In this document: piece by piece, positions 1-64,000 of the stretch | How positions within the stretch are numbered: the stretch's first letter is position 1 | Layout of the letters: the number at the start of each line of letters is the position of its first letter | Position numbers and translations under genes: made by a program | The notes under the pieces: generated by a model | The model's input: only the letters and a program-made list of their open reading frames with translations | Databases searched by the model: none | What the model was told of the DNA's origin: nothing | Source of the DNA: Gemmatimonadota bacterium | Lineage (GTDB): Bacteria; Gemmatimonadota; Gemmatimonadetes; Longimicrobiales; Gaopeijiaceae | Direction: 5' to 3' | NCBI GenBank assembly: GCA_012960225.1 | Contig: DUBS01000004.1 | Span: forward strand, 1 to 64,000 | Length of the DNA stretch: 64,000 bases

Positions 1-442
1 CTTCAGCAGCTTCTTCCTCAGCTGGCTCTTCAGCAGCTTCTTCCTCAGCTGGCTCTTCAGCAGCTTCTTCCTCAGCAGCCTTAGCAGCTGCAGCTTTTTG
101 AGCGGCCTGCTCTTCTGTAGCTCGTCGGGCAGCTAAGATCTCTGCGCGCTTTGCTTTTTGCTCTTCCGGATCGGTTTCACCCAAGGCTACAAGGGAATCT
201 CCACCTTTCCTCGCCTTAGCTATCAGTGACTTCATAGTCCCCGACGGCTGAGCCCCCTCACTGAGCCAATGGTCAACACGCTCAAGATTCAGCACGAGAC
301 GTGCAGGATCGGAAAGCGGCTTGTAGTAACCGATCGATTCTATGAACCGTCCATCACGTGGTGAGTCATTATCCGCCACTACAACGCGATAGTGGGCCTT
401 CTTCTTACGGCCCATCCTTCTAAGTCGAATCTTTGCGGGCAT
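1..442 (-). CDS. rpsP: 30S ribosomal protein S16 with acidic repeat tail (3' end outside window)
   Basis: Small-subunit ribosomal protein S16, needed for 30S assembly. The protein begins MPAKIRLRRMGRKKKAHYRV and continues with the S16 core (VVADNDSPRDGRFIESIGYY, then NLERVDHWLSEGAQPS), which fills about the first 85 residues. After it comes a long low-complexity extension rich in Ala, Glu and Lys, ending in at least two 27-bp tandem repeats that encode EPAEEEAAE units. The reading frame is still open at base 1, so the true C-terminus lies outside the window. S16 is usually about 80-100 residues, so this one is clearly extended. Acidic or Ala/Lys-rich tails on S16 are known in several phyla; what this one does is unknown. 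The identification is certain; the length is not. Confidence 0.95.
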   Translation of the reverse strand, partial: MPAKIRLRRMGRKKKAHYRVVVADNDSPRDGRFIESIGYYKPLSDPARLVLNLERVDHWLSEGAQPSGTMKSLIAKARKGGDSLVALGETDPEEQKAKRAEILAARRATEEQAAQKAAAAKAAEEEAAEEPAEEEAAEEPAEEEAAE

Positions 443-718
443 CTTGTCGGGTGTTATAGGGTACGCCAGCCGTCCCGCGTTCACGAGTACGGTCTCGGAG
501 GTGTTAAGCCCCGAACAGAGCAGAGGCCAAGGATAAAAGAGTAGTGGTTGGCTGTACAGCGATAACCAATAAACGTGTATCTAACATACTCACTTTCAGA
601 GCCTCCCCTGAAGAGGCATCATGCTGCTCTGAAGCTTTGCTAGAGTAGTGATTTCCGACTTCATCCGCTCAATAACTTTCTTTATCCCTGTGAACTGCAG
701 AACCTAGAATCAGGTGGG

Positions 719-2008
719 TCAAGCCACTTCAATGATTTGGCTGCGCTTGCTCCCAACGGAGATCCAGTGGACCGGTGCGTTCGCCAGCTCTGCGACCCGG
801 TCCAAGTATGCCCGAGCATTAGCGGGAAGGTTCTCGAGCTTACGCACTTCACATGTTGACTGTTCCCAGCCTGGCAAGGTCTCGTAGATCGGCTCAACAC
901 CGGAAAGAGACCAGGTATCAGCAGGGAAATCATCTGTGACCGTCCCATCTGGCATACGATATCCTGTCGCTACCTGAAGTTCGGGTATGGTGTCGAGTAC
1001 ATCCAGTTTCGTTACTGCGAGCCCAGTAAGTCCATTGACTTGCGCGGCGAAACGTGCGAGCACGGAATCGAACCAACCGCATCGCCTGGGCCTCCCCGTA
1101 GTAGCTCCAAATTCTCCGCCTAGTGCCCGGATATGTTCATCCATTTTCGGATCACATGCTGTTGGGAATGGCCCCTCGCCCACACGAGTAGTATATGCCT
1201 TGACCACGCCAACCACTGTATCAATCGAGGTGGGGCCTATTCCAGTGCCGGTCGCTGCTGCTGCTGCCGTCGTATTAGATGAGGTAACGAATGGATACGT
1301 TCCATGGTCAAGATCCAAAGCCGTACCCTGCGCACCCTCGAGAAGCACCCTTTTACCATCTAAGAGCGCGCGGGAGATGTCCCTCCCAACATCGGTTCCG
1401 AGCGCCAAGAGTCGATCTCCTAACGCCAAGGATTCTGCCATCTCCATATCAAGCTGTTCAGTAACCACTGCCCCTAGCTGCTCTACCCGTCGGCAAATGC
1501 GGTCTTGAGCTATGCGGACTCTCTTTTGAAGTTTCTCCGCATTTCCTAGGTCAGCAACGCGAACCCCCCTGCGCCCGGCTTTGTCTTCGTAAGCCGGACC
1601 AATTCCCCTCCCAGTTGTCCCAATTTTCTGAGCAGCGGCATCTTCTGCTGCATGATCTAACAGTCGATGATATGGAAAAAGTAATTGAGCCCGATTACTG
1701 ACACCTACACGACCGCGAAGGTCAACACCTCGCGCTATAAGGGCGTCGTATTCCTCAAAGAACTGTCGAATGTCGAGTACCACACCGTTCCCGAGGAGGC
1801 ATTTCTTCCCCTCGTGCAGGATACCAGAAGGAATCTGATGAAGCACGAACTCATCTTCCCCAACATGCACTGTGTGCCCCGCGTTCGCGCCTCCCTGGTA
1901 CCGTGCCACGATATCCACGCCTTCCGCGAGAACATCCACAATCTTTCCCTTGCCTTCATCACCCCACTGGCAGCCGACTATTACCGTGCAAGACCCTTGA
2001 GCAGCCAT
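719..2008 (-). CDS. purA: Adenylosuccinate synthetase
   Basis: Joins IMP and aspartate using GTP to make adenylosuccinate, the first step from IMP to AMP, in the cytoplasm. The 429-residue length is normal for the family. Near the N-terminus the protein shows the GTP-binding GDEGKGK loop and the catalytic QGGANAGHTV segment, followed by GTTGRGIGPAYEDK and GAQGTALDLDHGTYPFVTSS, all hallmark PurA blocks. The C-terminal base-recognition part (CEVRKLENLPANARAYLDRV) is complete. An ATG start lies behind a GAGGAAG ribosome-binding site. It lies between rpsP downstream and an aldolase gene upstream on the same strand, but a strong terminator separates it from the aldolase, so it probably has its own promoter. 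Confidence 0.97.
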   Translation of the reverse strand: MAAQGSCTVIVGCQWGDEGKGKIVDVLAEGVDIVARYQGGANAGHTVHVGEDEFVLHQIPSGILHEGKKCLLGNGVVLDIRQFFEEYDALIARGVDLRGRVGVSNRAQLLFPYHRLLDHAAEDAAAQKIGTTGRGIGPAYEDKAGRRGVRVADLGNAEKLQKRVRIAQDRICRRVEQLGAVVTEQLDMEMAESLALGDRLLALGTDVGRDISRALLDGKRVLLEGAQGTALDLDHGTYPFVTSSNTTAAAAATGTGIGPTSIDTVVGVVKAYTTRVGEGPFPTACDPKMDEHIRALGGEFGATTGRPRRCGWFDSVLARFAAQVNGLTGLAVTKLDVLDTIPELQVATGYRMPDGTVTDDFPADTWSLSGVEPIYETLPGWEQSTCEVRKLENLPANARAYLDRVAELANAPVHWISVGSKRSQIIEVA

Positions 2009-2054
2009 ACTTCCTCAACGATGGAATCGAGAGTTCTTGGGACACAAACCTATG

Positions 2055-2088
2055 AAAAAACGGGCTCGCCCCATGTGGGGTAAGCCCG
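2055..2088 (-). terminator. Rho-independent terminator after the aldolase gene
   Basis: Read on the minus strand this is a 12-bp GC-rich stem (CGGGCT...AGCCCG with one mismatch and one wobble, inner CCCC/GGGG) closed by a four-base loop and followed directly by six T. It lies about 95 bases past the stop of the aldolase gene at 2182 and just upstream of purA, so it should end transcription coming from the aldolase. Confidence 0.85.
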
Positions 2089-2181
2089 TTGGCTGGTGCG
2101 TCCTTTGGGAAAAGCTATGGGCGACCCTGGGGGGTGTCAACGAACCTAGATCCTTCACCGTAAAGGGTGGTCGATCTCAGT

Positions 2182-3105
2182 TCAGACTCCGACACATTCC
2201 AATAAATCTGCAGTCTCTAGGATCCCCTTAACTTCTTCAATTCTCAGCTCAGGAACCGGTGTCAGTGGGGGCCTTGGACCTCCACCGGAGAAGCCCAATA
2301 AGTCTAGAGCTGCTTTGATACCAGGAACGCCCATACCTGCTACGATACTTTGGTTTACGGCTACTATCTGCTCTTGAAGCCGTTCCGCCTCTTCAAGTCG
2401 CCCTTCCCGAAATGCTACTGAGATATTAGCTGCCTGATCAGCCGCCATTAGACCAACGGCAACAATTCCTCCCACCGCCCCAATTCCTAGGGCAGGATAT
2501 AGTACCGAACCATTACCCGTGAGCACTTGGAACCCGTCAGCACTTTGCTCCACAAGCTCGACTAATAAGTCGATCTCCCCTCGTGAGTCCTTAATCCCAA
2601 TGATATTTGGATGGCCTGAGAGGGTAGCGACCAGGCCTGTAGACAATTCGATCGTACTAAGCCTGAGAGGCACCTGATAGATCAGCACAGGCACGGGTGA
2701 AGCATCAGCCACGGCCCCGTAATGACTTATGAGTATTTCCTGGGTCATCGCACCCTTGAAGTAAGCCGGAGGACTTACGAGAACTGCGTCCGCCCCTGCA
2801 TCAGCCGCTTGCTGAGTCAGCTGAATCGTGTGACGGGTTGCTTCAGACCCGGTACCTGCGATCACGAGCGCCTCACTAGGTACAACCGAACGAGCTTCCT
2901 CAATAAGCTTGGACCGCTCGCCTTCATCTAGAAAGACTGATTCTCCGGTGGACCCAGCAATCAGGATTCCACGAATAGGACTACCAAACCACCTGCTCAG
3001 GTTGGCTCCAAAGGCTGGATAGTCGACATCCCCCGTAACTGGATCGAAGGGTGTTGTAACCGGTAAGAATGTCCCTTCAAGCTTCACCGATTCTTCGTGC
3101 GCCAA
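2182..3105 (-). CDS. DHDPS/HOGA-family aldolase (DapA superfamily)
   Basis: A class I pyruvate aldolase of the DapA/NanA superfamily, 307 residues, TIM barrel. Visible landmarks are the pyruvate-binding GSTGES loop, the active-site tyrosine in LIYQVPLR, and the Schiff-base lysine in NIIGIKDSRG. The second half (HPNIIGIKDSRGE, then FQVLTGNGS, GAVGGIVAV and GVPGIKAALDLLG) resembles 4-hydroxy-2-oxoglutarate aldolase more than DapA to my eye. The DapA arginine position is kept (VPLR), so dihydrodipicolinate synthase cannot be excluded. No other lysine-pathway gene is near. The start is a TTG preceded by AAGGAG at six bases. It stands alone between trpS and the terminator before purA, on the same strand. 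The family call is firm; the substrate is open. Confidence 0.75.
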   Translation of the reverse strand: MAHEESVKLEGTFLPVTTPFDPVTGDVDYPAFGANLSRWFGSPIRGILIAGSTGESVFLDEGERSKLIEEARSVVPSEALVIAGTGSEATRHTIQLTQQAADAGADAVLVSPPAYFKGAMTQEILISHYGAVADASPVPVLIYQVPLRLSTIELSTGLVATLSGHPNIIGIKDSRGEIDLLVELVEQSADGFQVLTGNGSVLYPALGIGAVGGIVAVGLMAADQAANISVAFREGRLEEAERLQEQIVAVNQSIVAGMGVPGIKAALDLLGFSGGGPRPPLTPVPELRIEEVKGILETADLLECVGV

Positions 3106-3236
3106 GTTTGGCTCCTTATTTGCTTGATTTTATTCGATGATGTAAAAGCCCCGGAAAGCCCACTGGAACACCGGAACTATCAAAATGAATAGCTCTGATA
3201 ATTATCGTGGCAAGCAGGCCCAGTTCAAGCCGATAT

Positions 3237-4256
3237 CTAGGGAATAGCATTTCTCCAGTTTAGTCCCATCTTCCGCCGTACCTCCTGCATTGTCTCAGAC
3301 GCAATCTTTCGAGCCTTTACGGCACCCCGGTCGAGAATATCACGCACCTCACTAGGATGTTCTCTGTAGTGAGTTGCTCGCTCACGATATGGGGCGAAAG
3401 ACGTTGCGATATTGCCAGAAAGAACGCGCTTGCAATCAACACATCCTAATTCTGCTGAACGGCAACCGGCCCCTATCTCTTTCCTAGCGTTCTCTTCAGT
3501 GAAGAATTGATGAAGGGCGAATACATTACACACTTCAGGGCGCCCCGGATCGTCTCGCCTCACCCGCTGGGGGTCGGTCACTGCGGTACGCACTTTATCC
3601 CATACATCGTCGGGGTCTGCTAAGATCCCAACTGTATTACCTAGAGATTTGCTCATCTTAGCGTCTCCGTCGAGACCTAGAATACGGCCTACGTCCTCCC
3701 CAATCAGCGGCTCGGTAATCGGAAATGTCTCCCCGTATCGTGCGTTGAATTTTCGAGCGACCTCGCGCGTCAATTCAAGGTGTTGCCGCTGATCCTCACC
3801 TACCGGGACCGCATTCGCCTTGTAGAGCAGGATGTCCGCAGCCTGTAGGATCGGATAATTCAGAATCCCCGCGGGAATCGACTCAAAGTGCTGGGCCTTG
3901 TCCTTGTATTGTGTCATCCGCTCGAGATCACCCACGGGTGTGACTGCATTGAAGAGCCATGCCAATTCAGTGTGCTCGTGCACATCCGACTGTACGAATA
4001 TCGTTGAGCGTTCAGGATCAAGTCCAACGGCTAGGAAAGAAACTGCGAGATCAAAAACACTGCTTGGCATCTCAGCAGGATCACCTCCCGAGGTGATCGC
4101 GTGATCATCGACGATGCACCACACACAATCGTATTCATCTTGCATGCCAACCCAACGGCGTAAAGCCCCAAGATAGTTTCCAAGATGAGCTTCCCCGGAA
4201 GGCTGCATGCCACTGAAAATTCTCTGCTTAGGTGTATTTTGTTGGATCTCTGTCAT
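3237..4256 (-). CDS. trpS: Tryptophanyl-tRNA synthetase with four-cysteine motif
   Basis: Class I aminoacyl-tRNA synthetase that charges tRNA-Trp in the cytoplasm; 339 residues, normal length. The HIGH-type signature is HLGN at residues 24-27 and the KMSKS loop is complete at 200-204; FSGMQPSGEAHLGNYLGALR is typical TrpS. In the C-terminal half, cysteines 243, 265, 272 and 275 form C-x21-C-x6-C-x2-C. This is nearly the same as the C-x22-C-x6-C-x2-C motif that binds a [4Fe-4S] cluster in Thermotoga maritima TrpRS, so a cluster near the anticodon site is likely here (inference). The ATG start is close behind GAGG. It is divergent from the phosphatase gene, with about 130 bases between. Confidence 0.96.
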   Translation of the reverse strand: MTEIQQNTPKQRIFSGMQPSGEAHLGNYLGALRRWVGMQDEYDCVWCIVDDHAITSGGDPAEMPSSVFDLAVSFLAVGLDPERSTIFVQSDVHEHTELAWLFNAVTPVGDLERMTQYKDKAQHFESIPAGILNYPILQAADILLYKANAVPVGEDQRQHLELTREVARKFNARYGETFPITEPLIGEDVGRILGLDGDAKMSKSLGNTVGILADPDDVWDKVRTAVTDPQRVRRDDPGRPEVCNVFALHQFFTEENARKEIGAGCRSAELGCVDCKRVLSGNIATSFAPYRERATHYREHPSEVRDILDRGAVKARKIASETMQEVRRKMGLNWRNAIP

Positions 4257-4384
4257 GCCTCAAAGGACTGGAGAACTGGAATACTATTTATTTCTCATAA
4301 GCGATGGCATGCTAACTTAGCGTGCTCTAGCTGGACTGCTACAGTCCCGAGGGGAGATTCAAGAATCCGAAACGGAGAGCAACC

Positions 4385-5188
4385 ATCGAACTCGACCCAC
4401 TACTGAGGACTGCGCGGGCCGCAGCTGATGCCGCTGCTGCCGTTCACCGACAGGATGCAGGCAAAGTCCTCGTGGGTGAAGCTTCAATGAAATCTCGCGC
4501 CGACTACGTCTCCCGGACTGACTTAGCAGCTCAAGAAGCTGCTATATCGGTGATCGAGGAGTGTCACCCTAACCACCTTATCCTCGCTGAAGAGAGTGAT
4601 GAATCCCCCCAAGATCAATTAGCTCGGTGGGACGGTCGTCCTCTTTGGATCGTGGATCCTCTGGATGGGACGGCTAATTTCTTGCACAACCATCCACATT
4701 ATTGCTCCTCAATTGCTTTAGCTGTCGATGGCCGACCAGTCGTGGGTGCCGTAACAAGCGCTCCCAGCGGAGAACGATGGTGGGCTGCAGAAGGCATTGG
4801 CGCTTTCAAGAATGGCAAGCCGATCTCAGTGTCAGAAGAGCATCAACTTATTCACTCAATGGCTGGTACAGGTTTCCCCTTTAAGCTATTGGGCGTCCTC
4901 CCTGAGTACCTAGAGGAATTTGACCGTGTACTGCGAGCTACTTCTGGCATACGCCGAGGGGGATCAGCGGCACTTGACCTCTGCTATCTAGCCCAGGGCT
5001 CGCTTGATGTCTTCTGGGAAAAGATACTTATGCCGTGGGATTTTGCGGCCGGACTCATCCTCGTTCGGGAAGCGGGTGGAGTAGTTACCCGACCCGATGG
5101 GAGCGAGTTGGGACTTGGTCCAGGTCCAGTATGTTGTGCTAACAGTCCTAAGCTCTTGGGAGAATTCTTGAAGGTGCTGGAGAGTTAG
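4385..5188 (+). CDS. Inositol monophosphatase family protein, probable AUC start
   Basis: Mg-dependent sugar-phosphate phosphatase of the IMPase/SuhB family (inositol-phosphate, histidinol-phosphate or related substrate; not decidable here). Metal site motifs are all present: the Glu pair in LILAEESDE, WIVDPLDGTANF, and WDFAAGLILVREAGG. The first ordinary start in frame is the GTG at 4472. That would delete the first helix, which can be read upstream as IELDPLLRTARAAADAAAAV and fits the family N-terminus. From the in-frame stop at 4328 to 4471 there is no ATG, GTG or TTG. An ATC at 4385 sits seven bases after GGAG and would give 267 residues, the usual family length. I therefore place the start there as a rare AUC start; a sequencing error is the alternative. 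The 3' end overlaps the next, convergent gene by 41 bases. Confidence 0.85.
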   Translation: MELDPLLRTARAAADAAAAVHRQDAGKVLVGEASMKSRADYVSRTDLAAQEAAISVIEECHPNHLILAEESDESPQDQLARWDGRPLWIVDPLDGTANFLHNHPHYCSSIALAVDGRPVVGAVTSAPSGERWWAAEGIGAFKNGKPISVSEEHQLIHSMAGTGFPFKLLGVLPEYLEEFDRVLRATSGIRRGGSAALDLCYLAQGSLDVFWEKILMPWDFAAGLILVREAGGVVTRPDGSELGLGPGPVCCANSPKLLGEFLKVLES

Positions 5189-6035
5189 CCAGTAACCCGA
5201 CCGTCACACCTGCTTCTGACAATTGACGAGCTGCACGCTGACCAGCCAGCCATAAAGCCTCGACAATCCCAAATGTGTAACTCTCGATATACCACTGTCC
5301 TGATTCCGATTCATACTCAGCGATGGCTTCTCTGAGAAGCTCGTTGGAAACTGTTTCAAAGCGGTAAAGGAGTGATAGAACTGCCATCCCTGTCTGATTC
5401 TCGTGTTCTCTTTCGTATTCACTACGAGAGAGTTCGACAAAGGCAGGAGCGTCACCTCGGAGTGCTTTCAACAACTCATGAGCGGTCTCCCGTTCAGCTT
5501 CGTCGAGGATAATATAAAAATCTCCAGTGGACCGAGCGGCCGCCCAACGAGCAGCCAAATTGAGTCGTTCACCCGAGGGCATCGACGCCTCCAGACTTGC
5601 TGCATATTCCTCAAGGCTTCGGGAAGGGTTATATGCGCTCTCAATTCTTCTGATCTCAGAAGTTGCTCCAGTTCGCAACCTTTCTAGAATTGTTTCTACC
5701 ACATCGTTTTCTGCCTCCACAGACATAAACTCGACTATGTCTGAGTGAAGATCGTCTTGGATAAACCCGCGAGAGATGGCGGAACGGAGCCGGTTCTGCT
5801 CATCTGAAGACAAGTCGCCCGCGAGAGAAGAAACCCTAGCCATAAGCGACTCACCGATACCCGATGTAATGCTCTCGACCTGAGAAAACTCAAGGATTTC
5901 CTCAATGTTTGCACGTTGTGGAGACGCAGACTGCGCGGTGGCTACAAGAGGGGAGAACACGAGTGCACAGCTCAACAGAAGGCCCCTCACTTGAGCGGCC
6001 TTCTGTTCGTTTTTCGCTCGGCGAGATCTATTCAC
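5148..6035 (-). CDS. Exported alpha-helical protein of unknown function
   Basis: I do not recognise this 295-residue protein. It has a basic N-terminus, a hydrophobic stretch (GLLLSCALVFSPLVATAQS) and an AxA-type cleavage site, so it is probably a Sec-exported periplasmic protein. The rest looks helical and charged, without cysteines or an obvious catalytic motif; one weak resemblance is to DUF2059-type periplasmic proteins. The start is a GTG with a poor ribosome-binding site. Its last 14 codons overlap the 3' end of the convergent phosphatase gene. The downstream reading frame of the phosphatase is convincing, so the overlap is real unless this stop is read-through noise. No functional neighbour helps. 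Confidence 0.7.
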   Translation of the reverse strand: MNRSRRAKNEQKAAQVRGLLLSCALVFSPLVATAQSASPQRANIEEILEFSQVESITSGIGESLMARVSSLAGDLSSDEQNRLRSAISRGFIQDDLHSDIVEFMSVEAENDVVETILERLRTGATSEIRRIESAYNPSRSLEEYAASLEASMPSGERLNLAARWAAARSTGDFYIILDEAERETAHELLKALRGDAPAFVELSRSEYEREHENQTGMAVLSLLYRFETVSNELLREAIAEYESESGQWYIESYTFGIVEALWLAGQRAARQLSEAGVTVGLLANSPAPSRILPRA

Positions 6036-6157
6036 CGCATTCGCTTTTTAGAAGCTGTTCACTTCTGACAGCCTACTTATCACTACAGTATACGCTACCA
6101 CGTCCACGGGAGCTTCAGTGAAGGAGCGTGTCAACGCGTCGCTACCTACTCTGAGTA

Positions 6158-6619
6158 TCAGTTCTTACATATCTCGATCGTACGACCCTTGGCCCCTGGG
6201 ACTTTTGGCATGTGAATCGTCAGAACACCATTCTCGAAAAGTGCCCCGATATCCTCAGTGCTAACAGTTCGTGGTAAGGTGAACGAGCGGTTGAATGAAC
6301 CATACCTTCGCTCCCACACATGACTGCGCTGTTCAGTCTCATCTTCGTTACGGATTGCAGTCTTCTCTCCTGAGACGGAAAGTACACTATTCTCGAGATT
6401 GATCGTGACATCATTCTCAGATAGCCCCGGCAACTCGGCTGTAAGCGTGAGTTCCTCGTCCGTCTCAATCACATCGACATGAGGTTCCCAATCCCGATCA
6501 ACTGAGTCGGTCAAAAAGGGCACTGTGTTAAAAACCTGTGACATGCGGTTCGACATTGCTTCAAGATTTCTCCAGTCGCTGTGAATTGGTCTCCGGCGGA
6601 TGTATTTCGTGATCGCCAT
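6158..6619 (-). CDS. Hsp20/alpha-crystallin small heat-shock protein
   Basis: ATP-independent holdase chaperone, 153 residues. The alpha-crystallin domain spans about residues 45-150: WEPHVDVIETDEELTLTAEL, then PGLSENDVTINLENSVLSVS and RRYGSFNRSFTLPRTV, closing with the conserved AxFENGVLTIHMPK strand (here ALFENGVLTIHMPK). The C-terminal tail is very short and ends GRTIEICKN. The typical IxI anchor may be represented by TIEI. ATG start after AGGAGAAAC. It stands alone on the minus strand with about 120 bases on the 3' side and 150 on the 5' side. No heat-shock operator could be identified by eye. Confidence 0.93.
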   Translation of the reverse strand: MAITKYIRRRPIHSDWRNLEAMSNRMSQVFNTVPFLTDSVDRDWEPHVDVIETDEELTLTAELPGLSENDVTINLENSVLSVSGEKTAIRNEDETEQRSHVWERRYGSFNRSFTLPRTVSTEDIGALFENGVLTIHMPKVPGAKGRTIEICKN

Positions 6620-6767
6620 AGTTTCTCCTGACAGAATTTGGTTGCGCTATCCAATGACCTATGCAACCCACGTGCCACAAAAGTGAGCTTGCAAACCTGC
6701 CAAAATGAACGGCAACAAGGACTTAGGTAGATCAATTACCTGTCAGTTTGACTCAGATGTGAAAGTC

Positions 6768-7685
6768 TTACTGCCGATTCGACAAGCCTTGCTCTAGGGC
6801 CAGTCGGGCAGCTCCAAGAGCCGGGTCAGGGTCCTGACTCAGAATTTCCAGTCCGTAATCTCCCACGACCCGCAGAATCTCATCATGCAAAGGCCCGCCG
6901 CACCGTAGGAGGCCACCCCAAAGAGCGACAGATGGCTGATTAATCCATGGTCCTGAAATCTCGAGGATGGCTTCCAGGTGCCCTCGGCACCCCTCGACTG
7001 CAAGCTCGAATATTCCCTTCGAGGCTGGATCATCTTCAGCAGCCGCTTGGGTAATAAATGGTACTAGCGCTGCAATTTCGCGCTTGGAGGCTATCCCAAT
7101 CCATCCTACCAGCCCTTGGACATCCTCCAAGCCAAGGTGTCGCAAAATGGTGTCGCGCAGTGCTGTCGGTCCGTCCCGGCCATCTTCGGCCCGAGTGATA
7201 CAGCGAAGGGCGTCCACACCAATCTGATAACCGCTACCCTCGTCACCGATATGTTGACCCCAACCACCGACACGAACCACAGTGCCGTCCGGTCGACGTG
7301 CCCAAGCTATAGAGCCAGTGCCAGCAACAAGCATGATTCCAGGTCCAAGACCGAATGCATCGTGAAATGCCACCTCAACATCGGTGCTTACAATAATTTT
7401 CTCTGCCACGTGTGACTTAACCAATGCATCTTCGATAGCGGTACGAGCCTCATCATTGCCGGCACCCGAGAGACCAGCCCAAAGGATATCGCCCGGAGTG
7501 CTCAAGCTGGTATTCACAAGAGCTCGATCAACTGCTTGTCGGACAGCTGCTGCTGCTGCTGCCGGCTCATGAGTTGTAACAACCGCACCCTCTGTTTCAC
7601 CTCTTCCTAATTCATGGCCGTCCTGATCTACAACTACCGCTCGCGTCCACGTACCTCCACCATCTACACCAATCGCGAAGTTCAC
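6768..7685 (-). CDS. BadF/BadG-type amino-sugar kinase (GlcNAc or MurNAc kinase)
   Basis: ASKHA-fold kinase of the BadF/BadG/BcrA/BcrD family, which includes N-acetylglucosamine kinase and clostridial MurK (MurNAc/GlcNAc kinase). The phosphate-1 loop is GVDGGGTWTRA at the N-terminus; AGTGSIAWAR forms phosphate-2 and GWGQHIGDEGSGYQIG is a typical family block; length 305 is normal. The GTG start overlaps the stop of the transporter gene by four bases (GTGA), so translation is coupled to the transporter. With two NagZ-type glycosidases and a NamZ nearby, the likely job is to phosphorylate imported MurNAc or GlcNAc in the cytoplasm (inference). No MurQ etherase or NagA/NagB is in the window to take the product further. 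Confidence 0.85.
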   Translation of the reverse strand: MNFAIGVDGGGTWTRAVVVDQDGHELGRGETEGAVVTTHEPAAAAAAVRQAVDRALVNTSLSTPGDILWAGLSGAGNDEARTAIEDALVKSHVAEKIIVSTDVEVAFHDAFGLGPGIMLVAGTGSIAWARRPDGTVVRVGGWGQHIGDEGSGYQIGVDALRCITRAEDGRDGPTALRDTILRHLGLEDVQGLVGWIGIASKREIAALVPFITQAAAEDDPASKGIFELAVEGCRGHLEAILEISGPWINQPSVALWGGLLRCGGPLHDEILRVVGDYGLEILSQDPDPALGAARLALEQGLSNRQ

Positions 7686-9118
7686 ACTGAGTGCTTCTGT
7701 CTTTCAAAAAGTCCGGCGAAAGAGCCGGCCACAAATGTCACAACAGATCCCACAAGCACGTACCAGGGCCAAGCCATCTCATTTCGCAGGATTGTCACAG
7801 TGCCGATCCCAACTACTACGCCAATTATCACAGCGACCTGACCCGGACGCTTAGTGAAAATACCGAGTGCGAAGGCACCCAAGAGTCCTCCATATACAAG
7901 GGATGCGATTCCCAGTGCTACTTCGACCGCAGTTGTGCCCGTAGACAGTGGGATGAAAAGCACGGCGCCACAGGTCAGTAATCCAGCCCACACGAGCGTG
8001 AAAACCTTGCCTGCCCTTAGGATTCTGCCTTCATCATCGCGAGCACCTACAAGCGGCGCCCAGTAATCATATGCCGTAGCAGAGGCGAGTGAATTGATTG
8101 AGGACGATAGAGAAGACATGGCTGCGGCAAAGACCCCAGCAATCAGTAGGCCGGTGATCCCTGGCGGGAGTTGTTCGACGATGAAGAGTGCAAAGATTTC
8201 ATCCGTAGAATCAAACGAGCGTCCTTGGTAGAAAGCCCAGAGTCCTAGTCCCACCATGAGAAAGAGAAAGAACTGAAACATGACAGCAATTCCGCTACCG
8301 ATGAGGGCCTTTTGTGCTGCCTGGCGATCACGGCATGTCAGGAGCCGCTGAACAATCAACTGGTCGGTTCCATGAGACGCCATCGTAAAAACGGCCCCTC
8401 CAAAAATACCAGCCCACAGCGTATAGGCCGTCATACGGTCAAGCGATAGGTCAAGCATAGCCAGTTTACCTTCGGGGGCTGCACTAGCGAGCACCGATGA
8501 CCAACCACCCGGGACAAGAGCTTGAATGCCTGCGACTGCGACTAGGGCACCAAATAGGTAGAGCATCATTTGGGCGGCATCCACCCACACAACAGCTTTG
8601 ATACCTCCAAGATACGTGTAAATCAGCGTGAGAACCCCAATCACGATAATTGAGGCGGCGTAGGGCCACCCGGTGATCAATGCCAGAGGAATCGCGGTCG
8701 CAAAAAGCCGAACCGAGTCAGCTAGTAAGCGGGTCACCATAAAGATGGCTGATGTGAAACGCCTCACCCCAAGCCCGAAACGCTCTTCTAGCAGGGCGTA
8801 AGCAGTCGTCAATGATCCAGCGTAATAGGCCGGAAGCAGGAATGCTGATACAAAGATTCGCCCTAGCAGATACCCGAAGGTCAACTGAAGGAAGACCAGG
8901 CTCCCCGAGTATGCGACACCGGGGATACTCAGAAACGTAAGGGTACTAGTCTCGGTAGCTACGACTGAGAGCATTACCGCTATCCACGGTAATGAGCGAC
9001 TCCCAAGAAAGTAATCCGTTCCACCTTTGTGTCCTCGCCCAAGCCAGGCACCCCAAATCGTGATTCCTCCGAGATAGGTAATCAGGACTGCGAAATCGAG
9101 TGTCGTGAAGCCGGTCAA
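7682..9118 (-). CDS. Sodium:solute symporter (SSS family)
   Basis: Inner-membrane Na+-coupled transporter of the SSS family, 478 residues with about 13 hydrophobic helices. Family features are GSRSLPWIAVMLSVVATETS near the N-terminus (helix 1-2 region), YLGGIKAVVWVDAAQMMLY, and MSSLSSSINSLASATAYDYW with the Ser-rich sodium-site helix. The start is TTG, seven bases after AGGA. It lies between the NagZ-serine hydrolase fusion upstream and the amino-sugar kinase downstream, whose start it overlaps. The position suggests uptake of GlcNAc, MurNAc or a related peptidoglycan fragment, which would replace the PTS transporter MurP used by Bacillus. The substrate is inference from neighbours only. Confidence 0.9.
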   Translation of the reverse strand: MTGFTTLDFAVLITYLGGITIWGAWLGRGHKGGTDYFLGSRSLPWIAVMLSVVATETSTLTFLSIPGVAYSGSLVFLQLTFGYLLGRIFVSAFLLPAYYAGSLTTAYALLEERFGLGVRRFTSAIFMVTRLLADSVRLFATAIPLALITGWPYAASIIVIGVLTLIYTYLGGIKAVVWVDAAQMMLYLFGALVAVAGIQALVPGGWSSVLASAAPEGKLAMLDLSLDRMTAYTLWAGIFGGAVFTMASHGTDQLIVQRLLTCRDRQAAQKALIGSGIAVMFQFFLFLMVGLGLWAFYQGRSFDSTDEIFALFIVEQLPPGITGLLIAGVFAAAMSSLSSSINSLASATAYDYWAPLVGARDDEGRILRAGKVFTLVWAGLLTCGAVLFIPLSTGTTAVEVALGIASLVYGGLLGAFALGIFTKRPGQVAVIIGVVVGIGTVTILRNEMAWPWYVLVGSVVTFVAGSFAGLFERQKHSV

Positions 9119-9212
9119 GAGATGTCCTTAAGCACGCTTCATGGCCTAGGAACCATGAGCCACTGATTGCTGACCAAGACCCTATAGGTGGGTGGACCCG
9201 AGTCGAGAAGGG

Positions 9213-12200
9213 TCACGGAATCCGCTTTCTAATCGACTGGTCTGTGATCGCTAACGCGGCAGCAGCATGCACCGCCCTGCGAAGTGGGATGTGCTTCTGG
9301 TTGTCGCGAGTTGGGTGTACTCGGTTGGTGAGAAGAATCACCCAAAGGTCTAGCTCAGGATCGAGCCAGATGGACGTTCCAGTGTAACCAGTATGTCCAA
9401 ACGCACTAGAGGTCAGGTAATCCCCGCCGGAAGACCGCTCTGAGGGAGTGTCCCACCCAAGTGCACGAAAGGATGTCCCGTCGTAGCGTCTTGTGAACAG
9501 ATCAACCACGTCCTGTTCAACAATGCGGTGCTGTTCGAGGCGCGCTACGGGGCATGGCTCTCCCAGACTTTGGGTTGGGTTGCAAGCTGGACTCATACCC
9601 CCATTGAGTAGCATACGAGCGAAGACAGAAAGATCGACAACCGTGCTAAAGAGGCCCGCATGCCCTGCTACACCCCCTGATGCATCAGCGTTCTCATCAT
9701 GTACTCGACCCCATACCAGTTCCTTGCGCCAAAGCGTGTCTAGTTCTGTGGCCGCGATGCGTGGTCGTAGGAAGGTTTCGGGACGGTACCTTGTCTCGCG
9801 CATACCAAGTGGATTCCACAATCGATCAGAAAGAAAGACATCGAGAGACTGCTGAGTGACTTCCTCGATCACCCATGCCAGTGTCATGATCCCAATGTCT
9901 GAGTAGACAGTTTCTACCCCAGGATTGATGTCGAGCATTTCGTCGGCAGCTGCGCGCTTATAGTCATCAACTCCCTGATGGTCGAAGAACCAGCGCCGGA
10001 AAGGTGGCAGGCCAGAACGATGAAGTAGCAATTGGCGCACAGTGATTTCATTCTTTCGCTCGTCTCCGCTGGACCACCACGGCAGATACGAGACGACCAT
10101 CGCGTCGAGGTCCAACCGACCCTCTCCCACAAGGATCATCGCGGCAGTCGTCGTACCAACAACTTTCGAGACTGAAGCTAGATCCCAGAGCGATGTCGAA
10201 GTCACGGGACGCCCACTCCCGTATGCTAGTTCACCAAAAGCACCCACGGATACCAAGCGTCCATGACGCCCAATCGCGAGCGCAGCACCTGAAGCGGCGG
10301 AGTCAGCCAGTGCTACCCTGATGATTGAATCAACCTTAGCAAGTCCATCAGCTGACATTCCTACAGTCGACGGATCAGCTAGGGTTTGCTCCTGTCCGAA
10401 TGGACCAGGCCCTCGCTCACGTTCGACGATGCCAGCAGCAGCTAGAGGGTCCTCGATTGTCCTTGAGACGACTCGGGTCATCACTTTCGGACGATCCAGG
10501 CCCTCACCAATTCTGTGAGCTGGTGGAAGGGGAATGGGTAGTCGACCTGAGATCTTCTCTTCGCCGAAAAGAGCTGCCACGGCTGCGCGTTGCGACACTT
10601 CCCGATCTCCCCATGCGATCAAGTAGCTTCCCACACTCGGCAATGCACGAAGAAGGTAAGGGCTAGCAAAGGATAACAAGATCGTGGGTCTTTGAGTGGT
10701 ACTCCCTTCCACGAGCCCCCTGAAAGCTTCCGGAAGTGCTTCCGGCCCTGAGCCAACTGAAGGAGGCACGTACACACTTACGATGAGCCGATCAGCATTA
10801 GACAGACTATTCTCAGCAGCAGCATAAGCTTCAGGGCTGCTGCGCTCGTCCAATAATACTTGGGTCACGTCTGGCATGCGTGCCAGTAGTCCCTCGGAGA
10901 AAGATCGATTCGCCCACAGCCAGGTCGACGGAGCATACCGAATATGCACGGTCAACGACGGATGATCGGGATTAATAGGAATCAGCCGCTCGTTATCACT
11001 CACGAGGGTGATAGAGCGAGCAGCGACTGAGTCAGCGAAAGCAAGATGGGGACCTGAGCCAACAACCTCGTCCACTGCATCAAGTGATACAGTCCGACCA
11101 AGGTGCAGCCCCAGCTTTGCTTTCATTTCGAGGATTCTCCGGACTGATTCCTCGATCTTGAACCGGGTCAGACGTCCGCTTTCAATCGCCCTCACAACCG
11201 CACTAATCGATGTCGAGACATCCTTTGGTGAAAGAAGCACATCTGCACCTGCCTCCAACGCACGGACAGAAGCTTCACCGATTCCGTAAGCCTCTGTAAT
11301 CGCTCGCATCGTTAGCGCGTCAGTGAATAGCAGTCCGTCAAATCCCAAGTCATCCCTGAGCAACCCTGTCATGATCTCAGGTGATAGCGTTGCCGGCACT
11401 GCATTTGGACCCAATAGACCTGGAAGTGAGACGTGTGCCGTCATGATCGCATCCACGCCTTCTCTGATAGCTCGAGCGAAAGGCAGAAGCTCGAGCGTGT
11501 CGAGTCGTGCTCGGTCCGCTTCTATAACCGGCAGACCTACATGAGAATCGACAGATGTGTCACCATGTCCTGGGAAATGCTTGCCTGTCGTGAAAGCTCC
11601 ACCGTCTCTCGCGCCTCGCACAAAGGCTGCACCCAAGCGAGCTACAAGGTTTGGATCTGCCCCGAAGGAACGAGAAGCAATGACAGGGTTTTCAGGGTTG
11701 TTGTTGACATCTAAAACAGGTGCAAACAATACATGCACACCGGTCGCTCTCGCTTCCCTGGCAGTGATACGCCCGTACTCATACGCAAAGCGCTCGTCTC
11801 CAACTGCACCAAACGCCATAGTGGGCGGAAATGCCGTCCCGCCTCCCTGAGGCAGCATTGAGGGGAGAGCGTACGATCCGTTGATCCTCATCCCGGGGCC
11901 ACCATTCTCGAAGTCGGCCGTAACCAGGAGGGGTATTTCTGCAAGCTCTTGTAGTGCATTGAGCTTTGCAACGTACGCGTGCGGAGTACCGATAGAGGGT
12001 GATACTCCCCCTATCTGATCTTCGATGATCCAACGCTCAAGGGGCTCGAAGTCAGGACTGGAAGGAGAAACATACCCGCCAGGTATCCACTCAATTACAA
12101 GTTGGCTTACAAGTTTTTCAAGTGTGAGAGCTCGAATAGTTTCTTCAACCCACTGGCGGGCAGCAGTGCCGAGGTCACCTATAGCCTGAACTGGCACGGG

Positions 12201-12296
12201 GCTAGCGACACTGTTAGGTCCACACCCCAAGAATGCCAGGATGGCTAGGAGTGCAATCGATAAGCGCCCTTTAGCGAGAATCCTAATCTCTATCAT
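9213..12296 (-). CDS. NagZ-type GH3 glycosidase fused to a serine hydrolase (AmiE/beta-lactamase type)
   Basis: Two-enzyme fusion of 1027 residues. The first part (about 45-400) is a GH3 beta-N-acetylhexosaminidase: the NagZ acid/base loop KHFPGHGDTSVDSH is at 239-252 and the nucleophile Asp326 is in LLFTDALTM. A GH3 C-terminal-type domain follows (about 420-600). The second part (about 640-1010) is a class C beta-lactamase-like serine hydrolase: SVSK at 708-711 (catalytic Ser and Lys), YSD at 798-800, and an HTGYTG block near the end. A hydrophobic N-terminus ending at Cys25 (LAFLGC) suggests a lipoprotein. In Bacillus subtilis NagZ and the amidase AmiE are separate neighbours that strip GlcNAc and then the peptide from muropeptides. 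Their fusion here points to the same joint work. ATG start, overlapping the upstream nagZ by 14 bases. Confidence 0.9.
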   Translation of the reverse strand: MIEIRILAKGRLSIALLAILAFLGCGPNSVASPVPVQAIGDLGTAARQWVEETIRALTLEKLVSQLVIEWIPGGYVSPSSPDFEPLERWIIEDQIGGVSPSIGTPHAYVAKLNALQELAEIPLLVTADFENGGPGMRINGSYALPSMLPQGGGTAFPPTMAFGAVGDERFAYEYGRITAREARATGVHVLFAPVLDVNNNPENPVIASRSFGADPNLVARLGAAFVRGARDGGAFTTGKHFPGHGDTSVDSHVGLPVIEADRARLDTLELLPFARAIREGVDAIMTAHVSLPGLLGPNAVPATLSPEIMTGLLRDDLGFDGLLFTDALTMRAITEAYGIGEASVRALEAGADVLLSPKDVSTSISAVVRAIESGRLTRFKIEESVRRILEMKAKLGLHLGRTVSLDAVDEVVGSGPHLAFADSVAARSITLVSDNERLIPINPDHPSLTVHIRYAPSTWLWANRSFSEGLLARMPDVTQVLLDERSSPEAYAAAENSLSNADRLIVSVYVPPSVGSGPEALPEAFRGLVEGSTTQRPTILLSFASPYLLRALPSVGSYLIAWGDREVSQRAAVAALFGEEKISGRLPIPLPPAHRIGEGLDRPKVMTRVVSRTIEDPLAAAGIVERERGPGPFGQEQTLADPSTVGMSADGLAKVDSIIRVALADSAASGAALAIGRHGRLVSVGAFGELAYGSGRPVTSTSLWDLASVSKVVGTTTAAMILVGEGRLDLDAMVVSYLPWWSSGDERKNEITVRQLLLHRSGLPPFRRWFFDHQGVDDYKRAAADEMLDINPGVETVYSDIGIMTLAWVIEEVTQQSLDVFLSDRLWNPLGMRETRYRPETFLRPRIAATELDTLWRKELVWGRVHDENADASGGVAGHAGLFSTVVDLSVFARMLLNGGMSPACNPTQSLGEPCPVARLEQHRIVEQDVVDLFTRRYDGTSFRALGWDTPSERSSGGDYLTSSAFGHTGYTGTSIWLDPELDLWVILLTNRVHPTRDNQKHIPLRRAVHAAAALAITDQSIRKRIP

Positions 12297-14208
12297 TTCC
12301 AGTCAGCTTTTTTGGAATCATAATCCCGTCCCCCATCTCATAGAGCGGCGGAATCCGCGTGGGCACCCGTCCAGAGATCTCAATTTCACCGAAAAGCGCT
12401 TGGGCAGCAGCGGTTTGGCTGGCCTCCGAACCACTCCAGGCTAACATGTACGCTCGGACGTCAGGGAGTTCGGTAATGAGGTACGGATTCCCAAATGAAA
12501 CGACGATGTGCGGGACACCGATTTCAGTGAGCTGCCCTGCAAAATCGACAACCTCTTCGGGTAACGCGAGCGAACCCGATTGAGAAAATGCCGTCACATA
12601 GGTACTCAAGATCACAAGTGCCTGCTGGCGTGCCTGTCTCAGAAGAGACTCATAGAGAGCGGGTCCTGAATCAACATCTAAACCGGCTGTGGTAAGTCGA
12701 GGATACGTCTGCCTCAGTCGTGCATTGAAATAGCGTCCGGCAAGTACATCCGAGGTTCTGCGAAAAGATACGGACATGACCCGAGCCGAGCGCGTACCTA
12801 GGAGAGGTAAGAGGTTACCGCCATTATGTAGAAGCGTGATCGAGCGCTCCGCTATCTCGGCAGCAACTTGGGTGTGAGCGGGAATACCGACCACCTGACC
12901 GATTTGATCGATCTGAACTACGCGGTCCGTATCCAGGCCCATCTGTTTTTTTGTTTCTAAGATTCGGCGGACAGATGCGTCAATGCGGCTAGCATCAATG
13001 CGGCCAGATTCAACCGCGACCGCGATGCCCTCCACTGCCCTCTCGACTGACGGAGGCATAAGAATGACGTCAGCGCCAGCCTCGATCGCCCTGACAGATG
13101 CCTCTTCTGGACCGTATCCACGTGATATGGCACTCATGTCCATCGCATCGGTAAACAGCAACCCATCGAATTCCATCTCATCACGCAAAAGATCAGTGAG
13201 CACCGCAGATGAGAGGGTAGACGGGTCGCCAACTCCTCCATCCAACGACGGCACAGATATATGAGCTGTCATAACAGCCCCCATACCAGCTTCGATTGCA
13301 TGCCGGAATGGGAAAAGTTCGACGCTATCCATTCGCGCGCGCGAATGAGGAATCGCCGGTAACCCCAGATGTGAATCTATCTCGGTATCCCCGTGCCCTG
13401 GGAAGTGTTTGCCAGTTGCAATCGCTCCGTTCTCCTGAACACCGCGCACGAACGCAGCACCCAAACCCGCAACCTCCTCGGGGTTCTCCCCAAAGGAACG
13501 AACGTTGATAATCGGATTATCCGGGTTGTTGTTCACATCCAGAACTGGCGCAAACGGGATATGTATTCCTACTGCCCGTGCTTCACGTGCAGTAATACGA
13601 CCCATCTCATAAGCGAGTTGGCGATCAGCCGTGGCTCCAACGGCCATAAGTGAAGGAAAGTCCGTAGCTCCGCCCAATTCGATGGTCCCAGGCATCTGGA
13701 CGGCTCCTCGCATTCGGAACCCAGCTCCAGTCTCCAAGTCCGCCGCCACTATAAGTGGAATGTTGGAGTGTGCCTGAAAGTCGTTGAGTTTAGCCGCAAC
13801 TTCAGTGGGCGACCCGACCGACATGATCACACCACCAATGCCCTGGTCTTCGATGTACTCGAGAATCCGATCATGGCTCGGAGAACCTTCGGGCGCGAAA
13901 TCTCCGAGTACCCAAGGCATGATCAATTGCCCAATTTTTTGTCGGAGCGTCAAACCAGTCAGTGTGCGTTCTACCCACCCTTCGTCTTCAGTCTGCGCTA
14001 TTAATGCGGGACCAATGGGAGCCAGCTCAGTCGTGGGCTGTGGCTCTTCAACCTCCTGAGTCGGTACTTCAACGGGGCGCTGTTCTGGTACTACCGGATC
14101 CGGAATCGATTGGGGTGGTGACCCGCAGGAAAACAAAACGACTATCGCTGACCAGCCCGAAATCTTAAGGAGTATTGCTCGGCTGTAGGGAAAGGTTATT
14201 TGCGGCAT
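12283..14208 (-). CDS. NagZ-type beta-N-acetylhexosaminidase lipoprotein (GH3)
   Basis: Second GH3 enzyme, 641 residues, of the same kind as the first half of the fusion gene downstream. The NagZ acid/base loop KHFPGHGDTEIDSH is at 267-280 and the nucleophile Asp354 lies in LLFTDAMDM; FAPVLDVNNNPDNPIINVRS is typical NagZ. A hydrophobic stretch ends at Cys28 (VVLFSC), and a Pro/Glu-rich linker follows (about 30-70), so it is probably an outer-membrane lipoprotein. A C-terminal GH3-like domain (about 450-620) is present, which plain cytoplasmic NagZ of E. coli lacks. The gene overlaps the fusion gene by 14 bases and is divergent from namZ. Role: release of GlcNAc from peptidoglycan fragments outside the inner membrane (inference from family and context). 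Confidence 0.9.
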   Translation of the reverse strand: MPQITFPYSRAILLKISGWSAIVVLFSCGSPPQSIPDPVVPEQRPVEVPTQEVEEPQPTTELAPIGPALIAQTEDEGWVERTLTGLTLRQKIGQLIMPWVLGDFAPEGSPSHDRILEYIEDQGIGGVIMSVGSPTEVAAKLNDFQAHSNIPLIVAADLETGAGFRMRGAVQMPGTIELGGATDFPSLMAVGATADRQLAYEMGRITAREARAVGIHIPFAPVLDVNNNPDNPIINVRSFGENPEEVAGLGAAFVRGVQENGAIATGKHFPGHGDTEIDSHLGLPAIPHSRARMDSVELFPFRHAIEAGMGAVMTAHISVPSLDGGVGDPSTLSSAVLTDLLRDEMEFDGLLFTDAMDMSAISRGYGPEEASVRAIEAGADVILMPPSVERAVEGIAVAVESGRIDASRIDASVRRILETKKQMGLDTDRVVQIDQIGQVVGIPAHTQVAAEIAERSITLLHNGGNLLPLLGTRSARVMSVSFRRTSDVLAGRYFNARLRQTYPRLTTAGLDVDSGPALYESLLRQARQQALVILSTYVTAFSQSGSLALPEEVVDFAGQLTEIGVPHIVVSFGNPYLITELPDVRAYMLAWSGSEASQTAAAQALFGEIEISGRVPTRIPPLYEMGDGIMIPKKLTGNDRD

Positions 14209-14339
14209 CGCTTCAGTGACTCATGGGGTTTGGTTCCCGACGCGTTGACGAGGTTACGTGTGACCACGAAGCTTGCCCCATGAAGCTAGAAAAACGAGGG
14301 CATGATCGACGCGCAATCCTAAGCACCGGTCAAGTTAGG

Positions 14340-15620
14340 ATGACGGGGAAAGCGTCACAATCCTGTATCATCGGACTCTTCTTGGGAGCCGTCCTAACCG
14401 CATGTGGAGCTGCACCGGGAAATACCAATGACTCGGAAGTTTCAGAAAGCGAGGCAAGACAGGTCCGGAGCGGGATCGAAGTACTCCTCTCGGACTCACT
14501 CCATCTAGTCCAGGGACAGCGTGTAGGGCTCCTGACAAACCACACCGGGATCTATTGGACTAGCGATGGCACGGTGGCCAGCACGATTGATGCCTTATAC
14601 GAGGCTAGCAATGTGGACCTCGTGGCACTGTATGCACCTGAGCACGGTATTAGAGGTCAGGAGCAAGCGGGTGCGTCAATCGATAGCGGAAGAGATGAGC
14701 GCACAGGCGTACCGATCCACTCACTGTACGGTGAAGTGCGAAAACCAACCCCTGCGATGCTGGAAGGCGTCGACGTCCTTCTCTTTGATATGCAAGACAT
14801 AGGAGCTCGGTACTACACATATGTCTCCACCATGGCTCTCGCCATGGAAGCCGCCGGTGAGCAAGACATACCGTTCATCGTATTGGACCGACCCAATCCT
14901 GTGCGCGGCGACGTCGTTCAGGGCAACCTCCTAAAGCCCGGGTATGAGACATTTGTGGGCATGTATCCTGTACCGATGCGTCACGGGATGACTGTAGGCG
15001 AGCTGGCACGGCTGTACGTCGGTGAGTTCGGGCTGGAAGTCGACCTCCATGTAGTGCCACTCGACGGATGGACCAGAGATATGACGTTTGATCAGACCCA
15101 ACTTCCTTGGGTCCCGCCTTCACCGAATATGCCTTCGGTAGAAAGTGCACTTGCCTACCCGGGCACCTGCCTATTCGAAGGCACACCGATTTCGGTGGGC
15201 CGTGGGACAGATCGTGCATTTCAGTGGGTTGGAGCACCGTGGCTTGATGGCATCCGCCTCGCTGAATCACTCAACGGCTACGGAATCAACGGAGTACGGT
15301 TCGAGGCAGCCACTTTCACTCCGAGAGATGCCGGAGACCGAAAATTCGAGGGGCAGGAGGTAAGCGGCGTACTCCTTATACCTGAATCCACGGACTATGA
15401 CGCCTCGAAAGCCGCGCTAGCCATGCTTTTAGAGACATACTCGATGTCTGGCAGCAATAATTGGCTTTGGGCCGAGGCTCACTTCGATCGCTTGGCCGGG
15501 ACAGACTCGATTCGGCTCGGTATCGAGGCGGGGTTAGACTTTGCAGAGCTGACCTCTGCATGGGACTCGGAGACTCAAGCTTTTGAGCAGCTCAGAGCTC
15601 CATATTTGATTTATCGCTAA
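14340..15620 (+). CDS. namZ: NamZ-like exo-beta-N-acetylmuramidase lipoprotein (DUF1343)
   Basis: Member of DUF1343, whose Bacillus subtilis member NamZ (YbbC) cuts MurNAc from the non-reducing end of MurNAc-GlcNAc. Conserved blocks seen are YAPEHGIRG, DVLLFDMQDIGARYYTY, LDRPNPV, and PWVPPSPNMPS followed by YPGTCLFEGT and SVGRGTDRAF. The frame is open from 14223, but a start at 14340 gives a clean lipoprotein signal (IIGLFLGAVLTAC) of normal length; starts at 14223 and 14280 are alternatives, and none has a good ribosome-binding site. It is divergent from two NagZ-type genes. In Bacillus nagZ, amiE and namZ form one cluster, so the assignment to peptidoglycan-sugar salvage is well supported. 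A perfect hairpin follows about 110 bases after the stop. Confidence 0.88.
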   Translation: MTGKASQSCIIGLFLGAVLTACGAAPGNTNDSEVSESEARQVRSGIEVLLSDSLHLVQGQRVGLLTNHTGIYWTSDGTVASTIDALYEASNVDLVALYAPEHGIRGQEQAGASIDSGRDERTGVPIHSLYGEVRKPTPAMLEGVDVLLFDMQDIGARYYTYVSTMALAMEAAGEQDIPFIVLDRPNPVRGDVVQGNLLKPGYETFVGMYPVPMRHGMTVGELARLYVGEFGLEVDLHVVPLDGWTRDMTFDQTQLPWVPPSPNMPSVESALAYPGTCLFEGTPISVGRGTDRAFQWVGAPWLDGIRLAESLNGYGINGVRFEAATFTPRDAGDRKFEGQEVSGVLLIPESTDYDASKAALAMLLETYSMSGSNNWLWAEAHFDRLAGTDSIRLGIEAGLDFAELTSAWDSETQAFEQLRAPYLIYR

Positions 15621-15730
15621 CCAAGTATCTGCTTTCTGCTTACAAGACACCCCTACGACTGCGTGACAACCACGTTGCACGCCTAGCAGAATTCATATTT
15701 TCAGCGAGAAGAGACTTCTGTTGTAGCATA

Positions 15731-15775
15731 AGAAGAAACGGCACAATGCCAATTAAGCATTGTGCCGTTTCTTCT
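15731..15775. terminator. Perfect 19-bp hairpin, likely bidirectional terminator
   Basis: AGAAGAAACGGCACAATGC at 15731-15749 pairs without mismatch with 15757-15775 around a seven-base loop. The 3' arm on both strands ends in a T-rich TTTCTTCT. It stands between two convergent units, namZ (+) and the small membrane protein pair (-), as expected of a shared terminator. There is no separate long T tract beyond the stem. Confidence 0.8.
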
Positions 15776-15816
15776 AGATCCTAGGGCAAGATGCCAAGGA
15801 ACTAAAACTAAAAGCT

Positions 15817-16041
15817 CTAGCCTCGCCGATACAAAACGAGGAATAGCAACACGACGATCAAGCCCGCTACACCCTGGTCACCGAACTGTCCGACGACTTC
15901 GGCGAGGTTCTGAGTTATGTAGGAAGAACTCGGGTAGAGGATATCGACCACAATGAGCGCCGTGATGAGCGTGAGACCGAAGTCCGTTAATGACTTCGCC
16001 CAGCCACCGACAGTGCTGAGGGCTCCCATGATAGGCTCCAT
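15817..16041 (-). CDS. Small two-helix membrane protein B (unknown function)
   Basis: A 74-residue hydrophobic protein I cannot assign. It has two likely membrane segments (LTLITALIVVDILY at about 23-36 and VAGLIVVLLFLVLY at about 58-71) joined by a polar stretch with NLAEVVGQFGDQG, and ends in a basic YRRG. It is clearly paralogous to the upstream neighbour: both share the order G..AK, GL.LI, DI.YP, NL, then GLIV.LL. The ATG is six bases after AAGGAGG, a near-ideal ribosome-binding site, and a perfect terminator hairpin lies just downstream, so it is probably well expressed. The gap to the upstream paralog is 60 bases, which suggests one transcript. Confidence 0.8.
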   Translation of the reverse strand: MEPIMGALSTVGGWAKSLTDFGLTLITALIVVDILYPSSSYITQNLAEVVGQFGDQGVAGLIVVLLFLVLYRRG

Positions 16042-16101
16042 ACTGCGCCTCCTTATGTGTTAAAAAGGTCTTAAGAGACAACTACAGAAGTAAGGAGACG
16101 C

Positions 16102-16317
16102 CTAGTCGACGATCGCTAGGACCAACAGCAAGACGATAAGGCCGTTGAGGCCTGCACCTGTAAAGCTTTCAACAAAATCTCCCAGATTCGCGACGATATC
16201 CGTTGTCCCTGGGTAGAAAATATCAGCAACAAGGGCCACCGGAATAAGGGCTAAGCCCAACCCGACTATGCCTTTCGCAAGATTTCCTAACCCAGCTAGC
16301 GCGGAATTGATGTTCAT
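16102..16317 (-). CDS. Small two-helix membrane protein A (unknown function)
   Basis: A 71-residue hydrophobic protein, paralog of the gene just downstream. Two hydrophobic segments (about 13-34, GLGNLAKGIVGLGLALIPVA onwards, and 56-70, NGLIVLLLVLAIV) flank an acidic loop containing NLGDFVESFTGAG. The ATG lies behind AGGAGGGTG, again a very strong ribosome-binding site. Both proteins keep a D-I-[FL]-Y-P motif at the end of helix 1. Topology is loosely like that of VirB2-type pilins or filamentous-phage coat proteins, but no secretion or phage genes are nearby, so no function is proposed. The gene is first in a probable two-gene transcript that ends at the 15731 hairpin. Confidence 0.8.
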   Translation of the reverse strand: MNINSALAGLGNLAKGIVGLGLALIPVALVADIFYPGTTDIVANLGDFVESFTGAGLNGLIVLLLVLAIVD

Positions 16318-16361
16318 TTACACCCTCCTGTCAGAGCAGATTCTGTGAAATCCGTTACATA

Positions 16362-16391
16362 AAATTACTCTGTATTGCGGCTTAACCGCAA
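16362..16391 (-). promoter_or_regulatory. Possible sigma70 promoter with palindrome over -35
   Basis: On the minus strand TTGCGG (16391-16386) is followed after 18 bases by TAATTT (16367-16362), about 45 bases upstream of the small protein A start. The -35 is one arm of a palindrome, TTGCGG-5-CCGCAA, at 16375-16391, which could be an operator. Found by eye only. Confidence 0.35.
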
Positions 16392-16502
16392 GCTAAAATA
16401 TGAGCTAATCGCAGAGAATTCGCGTTAATAGGACGACTCCGGCCTAAATCTCAGTCCACAATCCTACCTAAATTCGCCGGAACACCTTCCGTGCAGCCAA
16501 AA

Positions 16503-17537
16503 TTAGCGGGTCGGGAATCGGAATTCAGTCCACAATTCAGGCTTCCACCACTCGCCATCAAATACCCGCTCTAACCGGCTCTCGAAGTGAGCAAAATTCG
16601 AGAGTGGATCAGCTGGCGATACTGGAGGTGAGAAAAAGTTCTCCCAGTGTCCCATGAGCACACGTTGAGGTTGGAGATTCTCGACAAATGCTTCCGGATG
16701 CCAATCGACCTGATCGAATGTCGCGGGCACAAGGATTGCTGCATCAACAGATCGCTCACGAATAACCGCTTCTGGAGCAAAGCCAAGAGGTGGCGGTGCC
16801 ACTGCATCCTGGTAGTAGATACGGAAGGCTACTGACTCGTCAGCGTTGAGGAAGTCAATCAAATACGCGTGTGTTGTGCCGTCCAGCCACTCCGTCGCCC
16901 AACGCGGCTCTGTGGTCAAGGCACGAACACGAGTTCCCTGGAAGAGTGTGTAACCCTCAAAGTGAGGGGCATGAAACGAACGGAGCGCCATAACACGAAC
17001 ACCTGGTCCATAGCTTAGCCACGTTCCGACTGTTCTCTGGTCACCCGCGATATCGTTGACTTCGTCTACACGCTCTCCAACACCTGACCAGCTACCCAAC
17101 GTGTTCTTCACCGTTCTGCTACCAACGATACGAGCACGGGGAGCGTGTTCTAATGCAACTCGGGGAACGTCCATTAGGTGGTCATAGTGTGCGTGGCCAA
17201 CCAAAATCACATGGGCCTCTGACACGTCATAACGAGACATGAACTCGTCAACGACATCCGAGTCGGATCGAATCGGCAATAAGCCAGTCTTCACCAACCC
17301 CGGATTAGAGAAGAATGGGGCCGCGATGACTTGATCATCCCCTCGCTCGAAAATCCAACCCCCGGTCCCGAGATAGATCAATCGCACTCCATCCTCAGAA
17401 GCAGCTGACTGATCGATGACCCCAGAAACAGTTGGGGCTGCAGTGGCACAACCGGTAGTTGAGCTTACAGACCAACAGAAAACTCCAATCAGTAGAGAGC
17501 GCCAACAGGGCGCAGAAAACCTTCGGATTTTTCTCAC
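16503..17537 (-). CDS. Metallo-beta-lactamase-fold lipoprotein
   Basis: Zinc hydrolase of the metallo-beta-lactamase superfamily, 344 residues, substrate unknown. The main metal motif GHAHYDHLMD is present, with further histidines in HAPHFEGY and in MGHWENF near the C-terminus. The arrangement is closer to the UlaG/NAPE-PLD-like branch than to true beta-lactamases. The N-terminus is basic, then hydrophobic, and ends in SSTTGC, a plausible lipobox, so it is probably a lipoprotein. The GTG start overlaps the asparaginase stop (TAGTG), which indicates coupling. The three-gene set (aminotransferase, asparaginase, this protein) suggests amino-acid or D-amino-acid related metabolism, but nothing shows what it cleaves. 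Confidence 0.82.
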   Translation of the reverse strand: MRKIRRFSAPCWRSLLIGVFCWSVSSTTGCATAAPTVSGVIDQSAASEDGVRLIYLGTGGWIFERGDDQVIAAPFFSNPGLVKTGLLPIRSDSDVVDEFMSRYDVSEAHVILVGHAHYDHLMDVPRVALEHAPRARIVGSRTVKNTLGSWSGVGERVDEVNDIAGDQRTVGTWLSYGPGVRVMALRSFHAPHFEGYTLFQGTRVRALTTEPRWATEWLDGTTHAYLIDFLNADESVAFRIYYQDAVAPPPLGFAPEAVIRERSVDAAILVPATFDQVDWHPEAFVENLQPQRVLMGHWENFFSPPVSPADPLSNFAHFESRLERVFDGEWWKPELWTEFRFPTR

Positions 17538-18574
17538 TAATGGGTAGCGAAAATCGCCTGGATTTCCGTTCCATCACGAGAGTGCAGTAATGCGAGCATC
17601 AATAGAACTCGGGCCTTGTGAGGCGGAAGATCACCTCCAGCAACGACACCGGCTTCCGCTTGTTGTCCACTACCAATCACTCGACCCTCGGGAACTCTTG
17701 ACGCCAAAACTACTGGAATACCTTCTGATGTGATCTCAGAAATTGCCCGCCGCATTTCCGGGCTCGTACGTCCCCCACCGAACGCCTGGACTACGATGCC
17801 AGATACACCCTGCTGGGCCCAACTCCTGAGAACCATCGCGTCGTTGCCGGCGAAGTCAGCAACAATCGGTACTACTGGCAGTGCCTCCACCCCTGCCAGT
17901 GACGGCAGCGCCTGGACAGTATGAAGAGTTTCACTACTGCGTCGGAAAGTCACTCCATCCGAATCGACTACACCTAGCGCGCCCCACTCTGCAGATAGGA
18001 ACGTATCTATGCGGTTGTTATCGGTCTTCCTCACATCTCTAGCTGAATGAATCTCGTCGTTAAGAACTACGAGCACTCCACGCCCACCCGCGGTCGGGTC
18101 CGCGGCAACACGCACAGCTGTAAGCAGATTAGCTGGGCCATCAGCAGAAATGGCTGTTGCGGAGCGCATCGATCCAGTTAAAACCACCGGGCGAAGATCC
18201 TTGATGGTCAGATGAAGGAAATAGGCTGTCTCCTCCATCGTGTCCGTCCCATGTGTCACGACAATACCGCTAATATCAGGCTCAGCATCTAGGAGTTCGT
18301 TGATACGCTTAGCCAGTAGCAGCCAGTGGCCTGGCGTCATCTCAGACGAACCAATACGACTAAATTCCTCGACTTCGACCTGGGCAACTCCTGCTAGTTG
18401 CGGTACTGCCTCAATTAAAGCACTCCCAGTCAGTTGATCGTCACCGGGCCGGCTGGCGATCGTTCCACCCGTAGCTATAACCCGTACGACAGGCAGCTCT
18501 TGCGCTCCCACAGGCAAGCTCACCAGCAAGAACGTCAGTAATCCCGCACACGCACTCCTGAATTCCTGGGTCAA
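17537..18574 (-). CDS. Type II L-asparaginase, exported
   Basis: Hydrolyses asparagine (and often glutamine) to the acid plus ammonia. The 345-residue protein has a cleavable signal peptide (GLLTFLLVSLPVGAQ). Both catalytic threonine motifs are present: VIATGGTIAS near the N-terminus and VVTHGTDTMEETAYFL, and the DGPANLLTAVRVAADP block is typical. This is the periplasmic high-affinity class. Its TTG start overlaps the aminotransferase stop by four bases (TTGA), and its own stop overlaps the start of the metallo-beta-lactamase-fold gene, so all three are translationally linked. A glutaminase-asparaginase specificity cannot be told from the sequence by eye. Confidence 0.93.
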   Translation of the reverse strand: MTQEFRSACAGLLTFLLVSLPVGAQELPVVRVIATGGTIASRPGDDQLTGSALIEAVPQLAGVAQVEVEEFSRIGSSEMTPGHWLLLAKRINELLDAEPDISGIVVTHGTDTMEETAYFLHLTIKDLRPVVLTGSMRSATAISADGPANLLTAVRVAADPTAGGRGVLVVLNDEIHSARDVRKTDNNRIDTFLSAEWGALGVVDSDGVTFRRSSETLHTVQALPSLAGVEALPVVPIVADFAGNDAMVLRSWAQQGVSGIVVQAFGGGRTSPEMRRAISEITSEGIPVVLASRVPEGRVIGSGQQAEAGVVAGGDLPPHKARVLLMLALLHSRDGTEIQAIFATH

Positions 18575-19446
18575 GCGATAGAGCCCTCTAAGCCTGACTC
18601 GACTTCCTGCACCCTCCCATGGAACAAGTCTGACAACCTCTGCGTGACAGGCCCGATACTTCCATCTCCAATCACGGCTCCATTCAAGGTCGTGATGGGA
18701 CGCACCTCACCTGTGGTGCCCGTGAAGAATAGTTCATCAGCCTCCCTGAGTTCCTCTACCTGAATTGGCCGCTCCTCTAAAGCGATACCAGCCTGGTCGG
18801 CCAATTCAAGTACAACCTCGCGGGTGATACCGGGGAGGATGTTGCTTGTCGCGGGATGGGTGACAACTGTGCCATCGAATACGCCCCAAAAATTCATATG
18901 CGCTCCTTCGATCGCTACACCATCACGCACCAGGACTGCATCATCCGCACCAGCTTCTATCGCATCCTGAAATGCGAGCACATTGGGTAACAGGCATATT
19001 GTCTTGATGTCTACGCGACTCCATCGACGATCAGGTACGGTCATTGCTGAGAATCCCTGCGCCCAGCGCTCGGGTGATGGACGTTCCCATGTTTGTGCAA
19101 AAGCGTATACAGTCGGCTCAACATCTTCTTGAGGGAAATAGTGCGTTCTGGGAGCAGCACCTCGGGTTATTTGGAGATAGACATACGAAGTTGGCATATC
19201 CTGGAAATCATTAGCTGAGATGAGCTGTCTATGGATGTCTTCGAGGCCGTCGAGCGAGTAGTTAATTCTCATCCAAGCAAGTCCCCGTTTCAGCCTAGCC
19301 ATGTGGCGATCGAGACCGAACGGAACTCCGTTATAGAACGGAGTCACCTCGTAGACACCGTCGGCTAAGAGAAATCCACGGTCGTCCGGCGAGATCTTCG
19401 CTTCATCCTTGTGGATGAAGTCACCGTCAAGAAAGACGATGCTCAT
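18571..19446 (-). CDS. Class IV PLP aminotransferase, D-amino-acid transaminase-like
   Basis: Fold-type IV pyridoxal-phosphate aminotransferase (the family of D-alanine and branched-chain aminotransferases and aminodeoxychorismate lyase). DDRGFLLADGVYEVTPFYNG near the N-terminus is characteristic of the D-amino-acid transaminase group; the Schiff-base lysine lies in DIKTICLLPNVLA and the cofactor-phosphate region in SNILPGITREVVLELA, then FFTGTTGEVRPI. I chose the ATG at 19446 (preceded by GGAG) over the open frame up to 19503; this gives 291 residues, normal length. D-alanine or D-glutamate synthesis for the cell wall is likely, but exact substrates are inference. It is coupled to the asparaginase gene downstream. 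Confidence 0.88.
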   Translation of the reverse strand: MSIVFLDGDFIHKDEAKISPDDRGFLLADGVYEVTPFYNGVPFGLDRHMARLKRGLAWMRINYSLDGLEDIHRQLISANDFQDMPTSYVYLQITRGAAPRTHYFPQEDVEPTVYAFAQTWERPSPERWAQGFSAMTVPDRRWSRVDIKTICLLPNVLAFQDAIEAGADDAVLVRDGVAIEGAHMNFWGVFDGTVVTHPATSNILPGITREVVLELADQAGIALEERPIQVEELREADELFFTGTTGEVRPITTLNGAVIGDGSIGPVTQRLSDLFHGRVQEVESGLEGSIA

Positions 19447-19499
19447 TAGGTCTCCAACAAGTGATTGGGATTCTTTGGATAAACATGTGGACGGATCTA

Positions 19500-22388
19500 T
19501 CAATTCTTCAATAGTGATTTCAGGTGCTGACCTGTATAGGAGTTCTTTGTCGCCATAACTTCTTCCGGGGTTCCAGTCACAAGAATCTTACCTCCTCCAG
19601 CGCCACCCTCGGGTCCCAAGTCTACGATCCAGTCTGCAGTTTTCACCACGTGCATGTTGTGCTCGATGACGATGACTGTGTTACCAAGATCAACCAATCG
19701 ATGGAGGACATCGAGCAGAACCCGGATATCCTCGAAATGCAATCCCGTGGTTGGTTCGTCGAGGATATAGAGCGTTTGTCCCGTAGCACGTTTCGATAGC
19801 TCGGTAGCCAATTTGACCCTCTGGGCTTCACCCCCAGATAAGGTGGTAGCGGACTGGCCTAGGTGGATATATCCAAGACCGACATCCGCTAACGTTTGAA
19901 GCTTGTCCTTAATGCGGGGCACGGCATCAAAGAAATCGAGCGCATCATCGACTGTCATACTAAGTACATCGGCTATGTTCTTGCCCTTGTAGTAGACATC
20001 GAGAGTTTCGCGGTTATATCGGCGACCTCGACATACATCACACGAGACATACACATCAGGAAGAAAGTGCATCTCGATTTTCACCAATCCGTCTCCCTGG
20101 CACGCCTCACAACGACCGCCCTTCACATTGAAGGAAAACCGACCAGGACCGTATCCACGCATCTGTGATTCCGGAAGATCAGCAAAGAGCTCTCGGATCG
20201 GCGTAAAGAGACCTGTATAAGTCGCGGGATTGGACCGGGGCGTGCGACCAATCGCCGATTGGTCGACATCTATGACCTTGTCGACCAACTCAACGCCCTC
20301 GATACGATCATGGCCTGCAGGAACCAGATTGCTCCGGTATAAGCGCCGAGCCAATGCATGATAAAGGGTTTCGTTGACAAGAGTCGATTTCCCAGAACCA
20401 CTCACCCCTGTAACACACGAGAAAACACCAAGGGGGAAGTGAACATTGAGATCTTGGAGATTATGACCGCGAGCACCCATAACACTGATGGATCTCTCTT
20501 TATCAATCTTCCGACGTTGCTCTGGCACGAGAATCTTCCGGTCACCACGCAGATATGCAGCGGTAAGAGACTTCTTTTCTCCCAAGAGAGCCTCCAGGGG
20601 TCCATTAGCAACAACTTCACCACCATGTCGGCCGGCCCCGGGGCCTAGGTCCACGATATGGTCTGCACGTCGGATCGTGTCTTCGTCGTGCTCGACCACA
20701 AGAACTGTGTTACCTAAATCCCGAAGACATTCTAGTGTCACTAATAGCCGCTCGTTATCGCGCTGGTGCAAACCTATCGAGGGTTCATCTAGGATGTAGA
20801 GCACGCCTACTAAACGGCTGCCAATCTGCGTAGCGAGACGAATCCTCTGTGCCTCGCCCCCAGAGAGTGAACCCGCAGAACGACTCAGCGTAAGGTAGTC
20901 GAGTCCCACATCACAGAGAAAACGCAGTCGTTCCGTGACCTCCTTCAGGATCGGGCCAGCGACCTCGACCGGGATAGGAGGCTGTTTCCAATCGCTTGAT
21001 CGGATCCCAGTCTGGAATGCCTCCTCACTCAGGAGTGAATTGAAAAACTCTCCTGCTTCTCTAATCGATAACTCACCAATCTCACCTATAGAGCGCGCCA
21101 TGACTGTTACTGCTCGCGATTCAGGTTTCAGCCGAGTCCCATCGCAAGCAGCACAAGCAAGCGTAGACATATAATCTTCAAGTTGTCTCCGAACCGATGC
21201 TGAAGTCGTTTCACGGTAGCGTCGGTCTACATTAGCTCGCACACCCTCCCATCGATCTTCGTAATACGCCTTGACCTTCCCGGATCCGGATTTATATGGA
21301 AACCGAAGCTTCATCGTGCCTGATCCGCCAATGATCGCGTCCCGCACTTCCTGGCCTAGCTCACTCCAGGGGAATCTGGCATCGAATTCATATGCTGCTG
21401 CAAGTCCCGGGATTACAGAGTGAAGCACGTTCCCTGAAGGAGTACCCCACGGCGCAATCGCACCCTCCAGAATTGAGGACCCAGGATCACCAACCAGAAG
21501 ATCCGGGTTCACTTCCTTGCTCGTGCCGAGTCCGCCACACTCATCGCACGCCCCGTATGGCGAGTTGAATGAAAACTGTCTTGGCTCGAGTTCCGATAGA
21601 CTCGTTCCACAGGTTTGGCAGGCATACCGCTCGCTAAAAACGTGCTCTACAGGCTCATTGCCTTTGATATGCTCGACGACCTGGAGAACTCCATCTCCTG
21701 TTCGTAGTGCCGTTTCAACCGAGTCCGCCATGCGATCCCTGTCCTCAACATGTACGACTAAACGATCGACAATGACTGAAATGTCATGGTTCTCATATCT
21801 GTTGAGCTGCGGAGGCTCAGTCAGATCATATAGTTCTCCATCAGCTCGGACTCGCACAAAACCTTCCTTGCGTGCTCGTTCAAAAACCGCGGCAAATTCC
21901 CCTTTCCTGCCACGAACCAGAGGGGCCAGAATTTCGATCCGTGTTCCCTCAGGAAGGCCTAGGAGTTGATCAACAATCTGTGTCGCTGGCTGTCTGAGGA
22001 CTGGATCCCCGCACGAATGACAATGAGGAATTCCAATCCGAGCCCATAGAAGTCGTAAGTAATCGTAGACCTCCGTCACCGTGCCCACAGTAGAGCGCGG
22101 GTTTTTCGCAACGGTTTTTTGTTCTATAGAAATTGCTGGAGAGAGGCCCTCGATTGCATCGACATCGGGCTTCTCCATAAGTCCAAGAAATTGGCGTGCA
22201 TACGCTGAAAGAGATTCGACGTAGCGTCGTTGTCCTTCCGCATAAATCGTATCAAACGCGAGAGAGGATTTTCCGGACCCTGAGAGACCGGTAATGACGA
22301 TCAACTTCTCACGAGGGAGTTCTAGGTCAATCCCTTTGAGGTTGTGTTGGCGCGCACCACGGATGACCAGCTTTTCTTCAGTTGTCAT
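19500..22388 (-). CDS. uvrA: UvrABC excinuclease subunit A
   Basis: DNA damage-recognition ATPase of nucleotide excision repair. Both ABC modules are complete: Walker [16 protein letters not shown] with the first signature [16 protein letters not shown], and [15 protein letters not shown] with the second signature [16 protein letters not shown]. Zinc-finger cysteines are visible in [14 protein letters not shown] with CDECGGLG, and CEACQGDG with [10 protein letters not shown]. The start at 22388 (MTTEEK) gives the usual length of about 960; in-frame starts at 22415 and 22442 (TTG) would add 9 or 18 residues, and 22415 is close to a weak GCAGG site. It is downstream of htpX with about 130 bases between, on the same strand as the aminotransferase. 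Confidence 0.97.
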
Positions 22389-22515
22389 GGGTGGGGATGA
22401 TGGAGATCCGGGCATAGCCTGCAATACTAACCGACTAGCCAAGTCAAGCCCAATCCATGAATAGAGCTATAAGGAAATTGGAATCTTCGACGCACCAGCC
22501 TACCAGACGAGCCTC

Positions 22516-23370
22516 TTAGATCCTCATTCGACGAAGCTTGGCAACTCGTTTCTCAGTCGGTGGGTGGGTGCTGAAGAATCGGGACATCGTGTCGCCAGCC
22601 GAACCTGCTAGTGGATTAATGATCGCCAGTTGCGCTGCTGCTGGATTGACCTGCATAGGAATCTTTTGCGCATAGCCTTCGATCTTTTGTAGTGCACTCG
22701 CAAGTCCCTTCGGATCACTAGTGATCCTCGCTGCTGTTGCGTCAGCCTGAAACTCGTTGGAACGGCTAATCATCATCTGGATGATCATTGCTGCCATAGG
22801 TGCGATAATCATCGTAGCGATCATAACTACCAGGTTCCCTCCCCCGTTAGATCGCCTTCCTCTTCCTCCTCCAAAAATCAGACCCCACTTCGCGATGCTC
22901 GCGAGCATCGCGATTGCCCCGGCAACCGTAGCAGCCACGGTCCCGACCAGCATGTGACGATGCTTAATGTGAGCGAGCTCATGTGCGATCACTCCCTCCA
23001 ATTCTCTTGCAGAGATCAGTTGGAGAATCCCAGAGGTAACGCACACAACTGCATGGTTCTGGTTCCGACCTGTGGCGAATGCGTTTGGCTGCTCTGAGGG
23101 TGCGATCGCGATGGTAGGCATCGGCAGATTCGCCTCTGATCTTAGGCGGTCCACCATCGTATAAAGTTCGGGAGCATCATCCGGACCAATCACCTTAGCA
23201 CGGTACATTCTTAGCACTGCTCGATCACTAAACCAGTACGCCCCCACATTCATGATGACTGCAAAAACGAGCATACCAAGAGCCATGCTCGGACCGCCTA
23301 AATAGTTTCCAGCCCCCACAAGAAGCACGGTAAGCCCTGTCATTAGAGCGAAAACCTTCATCATCTGCAT
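22516..23370 (-). CDS. htpX: HtpX-type membrane zinc metalloprotease (M48)
   Basis: Inner-membrane protease of the M48B family that degrades misfolded membrane proteins. The zinc-binding HELAH motif is in LEGVIAHELAHIKHRHM, the third ligand region in SRSNEFQADATAA, and two hydrophobic segments each lie before and after the HELAH. The C-terminal FFSTHPPTEKRVAKLRRM is typical of HtpX. The ATG at 23370 is eight bases after CAGGAG; the longer frame to 23415 has no such site. Length 284 fits HtpX. A Gly/Arg-rich loop (FGGGRGRRSNGGGN) lies between the two C-terminal membrane segments. Confidence 0.95.
   Translation of the reverse strand: MQMMKVFALMTGLTVLLVGAGNYLGGPSMALGMLVFAVIMNVGAYWFSDRAVLRMYRAKVIGPDDAPELYTMVDRLRSEANLPMPTIAIAPSEQPNAFATGRNQNHAVVCVTSGILQLISARELEGVIAHELAHIKHRHMLVGTVAATVAGAIAMLASIAKWGLIFGGGRGRRSNGGGNLVVMIATMIIAPMAAMIIQMMISRSNEFQADATAARITSDPKGLASALQKIEGYAQKIPMQVNPAAAQLAIINPLAGSAGDTMSRFFSTHPPTEKRVAKLRRMRI
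22890..22913. repeat. Perfect 24-bp palindrome inside htpX
   Basis: TCGCGATGCTCG followed directly by its reverse complement, with no spacer, in the codons for the AIAMLASIAK part of HtpX. It may be a by-product of codons for a repetitive Ala/Ile/Ser run, or a protein-binding or cruciform site. Confidence 0.6.
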
Positions 23371-23481
23371 GTGAGAAACTCCTGATGCGAAAAAGAAGTC
23401 AGTCTGACGACCCAACTTGAGTATTATCGTACACCACAGTGTTCCCTAAAAGGCCTTCGGTTTCGTGCACGAATAATGTCC

Positions 23482-26400
23482 TTAGTATCCCCATTCCCGG
23501 AAAATAAAGATCCCCACAACCTGAGACTGAGGGATTCCCAATGAGCTGAATCCTGCACCGCCGCTTCTAAGGAACCGGTCCTCAAAGAAGCCCTGAACGA
23601 CATAGTCTTCGGAGAAAGCGTACTCAAGCCTTGCTCCGCCGAAAACACCAGCTCCAGCATTCTGACCTGACAGAGGCCTAAAGACGAGCACGATGAACGC
23701 GTCCGGGCCAACATATTGCCCAATCTCTATTTGCGTGTCCGCAAGAGAGTTCGTGATGCCGCCGGCCAGCATAAAATCACCAGCCTGCGTAATCGAGAGG
23801 TAGTCCAGGCCTATACCCTGAGCGAGTGCTGCCCCGAGTTGTGTTGCTACTGCTCCTGATACAAGAGTTGTGGCGAATGATCCCACCGCACCTTGTAAGA
23901 AAGCCGTTTGTCCCGTCGCAAGCTCAGAACTCGCACGCCCGAAGATCAGGTAACTGATCAAGTCTGATTGAACGAGACCGGCTTCGTCAGTACTCAATGC
24001 AACACGCGGTAGCGTCAGCGTTCCTTCAACATTCGCAGTGACTTCCAGTGGCTCATCCTCGATCCGCCGGATTCGGCTCAGCGCTTGGATGTTTAGAACT
24101 GGATTAATACCAGGAGTACCGAGAAAGCTGACGGTACCTCCGTTCACTTCAAAGCTCCTTCCTAGCACGGAATACGAGCCCCGCAGAGCCTGCAAATCAC
24201 CAATCAGAACGAGATCAGATTCCCTACGATCATAGGTCACGATTAGTTGCTCACCGCCCATCTCTACATTCATTTCATTCGATCGAAGCCATGTGTTTCT
24301 GGGTACTGAGAGATCAACCTCTACGCGGAGGTTTTCCAAGAATGGGTTCCGGATATCTCGAATTAGAGATTGCCTGAAGAACTCAGTTGTGTCCGTTCCT
24401 AGGTCCATAAAATCGACTACAGCTACGTTACGAGCGAACTCATCTACGTATAAGATCGTCTCATCCACGCTCACACTTCCGTGTATCTCGGGACGCCCAT
24501 AGCGCCCCTCCAACGTGAGGTTTCCACTTATCAAGCTCTCCACGTCGAGACGCTGTACTGCCTGAAAACGGTCGAATTCCATTGCCAGATCTAGAGCAGG
24601 ATCACGCACTGAATCAAGCGTAATTGTTCCGTCAATTTCAGAGTGACCCGTTGCATCAGTCACAAGATGGACCACTACACGCCTATCCGGATTAAAGGTC
24701 AGTGATCCATTCACATCACTGTGTCGAACACCTAGGGCTCCCAGAGACCACGATGCAGCTTCCACATCAACCACACCGTCGGGTTCCGGGTCTTCCGTAG
24801 TGCCCTGAATCCGGACAACGCCTGAAACTGAGCCAGTCACATCCTCAAGAGTACCGAAGTAATCCAGCGCATCAGCAGCATCTAAAGAATCAGCTTGGAT
24901 CAAAAGGTTCATCGGCCGTCTAACTGACCTAGAATCACGTTCTTGAAGAGAGAGATCTAGCGGAATTGATCCGGCCACCCGAAGAACGGGGTTCGTACCC
25001 TCGAAGCCTTCAATATCAATGTTTACTTCCAATCCACTGTAATCCAGGGAGCCTTTAACCGCTGAGAATTCAATGCCGGCATATCTGGGCGCGACAATCT
25101 CTAAGTCTGCAGAGATAACGGGATCATCGGACAACCCTTGAACTGTGAGAAGAAGGTTGGCATGGCCCTCGGCTAAAGCATCAATTTCCAGAACCTCGAT
25201 CACTCGATCTAGGTGCAGCCCGCGTAGATCAAGCCGAAAATCAGATCGCCCTTCTCGTGCCAGCACACCGGAAGCGACCATATGCATTGGATCTTCACCA
25301 GCTCGGCTAATCTGGGTCGAGTCAAAGGAAACAGATGCACCATCCCAAGTGATGTGAGTTGGCTCGACTAAGGCATAGACTAATGCATCAAGAGTCGTAG
25401 TGGCTTCTTCTAGATCCAGACGGCCACCCGCTGAATCAAATTCAAACTGTCCTCTCACCTCAAGTTCCTCGCCCATTCGCCGGACGATACTCAAGGATGC
25501 CTCACCCCTGCGATTAGACATATCAGCATCGACTTGTGCTCGTTCTAGCGATCTACCCTGCCACTCGACTCCGAACGCCTCGGTCAATACATCCCAGTCA
25601 CCGGAGATTGAAGGAAGGGAGTCCGCGTTAAACACGACATGAGCACTGTCAACACGATTGCGCCCGTATACGGCACCGGATACGTCCATTTCCAGGTCTA
25701 CGTTGAGGGCATCTACTGAACCAACCAAACGGGCACTACCACTTATCGCACCATGCATTCGCACATCGGCAGTGTCAGGCAGAGCGTCAACATCCACACC
25801 CTCAAAGCGCAGCAACTCCATTTCGAGGAGTGTGAGCGTATCTTTCGCAATCACAGTGTCACCGAGCAGAAGTGGCCGAAGGCCCTCTAGAGATTCAGCA
25901 GAGAAGGTCAACCGAGCTTCCCCATCCAAGGGAGCTGCCATTCCCAGTCGGCCATCACCCGATACAGCCACACCACCAAGGCTGGCGTCGAGGCTATCCA
26001 CCGTGAGAATGCCAGCAGACGCAGTCAGATGTGCCATCACCGTATCCACGTGGAGCCCACCAATACGTGAGCGAGACCATGCCAGTGTCGCGGCAGCATC
26101 CATCGAATCTATTTGTAACCCCCTACCTTCTATCGATAGAGCTCCAGTCCATTCGGACTGCCTCGGGAGCTCCGTGAAAAAATTCGATAAAGGGACGTTG
26201 TCACCTACGATATCCAAACGATAAAACGATCCCGGCTGAGTAAGGTCGAGCACCCCTCCCAGTCCTATTTGGCCACCAGCTGCATCGAATTCCCCTGAAA
26301 CTTGCAAATCACGGAGACGTCCAACTCCTCGAATCGGTCCTGTCAGTTCACCCTTAAGGCCGAGTTCGGGACGGGTTTGGGCAAGTAAGCCTAGAGACAA

Positions 26401-28017
26401 GGGTGAAACATCACCTTGCACATCCACAATCCAGTCTTCTGTCTCCGTCCTGCGCAGAGCGCCACGCAGTAGAGCATGTGACCGAAGTATAGCGTCCGCC
26501 TCAACTGAAGCGTCAAGTGTGAAACGAAGTCCTGCGAGCGCTCGTCCTGAAAGCTGGAAGTCCAGAGTCCCTGATCCCAATAACGGTAGCCCGGGTGCGA
26601 TCACCTCAACCAAGTTGTAGTTGACGGGATCTAAGTGTACTTCTAAACCAGTTGCCCCAGGGTCTTCGCCCCCGTGCAGGATGCCCCCAAAATCAGCCGT
26701 TGTCGCTATTCCTCCATAACCGGTGGGGACAAGCGTTGCACGGCCATCAATCTGGAGATTCTCTTCAGTCCCGGAGAAGTGTGCGTCCCCGCTGAGCCAA
26801 CCCTCAAGTGGTATATCCGTCCCAAGCCAAGGTTCAAGCCACTCCAGGGCAAGCGGATTCATGACCACACCCATGTCATCAAGAGTTATGACATCAGTGA
26901 ATAAGAGATCACCGTCTAGTCGGAGGCTGCTGCCCCCTAAATCTACTTCCAATCCCTCTAGACCAATATTCGTCCCATTCTCAGTCGCAATTGTCACAGC
27001 CCCACGGAATAATCCCTCTGGAATACGGTCATCTAGCCAGGTTAGGTCAGAGAGATCTCCTGCTCCATCAGTTTCTAGAGATGCGAAGAATGCCCAAACA
27101 TCAGTGTCTCCCCAAGAACCAACTCTGACCTCACCCCTAACGAGCGTTCTCTCAAAACGAAATGCCCCTTGGCGTACTCGGATTCCCTTCTGGCCAAAGT
27201 CAATCTCTCCGAAAGCTTCCTCAAGTCGAAATGGTTCAGAAGTGACCGCATTGAGCATCGATAAAGAAGCAAGTTGCGCTTCTAGAAGACTTTCTGGGTT
27301 GCCTGGCCGAAGTATCACATCCTCAAGATCCAAATCGATATCTTCAAGAGACCGGTACAACAACTGTCTGCTGCCATCAGGCGATGGAACCAACCTGCCC
27401 GTGCTTTCGCCGTCAGAGGGTGTGAGGATCTTTAACAGACCTTCGCGCACCGCAATTCGTCCCACATGGATCGGTTGGCGAGCAGCTTCAGTCGCGGTAC
27501 CTACTGAATCAATTTCCTCACTACGCCGCACTACCCGCTGGATATTGAGCGCCTGCCCGGATTCCAGCCTTGAGATCTCAAACTCAAGGCCCCAAGCGAT
27601 GATCGAACTAACTCGCAGATTTGATGTGATCCACGCCAATGGTGAGTACCGTACTCGGATAGAGTCAGCCCTGAGCACATGCACTCCGTCTTCGGCATCT
27701 AACTCGACCCCGGTTAAGGTCGCCCCAGTGAATAGTGTGCCACTTTGTATTCCTTGGATTCTGAGTTCTCCGGCCAACTGCTCCTGAATCCTGGTTAACA
27801 CTTGGTCCATGAAAACCCGCTGACCTGGACCGGTAGCAGATAGGACTCCTACAAGAACAAAAAGCCCTCCCACGAGGACACCGCCCCATCTCAAGAGGCG
27901 GCGACCCAGCTTCTTCCCTGGTTTAGTAGGCGTCTCAATGCCCGTCGTTTTAGGCATTGCTTCAGCCGTACTTGAGTCATCAAATCCCTCGGTCGGAACC
28001 CCAGGTATCTCCTTCAT
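23482..28017 (-). CDS. tamB: TamB-type translocation/assembly module protein
   Basis: Very long AsmA/DUF490 protein (1511 residues) that spans the periplasm, works with TamA, and helps outer-membrane protein insertion and probably lipid transport. One N-terminal membrane anchor (GGVLVGGLFVLVGVLSATGP at about 45-64), then long beta-rich repetitive sequence. The C-terminal DUF490 domain is recognisable from NPVLNIQALSRIR through VSFLGTPGI, LISYLIFGR and ATQLGAALAQGIGLDYLSIT. It starts one base inside the stop of the TamA-like gene (TGATG), so the two are coupled, as usual for tamA-tamB. The protein ends FIFREWGY. Confidence 0.93.
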   Translation of the reverse strand: MKEIPGVPTEGFDDSSTAEAMPKTTGIETPTKPGKKLGRRLLRWGGVLVGGLFVLVGVLSATGPGQRVFMDQVLTRIQEQLAGELRIQGIQSGTLFTGATLTGVELDAEDGVHVLRADSIRVRYSPLAWITSNLRVSSIIAWGLEFEISRLESGQALNIQRVVRRSEEIDSVGTATEAARQPIHVGRIAVREGLLKILTPSDGESTGRLVPSPDGSRQLLYRSLEDIDLDLEDVILRPGNPESLLEAQLASLSMLNAVTSEPFRLEEAFGEIDFGQKGIRVRQGAFRFERTLVRGEVRVGSWGDTDVWAFFASLETDGAGDLSDLTWLDDRIPEGLFRGAVTIATENGTNIGLEGLEVDLGGSSLRLDGDLLFTDVITLDDMGVVMNPLALEWLEPWLGTDIPLEGWLSGDAHFSGTEENLQIDGRATLVPTGYGGIATTADFGGILHGGEDPGATGLEVHLDPVNYNLVEVIAPGLPLLGSGTLDFQLSGRALAGLRFTLDASVEADAILRSHALLRGALRRTETEDWIVDVQGDVSPLSLGLLAQTRPELGLKGELTGPIRGVGRLRDLQVSGEFDAAGGQIGLGGVLDLTQPGSFYRLDIVGDNVPLSNFFTELPRQSEWTGALSIEGRGLQIDSMDAAATLAWSRSRIGGLHVDTVMAHLTASAGILTVDSLDASLGGVAVSGDGRLGMAAPLDGEARLTFSAESLEGLRPLLLGDTVIAKDTLTLLEMELLRFEGVDVDALPDTADVRMHGAISGSARLVGSVDALNVDLEMDVSGAVYGRNRVDSAHVVFNADSLPSISGDWDVLTEAFGVEWQGRSLERAQVDADMSNRRGEASLSIVRRMGEELEVRGQFEFDSAGGRLDLEEATTTLDALVYALVEPTHITWDGASVSFDSTQISRAGEDPMHMVASGVLAREGRSDFRLDLRGLHLDRVIEVLEIDALAEGHANLLLTVQGLSDDPVISADLEIVAPRYAGIEFSAVKGSLDYSGLEVNIDIEGFEGTNPVLRVAGSIPLDLSLQERDSRSVRRPMNLLIQADSLDAADALDYFGTLEDVTGSVSGVVRIQGTTEDPEPDGVVDVEAASWSLGALGVRHSDVNGSLTFNPDRRVVVHLVTDATGHSEIDGTITLDSVRDPALDLAMEFDRFQAVQRLDVESLISGNLTLEGRYGRPEIHGSVSVDETILYVDEFARNVAVVDFMDLGTDTTEFFRQSLIRDIRNPFLENLRVEVDLSVPRNTWLRSNEMNVEMGGEQLIVTYDRRESDLVLIGDLQALRGSYSVLGRSFEVNGGTVSFLGTPGINPVLNIQALSRIRRIEDEPLEVTANVEGTLTLPRVALSTDEAGLVQSDLISYLIFGRASSELATGQTAFLQGAVGSFATTLVSGAVATQLGAALAQGIGLDYLSITQAGDFMLAGGITNSLADTQIEIGQYVGPDAFIVLVFRPLSGQNAGAGVFGGARLEYAFSEDYVVQGFFEDRFLRSGGAGFSSLGIPQSQVVGIFIFREWGY

Positions 28018-30254
28018 CAGAATGCCTGGCCAATCGAAATGTGTAGTTGGAAGCGCCGGAAGGAAAATGATGAAGCCTCTCCGAAAAGCATCGAGGTGTT
28101 AAGCGCCGCTAACTCATGCGTTCGTACGTACGGAATGACGTTATCGTCAATGCTCATGCGGTCACTCTCCTCATGCACATTCGGATCGAACACCTCCAAT
28201 TGTGATGTGACAACCGCAAGGGACTCCCCTGCTCCAAAGCGATATGCAAGGTCTATACGTATCGGCCCGACCGGGCTGAGGTATCGAACTCCGACACCAG
28301 GAGTTACCTCGAGTTTGGAGAGATCAACTTCGTCACGTCCGCCCCAAACCTGACCAATATCAGTGAACGTTACCCATTCAAGATTCAATCCGATGGGGAA
28401 ACGGAGTTCCAGATTCCCTTCCAGTACTCGAGTTCCACCAGTAGGACGTGGAACGAATCGCCCTTCATTTATGGATGTGGGGTCACAAGAAAGATCCAGT
28501 AATTCCGAAGGGTTGCACCCTGCTCCCTCTGGCCCAAGAGCCAGGAGCTGCACAGGATCAATTGTGAGGACCCTGGGGCCCAATCGGCCCTGTGCAAAAC
28601 CGCGAACCGAGTTCGCGCCACCTGCGTAAAAGCGTTTCTGAGGATGAACCAGGTCGAATGTCCCAGGCGTCTGCAGTAACGCTTCAAATGCACCCGCACC
28701 AACCCACCCGCCACGTATTCGAGCCGCAAACACTCCAGATCGTCCAAGCCCGGAATACAGGGTGCCTTCAGCTATGGCCCGGTCATACCGAAAATTTGAG
28801 CCCGTCCACTGAGATGCGTGTTCAACCTCTAGGACTACGCTGTATCCGCGACTGGGGTTGAGAATGTTATTTGCGAGATTGCGAGTGAAACTGAACCCGA
28901 TAGGAGCAAGCCAATTCGCATCCTGCAGAATCGAGACATCCTCTGGGCTACATACCAGCAAATTTGTGCAGAACAGCACTTCTGCGGCATTGAGCCGAGC
29001 TAGTTCTGGCCTGTATGAAAGTGTAAAAGAAGTCTGACGGCCGATCAGGCGTGTGAGAGCTAATTCAACACCAACGGCCTCGCGGACGAAAACATCGGGA
29101 AAGCTTTGCCGCTCAATGAACAGAGACGTGTTGAAGGAGTTTCGAGTAGAAAAAATCCACGGTTGGGCAAAATCTAACGAGACGGTCCCGGTCAATTCTC
29201 CAAACTCTTCCGTTCCACCCTGAGGGCAAAGCACATCCTGGAACTGAGGTGTCAGTACATTTGCGGCCCTCCCGCGAACCTGAAGAATGCGGCCTCCCCC
29301 GAAGAAGTTTCTTGCCGCCCATTGGGCCTCGACACCGAAACATTCAGCTGTAGTCCAGCCACCCCCATAGCGAACACGGTAAGCGTCTCCCTCTACCACA
29401 TTGACGGCGATGGGAATCACAGAATCAGGATCAGACTGGAAATCACCTGTCACCGAAGCGCTACGGATAATATCCAATCCAAAGAGCCTGCCCTGCCCCT
29501 GCTGTACCTCATCCCGGCTGTATAGATCTCCCGTACTAAATTGCAAAGTATTGAGAACGGTCACTTCACTTAGCTCGGAGTTCCCAGATACCATAATGGG
29601 TCCGTAACGCACTCTTGAGCCGGGATCGATGTCGAATGTAACCAGCGCAGTATAGGGTTCGACCGCTGGTATCAGATGCCTGCGAAGAACATTGACCCGA
29701 CCATAACCTCTGTTCGCAAGACGGCGCTCTAGAGTGTCCCTGGTTGCGTTCAGGGCGAGTATACTCAATCGGTCGCCGGACTGGAGAGGGAGTCCTTCAA
29801 AGAGACCATCCTCAGTGACCTCGTCACTACCCTCAAAGTCGACTCTCGTAGCTATAACCGGCTCACCCTCATCAATGATGAATGAGACGGTGGCCCGACC
29901 CTCCTCTCCGAGTGATGTAAGAGTATCGACATTGATCTCCCGAAACCCTCTCTGGTAGTACCAAGCCTCAAGCCTCAGGCGATCCAGAGGGACATCTCGC
30001 TCCAGTAAGTAGAAGCGCTGTATAGCAAAATTCGCACCTGCCCAGCAGAATGGTGTGAAAACCACTGACCGACACTCGGTTTCTCTTGTTACAATCGCGC
30101 GAGCCAAAGAGTCGTCCGGAAATGATTCGTTTCCTTGAAAGGTCACCTTGCTTACTTCAGCCCTACCTACCTGTGACAACACCGGTGATGGGATCAATAC
30201 CCAGACGCATAGAGCAATCCATCTGATAGAGTGCAGGAAACGGGGCTGAATCAT
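28017..30254 (-). CDS. tamA: TamA/BamA-family outer-membrane protein
   Basis: Omp85-family barrel with N-terminal POTRA domains, 745 residues; given its coupled TamB neighbour it is most likely TamA. A signal peptide is present (WIALCVWVLIPSPVLSQ). POTRA-like regions cover about 30-340: KVTFQGNESFPDDSLARAIV, then GYGRVNVLRRHLIPAVEPY and GPIMVSGNSELSEVTVLNTL. The barrel part contains RGFAQGRLGPRVL (the conserved VRGY/F-type loop of Omp85 proteins) and GVGVRYLSPVGPIRIDLAY. Part of the middle (CTNLLVCSPEDVS, LDLSCDPTS) has paired cysteines in loops. The start overlaps the stop of a 62-residue membrane protein gene by four bases. Confidence 0.92.
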   Translation of the reverse strand: MIQPRFLHSIRWIALCVWVLIPSPVLSQVGRAEVSKVTFQGNESFPDDSLARAIVTRETECRSVVFTPFCWAGANFAIQRFYLLERDVPLDRLRLEAWYYQRGFREINVDTLTSLGEEGRATVSFIIDEGEPVIATRVDFEGSDEVTEDGLFEGLPLQSGDRLSILALNATRDTLERRLANRGYGRVNVLRRHLIPAVEPYTALVTFDIDPGSRVRYGPIMVSGNSELSEVTVLNTLQFSTGDLYSRDEVQQGQGRLFGLDIIRSASVTGDFQSDPDSVIPIAVNVVEGDAYRVRYGGGWTTAECFGVEAQWAARNFFGGGRILQVRGRAANVLTPQFQDVLCPQGGTEEFGELTGTVSLDFAQPWIFSTRNSFNTSLFIERQSFPDVFVREAVGVELALTRLIGRQTSFTLSYRPELARLNAAEVLFCTNLLVCSPEDVSILQDANWLAPIGFSFTRNLANNILNPSRGYSVVLEVEHASQWTGSNFRYDRAIAEGTLYSGLGRSGVFAARIRGGWVGAGAFEALLQTPGTFDLVHPQKRFYAGGANSVRGFAQGRLGPRVLTIDPVQLLALGPEGAGCNPSELLDLSCDPTSINEGRFVPRPTGGTRVLEGNLELRFPIGLNLEWVTFTDIGQVWGGRDEVDLSKLEVTPGVGVRYLSPVGPIRIDLAYRFGAGESLAVVTSQLEVFDPNVHEESDRMSIDDNVIPYVRTHELAALNTSMLFGEASSFSFRRFQLHISIGQAF

Positions 30255-30439
30255 GCCGGAGGGGCTTCCTTTGGGCCCAAATCGGGTGGCCTTTCGTTCT
30301 TTCTGGGAAGTGGGTCCCGCGCCAAGAATATTCTTGTCAGGTAGAATGCTGTGACTCCGACGCCTAATGCGACTGCTGTAGATGCTAATGCAGCCCGAAA
30401 ATTCTCACTGCGAGTAGGGGCATTACGGATATAGCGCAT
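30251..30439 (-). CDS. Small single-pass membrane protein upstream of tamA
   Basis: A 62-residue protein with one hydrophobic segment (ALASTAVALGVGVTAFYLTR at about 17-36) and a polar Pro-rich C-terminal tail (PRKNERPPDLGPKEAPPA). Its stop overlaps the tamA start by four bases (ATGA). This strengthens the case that it is translated and makes a TamA/TamB-related job possible; no family is recognised. An alternative is a simple leader peptide for tamA translation. Confidence 0.6.
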   Translation of the reverse strand: MRYIRNAPTRSENFRAALASTAVALGVGVTAFYLTRIFLARDPLPRKNERPPDLGPKEAPPA

Positions 30440-30460
30440 AGTCGATCCTAAGCCCTCTCT

Positions 30461-31300
30461 TCACTTGCCATGTGACAGGGACTCATTAGACACATGTCGC
30501 CGCATCAAGGAAACGGGTTCCAAAGCTTCAAAGACCTGTTCACTATTCCGTAAGAGATACGGAGTAACCTTGATCCGATCTTCCATTACATCCAAGACGT
30601 TCACACTGTTTGTGCCCTTTTCTTCTCCTCTGCCCCTTCGTGATGTCGCGGTCCCAGCAGTAATGAGTGGAACCCCCAAGTTTTTTCCCGGAACTACATC
30701 CCTCGACATTGCAACTTGCATCCGGTGAAGGTGCCCACTCAGCACTACATCCACCTCCATTTCTTCTATCTGATTGATGATCAGTGAAGCAGCCGGTATA
30801 GGTCGCCCTCCGCCCCCGGCACTCTTACACACAAAGTGATGGTGCGTGACAAGAACTCGAATCCCTTCTGTCGGTTCACTGTCGAAGCTCTGGCGGGCAA
30901 ATCTGAGTTGAGCCTGAGTCAGGCGCCCACCAACAATCGCGCTCCACGGTGATGCAGAGTTCAGCGCGACCACTGTTGCTCCCGGAATCACAGTCACCGA
31001 ATCAAGATCATGAGGAATAGTGCGATTCCAACTTCTGTATGGGACCAATAAGCGCTCCCAAAACCTGTAGAGTGGCACGTCGTGGTTCCCTGGTGTCACG
31101 ATAAGAGGCACCTGGGGCAATGCTTCAAGAAATTTCCATGCAGCTTGAAACTCATGAGCCTTAGCCCGCTGGGTGAGGTCACCCGAAATGACTATCAGAT
31201 TTGGGTCTACTTCAAACGCAAGCTGACGAAGTGCTTTTGCGGCACGAGGACGGAATGGTCGCCCCATCTGTAGGTCTGATCCGTGGAGGATCCTCAGCAT
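30461..31300 (-). CDS. Calcineurin-type metallophosphoesterase
   Basis: Cytoplasmic metal-dependent phosphoesterase, 279 residues. The five family motifs are readable: HGSDLQMG (first Asp, His), VISGDLTQRAK, TPGNHDVPL, VTHHHFV, and LSGHLHRMQVA. Similar enzymes act on cyclic nucleotides, UDP-diacylglucosamine or other phosphodiesters; nothing here decides. The first motif reads SDLQMG instead of the common SDxH, so the usual His is replaced by Gln. It follows lgt by 14 bases on the same strand and probably shares its transcript. Confidence 0.88.
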   Translation of the reverse strand: MLRILHGSDLQMGRPFRPRAAKALRQLAFEVDPNLIVISGDLTQRAKAHEFQAAWKFLEALPQVPLIVTPGNHDVPLYRFWERLLVPYRSWNRTIPHDLDSVTVIPGATVVALNSASPWSAIVGGRLTQAQLRFARQSFDSEPTEGIRVLVTHHHFVCKSAGGGGRPIPAASLIINQIEEMEVDVVLSGHLHRMQVAMSRDVVPGKNLGVPLITAGTATSRRGRGEEKGTNSVNVLDVMEDRIKVTPYLLRNSEQVFEALEPVSLMRRHVSNESLSHGK

Positions 31301-31314
31301 TGATCCAGTGCTAC

Positions 31315-32172
31315 TCAGGAGCTGCGTGCAGGCTCAGGACGATTAGCACTCTTCATGCGCACTATCCCGACCAGTCCCACAGCTGCAATTGCAAGGCTCA
31401 CCAGTTGTGCCAAGGTCAAGATACCGAAGAAGCGATCATCTTTGGCGCGTAGGAATTCGACCAGGAAGCGCTCTCCGCTCGCCATAACCAGCCAGAGCAT
31501 GAAGAGCCTACCAGGACTTTTTTGGTTTTTACGCACACGCCAAAGGAAGAAGAAGATCAGCGTGCTGATACCCACCTCGTAGAGTTGAGTTGGGTGGACC
31601 GGCACAATCTGACCATACTTCTCAATAAGTTCAGGATCCACTGAAATTCCGAAATCCCGCTCGATGATGTCCACTCGGGTAGGAGGTGACCCCTTTGGAA
31701 ATGCTATCCCGAAAATTGAGTCGGTAGGGCGACCCCAATCATCTCCCACGAGGAAGCAGCCCATACGGCCTACGGCATAGCCCAATGCAAGAGCGGGAGC
31801 GCCAGCATCAAAAGTCCGACGCAAAGGAAGTTTTCGCCGGCGAATCTCCCATATGACCAATGCCGTAGCGAGCAGGAAGCCGCCATACCAAACAAGGCCA
31901 CCGCGAGAAAAAATCAGCGCTGCAGGGTCACTCGCGAGTCTCTCATAGTTAAGGAGGATGTAATAGCCCTTGGCACCGAGAATCCCGCCCAAGACACCCA
32001 TGAAAACCAGATCCCAAGCTTTTTCGGGATCCTCACCCATCCGTTCCAACTCTGACCGAATGATCCAGCCACCGGTCAGAAACGCTAAGAGCATGAACAC
32101 CCCGAATGAGGTGATCGGCATTCCACCTACTCCTGGAAGCCAGCCTGGAAGTTCAAAAATGACGGGATACAT
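31315..32172 (-). CDS. lgt: Prolipoprotein diacylglyceryl transferase
   Basis: Inner-membrane enzyme that moves diacylglycerol from phosphatidylglycerol onto the lipobox cysteine, the first step of lipoprotein maturation. 285 residues, about seven membrane helices. The Lgt signature is GYAVGRMGCFLVGDDWGRPT (family GRxGNFxxGExxG with small changes); SRGGLVWYGGF and VPVHPTQLYE are also typical. Fits the several lipoproteins predicted in this window (NagZ-type enzymes, NamZ, the metallo-beta-lactamase-fold protein). Located between tsaD (upstream, 56 bases) and the phosphoesterase. Confidence 0.95.
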   Translation of the reverse strand: MYPVIFELPGWLPGVGGMPITSFGVFMLLAFLTGGWIIRSELERMGEDPEKAWDLVFMGVLGGILGAKGYYILLNYERLASDPAALIFSRGGLVWYGGFLLATALVIWEIRRRKLPLRRTFDAGAPALALGYAVGRMGCFLVGDDWGRPTDSIFGIAFPKGSPPTRVDIIERDFGISVDPELIEKYGQIVPVHPTQLYEVGISTLIFFFLWRVRKNQKSPGRLFMLWLVMASGERFLVEFLRAKDDRFFGILTLAQLVSLAIAAVGLVGIVRMKSANRPEPARSS

Positions 32173-32228
32173 GCCGGCCTAACTTCGCCTGACTACGAAT
32201 TCACTGGAACCACCTATAGCCTTAGTGT

Positions 32229-33290
32229 TCACGCCACACTCTGCTCAAGCCCGGGTAGTGCCATAGTCGCTGAGGCTGAAATATCAGGTTCGGCTACATC
32301 GCCTCGATCGTAACGGAAGCGTGCTGCGCGAGCGATCATTGCAGCATTGTCTAAAGAAAGGCGTGTTGAGGCATGGAACAGTTCTCCCTCAGTACCAAGT
32401 CGGCTCGCAAGCTCGTCACACAGCCTCCTATTAGCGCTAACTCCGCCACCGACAAGGACACGGGCGCACTTAGTCTGCCCAACAGCCCTCATAGTCTTGG
32501 AGGCAAGCACATCTACAGCAGCTTCCTGAAAACCAGCGGCGACATGAGCGATTTCTGAAGACAATACATCGTCCGACTCAAGTCTTCTTACCAATTCTGC
32601 GACAGCTGTCTTCAGGCCGCTAAATGAAAAGTCATAAAAATTGGCGTCATCCGGTTTTTGGTTGCCGCGAAGCATCGGCCTGGGGAGTTTATAACGAGAG
32701 GCCTTACCTTCAGAAGCGAGACGCTCGATCAGGGGTCCGCCGGGATACCCTAATCCCAAAAGCTTAGCCACTTTGTCGAAAGCTTCACCAGCTGCATCGT
32801 CCCTGGTCTCTCCCAATAATCGGTATTCTCCCCACTTTACCGCATGGACTAGAAGTGTATGCCCACCTGAGACGAGAAGAGCCACGAAAGGCGGCTCCGC
32901 AGCGCCGTTTTCCAGTGAAGGAGAAAACAGGTGCCCTTCCATATGATGAACAGCAACGAGAGGACGATCACACGCGAAAGAAGCCGCCTTACTCCAAGAT
33001 AATCCGACTAGCAGGGCACCAATAAGCCCAGGTCCCGCTGTAACTCCAAATACATCGATTTCACGCAGTGACACCCCTGCCTGACGGAGCGCTTCTTCCA
33101 CCACTAAATCAACCTTCTGCAAATGAGCTCGTGCTGCGAGCTCTGGCACCACTCCCCCGAATATTTCATGCTCGTCTTGAGAGAGGATCACATGGCCAAG
33201 AATAGTATTCTCTCCATCGAGAACTGCAGCCGATGTCTCGTCGCAAGATGTCTCTAGGCCTAAAACCAAAGGGCGCAAGGTATTGCTCAC
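32229..33290 (-). CDS. tsaD: tRNA N6-threonylcarbamoyladenosine transferase TsaD
   Basis: Transfers the threonylcarbamoyl group to A37 of tRNAs reading ANN codons. 353 residues, normal. Motifs: LGLETSCDETSAAV at the N-terminus, VHHMEGHLFS (Fe/Zn-binding HxxxH), LLVSGGHTLLV, YDFSFSGLKTAV, and GGGVSANRRLCDEL. The GTG start overlaps the stop of the YbbR-like gene by four bases (GTGA), so it is translated in series with it. No tsaB or tsaE lies in the window. Confidence 0.97.
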   Translation of the reverse strand: MSNTLRPLVLGLETSCDETSAAVLDGENTILGHVILSQDEHEIFGGVVPELAARAHLQKVDLVVEEALRQAGVSLREIDVFGVTAGPGLIGALLVGLSWSKAASFACDRPLVAVHHMEGHLFSPSLENGAAEPPFVALLVSGGHTLLVHAVKWGEYRLLGETRDDAAGEAFDKVAKLLGLGYPGGPLIERLASEGKASRYKLPRPMLRGNQKPDDANFYDFSFSGLKTAVAELVRRLESDDVLSSEIAHVAAGFQEAAVDVLASKTMRAVGQTKCARVLVGGGVSANRRLCDELASRLGTEGELFHASTRLSLDNAAMIARAARFRYDRGDVAEPDISASATMALPGLEQSVA

Positions 33291-34273
33291 CGGAGTGCCT
33301 GCTTAGTCCCAGTCAATCCCTCAGCAGCCCTTTTGGCAGTCACAGTAGTAGTCTCAGAAATAGCGGTCACAAACTCGGGGATCCCTTCTAGTCGCAACGG
33401 AACACGTCGCTCTTCACCTGGCAGGATGCCCTCAAGATCCTCAGGCGATACCCAAACCCTGAGCAAGCTCGGGTCTAGTGCATTCACCAGGCTTCTGGGT
33501 CCAGAAAACCGGACCTCGACCACTACCGGTTCTATCGTCACATCAGCGCCGATCCTCTCAGCATCAAACTGTACAGAGAATCCTTGTAAAACCCGCTCGA
33601 TGTCGTCTTCTACGTTGAGCCCCATGGTGACAACATCAGGAGAGACGTACGCGCCGTATAAGTTTGCCGTGTCGATAGCCACAGAGAAAACCCCGGATTT
33701 CTCAACTGTGGCTAGATCAAAAGGCTCCAACCAGACCGAGTCTAATTGAGATATCTGACTCTCCGAACCACGAACTCTTACGTTCAGCGGAGCCAACCCA
33801 ACAGAGCTGGCCAAAGCAAGATTGTCACGTAAATCGCCATGGACACGGGTTGCTATGGGAAGGATGCGCGTCATCGTAGGCTCAAACATGAGATCTATCA
33901 TCGCTGGTGAGATGAATTCTACAGTCAGGCCGGTCGACTGACCAAGTTCGACCCAATCACGGTCGAGAAATACGCTCGTATCAGGTGTTCCAACTTGACT
34001 GATTGGGATACTCAGAGCTGTGCCTTCACGATCCAGTCTGATGATATCACGGGATGAGCCACTAAGTTGCAGTTCGACCTCTGTAGGAGTGGTAGGTCCA
34101 GCGAGGGCCCACAGCGTGTCAGTCAATTCAACCCGAACCGGTACCCTTTGGAAACTTTCAGAAGAAGTGCGTGGCTCAGTTTGAACCAGAGCCCATAAGA
34201 AAACGGACAGGCCTAATGCCGCCAGCTTCAGCCTCCAGTCACGGATCCGCCATACACTTCTTTTCCTAGGCAT
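33287..34273 (-). CDS. YbbR-like (CdaR-type) membrane-anchored protein
   Basis: Protein with one N-terminal membrane helix (LKLAALGLSVFLWALVQ) and an extracytoplasmic part built of YbbR-type beta repeats. The RDWRLKLAALGLSVFLW signature is typical of this family. In other phyla YbbR (CdaR) sits beside the diadenylate cyclase CdaA and regulates it; no cdaA or glmM is near, so that role is only possible here. I chose the ATG at 34273 (MPRKRS), four bases after the tlpA stop; the frame is open further up to 34327 inside tlpA. It is followed directly by tsaD with a four-base overlap. Confidence 0.8.
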   Translation of the reverse strand: MPRKRSVWRIRDWRLKLAALGLSVFLWALVQTEPRTSSESFQRVPVRVELTDTLWALAGPTTPTEVELQLSGSSRDIIRLDREGTALSIPISQVGTPDTSVFLDRDWVELGQSTGLTVEFISPAMIDLMFEPTMTRILPIATRVHGDLRDNLALASSVGLAPLNVRVRGSESQISQLDSVWLEPFDLATVEKSGVFSVAIDTANLYGAYVSPDVVTMGLNVEDDIERVLQGFSVQFDAERIGADVTIEPVVVEVRFSGPRSLVNALDPSLLRVWVSPEDLEGILPGEERRVPLRLEGIPEFVTAISETTTVTAKRAAEGLTGTKQALR

Positions 34274-34277
34274 TCTG

Positions 34278-34838
34278 TTATCCGCTCGCCAGTAGGCGAC
34301 GGACAAGATCTTGGTTAACAGGAGCATCCCAACGTGTGCCGCCTGCGATTTTCTTGTAGATCAGCCCATCCTTCCCAATCAAAAATGTCTCAGGGACACC
34401 TGTAGTCTGGTAAGTTCGCTGTATATCTCCAGATGGATCATGGAGAATCCGGAAAGTCAGATCCAAGTCTTTAGCAAATAGATCAAGATCTCCTCCCGCT
34501 CTACCAAAATCATCGGACTGACCGAGGGGCGCATCGATACTAACAGCAAGAATCTCAAAATATTCGTCGTCAAGTTCATCATAGAGGCGTTGCATCGATG
34601 GCATCTCCTCCAGACAGGGCTCACACCAGGTTGCCCAAATGTTCAAAAGGATGACCCGTCCATCGAAGTCTTCCAATGACATGGTGATGCCATCTAGGGA
34701 TTTAGCAGAAAAGGTCGGTGCACTCGCTCCCGTGATCACCGGCTGAAGGCTCTCCCGTTTAACCCAAGCAAAGACGACGACCATTGCTGTCATAAGTATC
34801 GCCCAAAGATAGGGCGACCGGAGGAATCTTCGCTTCAT
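34278..34838 (-). CDS. TlpA/ResA-type thioredoxin-like protein
   Basis: Membrane-anchored periplasmic thiol:disulfide oxidoreductase, 186 residues. One N-terminal helix (LWAILMTAMVVVFAWV) is followed by an AhpC-TSA/redoxin domain with NIWATWCEPCLEEMP (CxxC active site), and the cis-Pro region TTGVPETFLIGKDG. Related proteins reduce apocytochrome c cysteines or act in oxidative folding; no cytochrome maturation genes are in view. The ATG follows GGAG at seven bases. It is 44 bases downstream of the PASTA gene. Confidence 0.92.
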   Translation of the reverse strand: MKRRFLRSPYLWAILMTAMVVVFAWVKRESLQPVITGASAPTFSAKSLDGITMSLEDFDGRVILLNIWATWCEPCLEEMPSMQRLYDELDDEYFEILAVSIDAPLGQSDDFGRAGGDLDLFAKDLDLTFRILHDPSGDIQRTYQTTGVPETFLIGKDGLIYKKIAGGTRWDAPVNQDLVRRLLASG

Positions 34839-34882
34839 GCGATGTCTCCGAATCCCTTTTGGGATAATGATTCTGAGCTCAC

Positions 34883-35746
34883 TTAATCCCTCCGGTTCCT
34901 ACGGCCAATAGGAGTCATTGTTCCATGCCCCTCCCCACTCACACCAACCTTGAGGCGCACCTCTGCTCCTCGCTCCAACTCGATTTCAGAGGCAGGCTCC
35001 TGCTCAACCACAACACCCTGGTCTCTACCGAAGCGAAAGACTTCCGCAATTTCAGAAACGACAAGCCCGAGTGAATCAAGCAAAACCAACGCCGCTTCTC
35101 TATCCAGTCCCAGGACTAATGGCATTGCCACTAAAGCTGGACCAGTACTCACGATTATAAGGACCTCAGCCGGTAGTGGGATGATAGTGTCGGGAGGAGG
35201 AAAGACTTCCAGCACGCTACCCCGAGGTAAATCGGCCTCAGCCGTATCCATAGACACGATAAATCCACTGCTCTCAAGAACGATTTGAGCATGGTCTTCA
35301 GTCAACCCTAACACATCGGGCACAGATCGTAATTGAGGACCAAGGCTGACCGTAACCCTCACTTGGCTTTCCGGCCTGAGTACCTGTCCTGGAAGTGGTG
35401 ACTGGCCAATGATCAACGCCTCTGGTACAGATGGATGGAGCAGAGAGTCAATCTCACCTAAAACCAAGCCTGCTCCCGTTAGGCGTTCGCGAGCGGTCGC
35501 AAGCCCTCCTCCACGAACATCCGGTACTTCGAAGAGATCCCCCGGAGGAGGTGGAAGTGGGAAGATGAATTGTGTGGTTATCAGATAGCCACCGAACCAA
35601 CCAAGTAGAGCGATCATTAGCACACTAAACCACAGGCGAGAGTACCTACCCTGTCCTCGTCTCTCGTTGCTAGCCCCAGCGATTGGCCCACGCGATTTAT
35701 CGCGTCGACTGCGCCTTCGCCGGGCGAGCGAGCCCCCTAACTTCAA
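34883..35746 (-). CDS. Membrane-anchored PASTA-repeat protein without kinase domain
   Basis: 287 residues: a short basic cytoplasmic N-terminus (RRRRSRRDK), one membrane helix (LWFSVLMIALLGWFGGYLI at about 38-56), then three PASTA repeats (about 73-137, 138-203, 204-270), which have the typical VPDVxG...A...L...G pattern: EVPDVRGGGLATARERL, VPDVLGLTEDHAQIVL and MPLVLGLDREAALVLLDSLG. PASTA repeats bind peptidoglycan fragments and usually sit on PknB-type kinases or PBPs; here there is neither. The start is TTG after GAGGAGG and overlaps the rsmB stop (TTGA). Confidence 0.88.
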   Translation of the reverse strand: MKLGGSLARRRRSRRDKSRGPIAGASNERRGQGRYSRLWFSVLMIALLGWFGGYLITTQFIFPLPPPPGDLFEVPDVRGGGLATARERLTGAGLVLGEIDSLLHPSVPEALIIGQSPLPGQVLRPESQVRVTVSLGPQLRSVPDVLGLTEDHAQIVLESSGFIVSMDTAEADLPRGSVLEVFPPPDTIIPLPAEVLIIVSTGPALVAMPLVLGLDREAALVLLDSLGLVVSEIAEVFRFGRDQGVVVEQEPASEIELERGAEVRLKVGVSGEGHGTMTPIGRRNRRD

Positions 35747-37056
35747 TGCATCCTCCTCAACCGGGCCGCGAACGATCCATCTCGCCCATCCTTGTCAGGG
35801 TGCACGCAAAGATAGCCGCTCTCATCCAAGAATTCTCCATCTACTGTGTCACTCGGTTCTAGCTCGAAACCAGAATTCCTTAAGAGAAAGCCCTCCACCA
35901 ACTCATGGTTTTCTTCTGGCTCAAGAGTACAGGTGGAGTAAATAAGCAGCCCACCCACACGGAGGAGGGGTGCTGCAGAATCCAACAGTCGATCTTGGAC
36001 CCTAGTGATCTTGGATACTGAATCTGGGCTGAGACGCCAGCGTATATCGGGATGGCGCGCAAGAGTACCCGTACCTGTGCATGGCACATCCAGTAAGATT
36101 GCATCTGCCGATTTGATCGGTGGATTATGTGCATCAGCAACGACACAATTAACCTGAACACCTGTCCTCTTAGCATTCTCTTGAACCATACGCATCCGTG
36201 ACTCCGAGCAGTCTGCAGCTAAAGTAGACCGAACCCCTGTGGCAATTGTGAGAGCCTTGCCACCAGGTGCCGCACATAAATCAGCAACTTCCATGCCTGG
36301 TGATATATTTGCATAGCATGTCACAAGATGTGAAGCTGGATCCTGAATGACTGCTTCAGGGAATGCGACCAACGCAGCTGCCGGACTTGAAGACCGTCTC
36401 AACCTCAAGCATTCAGTTCCATAGCCCACAGGATCTCCATCCAGTCCGGCCATCCTCAAGGTTTTTAGGGCCTCTTCTGCTCGTGCATGGAGAGGAGTTA
36501 AACAGGCTAACGGACGAGTGTTGTTAGCTTCAATGAGATCGAAAACCTTCTGGGTACCCCATCTCTTGAGCCAACGGTCGACCATCCACCTTGGGTGAGA
36601 TCCCCATGTCGTAAAGAATCCTACTGGATCAGAATCAAGATCTGGGAATTCCGCCGTATCAGCCCCTGCTGCAGCCAACCTTCGCAACACAGCGTTCACA
36701 AGTCCAGCTGCGCCTTTCCCCGCTAGTGCGCGTATCTGAGCTACTGCCTCTGAGACTGCCGCGTAGTCAGGCACCGAATGCATATAAAGCAACTGGTAGG
36801 CAGCAAGCCTTAGGACTTCTCGTACGTTCGGATCGAGGGTGTCCACACCCCTGTGCACATGAGGTGAAAGTAGATAATCAAGTCGACTTTGAAGTCTCGT
36901 CACACCATAGGAGAGTTCGTGAGCGAACGCTCGCTCTCGAGCTTCCACACCTTGGATGCATGACCCCAGAGCTCTGTCGAGCCGACGTCCGCGCTCAACT
37001 TGTTCGCGTATTTTGAAGGCGGTCCGTCGGCCAAGGCTGCACCCGTCTCTTGTCAC
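35743..37056 (-). CDS. rsmB: 16S rRNA (cytosine-967) methyltransferase RsmB
   Basis: SAM-dependent m5C methyltransferase of the RsmB/Sun family, 437 residues. The N-terminal NusB-like RNA-binding domain covers about 1-140 (ELSYGVTRLQSRLDYLL, LRLAAYQLLYMHSVPDYAAV). The methyltransferase part has DLCAAPGGKALTIA (SAM loop), DVPCTGTGTLARHPDIRWRL and YSTCTLEPEENHELV, which carry the two catalytic cysteines. GTG start three bases after the thiG stop. The usual neighbours def and fmt are upstream but separated by three thiamin genes. Confidence 0.95.
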   Translation of the reverse strand: MTRDGCSLGRRTAFKIREQVERGRRLDRALGSCIQGVEARERAFAHELSYGVTRLQSRLDYLLSPHVHRGVDTLDPNVREVLRLAAYQLLYMHSVPDYAAVSEAVAQIRALAGKGAAGLVNAVLRRLAAAGADTAEFPDLDSDPVGFFTTWGSHPRWMVDRWLKRWGTQKVFDLIEANNTRPLACLTPLHARAEEALKTLRMAGLDGDPVGYGTECLRLRRSSSPAAALVAFPEAVIQDPASHLVTCYANISPGMEVADLCAAPGGKALTIATGVRSTLAADCSESRMRMVQENAKRTGVQVNCVVADAHNPPIKSADAILLDVPCTGTGTLARHPDIRWRLSPDSVSKITRVQDRLLDSAAPLLRVGGLLIYSTCTLEPEENHELVEGFLLRNSGFELEPSDTVDGEFLDESGYLCVHPDKDGRDGSFAARLRRMH

Positions 37057-37059
37057 GGT

Positions 37060-37878
37060 TCAGTCCAGCATTCCCACCTTAGGAGACGACGGAACCGCGA
37101 TTTCACGAGATTTCATACGCCCAGCTAGAAAGGCAAGCCGCCCAGAAATCGTGGCAGCCTTCATCGCATGAGCCATCCTGACCGGGTCCTTGGCTGCTGC
37201 CAATGCAGTATTCATGAGGACGCCATCCACACCTTGTTCCATGGTGAGACACGCGTCGGACGCAGTTCCTACCCCTGCGTCTACGATGATTGGGACTTCA
37301 AGCCTCCGCTTGATCTCCCTAATGAAGTAGGGATTCACAACACCAAGTCCACTGCCAATTGGACTTGCAAGCGGCATAACCGCGACACAACCCACATCTT
37401 CAAGTCGGAGTGCGGTAATGAGATCATCGTTGGTATATGCCATTACCTTGAACCCTTCATCGGTAAGAATCTGCGCCGCTTCGATCGTAGCCTGAACGTC
37501 CGGTAAAAGCGTCTCATCATCACCGATGACCTCCAGCTTCACGAACTCGTTGAAGCCAGCTGCCCGAGCCAGCCTCGCGTACCGGATTGCATCCTCGGCC
37601 GTGTGGCATCCAGCAGTATTTGCCAATAAGAAAAACTCTTCTGAGCTCAGGTGATGTAGGATTGCCTCCTCTCTTGTCCGGTCGAGATCCACACGACGCA
37701 CCGCAACTGTCACCATCTCGGCACCACTCGCCCTAATGGCATCAACCATGATCTGGTTCGTGGTATACTTTCCGGTACCGACAATAAGGCGTGACGTAAA
37801 CTTTACTCCTGCTATTTCTAAGGGACTATCGAGTCCTTGTGATACTTCAGCAGTTGCACCAAGGTCAGTTGTTGTCAT
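37060..37878 (-). CDS. thiG: Thiazole synthase ThiG
   Basis: Forms the thiazole-phosphate ring of thiamin from 1-deoxyxylulose 5-phosphate, the ThiS thiocarboxylate and dehydroglycine. TIM-barrel motifs: FTSRLIVGTGKY near the N-terminus, VKLEVIGDDETLLPDV (catalytic Lys), VMPLASPIGSGLGVVNPYF and IIVDAGVGTASDACLTMEQG. I place the start at the ATG at 37878 (MTTTDLG; 272 residues), four bases after the thiS stop, rather than the GTG at 37893 inside thiS. Neither a glycine oxidase (thiO) nor thiH, thiF or thiC is in the window. Confidence 0.96.
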   Translation of the reverse strand: MTTTDLGATAEVSQGLDSPLEIAGVKFTSRLIVGTGKYTTNQIMVDAIRASGAEMVTVAVRRVDLDRTREEAILHHLSSEEFFLLANTAGCHTAEDAIRYARLARAAGFNEFVKLEVIGDDETLLPDVQATIEAAQILTDEGFKVMAYTNDDLITALRLEDVGCVAVMPLASPIGSGLGVVNPYFIREIKRRLEVPIIVDAGVGTASDACLTMEQGVDGVLMNTALAAAKDPVRMAHAMKAATISGRLAFLAGRMKSREIAVPSSPKVGMLD

Positions 37879-37882
37879 CGGG

Positions 37883-38101
37883 TTAACCCCCACCTACGAA
37901 ATGGACAACCTCGATCGTATCCCCTTCACGGATATCAAAATCGGAGTATCTGTCACGGCCCAAAATCTGCTTGTTCAGCTCTACAACTACCGCCAAGGGA
38001 TTGATCTCAATGGCTTCGAGTAGACTCTGGACTGTATGACCAAATGTAATGTCCCGATCCTTACCATTTAATCGGACTTGAATGTGTTCAGTGCTGCTCA
38101 A
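37883..38101 (-). CDS. thiS: Sulfur carrier protein ThiS
   Basis: Ubiquitin-like 72-residue sulfur carrier that donates sulfur as a C-terminal thiocarboxylate to ThiG. It shows the family pattern QVRLNGKDRDI at the start, LAVVVELNKQILGRDRY in the middle, GDTIEVVHFVGGG at the end with the required terminal Gly-Gly (here GGG). Its ATG overlaps the TenI/ThiE-like stop by four bases (ATGA). Activation would need a ThiF-type enzyme, not seen here. Confidence 0.95.
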   Translation of the reverse strand: MSSTEHIQVRLNGKDRDITFGHTVQSLLEAIEINPLAVVVELNKQILGRDRYSDFDIREGDTIEVVHFVGGG

Positions 38102-38745
38102 CTGTGTTCTCCTTCGCCTAAATTGAGTTCAGAAAGATAAGCACGAACCGCATCACGTGGATTCTCAGCATTCCAGACCCCCCGTATGACAGCAACCCCC
38201 TTGGCGCCTGCGGCTAAGACACTACCGACTCGCTCCGGGGTGATGCCACCAATACCCAAGAGCGGCATGTCCCCAGCCACAGGGCACACCCTCAACATGA
38301 GAGATACACCCTCTGGCTCTATGCCATCATGACTGGGTGTCATGAAAAGTGTGCCCACAAACGCGTAATCTGCACCCTCTTCTTTTGCGATAGCAGATTC
38401 GCTCTCATCATGAACGGAGGCGCCAACCGTTAAATCGCGCCCAACAAGTCGACGTACAGCGTAGACGGGGAGAGATCTCTGCCCTAAATGCACGCCGTCA
38501 GCCGCTGTGGTCAACGCGATGTCCAAACGGTCATTCAGAAAGAGACTTCCACCTGTTGCGTCCGCTATTGGGCGTATTTTTGTGACCAATTCGTGAATCT
38601 TGCGCCCGTTCGTAGACGGACCACGAATATGCACGGCCACATCTGGACCTCCCGTTTCGAACACGGTTTTCATGACTCCTGTGATGTTCTGGCGTGCAAG
38701 TACACCATCGTCGGTCACCAAGTGCAAGTATGGGATCTTCTTCAC
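38098..38745 (-). CDS. TenI/ThiE-family protein, probably thiazole tautomerase
   Basis: 215-residue TIM barrel of the thiamin-phosphate synthase superfamily. The phosphate-binding part reads YAFVGTLFMTPSHDGIEPEG. ThiE normally has GxGPxFxTxTK here, while TenI has GHVFxTxxKxGxxGxG, so the sequence looks more like TenI, which aromatises the thiazole phosphate made by ThiG. HLGQRSLPVYAVRRLVG and LLGIGGITPERVGSVLAAGA are family blocks. The direct link to thiS and thiG supports the TenI role. The GTG start overlaps the fmt stop (GTGA). ThiE function is not excluded. Confidence 0.82.
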   Translation of the reverse strand: MKKIPYLHLVTDDGVLARQNITGVMKTVFETGGPDVAVHIRGPSTNGRKIHELVTKIRPIADATGGSLFLNDRLDIALTTAADGVHLGQRSLPVYAVRRLVGRDLTVGASVHDESESAIAKEEGADYAFVGTLFMTPSHDGIEPEGVSLMLRVCPVAGDMPLLGIGGITPERVGSVLAAGAKGVAVIRGVWNAENPRDAVRAYLSELNLGEGEHS

Positions 38746-39707
38746 TCGAAACGCTGGCCCAGTTCAACTCCCCGCCCATTAATCCAGTCTAGTGCACTCA
38801 TCCGCTGGCGACCCGCAGGCTGAACTTCCCTGACTAGTACAACACCTGAACTCGTGGAGATCACTAGTCCCTGTTCCGGGTCAACTCCAACCACAGTACC
38901 AGGAGATGGGATTTGAAATGATGTCTGTGCGCTAGCCTGGGAAGATTCCAACTCAGGTACGAGCCTCGGCCTGAAAAATTTGATCGGCATACCGGCCAAC
39001 TCCGACCACGCTCCCGGAGTGGCATCCATACCACGAATAAAGAGTGCTACCTCACTGGCTGATAAAGTCCAGTCAACTCTGGCAGTTTTGCGATCTACTT
39101 TGGGGGCATAGCTCACACCATCTTCCAACTGCTCTCTCTCATCCGCATTACCATGAACGAGGAGCTCTAGCGCTTCTCTGAGTGCTAGAGCTCCTCGTGC
39201 AGAAAGCCTAGACATCAGTTCTGATACGCTATCCTCATCGAAGATGGGTTCAGAGAGCTGGTGGATTATCGGCCCTGCGTCCATGGCCTCAACCATGCGC
39301 ATGACCGTGACTCCTGTCTGCCCGTGCCCGCGTATAATCGCCCAGTTTACAGGTGCTGCTCCTCTCAGCAGAGGAAGAAGCGAAGCATGTACGTTGATCG
39401 ATCCTAGGGAGGGAAGATCCAACACTTCACGCTTCAAGATATGCCCGTAAGCCACGACCACTGAGAGATCGGGTCTCAACCCTCTGATTTGCTCAATAAA
39501 TTCCTCTCCCTGAGGACGAATAGGTGCTATCACTTCATAGCCCAAAGCAAGTGCTTCTTCCTTTACCGGTGACCTCTTGAGGCGTTGCCCACGTCCGGCA
39601 GGTCGATCGGGTTGTGTAACAACTCCCACGACTTCTGCACCATCTTTCGCGAGCGCCTTCAGAGACGGGACCGCAAATTTAGGCGTTCCCCAGAAGAGAA
39701 TTCTCAT
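38742..39707 (-). CDS. fmt: Methionyl-tRNA formyltransferase
   Basis: Formylates initiator Met-tRNA using 10-formyl-THF. 321 residues. N-terminal MRILFWGTPKFAVPSLKAL, the catalytic region INVHASLLPLLRGAAPVNWAI (family N-x-H-x-SLLPxxRG) with the later Asp in TGVTVMRMVEAMDAG are all present, and a C-terminal OB-like domain. ATG after GAGGGAG. It lies nine bases after def, as in most bacteria, and overlaps the TenI-like gene downstream. Confidence 0.96.
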   Translation of the reverse strand: MRILFWGTPKFAVPSLKALAKDGAEVVGVVTQPDRPAGRGQRLKRSPVKEEALALGYEVIAPIRPQGEEFIEQIRGLRPDLSVVVAYGHILKREVLDLPSLGSINVHASLLPLLRGAAPVNWAIIRGHGQTGVTVMRMVEAMDAGPIIHQLSEPIFDEDSVSELMSRLSARGALALREALELLVHGNADEREQLEDGVSYAPKVDRKTARVDWTLSASEVALFIRGMDATPGAWSELAGMPIKFFRPRLVPELESSQASAQTSFQIPSPGTVVGVDPEQGLVISTSSGVVLVREVQPAGRQRMSALDWINGRGVELGQRFE

Positions 39708-39716
39708 CGCACTCCC

Positions 39717-40229
39717 TCAATCCTCTTCAGCTTGAATCTTTTTCCATTTTTTCATCAAGATACGGCGCTTGAGTGCGCTGACCCGGTCGACAAACAGTAT
39801 ACCGTCGACATGATCTATCTCATGCTGCAACACTCGCGCAAAAAGTCCATCAGCTTCCAGTTCAATCCGCCCACCATCAATACCGACCGCCTCCACCCTG
39901 ATAGCCGAGAATCTCTTTATCACCTCTTCTAGTCCGGGGATGCTCAGACAACCTTCTGGAGATTTTTCAGTGTCCGTGCTCGCCCACACGACCTTGGGGT
40001 TGATCAGAGCTAAACGGGCCTCAGGCTGTTCTTCACTTCTTAAGTCAACCACAATCACCCGCTGAGAGATTCCGATTTGGGGAGCTGCGAGACCAATACC
40101 TTCTGCATGGTACATCGTCTCGAACATATCACGTACCAGCATCTTTAGGTCCTGATCGAACACATTTACTTCGGCCGCTGCCGTCCGAAGGATTGGGTCG
40201 CCCATTATGACGACTTGATGCAAAGCCAC
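39717..40229 (-). CDS. def: Peptide deformylase
   Basis: Removes the formyl group from nascent proteins; 170 residues. The three metal-site motifs are visible: GIGLAAPQIG (motif 1), EGCLSIPG (motif 2, the Cys ligand) and VLQHEIDHVDG (motif 3, HExxH type written HEIDH). GTG start with AAGGA eight bases before. In transcription order it comes directly after yajC and before fmt. Confidence 0.96.
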   Translation of the reverse strand: MALHQVVIMGDPILRTAAAEVNVFDQDLKMLVRDMFETMYHAEGIGLAAPQIGISQRVIVVDLRSEEQPEARLALINPKVVWASTDTEKSPEGCLSIPGLEEVIKRFSAIRVEAVGIDGGRIELEADGLFARVLQHEIDHVDGILFVDRVSALKRRILMKKWKKIQAEED

Positions 40230-40240
40230 GAAGCGAGTCC

Positions 40241-40567
40241 TTACTCCTCTAGCGCGTTACCTTTATGATCGAGCACCGTTACGATGCAGGTGCGATCCAT
40301 CGTCACCCTCGTACTTTCGCCGGTCCTTACTATGAGCTGGGTCTCCTCAGCGTGAACGACCTTCCCGATGATACCACCGGTAGTCACGATGTCGTCCCCC
40401 TTCTTGACCGAGGACAACATCATCTCGTGTCGCTCTCGTTTTTTTGCTTCGGGTCGGATCAGCATGAAGTAGAGGATTGCGACCATCAAGCCCATCATAC
40501 CCATGTTGATGACCATGGAGTTTGGCCCCCGGGGAACCATCATCAATGCATTAAAGGCAAAATTCAC
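40241..40567 (-). CDS. yajC: YajC, accessory subunit of the Sec translocase
   Basis: Small inner-membrane protein of the SecDF-YajC complex, 108 residues. A single membrane helix (INMGMMGLMVAILYFMLIRP) is followed by the conserved RPEAKKRERHEMMLSSVKKG and DDIVTTGGIIGKVV. The frame is open further upstream into tgt, but a GTG at 40567 has GGAG seven bases before it and gives the normal size and a non-overlapping gene, so I use that. The typical next genes secD and secF are absent; def follows instead. Confidence 0.92.
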   Translation of the reverse strand: MNFAFNALMMVPRGPNSMVINMGMMGLMVAILYFMLIRPEAKKRERHEMMLSSVKKGDDIVTTGGIIGKVVHAEETQLIVRTGESTRVTMDRTCIVTVLDHKGNALEE

Positions 40568-40586
40568 TGGAGATCTCCGTACTGGG

Positions 40587-41753
<1,167 letters not shown>

Positions 41754-41845
41754 CTAACCGCTGCTCGTTCGAATGCAGTCTGACCTTATTTCAGCAGCAA
41801 CATCCGACACGATCGTTGACCACAGGATGAGTATAAGAAGTAAGG

Positions 41846-42943
41846 TTAATGAAGATCCACGACCGCCATAGCGTCTCCGTACGAATAGAACCTGTAACCA
41901 AACGCTATCGCCTGTTGATAGGCTGCCATCGTGTTCTCATACCCTGCGAACGCAGCCACAAGCATCAGTAATGTAGACCGCGGAAGATGAAAATTAGTCA
42001 GCAGACAATTTACGATCTGAAAATTGAACGAGGGACGTATGAAAAGCTGTGTGGTTCCTGACCCAGGGCGAACAAGCCCTCCCTCTTGCACAGCCGATTC
42101 AAGTGTTCTGACCACGGTCGTCCCGATCGCCCAAATCCGTCTGCCTGCCATGACGGACGTATTGATCGCTTCGGCGGCCTCCTTGGATATATGATAGTGT
42201 TCCTCGTGCAATTCATGCTCTGATGGATCGTCAACCGATACAGGGCGAAAAGTCCCAACCCCAACGTGAAGCGTCACAGCAACTCGACGGACTCCGTGTT
42301 CCTGCAGGCGTGTTAGTAAATCCTTTGTGAAATGGAGCCCGGCCGTGGGTGCCGCTATCGAACCAGGCTTACGAGCGTACACGGTCTGATATCGCTCCCG
42401 GTCCATCGGCTCATCCGACCGGCCAATGTAGGGAGGCAGGGGCATGTGGCCGTGCTTGTTGATTACATCCTCTGGTGTGAGGTCCGAGACAAGCCTGACC
42501 AACCGACCACTTTCCGGTGCCGAATCTAAGATTTCCACTGTTAGGTCAGGCGCGACGATTACCGTCCGGCCAGGCTTGAGCTTTGATCCCGGTCGTACTA
42601 GAGCTTCCCAAACATAAGGGTCACCTGAATCGTCTGATGGCCTCACGAGCAGAACTTCCGAGGGGGCTCCAGTTGATTTCCTTCCTAGTAGCCTCGCTGG
42701 CAGCACTCTGCTTTCATTGACGACAAGCACATCGCCTGGCTCGAACAACTCAACCATATCCCTACACTGCAGGTGGCGAAATTCAGGAAAGTTGTCTTCT
42801 CCCGGTGACAGAGCATCCATTGAACGCTCCACTACAAGTAGCTTACTAGCATCCCGAACTGGCATAGGGTATTTAGCCACACGTCCGGGCGGAAGTTCGT
42901 ACTCGTAGTCGGATACGTGCAAACCTTCAGGCGATAACGTCAC
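41846..42943 (-). CDS. queA: S-adenosylmethionine:tRNA ribosyltransferase-isomerase QueA
   Basis: Adds the cyclopentene-epoxide moiety from SAM to preQ1-tRNA. 365 residues. DYEYELPPGRVAKYPMPVRD at the N-terminus, then FEPGDVLVVNESRVLPARL, KPGSIAAPTAGLHFT, and NFHLPRSTLLMLVAAFAGYE are QueA signatures. It lies between ruvB upstream (25 bases) and tgt downstream on the same strand. Together with tgt it gives the last transferase steps of queuosine synthesis; preQ1 synthesis genes are not in the window. Confidence 0.97.
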   Translation of the reverse strand: MTLSPEGLHVSDYEYELPPGRVAKYPMPVRDASKLLVVERSMDALSPGEDNFPEFRHLQCRDMVELFEPGDVLVVNESRVLPARLLGRKSTGAPSEVLLVRPSDDSGDPYVWEALVRPGSKLKPGRTVIVAPDLTVEILDSAPESGRLVRLVSDLTPEDVINKHGHMPLPPYIGRSDEPMDRERYQTVYARKPGSIAAPTAGLHFTKDLLTRLQEHGVRRVAVTLHVGVGTFRPVSVDDPSEHELHEEHYHISKEAAEAINTSVMAGRRIWAIGTTVVRTLESAVQEGGLVRPGSGTTQLFIRPSFNFQIVNCLLTNFHLPRSTLLMLVAAFAGYENTMAAYQQAIAFGYRFYSYGDAMAVVDLH

Positions 42944-42968
42944 CGAAGCGAACTAACCAAGTCCCGTC

Positions 42969-44015
42969 TTACGACCCATCGGTAAAGAACGATTCCTGAG
43001 CATTTAGATTGCCGTCTGGGATTGTGTAACCGAAACGGCGGAATGCTCGAGGGGTCGCGACACGTCCCTGAGCAGTCCTCATCAGAAACCCCTCCATAAT
43101 CAAGAAAGGCTCATAGACCTCTTCCAGGGTGGTCGAATCCTCACCCATGGCAACAGCTAACGAATTCAGTCCTACAGGTCCTCCCTCAAATTTCTCGATG
43201 AGTGTTTTGAGGACACGTGCATCCATTTCATCCAAGCCGTACTCATCGACATCGAGCATCTTTAGTGCATCCTGCGCGACTTGCCCATCAATCTTCCCTT
43301 GGGCACGAACTTGAGCAAAGTCTCGGACCCTCTTTAGCAGTCGATTTGCTACTCGCGGAGTACCGCGAGCCCGTCTCGCCAACTCAATAGCCCCTTCTTC
43401 ATCTGTCTCCACATCCAAGATCTTGGCACTCCGACGAACGATGGTCACGAGCTCTTCAGGCGGATAAAAATTCAGTCGATGCACGATACCAAAACGGGCA
43501 CGCATTGGAGCAGTCAACAATCCGAAACGAGTAGTGGCTCCTACTAGGGTGAAGGGTTCCACCTTCATCGTCATCGTTTGAGCTTTTGGCCCGTCTGAGA
43601 GGCGTATATCGACCTGCCAGTCCTCCATCGCAGGATAGAGAAATTCTTCAATGACCGGACGTAGACGGTGAATCTCATCGATGAAAAGGATGTCCCCTTC
43701 CCGCTGGTTAGTCAGAATACCAACTAAGTCGGCTGGTTTCTCGAGTATGGGGCCTGACGTCGTCTTTATGTTGACACCCATCTCCCGAGCAAGGAGCGCG
43801 GCCATAGTCGTCTTGCCAAGACCTGGAGGTCCATGGAACAGGATGTGGTCAAGAGGTTCACGCCTCTGTTTTGCAGCTTCGATCGAGATTGACAGTGCTT
43901 CCTTGACCTTACCCTGCCCGATGAACTCCTCTAGCTGTCTCGGTCGCAGAGTTGGTTCACTTGCTGAGTCTTCGGTGAGTGATTCGGGTGTTGTTATATG
44001 GGTGTGTTCAGTCAT
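42969..44015 (-). CDS. ruvB: Holliday junction branch-migration ATPase RuvB
   Basis: AAA+ motor that drives branch migration with RuvA, 348 residues. The protein shows [12 protein letters not shown], Walker [10 protein letters not shown], Walker B in [10 protein letters not shown], the sensor 1 region [20 protein letters not shown], and the C-terminal DNA-binding winged helix with [23 protein letters not shown] start. The gap to ruvA upstream is 155 bases, longer than usual for a ruvAB pair. Confidence 0.97.
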
Positions 44016-44170
44016 ACGGAAATCTCCCCGAAGTCCAACACCTCATGCAAGACATAGACCGAGCACTCAAGACCTATACACCCTAGTCGCTCTGTTACGG
44101 CATTGTAGGAATGTCCTATCAAATTAGAGGTTGCTCGACTCAAGATGCTCATAATTAAGTTGCTATAAGT

Positions 44171-44758
44171 TCAGGTAGCCGAAAGAGCTCGCCGAACCAA
44201 CTCTTCAGTCGAGTCCGGAACCCCATCCTCCTCCAATACCGCGCGGACCGCGGTATCAGCCACTGAAAATGAGTAACCCAGGTTTACTAAAGCCTGCACA
44301 GCGTTTTGCGCGCCACCGGTCACGCCATCCACTACAGGGGTCACAATTGCAAGGTCTGCGACTTTATCTGCAAGATCGAGTGCGATTCTCTCTGCCTTCT
44401 TCTTTCCTATGCCGCTCACCTGCTGAAGCGCAGTGGAGTCTTTCTCGACTAGGGCCCTTGCAAGACGCTCAACCGAATAGGTTGACATCATCGAGAGAGC
44501 GAGCTTCGCACCCACCCCTGTAGCACTCAGCAGTCTCTGGAAAAGCAGTCGCTCGTGAGCGTTAGAAAACCCGTACAGAGCGATAGAATTCTCAGTCACG
44601 ACCTGTAGGGTACGCAATTCAACCGAGCCACCCGGAGATGGAAGCTCCTGCAAAACCGTGATTGGGACCTCCACCTCGTAAACGACTCCTCCCGAAGTCT
44701 CGACCTCTACACATGCCGCATCTCGGGATAGGAGTTTTCCTTGAAGACGTGAGATCAT
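44171..44758 (-). CDS. ruvA: Holliday junction DNA helicase subunit RuvA
   Basis: Junction-recognition subunit, 195 residues from the ATG at 44758 (MISRLQGKLL), which overlaps the ruvC stop by four bases (ATGA) and matches the family N-terminus; the frame is open further upstream to 44794. OB-fold domain, then helix-hairpin-helix regions (LLSATGVGAKLALSMMST, QQVSGIGKKKAERIALDL) and a C-terminal domain III (QALVNLGYSFSVADTAVRAV). Confidence 0.96.
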   Translation of the reverse strand: MISRLQGKLLSRDAACVEVETSGGVVYEVEVPITVLQELPSPGGSVELRTLQVVTENSIALYGFSNAHERLLFQRLLSATGVGAKLALSMMSTYSVERLARALVEKDSTALQQVSGIGKKKAERIALDLADKVADLAIVTPVVDGVTGGAQNAVQALVNLGYSFSVADTAVRAVLEEDGVPDSTEELVRRALSAT

Positions 44759-45270
44759 AGACAGAGCTCTCCGGGAAAGCTGCCGATTAGGCAATGGCAG
44801 AGAGCTGTTGCGACCCCGTCCGCGGCATCTGCAGGCTTCGGGGGTTCTTTGAGTTTAAGCTTCTGCTGCACCATGAAACCAACCTGGTCTTTGGTCGCAT
44901 TACCACTCCCGACGACAGCTTTTTTGATCTGCCGAGGAGCGTACTCTGCAAGAGCAACCTCGTGGAGCGCCGCAGCCAATAGAATAGCCCCCCGAGCGTG
45001 TCCCAGCTTGAGAGCACTCTGGGCGTTCTTACCGTGGAAAACATCCTCGACAGACATTACGAAAGGTTGGTGACGTACGATCAAGGCCACAATCGCTTCA
45101 TAGATCTCTCGGATCCGGTCCGCGAGAACATGATTAGGTGACGTTCGAATAACACCGCATTCTACAAGGGTAACCGCACCACCTTCCCCGCGCGCGACTA
45201 AGCCATAGCCAGTAACCGCGGTCCCAGGATCAACCCCCAAGACCAGGACGTCGTTGGATTTCTCCGTCAC
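44755..45270 (-). CDS. ruvC: Crossover junction endonuclease RuvC
   Basis: Holliday junction resolvase, 171 residues. The acidic catalytic residues lie in LGVDPGTAVTGYG (first Asp), VEDVFHGKNAQSALKLG (Glu) and ADAADGVATALCH (last Asp pair). GTG start overlapping the yebC stop by four bases, and its own stop overlaps the ruvA start, so yebC-ruvC-ruvA are translationally coupled. Confidence 0.97.
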   Translation of the reverse strand: MTEKSNDVLVLGVDPGTAVTGYGLVARGEGGAVTLVECGVIRTSPNHVLADRIREIYEAIVALIVRHQPFVMSVEDVFHGKNAQSALKLGHARGAILLAAALHEVALAEYAPRQIKKAVVGSGNATKDQVGFMVQQKLKLKEPPKPADAADGVATALCHCLIGSFPGELCL

Positions 45271-46013
45271 ATCGCCTCTGCGATGATGTCCTCATCAATA
45301 TCTGCATTCGAGTGAACCTTCTGCACGTCATCCAACTCCTCTAACATTTCAAGAAGCTTGAGCATCTTCTCCGCGTCCCGCCCCGTTACCGCAACTTCAT
45401 TCTTAGCAATTCGAGTGAGTTCAACCGAAGTTGGCTTAATCCCTGCTTCCTTAATTCCATCCTGAACAGACACGAAATCAGCTGCTTCCGTAGTCAATAT
45501 GAATTCATCCTCATCTGCAATCACATCTTCCGCACCCGCTTCTATGGCTACTTCAAATAAGGAATCCTCATCGTACTGTCCCGCATCAATCACGATTTGG
45601 CCCTTACGGTCAAATTGCCACGCAACCGAGCCGTCTGTCCCCAGGCTACCATCGTATTTAGTTAGTGCGTGACGTACCGCTGCTACAGTGCGATTTGTAT
45701 TGTCCGTAAGGCACTCGATGAAAAGCGCCACCCCACCAGGCCCATAGCCTTCGTAAGCGACCTCTTCATAATTGACACCTTCGAGTTCGCCCGTGCCCTT
45801 CTTGATTGCTCGCTCGATATTCTCAGCCGGCATGCTCGCAGCCCGGGCCGTATCGACCGCAAGCCTAAGCCGGGCGTTGTAATCCGGCTCTCCTCCCCCA
45901 TCTCGTGCCGCCACCGTGCTCTCACGTATGAGCTTGGTGAAAAGTGCGCCGCGTTTCGCATCATTGACGCCTTTCTTCCTCTTAATCTTTGACCACTTGT
46001 TATGGCCAGCCAC
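45267..46013 (-). CDS. yebC: YebC/PmpR-family protein
   Basis: Family of DNA-binding regulators, recently also tied to translation (relief of ribosome stalling at polyproline). 248 residues. N-terminal AGHNKWSKIKRKKGVNDAKR is the family signature; further AASMPAENIERAIKKGTGEL, YEGYGPGGVALFIECLTDN and ETAxD-like TTEAADFVSVQDGIKEAGI. GTG start after GGAGG at four bases. First gene of the ruv run, as in many bacteria. Confidence 0.95.
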   Translation of the reverse strand: MAGHNKWSKIKRKKGVNDAKRGALFTKLIRESTVAARDGGGEPDYNARLRLAVDTARAASMPAENIERAIKKGTGELEGVNYEEVAYEGYGPGGVALFIECLTDNTNRTVAAVRHALTKYDGSLGTDGSVAWQFDRKGQIVIDAGQYDEDSLFEVAIEAGAEDVIADEDEFILTTEAADFVSVQDGIKEAGIKPTSVELTRIAKNEVAVTGRDAEKMLKLLEMLEELDDVQKVHSNADIDEDIIAEAM

Positions 46014-46179
46014 TAAACCTCCATTTGTTCGTTATCGCTCATTTTCAGTCAGGCACCTGAAGGTATGTGAGCATGGACAGACGGACCAACGTTCCAGAAC
46101 CTCTTTCGATCTAACACTCAAGTACATCGTGCCTGACATAGCCCAGGAACATTCAATTTACTGACCTTAACAAAAAGAG

Positions 46180-47094
46180 TTAACGGCCAAGTGGGGTAGC
46201 ATCACCCTCTTCTAGGCCAAGAGCCCATCGTATACCACCTATGAGATGTGCGCGGAATACGAGGTCATTGCTCCAAATATCGTCGCGGTGACCAAGTGAG
46301 GTGTAGAACGAGCGCCCTTTCCCAAAGTCTTGAACCCACGACTGAGGATAATCACCCCCTAATCCGATCTCTTCTAACCCGGAGATGTCAGTAGCCTCAG
46401 TATCAATGCTAAGTAGTACACGTACCCGGTTACGTGAGAAGCCGAGCGGTATGCGATTACCGAAGAGTATATCCACATTTTCCTGCGGCCGATCTTCATG
46501 CCAGGCGGAAGTACCGAACTGGTAAAACTCATCCATGATCGGCCAACTCGCACCCAACATTTTCGTGGCTGGATGCTCTAAGTCTTCTACCGTTAGCACC
46601 ACGATGTGGTTCTGGCTAACCGTCCTACGAAAATACGCACCCAGCATCTCGCCGAATTCAGGATAGTTGTAGAGGGTTAAGGAAGCGTTATGGACACCGA
46701 CAAAACCACCTCCATTCCTTACGAAATCTATCAGCGCCTTCTTCTGTGAGTCTTCGAGTGGGAGGTTCCCATTCGTCATCATCATTAACCCATCAAACTG
46801 CGCCAAGTAATCGGGTGTGATCATCGACAAGTCGAGCGCTTGCTGGTCCTGCAGATAACCCTGGAGGGTAGTGAGTTCATAACCCGCTGCAGGGGCCCAA
46901 GAAGCAAGCGCTTCCTCGGCCGGCTGAAGGCTAGTGTGTTTATAGAGCCCAGCATGCGTAAGAAAAAGCAGTTTCTTAGGAGCTTCCTGCTGAAGTTCTT
47001 GCAGGGACGGAGACCGACCGACTGCCTTGTTTGTGAGCAGCAAAAAGCTCAGGCTGGTAATCCCTATCAATGTAAGGTTCAAGGCGAATCTCAT
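46180..47094 (-). CDS. ThuA-like domain protein, exported
   Basis: ThuA/class I glutamine-amidotransferase-like fold, of the type annotated 'trehalose utilization'; no catalytic role is proven for this family. 304 residues from the ATG at 47094, six bases after GGAGG; the longer frame to 47142 lacks such a site. Signal peptide-like start (LTLIGITSLSFLLLTNKAVG). Family blocks: LFLTHAGLYKHTS, DGLMMMTNGNLPLEDSQKKA, FVRNGGGFVGVHNAS, and GKGRSFYTSLGHRDDIW. Divergent from the first quinoprotein gene, with about 147 bases between that should hold both promoters. Confidence 0.88.
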   Translation of the reverse strand: MRFALNLTLIGITSLSFLLLTNKAVGRSPSLQELQQEAPKKLLFLTHAGLYKHTSLQPAEEALASWAPAAGYELTTLQGYLQDQQALDLSMITPDYLAQFDGLMMMTNGNLPLEDSQKKALIDFVRNGGGFVGVHNASLTLYNYPEFGEMLGAYFRRTVSQNHIVVLTVEDLEHPATKMLGASWPIMDEFYQFGTSAWHEDRPQENVDILFGNRIPLGFSRNRVRVLLSIDTEATDISGLEEIGLGGDYPQSWVQDFGKGRSFYTSLGHRDDIWSNDLVFRAHLIGGIRWALGLEEGDATPLGR

Positions 47095-47241
47095 GACACA
47101 CCTCCACTGAGTCGTGTTAGGTAGGTTAGCCCCAATGGCCAAGATGAGGTTTCCCTAGGACCGCGCCAGACAATCCCTTTTGGGAAGCTGCTAGCCTTGA
47201 CACTCTAACATACCCTCGGAACGTTCTCCCAATACCGTCTC

Positions 47242-49146
47242 GTGGAGGCCCACATCCGCCGGCTCTTCTTAATCTTACTATTTATGGGCATTGGACCCTC
47301 GATCGAATGCCAAGACGTCGATTGGCCAGTCTACGGGGGTGATCCCGGGGGAATGAAGTACTCCGCCCTAACGCAAATCGACCGGGAGAGTGTCACTCGG
47401 CTCGAGGTCGCCTGGACATGGGATGCAGACGAGCAGCCAGTAGCGGGTTCCAGTTTGGCATTCAGGGGTGAGCGTGTTCGACCTGGACGCTTCGAAGCCA
47501 CCCCCATCGTCATCAACGACACGATGTATGTGAGTACACCGTATAGTCGTGTTGTCGCTCTCAATGCACGCACTGGAGAAGAATACTGGAGCTACGACCC
47601 ACGTGCGTACAGCTGGGGACAGTTGCCTCGTAACTGTGGCTTCTGCCACCGCGGGGTCGCGATGTGGAGCGATGGAAATCAGAGGCGGATTTTCATCAAT
47701 AGTCGCTGGCACTTGATCGCATTGGATGCGGCCACCGGACAGCCGATCGAATCTTTCGGAGTAGGCGGAAAGATTGATCTCACTGAAGGATTAATCTGGG
47801 AAATCAACAAACTTCACTACACGAATACCTCACCCCCAGTCATCTGGAATGACCTAGTCATCCTCGGAAGCGGGATGCCAGATGATCGGGTATATCGCCG
47901 TAACCCTCCAGGGGACATTCAGGCGTTCGATGTACGGACAGGCACACAAGTCTGGACTTTCCACACGATTCCACAGCCCGGTGAATTAGGTAATGACACC
48001 TGGGAGGACGAATCCTGGTCTTACACGGGCTCCACAAACGTATGGGCCCCCTTCACGGTCGATAGAGAACGTGGCCTCGTGTATCTACCCGTTGGTACTC
48101 CCAATGGTGACTACTACGGCGGGCACCGAAAGGGCTACAACCTATTTGCAGAGTCTCTCTTATGCTTAGACGCGCGAACCGGTGAGCGTGTCTGGCACTT
48201 TCAGACCGTACATCACGGGATCTGGGACTATGACCCACCAGCCCCCCCGAATCTTGTCACGATAGAAGTGGATGGACGTGTCATCGATGCGGTAACTCTG
48301 ATCACCAAATCTGGCTTCACGTTTGTCTTCGATCGGGTGACAGGAGAGCCTGTCTGGCCAATCGAGGAACGTCAGGTCACTGTAAGTGACGTGCCCGGTG
48401 AGCGCACTGCCCCTACGCAGCCCTTCCCGACTAAGCCCGCCCCGTTCGCTAGGCAGGGTTTCACATTGGACGATGTGATCGACTTCACGCCGGAAATAAA
48501 GGCGGAAGCGATCGAACTGCTTGGATCTTACCGCCTAGGCCCACTCTTCACACCTCCATCCTTGGAGGGAACGGTTACAATGCCCAGTGCAACTGGGGCA
48601 GCAGGCTGGGGCGGAGCAGCATTCGATCCTAGGACGAATGTGCTCTATATCCCGAGTAAGGATCGCCCCCTGGTCCATCAACTGGTGGAACCTGAGCCAG
48701 GTACTGCAGATGCAAACTATGTGCAACGTTTACGGGGGCTAACGGTCTCGGGACTTCCGATCCTAAAACCTCCTTACGGCACACTTACAGCGATCAATCT
48801 GAATTCTGGCGAGCACCTATGGCAGGTTCCACTCGGTGATCAGCCAGGAATCCAAAACCACCCTATGCTCGCCGGTGTGGAGTTGCCCCAATTGGGGCGC
48901 ATGGGTAACGCCGGTCCACTCATCACAGCTGGGGGACTTGTTTTCCTGAGTGGGTATAATCCCCAAATCTACGCGGTGCATAGTGATACAGGCGAAACCA
49001 TTTGGGAGGGTGATCTCCTAGGTAATGAAGGCACGGCAAACCCTATGACATACGAAACAAGCGATGGGCAGCAATTCATCGTGATCGGCGTAACCGGCTC
49101 TAACTCAGACCGAGGCCTCATAGCGTTCGCTCTTCCAGACGAATAG
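47242..49146 (+). CDS. PQQ-dependent quinoprotein dehydrogenase (glucose/alcohol type)
   Basis: Eight-bladed beta-propeller PQQ enzyme of the membrane glucose-dehydrogenase/methanol-dehydrogenase superfamily, 634 residues, likely periplasmic (hydrophobic residues about 7-20). Repeated W-motif blades: DVDWPVYGGDPGGMKYSAL, GEEYWSYDPR, TGTQVWTFHTIPQPGELGND, TGERVWHFQTVHHGIWDYD, PAPPNLVTI and NSGEHLWQVPLGD. These are hallmarks of the family; substrate unknown. A cysteine pair at 132-136 reads CGFCH, which matches a CxxCH heme pattern and is missing in the second quinoprotein of this window (61511). The GTG start at 47242 has no clear ribosome-binding site; an ATG at 47284 would shorten the signal. 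Confidence 0.9.
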   Translation: MEAHIRRLFLILLFMGIGPSIECQDVDWPVYGGDPGGMKYSALTQIDRESVTRLEVAWTWDADEQPVAGSSLAFRGERVRPGRFEATPIVINDTMYVSTPYSRVVALNARTGEEYWSYDPRAYSWGQLPRNCGFCHRGVAMWSDGNQRRIFINSRWHLIALDAATGQPIESFGVGGKIDLTEGLIWEINKLHYTNTSPPVIWNDLVILGSGMPDDRVYRRNPPGDIQAFDVRTGTQVWTFHTIPQPGELGNDTWEDESWSYTGSTNVWAPFTVDRERGLVYLPVGTPNGDYYGGHRKGYNLFAESLLCLDARTGERVWHFQTVHHGIWDYDPPAPPNLVTIEVDGRVIDAVTLITKSGFTFVFDRVTGEPVWPIEERQVTVSDVPGERTAPTQPFPTKPAPFARQGFTLDDVIDFTPEIKAEAIELLGSYRLGPLFTPPSLEGTVTMPSATGAAGWGGAAFDPRTNVLYIPSKDRPLVHQLVEPEPGTADANYVQRLRGLTVSGLPILKPPYGTLTAINLNSGEHLWQVPLGDQPGIQNHPMLAGVELPQLGRMGNAGPLITAGGLVFLSGYNPQIYAVHSDTGETIWEGDLLGNEGTANPMTYETSDGQQFIVIGVTGSNSDRGLIAFALPDE

Positions 49147-49179
49147 CACTTGTGGCTAACTACACACGGACGGACACTC

Positions 49180-50535
49180 CTACCTACCGCCGCCGCCTCC
49201 GCCGCCGCCCATACGGTACGCCGCCATCGCGGCTGCACCGCCTGCTCCACGGAACCGATTATTCACAATATTGTTATAGATTGATCCGAATAGAACTGTA
49301 AAACCGACAGTGAGTCCATAATTGAAGTCTGTGGCTCTCGTGCGGAGTCTCAGGAGAGCTTCCTCGTCTGTCACGCCACCAGCAGATAGATAAATCTGAT
49401 CATCGACCCAACCGATGTCCCCACGGGCGTTTACACTGAACCCCCTCACAATCCTAAAGTCCACGTCGCCACGGAGTGAAACGTTGTGACGGTCAATATC
49501 ATGAAGGTAGTGCGATGCTCGCACGGTGATTCCGGCATCACCCCAAGCCTGGCGCTGGGAGAGCTCAATCTCCAAAGAGTGTTCCCACTTGGTCTCTTCT
49601 AATTGTCCGAATACGGTCTCATCGATGTAGTTCCGGTACGCGGGGCCAATATTGTAGAAGACCGTTAGCGACCGCCTAGTCGCTTCATCATAGGGGAAGA
49701 AACTGTACTCGATTGCAGGTGTGAGTTCAGCTCTAAAGTCTTGGTTCGTGCGGGTTGAGCGGGATGCCTGGCTCAGGGCACCGATCGACCAATGCTCACT
49801 CAGGGCATAGGTGATCATTTGGCTGAAATTCCAGTCTGTACGCTGATCAGTGAACGTCCCATCCTCCAAATCAAACTCAACTCGGTTGAGATTAGTGTAT
49901 CCGAAGAAATTGATCTTCCAGGTAGGCGATACGCGGGATGCGGAGAGGCTGGTGTTCAGCCGGACACTCGAACGGGTTTCCTCTCCATCTAGGTTGCCAC
50001 TCCCGTTGAAACGGAAAAACCAGAGGTTCCACGGGTCATCTACTTCCCCCTGCGATACCAAGCGCGTGCCCGCCGGACCTCCGGATGTAACGTCGGAACC
50101 CTGGAGTGTGACAATCCCCCGAAACCCAGACTGATTCGCGAAGTTTGCAAGACTAATACCTAGCGCATGTGTAATCCCATCCAGTCGTTCTCGGTCAGTA
50201 TCGGTGGATAATGCTTGAAAAAGGCTTGTGTCCTCGTATCCGTCGTATTCACCATAGGCGATCAAGTCGATCTGGTATTCCCGACCTCCGGAACCCGTGG
50301 TCAGGCTGGTCATGATGACATGAACATCTGCAACCTCACGATCCCGAACCCAATTCACCCAGGTGATCTCGGTACGGTAGTACTCAGAGTTGCAGTCTCT
50401 CCCGTCACAATCGAAGAAGACGTTGGGTCGAGGATCTGGTGCCTCGCCTTCTGCTTGTTGGGCAGAGATAGGAGCCGCTATCAGCGTAACCCATAAAAGC
50501 CCCAAGATTCCGCTGTATTTATGGCTAAGTGGCAT
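49180..50535 (-). CDS. Outer-membrane beta-barrel-like protein, unknown function
   Basis: 451-residue exported protein. Signal peptide (GILGLLWVTLIAAPISAQQ), then a segment with two cysteines, NVFFDCDGRDCNSEYYRTEI, followed by VNWVRDREVADVHVIMTSLT and GGREYQIDLIAYG. This N-terminal pattern I associate with a group of uncharacterised Gemmatimonadota/Bacteroidota proteins. The remainder is rich in alternating aromatic/polar beta strands typical of a barrel. The end is unusual: MAAYRM followed by a run of eight glycines and a final Arg. A C-terminal aromatic residue for BAM recognition is missing. It is 89 bases downstream of the first amidase, same strand. Confidence 0.75.
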   Translation of the reverse strand: MPLSHKYSGILGLLWVTLIAAPISAQQAEGEAPDPRPNVFFDCDGRDCNSEYYRTEITWVNWVRDREVADVHVIMTSLTTGSGGREYQIDLIAYGEYDGYEDTSLFQALSTDTDRERLDGITHALGISLANFANQSGFRGIVTLQGSDVTSGGPAGTRLVSQGEVDDPWNLWFFRFNGSGNLDGEETRSSVRLNTSLSASRVSPTWKINFFGYTNLNRVEFDLEDGTFTDQRTDWNFSQMITYALSEHWSIGALSQASRSTRTNQDFRAELTPAIEYSFFPYDEATRRSLTVFYNIGPAYRNYIDETVFGQLEETKWEHSLEIELSQRQAWGDAGITVRASHYLHDIDRHNVSLRGDVDFRIVRGFSVNARGDIGWVDDQIYLSAGGVTDEEALLRLRTRATDFNYGLTVGFTVLFGSIYNNIVNNRFRGAGGAAAMAAYRMGGGGGGGGR

Positions 50536-50624
50536 CGTTGCCTTGTATCTAGTCGGGATAAGGGCAAGTAGAGTGTTACTTAAACCGAGACACCCGAAGG
50601 GCTCAGTTAGTTGAATCCCAGAAC

Positions 50625-52241
50625 TCAGTTGCTGCTCTGATCCATCAGTTCGGGAGCTCGGCGAGACATGACTGCCTGTTCGAAGATATAGGCATAACCG
50701 AGTAAATCACCCTCAGTCCACATGTCCCCGATAAAAGCTAATACGAATGGTGTATTATCCTCATAGTATGCATACGGGACAGTCACAACTGGGATCCCAA
50801 AGTCATTGATAATGTTACTCGGCAACTCTGGCCAATTGTTCGGGTTGTAATCCGGCCGGTCTGGATCTTCGACCAAATCCCGGTTAGGTGCACCCGCTTG
50901 CGGGAAAAAAAGAGCATCAAGTTCATGGTCCGCCATTACACTGCGGAAGAGTTCTCTAATCTCCATGCGCCAAGACTGGAATGCGTCACCCTCCTCTGTA
51001 GCACCGGGTCTAGCGGGTGGAGTACGCCTTCTTTCACCCTGCCCACCACGTCCTCTACCACCGCGACCGAAGACCTCTCCCGACAACTCCTCCCATTCTG
51101 CGATACTGTGAAATGCTGCATCCGAGCCAAGGCCTTGGAGGTAGATCTGCCTGTCGTATGCCCCCTGCGATGGGACGCCCGGGCGCTCGCCGTAGAGCTC
51201 TATAAAGTCTGACCCTGCAAATGGATCTTCGATGACCACTGCTCCAAGGTCTGTGAGGGTAGAAATGGCATCCCGATAAACTGTCTCAGTCTTAGGGTCC
51301 AAGGGGAGCCAGCGCTCTCGCCAACCCGATCCAACAAGACCAAAACGCTTCCCTTGGATGGCTGCTTCAGCAAGAGCACTCGCATATCCGTTTTCTGGGA
51401 TGTGATCCACCGCGGCGAATGTCGCGAAATCATCTGTTGTCGGACCGGCGATTATGTCTAGGGTAACAGCTGCGTCATATACGTTTTTCGCCATCGGCCC
51501 AACCACATCGACGTAGCTCCCGTTGATCGGGTAGACACCTTCTAGCGGAACAAGCCCGTATGTTGGTTTGACGCCCACCAATGCTTGAGCGGATGAGGGA
51601 TTCTGTATCGATCCTCCGGTCTCAGTCCCCAACCCCAGCACAGCAAAGCTTGCATTGACCGCGGTAGCGGTGCCTCCGCTAGAGCCACCTGGAGCCTTGG
51701 TAACGTTGTAAGGGTTAAGGGTGACACCAGCGACAGAGCTGTTTGTGCGTGTCCCGTGTCCCGCAAAATCAGGAAGATTTGTCTTGCCAAGAATAATCGC
51801 CCCAGCATTACGTAGTCGCTCTACTGCGGCAGCATCGTCGCTAGGAATCATATCGATTCCGCCCATTGCAGTACTGAAACCCCAAAACCCCGCGGTCGTC
51901 ACGAGTCCGCTGTAATCCATGTTGTCCTTAATGACAACCGGAACTCCATGGAGTGGGCCCCTTGGGCCAGAAGAGCGATACTCTTCGTCGAGACGCGCTG
52001 CGATATCTAAAGCCTCAGGGTTCATCGATATGAACGCATTATAGTAGTCCTCGTAGCGATCGATACGCTCAAGAAACGCCTTGGTTAGGTCCACAGATGT
52101 GTATTCCCCAGTGGAGTAAGCTTCCTGGATCGCCTCCGTAGTTAGTTCGACCAAATCAATACCCTGCCCAACCAGCATCCCCGGCCTAAGTAGAGCTAGT
52201 AGAACCGAAGCTATACTAACAAACGACGGCGAGTTCATCAT
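50625..52241 (-). CDS. Amidase-signature enzyme, exported (amidase 1)
   Basis: Ser-cisSer-Lys amidohydrolase of the amidase-signature family, 538 residues. Catalytic Lys in GPLHGVPVVIKDN, cis-Ser in KAPGGSSGGTATA, nucleophile Ser in LGTETGGSIQNPSS (the usual Arg after Ile is Gln). A signal peptide covers about the first 25 residues. A hydrophilic Gly/Arg-rich insertion lies at about 400-420 (VFGRGGRGRGGQGERRR). Starts: the ATG at 52241 or the GTG at 52250; neither has a strong site. It is 27 bases downstream of the M20 hydrolase gene, so the two probably form one transcript and act on related amides outside the cytoplasm. Confidence 0.9.
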   Translation of the reverse strand: MMNSPSFVSIASVLLALLRPGMLVGQGIDLVELTTEAIQEAYSTGEYTSVDLTKAFLERIDRYEDYYNAFISMNPEALDIAARLDEEYRSSGPRGPLHGVPVVIKDNMDYSGLVTTAGFWGFSTAMGGIDMIPSDDAAAVERLRNAGAIILGKTNLPDFAGHGTRTNSSVAGVTLNPYNVTKAPGGSSGGTATAVNASFAVLGLGTETGGSIQNPSSAQALVGVKPTYGLVPLEGVYPINGSYVDVVGPMAKNVYDAAVTLDIIAGPTTDDFATFAAVDHIPENGYASALAEAAIQGKRFGLVGSGWRERWLPLDPKTETVYRDAISTLTDLGAVVIEDPFAGSDFIELYGERPGVPSQGAYDRQIYLQGLGSDAAFHSIAEWEELSGEVFGRGGRGRGGQGERRRTPPARPGATEEGDAFQSWRMEIRELFRSVMADHELDALFFPQAGAPNRDLVEDPDRPDYNPNNWPELPSNIINDFGIPVVTVPYAYYEDNTPFVLAFIGDMWTEGDLLGYAYIFEQAVMSRRAPELMDQSSN

Positions 52242-52268
52242 CGGATGCACGGTGTAAAATCCGACACG

Positions 52269-53915
52269 TTAAGAACCACCGCGTACGCTGCCCACAGGTA
52301 CATCCTCTTCAGAAATCGGGCGTGTCCGGATAGTTGGATACTCAATTCCGAGTTGCTCCAGATACGAGCTGAAGCGATTCGAATCGTAGTAATAAGGACG
52401 CATCTCCGGCCGCCATCGAGCCATGATTTCTTCATTAAGCCAGATCGCTGGCTGGTCTGTTGGCGATATGAATGGCGTATAGACGGTCTCGGCAGTTTGG
52501 ACGTCGTTGAAGTAAGTCCACGCTGCCTCAACCGTCTCACCGTCAAGGAAGAGGTCTAGAAGTGTACGCGCCTGAACCTTGGCCCCTGCGACCGCACCCT
52601 TGTGAGCAATGGGCGTCGCCATCGCGATTCCATTTGCCCAGTTATGTCCTGGGCCGCCTGACATATTGGATGGATAACTCAACGTGACGGTCGGCATATT
52701 CCACGAAACATCTCCGATATCATCGGATCCACCACCAAGGGATTTGGAAAGGTCAACCGGCCCCCGCAAAGCACGAATGGAGTCAGCCAAACCAGTTACA
52801 TCTACACCCATTTCTCTCTGGAATGCTTCTGCAAACCGGACATCATCCTCACTCCAGTCCGGCAGTCCAACCGCTTGAATATTAGAGTAGGTGACCTCAG
52901 CAACGGGCTTGCTGAAGTGGCGTCCCCAAGCTGCTCCTACCGTCATGATCGTATCGACTTCTGTGCCAGTCATCAGGGCAGCACCCTCAGCCATCAGGAC
53001 CGCAGCATCGTACTGCTCTTTTGTGAGCTCATAATCACGCTCTCGGAAATAGAACCAGATCGTAGCAGTCTGAGGAACCACATTCGGCTGATCCCCACCC
53101 TCGACTATGATATAGTGCGACCTAGCTGCGGGCCTCAGGTGTTCCCGCTTGAACTCCCAACCTTGGGCCATGAGCATAATTGCGTCGAGTGCTGACCGGC
53201 CTCGCCAGGGTGACCCTGCTGAGTGCGCAGTCTCGCCTGTGAAGCGGAACTGGACGGACCAGAGGGCATTACCACCTCCCTGACCCCAGGAAACACCAAA
53301 ATTATTACCAACGTGAGTGAAGAGGTTTACGTCTACATCCTCGAAGACCCCTTCCCTAACGAAGTAAGCCTTTGAAGCAACCTGCTCCTCAGCAACACCG
53401 GGCCAGATCAGAAGAGTCCCATTTACTCCTTCGCGTTCCATGAGTTCTTTAACCACGATTGCTGCGACAATATTCACAGCCTGACCAGAGTTGTGGCCCT
53501 CACCATGTCCAGGTGCCATCGACAGAATCGGATCACGATACGCAACACCAGGCTTCTGGTTGGACTGAGGGATCCCATCGACATCAGAACCCAAAGCAAT
53601 CACAGGTTCACCTGAGCCGTTTGACCACGTCGCTGTCCAGGCGCTTGGCATCCCCGCAACTCCCAACTCAATATCAAATCCTTCTTCCTCTAGTAGCCCT
53701 GTGAGGTACCGCTGAGTCTCGAACTCCTGCATCCCAAGCTCACCAAAAGAGAACAAGTGATCGACAATCTCCTGGGCGAGCTTCGCCCGATCGTGAATCA
53801 TCTGCTCTGCCTCTGCCTTAAGGTCCTCGAGTCTTGGGTCCTGTTGAGCCACGAGATTCGGCACAAGCGTTAGAGCTGCAATCATCACTGCCAACAGAAG
53901 AAATACGTGACGCAT
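52269..53915 (-). CDS. M20-family amidohydrolase, exported (intact copy)
   Basis: Metal-dependent amidohydrolase of the M20D branch (related to p-aminobenzoyl-glutamate hydrolase subunit AbgB), 548 residues from the ATG at 53915 with GGAG ten bases upstream. Signal peptide FLLLAVMIAALTLVPNLVAQ. Metal region GHGEGHNSGQAVN at 136-148, acidic pair GVAEEQV at 173-179, dimerisation segment with FRFTGETAHSAGSPWRG, and near the end GGGSDDIGDVSWNMPTV, then the SGGPGHNWANGIAMATPIAH block. Divergent from the HDAC-like gene with 120 bases between; upstream partner of amidase 1. A close but broken copy lies at 56826-58455. Confidence 0.9.
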   Translation of the reverse strand: MRHVFLLLAVMIAALTLVPNLVAQQDPRLEDLKAEAEQMIHDRAKLAQEIVDHLFSFGELGMQEFETQRYLTGLLEEEGFDIELGVAGMPSAWTATWSNGSGEPVIALGSDVDGIPQSNQKPGVAYRDPILSMAPGHGEGHNSGQAVNIVAAIVVKELMEREGVNGTLLIWPGVAEEQVASKAYFVREGVFEDVDVNLFTHVGNNFGVSWGQGGGNALWSVQFRFTGETAHSAGSPWRGRSALDAIMLMAQGWEFKREHLRPAARSHYIIVEGGDQPNVVPQTATIWFYFRERDYELTKEQYDAAVLMAEGAALMTGTEVDTIMTVGAAWGRHFSKPVAEVTYSNIQAVGLPDWSEDDVRFAEAFQREMGVDVTGLADSIRALRGPVDLSKSLGGGSDDIGDVSWNMPTVTLSYPSNMSGGPGHNWANGIAMATPIAHKGAVAGAKVQARTLLDLFLDGETVEAAWTYFNDVQTAETVYTPFISPTDQPAIWLNEEIMARWRPEMRPYYYDSNRFSSYLEQLGIEYPTIRTRPISEEDVPVGSVRGGS

Positions 53916-54035
53916 GGAATTTGTTCTCCGGTGAGTCCTGGGTTCCAAGGGAGCGATACGAATGCCATTCTCGCTTGTCTTGGGCAAGTGGCCACGAGAA
54001 GATTGCTAGGTTTCTCCTCATACGGAGCTACATCT

Positions 54036-55052
54036 ATGACTAGAACCCGGAGAGTATTTCTTAGGGACTTGGCGAAGAGCCTATTGGCAGTAGGAGCAAT
54101 GCCTAAACCATTCGTGAGTAGTACTGTCTCGCCAAGCCAGACGGGTACAGGGCTCATCACAGATCCGAGGTACCTTGAGCACGAGCTGCCTGATCGTGCC
54201 GGCGAGCCACACCCAGAGCGGCCATTACGATTGATCCGAATTGCACAAGCTTTCGCCGAGCGCGGCCTAGACTCAGACTTGACCCCACTGCAACTGCATT
54301 CTGATTCGATGCCCTTCATTCGCAGTCACCATACCCCAGAGCACGTGGATGCCGTTCGGGAAATCGAAGTGACAGGTGAAATTGCGGAACTTGCTGTAGC
54401 AGGAGCCTTAGGCGCGATTGACGCTGTAGCAAATGGACAGGTGCGTAATGCGTTTTGTGCTCTCAGACCTCCGGGGCATCACGCTAACAATACTGGACAG
54501 GAAGAGGGTTTTTGTTTTTACAGCAACGCGGCAGTCGCTGCTAGGTACGCGCAACTTAGGCACGGTTTTGAAAAGATCTTAATCGTCGACTGGGACTACC
54601 ATCATGGAAACGGAACCCAGAATGCGTTCTACGATGACCCCAGCGTGCTCTTTTTTTCAGCTCATGACTGGCAAGCATATCCCGGCACAGGAGACCCCTC
54701 ACTCCACGGAGATGGAGAAGGCTCAGGACTCAACCTGAATGTTCACCTGGATTGCGGATCAAAGGACATCGACATGCTCAGACATTGGGACAGTGTGCTG
54801 TTGCCGGCCGTAAGCAAGTTCCAGCCGGACTTCGTCATTGTGTCCGCGGGTTTCGACAGCCGTATGGATGACCTACTTGGCTGCTTCGACCTTACTGACG
54901 ATGTATTTCGGCGCATGACACGAACTACAATGGATATAGCCAATGACTACTGCGGTGGACGTCTGGTCTCGCTACTAGAGGGTGGTTACAACGTAGACGG
55001 AACAGCGATTGCCGCAGCGGCACATGTTGAGACGCTGCTCGACGGCCTATAA
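54036..55052 (+). CDS. Histone-deacetylase-family amidohydrolase with Tat signal
   Basis: Zinc deacetylase of the HDAC/AcuC/acetylpolyamine-amidohydrolase superfamily, 338 residues. Active-site motifs: LRPPGHHA (catalytic His pair), IVDWDYHHGNGTQ (zinc Asp and His), FVIVSAGFDSRMDD (zinc Asp) and SLLEGGYN (catalytic loop). The N-terminus TRTRRVFLRDLAKSLLAVGA carries a twin-arginine consensus, so it is probably exported folded to the periplasm, unusual for this family. The ATG at 54036 is nine bases after GGAG; the open frame extends to 53907 but without signal logic. Set between M20 and amidase genes, it may deacetylate acetylated amines or amides (inference). Confidence 0.88.
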   Translation: MTRTRRVFLRDLAKSLLAVGAMPKPFVSSTVSPSQTGTGLITDPRYLEHELPDRAGEPHPERPLRLIRIAQAFAERGLDSDLTPLQLHSDSMPFIRSHHTPEHVDAVREIEVTGEIAELAVAGALGAIDAVANGQVRNAFCALRPPGHHANNTGQEEGFCFYSNAAVAARYAQLRHGFEKILIVDWDYHHGNGTQNAFYDDPSVLFFSAHDWQAYPGTGDPSLHGDGEGSGLNLNVHLDCGSKDIDMLRHWDSVLLPAVSKFQPDFVIVSAGFDSRMDDLLGCFDLTDDVFRRMTRTTMDIANDYCGGRLVSLLEGGYNVDGTAIAAAAHVETLLDGL

Positions 55053-55088
55053 CTGAAACACCTGGCTCACTTAGTGGGAATCCTATAA

Positions 55089-55122
55089 CGGGGTGCCGTA
55101 GCCCTAGGCTCGCGGCACCCCG
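55089..55122. terminator. GC-rich hairpin between HDAC-like gene and amidase 2
   Basis: CGGGGTGCCG (55089-55098) pairs perfectly with 55113-55122; the inner sequence AGCC-CTA-GGCT forms a second short stem. It lies in the gap of two convergent genes, 37 bases past the HDAC stop. There is no T-run on either side, so it may be a terminator or only an mRNA-stabilising structure. Confidence 0.6.
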
Positions 55123-55129
55123 CAACAGC

Positions 55130-56770
55130 TTACATATCTGGAAGAGTGGGCCTTCTCAGATGCCAATCGGTCACGGACTGGAAGGCTTGTGCAACATTAA
55201 GAATCTTATCGTCAGCAAATAGGTCACCCACAATTGTGGTCGTGAGTGGCATTGTGGTTGGTGTCTCAGAATCCGGATTGCGCATCCCGAAATCATACTG
55301 AACGATAGCGGCAGGGTGTCCGGTATCATTCGTCAGGCCTACTTCCCCAGAACCACTCACAAACATATCGAACCCATCCATAGCCTCTTGCATTCTTTTC
55401 ATGAAGATGAGGCGCCGTCTCTGGCCGTTGACATAGTCAATCGCTCGCGCATCCCGACCGCGACGGAAACGACCTCTGCGCCGAGCCTCACCCTCTTCGA
55501 GGTCCTGGGGGATCGGTTCGGGTTCAACCCCACCCGGCGCTACGTGATAGTCGAATGCTGCTGCCGAATCCGCGCCGAGTTGGTCAGATCGGAATTCGGG
55601 GAGCTCATTCATCTCTTTGAGATTTGCACCTAAGTCTGAGAGTTTTTCGAGGAAAGACTCAGGCGCATCCTCTGTGAACCCAATGCGGTATGACCCCAAA
55701 TCCGTCCTCCGGTCGAATACGAACGGAGCAGTTACCGTCGCAGGATCTTGTTCACTCGCTCCATGAATCTCATTGAAAACCAGTGCACAGTCCTCGATGG
55801 TACGACACATCGGTCCTGCCTTGTCCATGCTCCACGAAAGGACCATACCACCGTATCTGCTTACCCTGCCGAAGGTTGGTCGAAGCGCGCTGAGACCGTT
55901 ACGGCGGGAAGGTGAGACGATCGACCCCCGAGTCTCGGTGCCAATTGAAAATGCAACACAACCCGCCGCAGTTGCCGAACCAGGACCAGCAGAAGAGCCG
56001 CTCGAGCCTTCTTGAACATTCCAGGGGTTCTTCGTCCGACCTCTGAACCAACGGTCACCACTAGCGAACTCACCTGTTGCTAGCTTAGCAATCAATACGG
56101 CACCTGCCTCTCGCAGTCGGACCACAAGCTCAGCATCTTCGTTGATTACTCGGTTTTCGAACTCAGCCGAGCCCCATGTAGTACGAGCTCCTGTGACCGA
56201 AAAGAGATCCTTTACACCGTACGGGATCCCGTGAAGTGGCCCTCTCCAGTTTCCGCTGCGGAGGTCCATGTCTGCCTGTTGGGCCTCTTCACGAGCGCGA
56301 TCCTCAAGAATCGTCACTGCACATAGTAGAATCGGATCGTAACGCTTGATTCTATCGAGATAGATTTCTGTAAGGTCAACGGATGAGATTCGGCGCGAGC
56401 GCACCAATGCCGACAGTCGATGTACCGGGAGAAATGCAATATCTTCCTCATTTGTTGGCACGGAACCTCGCCACGGGCGAACACGGATAGCTGGCCGGTC
56501 GAACATCCTTGGACCGTGCTCTCGCCATAGTTTTTCCATGAGGGATCCCGTGCCACCGGGATAGGCCTGGAAAACCAATGCCGGGTGTTCACCTTGGCCC
56601 AATTGAATCGGCGAAGCTGTTTCCTGCTCTTGTTCGATCCATCGAGGAAACGCGGAATCCGACGCCCCAAGAGCCAGCGGATGTACTGCGCCCGCTGCTG
56701 CGGCTGCCGCGGCAGCCTTGAGAAAATCACGACGCTCTATACCGCTTCGTGTTTCGTTCTTCTCTCCCAT
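55130..56770 (-). CDS. Amidase-signature enzyme with Tat signal (amidase 2)
   Basis: Second amidase-signature protein, 546 residues from the ATG at 56770 (six bases after AGGAGG). The N-terminus RSGIERRDFLKAAAAAAAAG is a clear twin-arginine signal. Catalytic Lys in GPLHGIPYGVKDLF, cis-Ser region EGSSGSSAGPGSA, nucleophile Ser in GTETRGSIVSPSRRNGLS. Only distantly like amidase 1, so not a recent duplicate. A charged insertion (EEGEARRRGRFRRGRDARA) precedes the C-terminal part. Directly downstream (55 bases) of the broken M20 gene, in the same order as the intact M20-amidase 1 pair. Confidence 0.9.
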   Translation of the reverse strand: MGEKNETRSGIERRDFLKAAAAAAAAGAVHPLALGASDSAFPRWIEQEQETASPIQLGQGEHPALVFQAYPGGTGSLMEKLWREHGPRMFDRPAIRVRPWRGSVPTNEEDIAFLPVHRLSALVRSRRISSVDLTEIYLDRIKRYDPILLCAVTILEDRAREEAQQADMDLRSGNWRGPLHGIPYGVKDLFSVTGARTTWGSAEFENRVINEDAELVVRLREAGAVLIAKLATGEFASGDRWFRGRTKNPWNVQEGSSGSSAGPGSATAAGCVAFSIGTETRGSIVSPSRRNGLSALRPTFGRVSRYGGMVLSWSMDKAGPMCRTIEDCALVFNEIHGASEQDPATVTAPFVFDRRTDLGSYRIGFTEDAPESFLEKLSDLGANLKEMNELPEFRSDQLGADSAAAFDYHVAPGGVEPEPIPQDLEEGEARRRGRFRRGRDARAIDYVNGQRRRLIFMKRMQEAMDGFDMFVSGSGEVGLTNDTGHPAAIVQYDFGMRNPDSETPTTMPLTTTIVGDLFADDKILNVAQAFQSVTDWHLRRPTLPDM

Positions 56771-56825
56771 CATTTGCCTCCTGTCTATCTGCAAAGGTAT
56801 TCGAGTATTCCGACGTGCTTATCCC

Positions 56826-58455
56826 TCAATGATTATTCGGAACCGACCCGCCTAAGGCATCTTCCGAGATTGGGCGGGTGCGTATCGTCGGATATTCAAT
56901 TCCTAACTGCTCGAGGTAAGTATCATAGCGCGAAGGGTCATAGTAGAACGGGCGCATACGCTCCCTCCACTGCGCCATAATACCCTCATTCAACCATATT
57001 GCCGGTTTGTCATCTGGTGTAATGAAGGGCGTATACGTCATATCGGTCGTCTGCACATCATTGAAGTAATCCCATGCGGCTTCAACGGTCTGTCCATCCA
57101 GGAATAGGTCGAGAAGAGTAAGCGCCTGTACCTTAGCTCCAGCCAGCGAACCTTTGTGTGCTATGGGTGTCGCCATAGCGATCCCATTCGCCTGGCATGT
57201 TAGCGGGGTAACGCATCGTGATGGTCGGCATATTCCAAGACACATCGCCGATATCATCCGAACCTCCACCACTATAGTTCGCCAGGTTAATTGGCCCCCT
57301 TAGCGGCGGAACTTGAGTAGGTAGACCTTGCTCTTCTTGACCGAGATCACGCTGGAGTCCATTTGCTAAAGCAACATCCTCCCCAGACCATTCCGGAAGA
57401 CCCACACGCTCTATGTTCATTTGCGTGACCTCAGCAACAGGCTTACTGAAGTGCCGGTTCCAAGCTGAACCGACCGTCATGATTGTGTCGATCTCCGTGC
57501 CCGTCATCATTGCCGCACCACGAGCCATCAACTTTGCGGCGTCATACATCTCGATAACATGTGGATAGTCGACCTCGCGAAAATAGAACCAGATTGTCGC
57601 AGTCTGAGGCACGACATTTGGTTGGTCACCGCCCTCCACAATTATATAATGGGAACGCTGAGGAGGACGCAGATGTTCCCGCTTGTACTCCCAGGCCTGC
57701 GCAAGAAGCATTATCGCATCTAGCGCTGACTTTCCTCGCCAAGGGGATCCTGCCGAGTGCGCAGTCTCTCCAGTGAAACGGAACTGTGCAGAAACCAGAG
57801 CGTTCCCGCTCGCGTGGCCCCATGTGACTGAGAAGTTTGAGGACACGTGAGTGAATAGGTTTACATCTACATCGTCAAAGACACCTTCCCGCACGAAAAA
57901 CGCCTTGGAGCCAAGCTGTTCCTCTGCAATCCCCGGCCAAATCATCAGTGTTCCGTCTATGTCTTCACGCTCCATCAATTCCTTCACATTGAGCGCTGCC
58001 ACAATATTTACAGCTTGACCGGAGTTATGCCCCTCACCATGCCCCGGAGCCATCGAGAGAATCGGGTCGCGGTACGCAACTCCTGGCTTTTGGTTCGACT
58101 GAGGAATTCCGTCTACATCAGAGCCTAGCGCGATAACGGGAGATCCCGACCCATTCGACCACCGTGCGGTCCAGGCACTCGGCATGCCAGCAACACCCAG
58201 CTCTATCTCGAAGCCGTGATCTTCGAGAATTCCGGTCAAATACCTCTGGGTTTCAAATTCCTGGAAGCCCAATTCACCGAAGCTGAAGAGCATATCGACG
58301 ATCTCTTGAACCATCTTAGCATCTTCCTCAACCATCCGCAGAGCTTCGTCTTTGAGACCTTCCAGGCGAGTGTCCGTTTGGGCTCTGAGTCCTGCTGGAG
58401 TGAGGATTATAAGGGCGAAGACGGCGAGATATTGACTGAACCTCAAACGATGCAC
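56826..58455 (-). pseudogene. M20-family amidohydrolase, frameshifted copy
   Basis: Reads in two overlapping frames: 57133-58455 (GTG start nine bases after GGAG, signal peptide LAVFALIILTPAGLRA) and 56826-about 57192 for the C-terminal part. Together they match the intact M20 protein at 52269 over its whole length, including GHGEGHNSGQAVN. Comparison shows 20 bases missing at about 57189-57193. In the intact gene these bases code for the GGPGHNW segment, and the break lies at a CGCC direct repeat. After it the first frame runs into a stop within about 20 residues (GEWDRYGDTH...). The loss removes a conserved His. Either a recent pseudogene or an assembly error; I favour a pseudogene because the gap ends in a short repeat. 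Confidence 0.82.
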
Positions 58456-58547
58456 GATAAGCTTCTCCTTTCTCGGGCGCTTTACGGACCCGTGATGATG
58501 GGAAGTGAGCATGAGACAGATTTTCTAGCAGGGCAAGCGGAGACAGG

Positions 58548-61292
58548 CTAGTTACTAATTCTTTTGCGCCGCTCGACCCAACTCTCACCCTCGGTAATCC
58601 AAACTGCTGCTGGTTCGCCCTTGAGGTAATGCCCAAACCAATCAAGGATTCTCCGGTGATAATCTACCTGCTGCTCCTCTCTGATCAGGCTATGGTCTGC
58701 ACCGGGGTAAACAAGCAACACGACTTCCTTTCCAGCCCGACGTGCATAGTTGTAGTACTCCAGTCCCTGTCGGAAGTCTACCACTCCATCCTCGTCACCA
58801 TGCATCAACAGCACCGGCGTCTCCAAGTCCTCAATGCCATGGGCCGGAGAACTCTCTAAGTGCGCCTCGAGGTCATCCCAGTAGGGCACCGCCATCCGGG
58901 CCTGTCCTGTCTCCCAGTGTCCAGTTTCCGGTAACCCCCCATTCCAATGGACAGCACCCATGAAGCTCAAGAAATTTGTGATCGCTGCCCCGGCGACTGA
59001 AGCTGCAAAGCGATCAGTCCGAGTCGGGAGATATGAAGCCTGATAGCCACCCCACGAATGACCGATCAGACCAATTCGATCAGCATCAACATGGCCCGTT
59101 GCGACTGCAGCATCGAGCGCATGCTCAACTGCATCTAGAGCTGACGGGCCAGGGCGGCCCGGTTCGTAAATAATGTCGGGCATCAACACGAAATACCCTT
59201 CTTGAGACCAGACTTGGTAGTTGTAGTAACGCCGCTGGCTAGGCGTGTAGTACCTATGGAGGCCATCTGACAGTCGCTCGTACTGGTATAGGATGAGCGG
59301 GTACTGTTCCCCTTCACGGAATTCGGCGGGAAACACGAGAATCCCCTGAAGTTCGTGACCAGCATCAGTCGTATACTCGATCAGTTCTGAGTGACCCCAT
59401 GCGTAATCGGATTGGAATGGGTTCGTACGCGTCACCTGCCGAAGATCGGAAAGATCCGTCCCTCCTACGAAAACATCAGGAGAGTCGTCCCAGCGCTGGA
59501 TGCGCAAAGCATACCGATCGGCATCTTCAGCTTTAGTCAGCGAGTTTACTACCGCGGGCTCCTCCAATAGAACATTAACCCGGCCAGACCGAAGATCAGC
59601 TCTGGCGTAGCCTGAGTCTTTTGTACGCTCATCCATAAATGACAGCCAGACCGGCTGAGTTGAATCTATGACATACGGGTCCCCAAAACCGACATCAGAA
59701 TCCATTCGGACGACCCGATAGATGCGGCCATCTTCCTCGCCTCGTGTGATGCGGGTCGTGGATGAACCATCCAATTCAACGAGCCAGATATCGTACTTGT
59801 CATAAAGAAGCACCGCCTCACCGGTGTCCGCCCACCCTCCGACGCCCCAAGGAGGATGAGGTCCTGGGTAATCGTGGTCGAAAAGCGGTTGTGTAAAGCT
59901 GCGGCCCTCAGCCAAAACTGTCTTCTCCATCGAAGTCAGGTCGATCGCAGACCAACGATCATCCCCGTAAACCAACACTGGGCTATCCCCGCCTCCAGCT
60001 TCGACACCGAATTGTACTTTTCCGGCAAGAAGTGTGCGTTCACCCGTCTGCAGATCAACCCGGTACCAGTCTGCAGCGCCATCGCCAAAACGACGCTGAA
60101 ACCTGTACGGTGTGTAGTCGGGGACAATCCCCCAGTTTCCATCAGTATCAATTTCAACTTCTTCCGAGAAATCTTCACCGAGGATTACGAGTTCATCGTC
60201 CCTCACATGCCACGCTGCCAGAAAAGTCTGGCGTGAGATCTGTTCTGCACGGTATTCCTGGCTCCTGAGGATCTGGTCATCGTCCCAATGCCAGACCTGA
60301 ACATCCGCTGGCTTGACTTCTTCTTCCTCACTTCCCTCATCGGACTCAGCATCATTCACTTCTGTGATATTCGTTTCTGAGAGCGCCCAGTCTCGCAAGC
60401 CGACAAAAACCGTCTCTCCGGTAGCGTCAAAATCGATCCCAGCATAGTCCGTCACTCGCAACGTCCCAGGGATATCGTCCCGTCCGAGAGCTGCTAGAAC
60501 CCATGGATCTGAGCCAGAGTTGACATCTTCCCAGAGGAGCACGTCATGTGTGTCACCCTCACGACCCTCAAATTCCACCGAACGCATAACGCCGAGCTGT
60601 GCTGACTCATCTTGCCAATTCAGAGCGCTGTAGTCTGCATCACGAGAATCGAGAGTCCTGAGCGTCTCAGCCCCAGGATCGAAAAGCACAACACTGTTCG
60701 AACTCCCCCAAGAGGTGCGCAAAGTGGCAGCGATCAATTCACCTTCATCTTGCCACACAAATTCATCAACGTTGCCAATGAGTGTTTGCGCCCCTGTGGA
60801 GGGGTTCATGATCACGAGGTCGGCACCTAGTGTGTCCGCAGGCGCATAACCTTTCGCAGCAAGCCAGATCCCATCGTCCCGGAAAGAGAAGCGCTGAACC
60901 TCAAAGAGCACCGTGTCCACACCGTTGGCCAAATTGACCAAACCAAGTCTGTCATGGATTGGTTCATCTGACTCCTCAAGTTCATCCGGATGAACCCCAG
61001 CTCTATACGCCATCCAATTTCCATCCCGACTGAACACCGGTCCCGTAGCGTGCTCAAGCACAAGTGGTTCACTATTTCCGTCACTAGCCATCAGCCGCAG
61101 CTCATCAGTCTCGTCTACACGTCTGATACCGGACACAAGCCAGTTCCCCTTCGGATCGAGCTCGAATAGTCCAAGATTCTCGAACTGCCCATAGTCGGAT
61201 GGTTTAAGGGCGGACATGTCCTGGGCCATCAACTCATTTTGGAGCACCAGGAAAACGCAGAAAAACAACACGGACATGAAAGTGCGATACAT
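58548..61292 (-). CDS. S9-family prolyl-oligopeptidase-like peptidase, exported
   Basis: Serine peptidase, 914 residues: signal peptide (FMSVLFFCVFLVLQNELMAQ), N-terminal beta-propeller domain (about 25-650), C-terminal alpha/beta-hydrolase. Catalytic Ser in LIGHSWGGYQASYL, Asp in LLMHGDEDGVVDFRQG, His in VYPGADHSL. An acidic stretch (NDAESDEGSEEEEVKPAD) sits in the propeller. ATG start after TAGGAA. Divergent from the second quinoprotein gene; about 220 bases between hold both promoters. Likely role: hydrolysis of peptides or oligopeptides in the periplasm. Confidence 0.92.
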   Translation of the reverse strand: MYRTFMSVLFFCVFLVLQNELMAQDMSALKPSDYGQFENLGLFELDPKGNWLVSGIRRVDETDELRLMASDGNSEPLVLEHATGPVFSRDGNWMAYRAGVHPDELEESDEPIHDRLGLVNLANGVDTVLFEVQRFSFRDDGIWLAAKGYAPADTLGADLVIMNPSTGAQTLIGNVDEFVWQDEGELIAATLRTSWGSSNSVVLFDPGAETLRTLDSRDADYSALNWQDESAQLGVMRSVEFEGREGDTHDVLLWEDVNSGSDPWVLAALGRDDIPGTLRVTDYAGIDFDATGETVFVGLRDWALSETNITEVNDAESDEGSEEEEVKPADVQVWHWDDDQILRSQEYRAEQISRQTFLAAWHVRDDELVILGEDFSEEVEIDTDGNWGIVPDYTPYRFQRRFGDGAADWYRVDLQTGERTLLAGKVQFGVEAGGGDSPVLVYGDDRWSAIDLTSMEKTVLAEGRSFTQPLFDHDYPGPHPPWGVGGWADTGEAVLLYDKYDIWLVELDGSSTTRITRGEEDGRIYRVVRMDSDVGFGDPYVIDSTQPVWLSFMDERTKDSGYARADLRSGRVNVLLEEPAVVNSLTKAEDADRYALRIQRWDDSPDVFVGGTDLSDLRQVTRTNPFQSDYAWGHSELIEYTTDAGHELQGILVFPAEFREGEQYPLILYQYERLSDGLHRYYTPSQRRYYNYQVWSQEGYFVLMPDIIYEPGRPGPSALDAVEHALDAAVATGHVDADRIGLIGHSWGGYQASYLPTRTDRFAASVAGAAITNFLSFMGAVHWNGGLPETGHWETGQARMAVPYWDDLEAHLESSPAHGIEDLETPVLLMHGDEDGVVDFRQGLEYYNYARRAGKEVVLLVYPGADHSLIREEQQVDYHRRILDWFGHYLKGEPAAVWITEGESWVERRKRISN

Positions 61293-61468
61293 CGATTCCT
61301 ACCTCAGTCTGGATAAACTTGATCAGATGGCATCAAGACGATGCCGATCACCACGCATGGTCGCAACCAACCTGGAGACACCTAGAAGTGCTGAACACGA
61401 TCCGAAAGCCTCTGTTACATTTCTCGGCTGACCATGTCAGTACGGATATCCGCAACCTTTCAATCGTG

Positions 61469-61492
61469 AGGGGCCCTTAAATGAGGGCCCCT
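61469..61492. other. Perfect 9-bp hairpin spanning a possible start of the quinoprotein
   Basis: AGGGGCCCT (61469-61477) is followed by a six-base loop and its exact complement AGGGCCCCT (61484-61492). The alternative ATG at 61481 sits at the edge of the loop, so folding in the mRNA would affect initiation there. No T-tract follows. Confidence 0.5.
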
Positions 61493-61510
61493 AAGAATCG
61501 AGCTAGCCTC

Positions 61511-63499
61511 ATGGATACTAGCAATACCTCTAAAGGGAGGTGGGTAAGGACTCCCTGGAGTACGATTCCTTTTCTCGTACTTGCCATCGGTATTGTAGGC
61601 TTTGGGAAAGAGGTTGAGCAGGAACTCGCGATTGATCCGGGCGATTGGCCTCATTACGGTCGGGACTTGGCAGCTAGTAAGTATTCCCCACTAGATCAGG
61701 TATCTGCTGCCAATGTGGACCAGCTCGAAATCGCCTGGATCTGGCAATCAGCAGATTACGACCTCCTAACTCGTAATCCTGGACTTTATATCAATCCCAA
61801 CTACCAAGTGACGCCGATCAAAATTGGCGACAGGCTCTACGCTACTACAAACATGGGCCAAGCAGTGGCTCTAGATCCGGAAACTGGCATCGAGCAATGG
61901 CGTTACGACCCATACGCTGAAGGACTCAGAGATAGACCCACCGGCCGAACGAATAGAGGAGTTGCCTACTGGAGTGATGGTACGAATGAGAGAATTTTTC
62001 TCGGATCAGGCCAATACCTAGTAGCCCTAGATGCGGTGACGGGTAGCGTTCTAGCAGATTTCGGGGAGGAAGGTGTGATCGACTTAGCGGTTGATTCTGA
62101 TCCCAGAGTGACGACATACACTTGGAGATCTCCTCCGATTGTTGTTCGTAACTCTGTGATCGTCGGCTCACAAGCGATGGCACCCAATAGAAACTGGCAG
62201 ACCGCTCCTCCTGGGTACGTGAGGGCCTTTGATACTCAGTCTGGCGAATTGCTTTGGCGATTCAGCCCAATCCCTCGGCCAGGAGACCGAGCAATCGAGA
62301 CCTGGGCAGACTCCTCTTGGGCCTACAGCGGAAACGGTAATGTCTGGACAATGATGAGTGCGGATGAGGAACTGGGGCACGTCTATCTGCCTTTAAAAAC
62401 AACGACAAACGACTGGTACGGAGGACACAGGTTGGGTGACAATCTGTATGGAGAAAGTGTAACTGCAGTGGATGTAGAAACAGGTGACAGAGTATGGCAC
62501 TATCAGATGACAAGGCACGGTCTCTGGGACTACGACCCACCTGCAGCCCCGAACGTTTTAGATGTAGTCGTTGATGGCCGACCGAGGAAAGTGGTAGCAC
62601 AAGTTACCAAGCAAGCCTTCGTATTCGCGTTCGATCGGCAGACCGGTGAACCAATATGGCCAATCGAAGAACGACCCGTTCCTCCCTCTGAAGTTCCGGG
62701 GGAAGTGGCAGCAGAAACCCAACCCTTCCCTACGCACCCCGCCCCATTCGATTTACAAGGCCTTAGCATCGATGACCTTATAGATTTTACTCCTGAGCTC
62801 AGGGCAGAAGCTGAGGCAATCGTCTCAGAATTCGTGTATGGGGAGATGTACACCCCACCCACCCTACTTGATGATAGGCCTGGAGGTACTAAGGGGACGA
62901 TCCTCATGCCGGGATGGGTTGGAGGTGCAAACTGGGGAGGGGCAGCGGTTGACCCGGAAACAGGCGTCCTTTACGTCCCATCCGTTACATCCCCAAGTGT
63001 TACCGCTCTCATTCCTCCTGCCGACCCTGACAGTTCTGACTTCAATTACGTGAGAGGCTTACCAAGAGAGGTGCCTATGCCCTCAGGCCTTCCACTACTC
63101 AAGCCTCCATACGGTCGAATCACCGCGATCGACATGAACACTGGTGAGCACCTATGGATGCAGCCCAACGGCCAGGGTCCTCGTAACCATCCCGCCATTG
63201 CTGAGCTTGACCTCCCTTGGCTGGGTCAGCGCGGAAGGGCGGCCCCACTTCTCACTAAGACCCTACTATTTCTAGGAGAAGGAACAGAAGCCGCACTCTC
63301 AATCCTACCCATCGCAGGCGGTAAATTTTTCCGAGCTTGGAACAAGGAGACTGGGGACGTGCTATGGGAGATTGAGCTAGCTGCAGGGACCTCTGGTGCG
63401 CCTATGACTTATATGGCGAACGGCCGTCAGTTCATTGTGGTTGCAATCGGAGACGAAGAAACGCCTAGCCAATTGGTAGCTCTGGCCCTGGCTCGTTGA
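61511..63499 (+). CDS. PQQ-dependent quinoprotein dehydrogenase (second copy)
   Basis: Second PQQ beta-propeller enzyme, 662 residues from the ATG at 61511; an upstream ATG at 61481 lies in a hairpin loop and would add ten residues. An N-terminal hydrophobic stretch (STIPFLVLAIGIVGFG) marks export. Blades seen: GDWPHYGRDLAASKYSPLDQ, GIEQWRYDPYAEGLRD, TGDRVWHYQMTRHGLWDYDP, NTGEHLWMQPNGQGPRNHP. It is homologous to the gene at 47242 throughout (same order of blocks, including HGxWDYDPPA and GEPxWPIEER), but lacks its CGFCH. Between an S9 peptidase (divergent) and a cyclase gene (convergent). Confidence 0.9.
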   Translation: MDTSNTSKGRWVRTPWSTIPFLVLAIGIVGFGKEVEQELAIDPGDWPHYGRDLAASKYSPLDQVSAANVDQLEIAWIWQSADYDLLTRNPGLYINPNYQVTPIKIGDRLYATTNMGQAVALDPETGIEQWRYDPYAEGLRDRPTGRTNRGVAYWSDGTNERIFLGSGQYLVALDAVTGSVLADFGEEGVIDLAVDSDPRVTTYTWRSPPIVVRNSVIVGSQAMAPNRNWQTAPPGYVRAFDTQSGELLWRFSPIPRPGDRAIETWADSSWAYSGNGNVWTMMSADEELGHVYLPLKTTTNDWYGGHRLGDNLYGESVTAVDVETGDRVWHYQMTRHGLWDYDPPAAPNVLDVVVDGRPRKVVAQVTKQAFVFAFDRQTGEPIWPIEERPVPPSEVPGEVAAETQPFPTHPAPFDLQGLSIDDLIDFTPELRAEAEAIVSEFVYGEMYTPPTLLDDRPGGTKGTILMPGWVGGANWGGAAVDPETGVLYVPSVTSPSVTALIPPADPDSSDFNYVRGLPREVPMPSGLPLLKPPYGRITAIDMNTGEHLWMQPNGQGPRNHPAIAELDLPWLGQRGRAAPLLTKTLLFLGEGTEAALSILPIAGGKFFRAWNKETGDVLWEIELAAGTSGAPMTYMANGRQFIVVAIGDEETPSQLVALALAR

Positions 63500-63535
63500 A
63501 CAGAGCTCGGGAAGGCTCATAAGTCACCATTCATG

Positions 63536-64000
63536 TCACGAACCTAGCTCAGCTGGAACGAACGCAACGATCCTGAGAGGTCCACCGCTACCTCCTTCGA
63601 TCTTCATGGGCAACGCGACGACAAAGCTTCCTGTAGCGGGTAGGAAATCAAGATTCGTGATATTCTCGAAGCCTGAGATGTTTTCTCTATAAAGAATCAC
63701 ATGAGCACGAAAATCTGATGATTGTCCGTAGTCGATACTTGGCGTATCGATGCCAAGAGCAACGATACCCCTCTCATCTACCAACCACAGGGCCAACTCT
63801 TCACTGATACCGGGAAAATGAAGCTGAGCGACAGCTTCCTCACCGATTACGTCGGTACCCAGATAAGCTCTGCGATCATCCCAACGATCTGACCATCCGG
63901 TGCGAATCAAAAGGATTGCGCCATCCTGAATTTCTCCGTTTACAGTCTCCCAAGTAGCGAGATCTTCTACTGAAACCAGGTAGTCTGGATCAACTTTTCC
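63536..64000 (-). CDS. Cyclase family protein (kynurenine-formamidase-like), N-terminus outside window
   Basis: C-terminal 154 residues of a protein of the PF04199 putative-cyclase family. The family end pattern is clear: ILLIRTGWSDRW, then FPGISEELALWLVDERGIVA, GIDTPSIDYG, GFENITNLDFLP and ALPMKIEGGSGGPLRIVAFV. The metal motif HxGTHxDxP, which lies N-terminal, falls outside the window, so activity cannot be checked. The family includes kynurenine formamidase and other hydrolases of amides and lactones, which suits the amidase-rich surroundings. The frame is open across the right edge. Confidence 0.85.
   Translation of the reverse strand, partial: GKVDPDYLVSVEDLATWETVNGEIQDGAILLIRTGWSDRWDDRRAYLGTDVIGEEAVAQLHFPGISEELALWLVDERGIVALGIDTPSIDYGQSSDFRAHVILYRENISGFENITNLDFLPATGSFVVALPMKIEGGSGGPLRIVAFVPAELGS

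Follow-up and report, generated by a model that had tools for sequence, protein, structure and literature searches.

Two small paralogous membrane proteins encoded side by side in Gemmatimonadota and Fidelibacterota (SAR406)

Are two very short neighbouring genes in a gemmatimonad genome real, and what might their products do? The question is raised by a window of 64,000 nucleotides (the whole stretch of DNA analysed here), which lies in a 2.6-Mb genome of the phylum Gemmatimonadota. Gene A (16102..16317, minus strand) encodes a membrane protein of 71 aa that starts with MNINSALAGLGNLAKG, contains DIFYPGTT and ends in an acidic C-terminus, GLNGLIVLLLVLAIVD. Gene B (15817..16041, minus strand) encodes a paralog of 74 aa that starts with MEPIMGALSTVGGWAKS, contains DILYPSSS and ends in a basic C-terminus, GVAGLIVVLLFLVLYRRG. 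Both are open reading frames with homologs elsewhere, and 60 bp separate them in the sequence of the window. A preliminary description had presented them as paralogous small genes 60 bases apart with a common D-I-[FL]-Y-P motif, and both the coordinates and the motif (DIFYP in A, DILYP in B) were confirmed in the sequence.

A and B are real genes. The genus has four other sequenced genomes, and each of them carries both genes at this site. Synonymous change exceeded non-synonymous change in 20 of 20 within-genus comparisons, which indicates purifying selection; dN/dS was 0.07–0.41 in 18 of them, while the closest species pair gave 0.48 for A and 0.72 for B. Thus a coding signal (dN/dS below 1 within the genus) was found, together with homologous pairs in a second phylum. 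Towards the nearest species, A and B retain 82–85% identity, as against about 95–98% for the flanking genes, so change is faster in the pair than in the genes around it.

The earlier picture of a self-contained unit with good expression signals is supported. The Shine-Dalgarno (SD) sites described as strong are present on the minus strand, AGGAGGGTG for A (16321..16329, anti-SD dG -10.8) and AAGGAGG for B (16048..16054, dG -12.2). These energies would place both genes in the top 5 of the 41 genes of the window, in a comparison that favoured the other genes, and the median SD dG across loci is -11.4 for A and -9.4 for B. Downstream of B lies a terminator hairpin (minus strand, 15731-15749 / 15757-15775), seen as a self-match on the opposite strand, whose perfect 19-bp stem was verified with 19 of 19 pairs and a 7-base loop; a hairpin is kept at this place in 5 of 5 genus members. 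It may also be used by the convergent gene at 14223-15620. The Rfam search of the locus gave no match at gathering score, and a match to mir-1252 at the terminator was rejected as chance similarity on a palindrome. Upstream of A, a candidate minus-strand promoter (16362..16391) would consist of TTGCGG (16391-16386), a spacer of 18 nt and TAATTT (16367-16362); the consensus promoter scan did not detect it. The palindrome reported over the -35 box does exist (16375-16391). Its left arm is conserved in all five species, but it is complete in only three of the five and is thus not a conserved operator; judging from this alignment, it is probably a chance feature above a conserved TTGCGG -35 element.

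Between the two genes, folding predicts a stem on the minus strand. The 5' arm GCGTCTCCTTA (16091..16101), immediately after the stop codon of A, is complementary to the SD of B, and the 3' arm TAAGGAGGCGC (16045..16055) contains that SD. GTCTCC and AGGAGGC are invariant in the five species, while the stretch between them varies and has indels, and the predicted probability that the B SD is unpaired is at most 0.04 in 5 of 5 species. In-silico deletion of the post-stop arm frees the B SD only partly (0.01–0.45), and because of this partial opening we put forward translational coupling in the window's genus as a hypothesis: a ribosome finishing A would open the sequestering stem, and translation of B would be tied to that of A. 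In Fidelibacterota, most loci have stable hairpins between A and B, with z down to -6.6 against mononucleotide shuffles, and a hairpin downstream of B is common across loci. In addition, one large Fidelibacterota clade shows a terminator-like hairpin with a T-run about 50–65 nt before A, downstream of the likely promoter and just ahead of the SD (L038, L039, L040, L041, L062, L065, L077, L078, L080, L083, L102, L104 and L111). It occurs in many, not all, loci of the clade, has no Rfam match, and could act as an attenuator or leader RNA.

How widely is the pair distributed? In Gemmatimonadota the family was found in only 7 of 395 genomes and 3 of 138 genera. Besides the window's genus, two members of the phylum (one of another genus, one of another family) have the pair in another gene context; their record names (SZUA-1190 and an ERR599156 metagenome bin) suggest a marine origin. 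The same scan also found pairs in Candidatus Neomarinimicrobiota. SAR406 corresponds to Marinimicrobia, now named Fidelibacterota (PMC11652737). In this phylum, 141 of 245 genomes gave matches, one of them weak and spurious, so that about 140 genomes contain the pair. Two family members were found in 126 of the matching genomes, four in 8, three in 4 and one in 3. The pair is retained in SAR406 genomes as small as 0.7–1.0 Mb. About 128 further genomes, from relatives beyond the 245, added a single match, the weak one in G784, which falls inside a 648-aa frame and was discarded as spurious.

Among the Fidelibacterota genomes, the pair is present in 118 of 164 with a haem-copper oxidase and in 22 of 81 without one (Fisher p 4e-11, a test that ignores ancestry, with noise added by MAG incompleteness). 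This association shows only that the pair accompanies aerobic-type lineages, and it may be a mere reflection of ancestry. The genomes of two consecutively numbered runs, G434-G455 and G627-G651, nearly all lack both the pair and the oxidase, and are probably anaerobic lineages. The enrichment is also what would be expected if A and B were accessory subunits of a larger membrane complex of respiration or ion transport, forming a small stabilising dimer, as small hydrophobic proteins often are. We consider this unlikely, though worth keeping in mind: no enzyme is conserved beside the pair, the 22 pair-bearing genomes without oxidase include one with a 3.4-Mb contig, and an accessory peptide would not usually take the form of two paralogs with separate SDs.

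Wherever a locus was read at sequence level, the two genes share a strand, with A first and B 6–152 bp behind it; whether homologs come in pairs had been left as a check, and they do so, as A-B pairs, in both Gemmatimonadota and Fidelibacterota. Several genomes carry a second A-B pair, and in one locus (L092:8687-9767) the pair occurs twice, identical and in tandem, near a contig end. The two subtypes differ at the C-terminus, whose net charge is at least +1 in 44 of 44 B sequences and below that in 35 of 42 A sequences. In a tree of 86 sequences, which with 73 columns has limited resolution, the gemmatimonad As group together and so do the gemmatimonad Bs, and the As branch with those of one Fidelibacterota clade (97/93). 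This placement implies that the pair travelled or descended jointly. The simplest reading of these sequences would be an old duplication, followed later by joint transfer or descent of the A-B operon.

The preliminary description gave both proteins a two-helix plan, which had to be revised, as AlphaFold2 predicts three helices in each: residues 3-34, 41-53 and 57-70 in A (pLDDT 87.5), and residues 2-35, 42-54 and 58-73 in B (pLDDT 83.3). The pTM of the models is about 0.5, so the packing of the helices is uncertain. The first helix is long, the middle one amphipathic, and the last a short second membrane helix; hydrophobic stretches of 19 residues lie in the first and last helices. Full invariance across the family is confined to glycines that precede or lie in the last helix, one Phe and one Leu position being nearly invariant, and the exposed loop of the window's lineage carries D-[IVL]-[FL]-x-P. 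We infer that both ends of each protein are cytoplasmic, on the basis of the basic C-termini of B and of a proline/serine/tyrosine-rich N-terminal extension of A in L019 and L036. This extension is in frame and was seen in two Gemmatimonadota (L036:7588-7720, MTESTPPYGSDSS; L019:6669-6786, MNESPFGSDPPPP). The extension comes with a separate GGAGG site, while an internal AAGGAG precedes the usual start; A is possibly a dual-start gene there.

The same structural features bear on a pore-forming role, which the preliminary description had listed and which is possible. A ring of A and B could form a small channel, or a mechanosensitive or osmotic valve, and the marine habitat, the different C-terminal charges of the paralogs, the glycine-rich second helix and the amphipathic helix would suit such a device. 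However, the charged residue that might line a pore is not conserved (where the first membrane helix has its Asp, family members show D, N or G) and there is no relative with a solved structure, so that we regard a channel as rather improbable.

The view that the family is unrecognised and that the neighbourhood does not explain it has held. Neither A nor B matched anything above cut-off in Pfam, NCBIfam, PHROGs or PDB sequences. Foldseek searches with the model of A against PDB and viral models gave nothing significant, short helical folds being hard to search. No description of the family was found in the literature; PMC10849945, which deals in general terms with unknown families of uncultivated taxa, does not name the phylum in its main text. 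The pair, its function included, therefore appears undescribed. Its neighbours are conserved within clades and differ between clades: one clade has glycosyltransferase, amidase and MurI-like racemase genes, a second has YajC-def-fmt, and the remaining loci have others. The neighbourhood was accordingly dropped as a guide to function. In the window, A is flanked on its 5' side by a 344-aa gene without Pfam match (16503-17537, minus strand), and B by a NamZ-type muramidase gene (14223-15620, plus strand). The latter belongs to a cell-wall-recycling-like cluster (9213-15620) adjoining the pair, which also includes a GH3 protein (12283-14208) and a second GH3-like protein fused to a beta-lactamase-like part (9213-12296); the Pfam check covered the NamZ exo-muramidase and 12283-14208. 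A peptidoglycan theme (NamZ and GH3 here, amidase and MurI-like genes in one SAR406 clade) was considered and rejected, as the neighbours vary between clades.

Taken as a whole, the observations are best accommodated, at a probability of roughly 0.4, by an abundant membrane assembly of A and B with a structural or permeability-related role. An abundant structural role was also among the preliminary suggestions, and judged from the sequences it is our best guess. The two-gene operon would produce two ancient paralogous hairpin membrane proteins that act together, each inserted in the cytoplasmic membrane and probably facing the cytoplasm with both its ends. The long first helix would begin with an amphipathic part and continue as a transmembrane part. 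After a short exposed loop, a middle amphipathic helix would lie along the surface of the membrane, and the second membrane helix (GxxGL) would be short and rich in glycine. The single operon, the strong SDs and the RNA hairpins, joined in the window's genus by the predicted coupling, could together provide A and B in large and set amounts. The two proteins would then most likely join in an abundant hetero-oligomer that shapes or stabilises the inner membrane or tunes its permeability, in hosts that would be mostly aerobic marine FCB bacteria. The fast evolution of A and B relative to their neighbours is unusual for a tightly packed complex and counts against this assembly. Since no structural relative was found, a scaffold, a channel and an accessory subunit are not told apart.

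SAR406/Fidelibacterota are widespread in the ocean and have very few cultured members. More than half of their sequenced genomes carry this pair, which is absent from the family databases searched, and the pair is a good candidate for a lineage-specific cell-envelope feature of the phylum. A bolder version, which we offer tentatively, is that A and B form a hallmark two-component assembly of SAR406, made in set high amounts, that the operon was passed to or from marine Gemmatimonadota, and that the product is a new kind of hetero-oligomeric scaffold or channel. Both proteins are small enough to be expressed and solved.

Comparison with known systems also bears on the suggestion of a toxin-like role, which was not borne out. 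A two-peptide bacteriocin, a toxin or a holin would likewise consist of small membrane peptides, paired as A and B are, and phage holins share with them a short chain with two membrane helices; one weak PHROG holin match was obtained. However, A and B occupy a common, conserved chromosomal locus, kept even in the reduced SAR406 genomes, and have no relatives in phages, plasmids or viral contigs. Among the checked neighbours, no phage genes were identified, no antitoxin partner is conserved beside the pair, immunity and ABC export genes, as expected for class IIb bacteriocins, were not recognised beside the compared loci, and no leader peptide is visible by eye in the alignments, where A and B begin directly with the first helix. 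We thus find this explanation barely credible.

Pilin-like subunits of a secretion or surface structure, of the VirB2/TrbC kind, are also small proteins with two membrane helices. Weak matches to TrbC (Pfam PF04956) in 7 of 42 A members (best E 2.8e-4, below cut-off) and to TrbL in 4 of 44 B members point in this direction, but such a function is very unlikely. The window's own A and B match no TrbC/VirB2 profile, its genome contains no TrbC match, searches of PDB with the family profiles found no pilin, and A and B differ from these proteins in lacking a leader and in always forming a paralogous pair; no secretion genes were seen among the neighbours.

ATP synthase subunit c, a membrane hairpin of about 70 aa, is close to A and B in size and in its hairpin form. 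It differs in that A and B are a paralogous pair with no similarity found to it, and the conserved Asp/Glu of its second helix is absent from the A and B alignments. The light-harvesting alpha/beta proteins encoded by pufBA differ as well, for A and B have two membrane segments each and no sequence or fold match to them, and the pigment-binding histidine is not conserved (2 His in 42 A and 4 in 44 B sequences). Nevertheless, pufBA comprises adjacent genes for small membrane proteins, with strong ribosome sites and flanking RNA hairpins that go with a high dosage, and the A-B operon resembles it in the adjacent genes, the ribosome sites, the hairpins and, as we would expect, the dosage.
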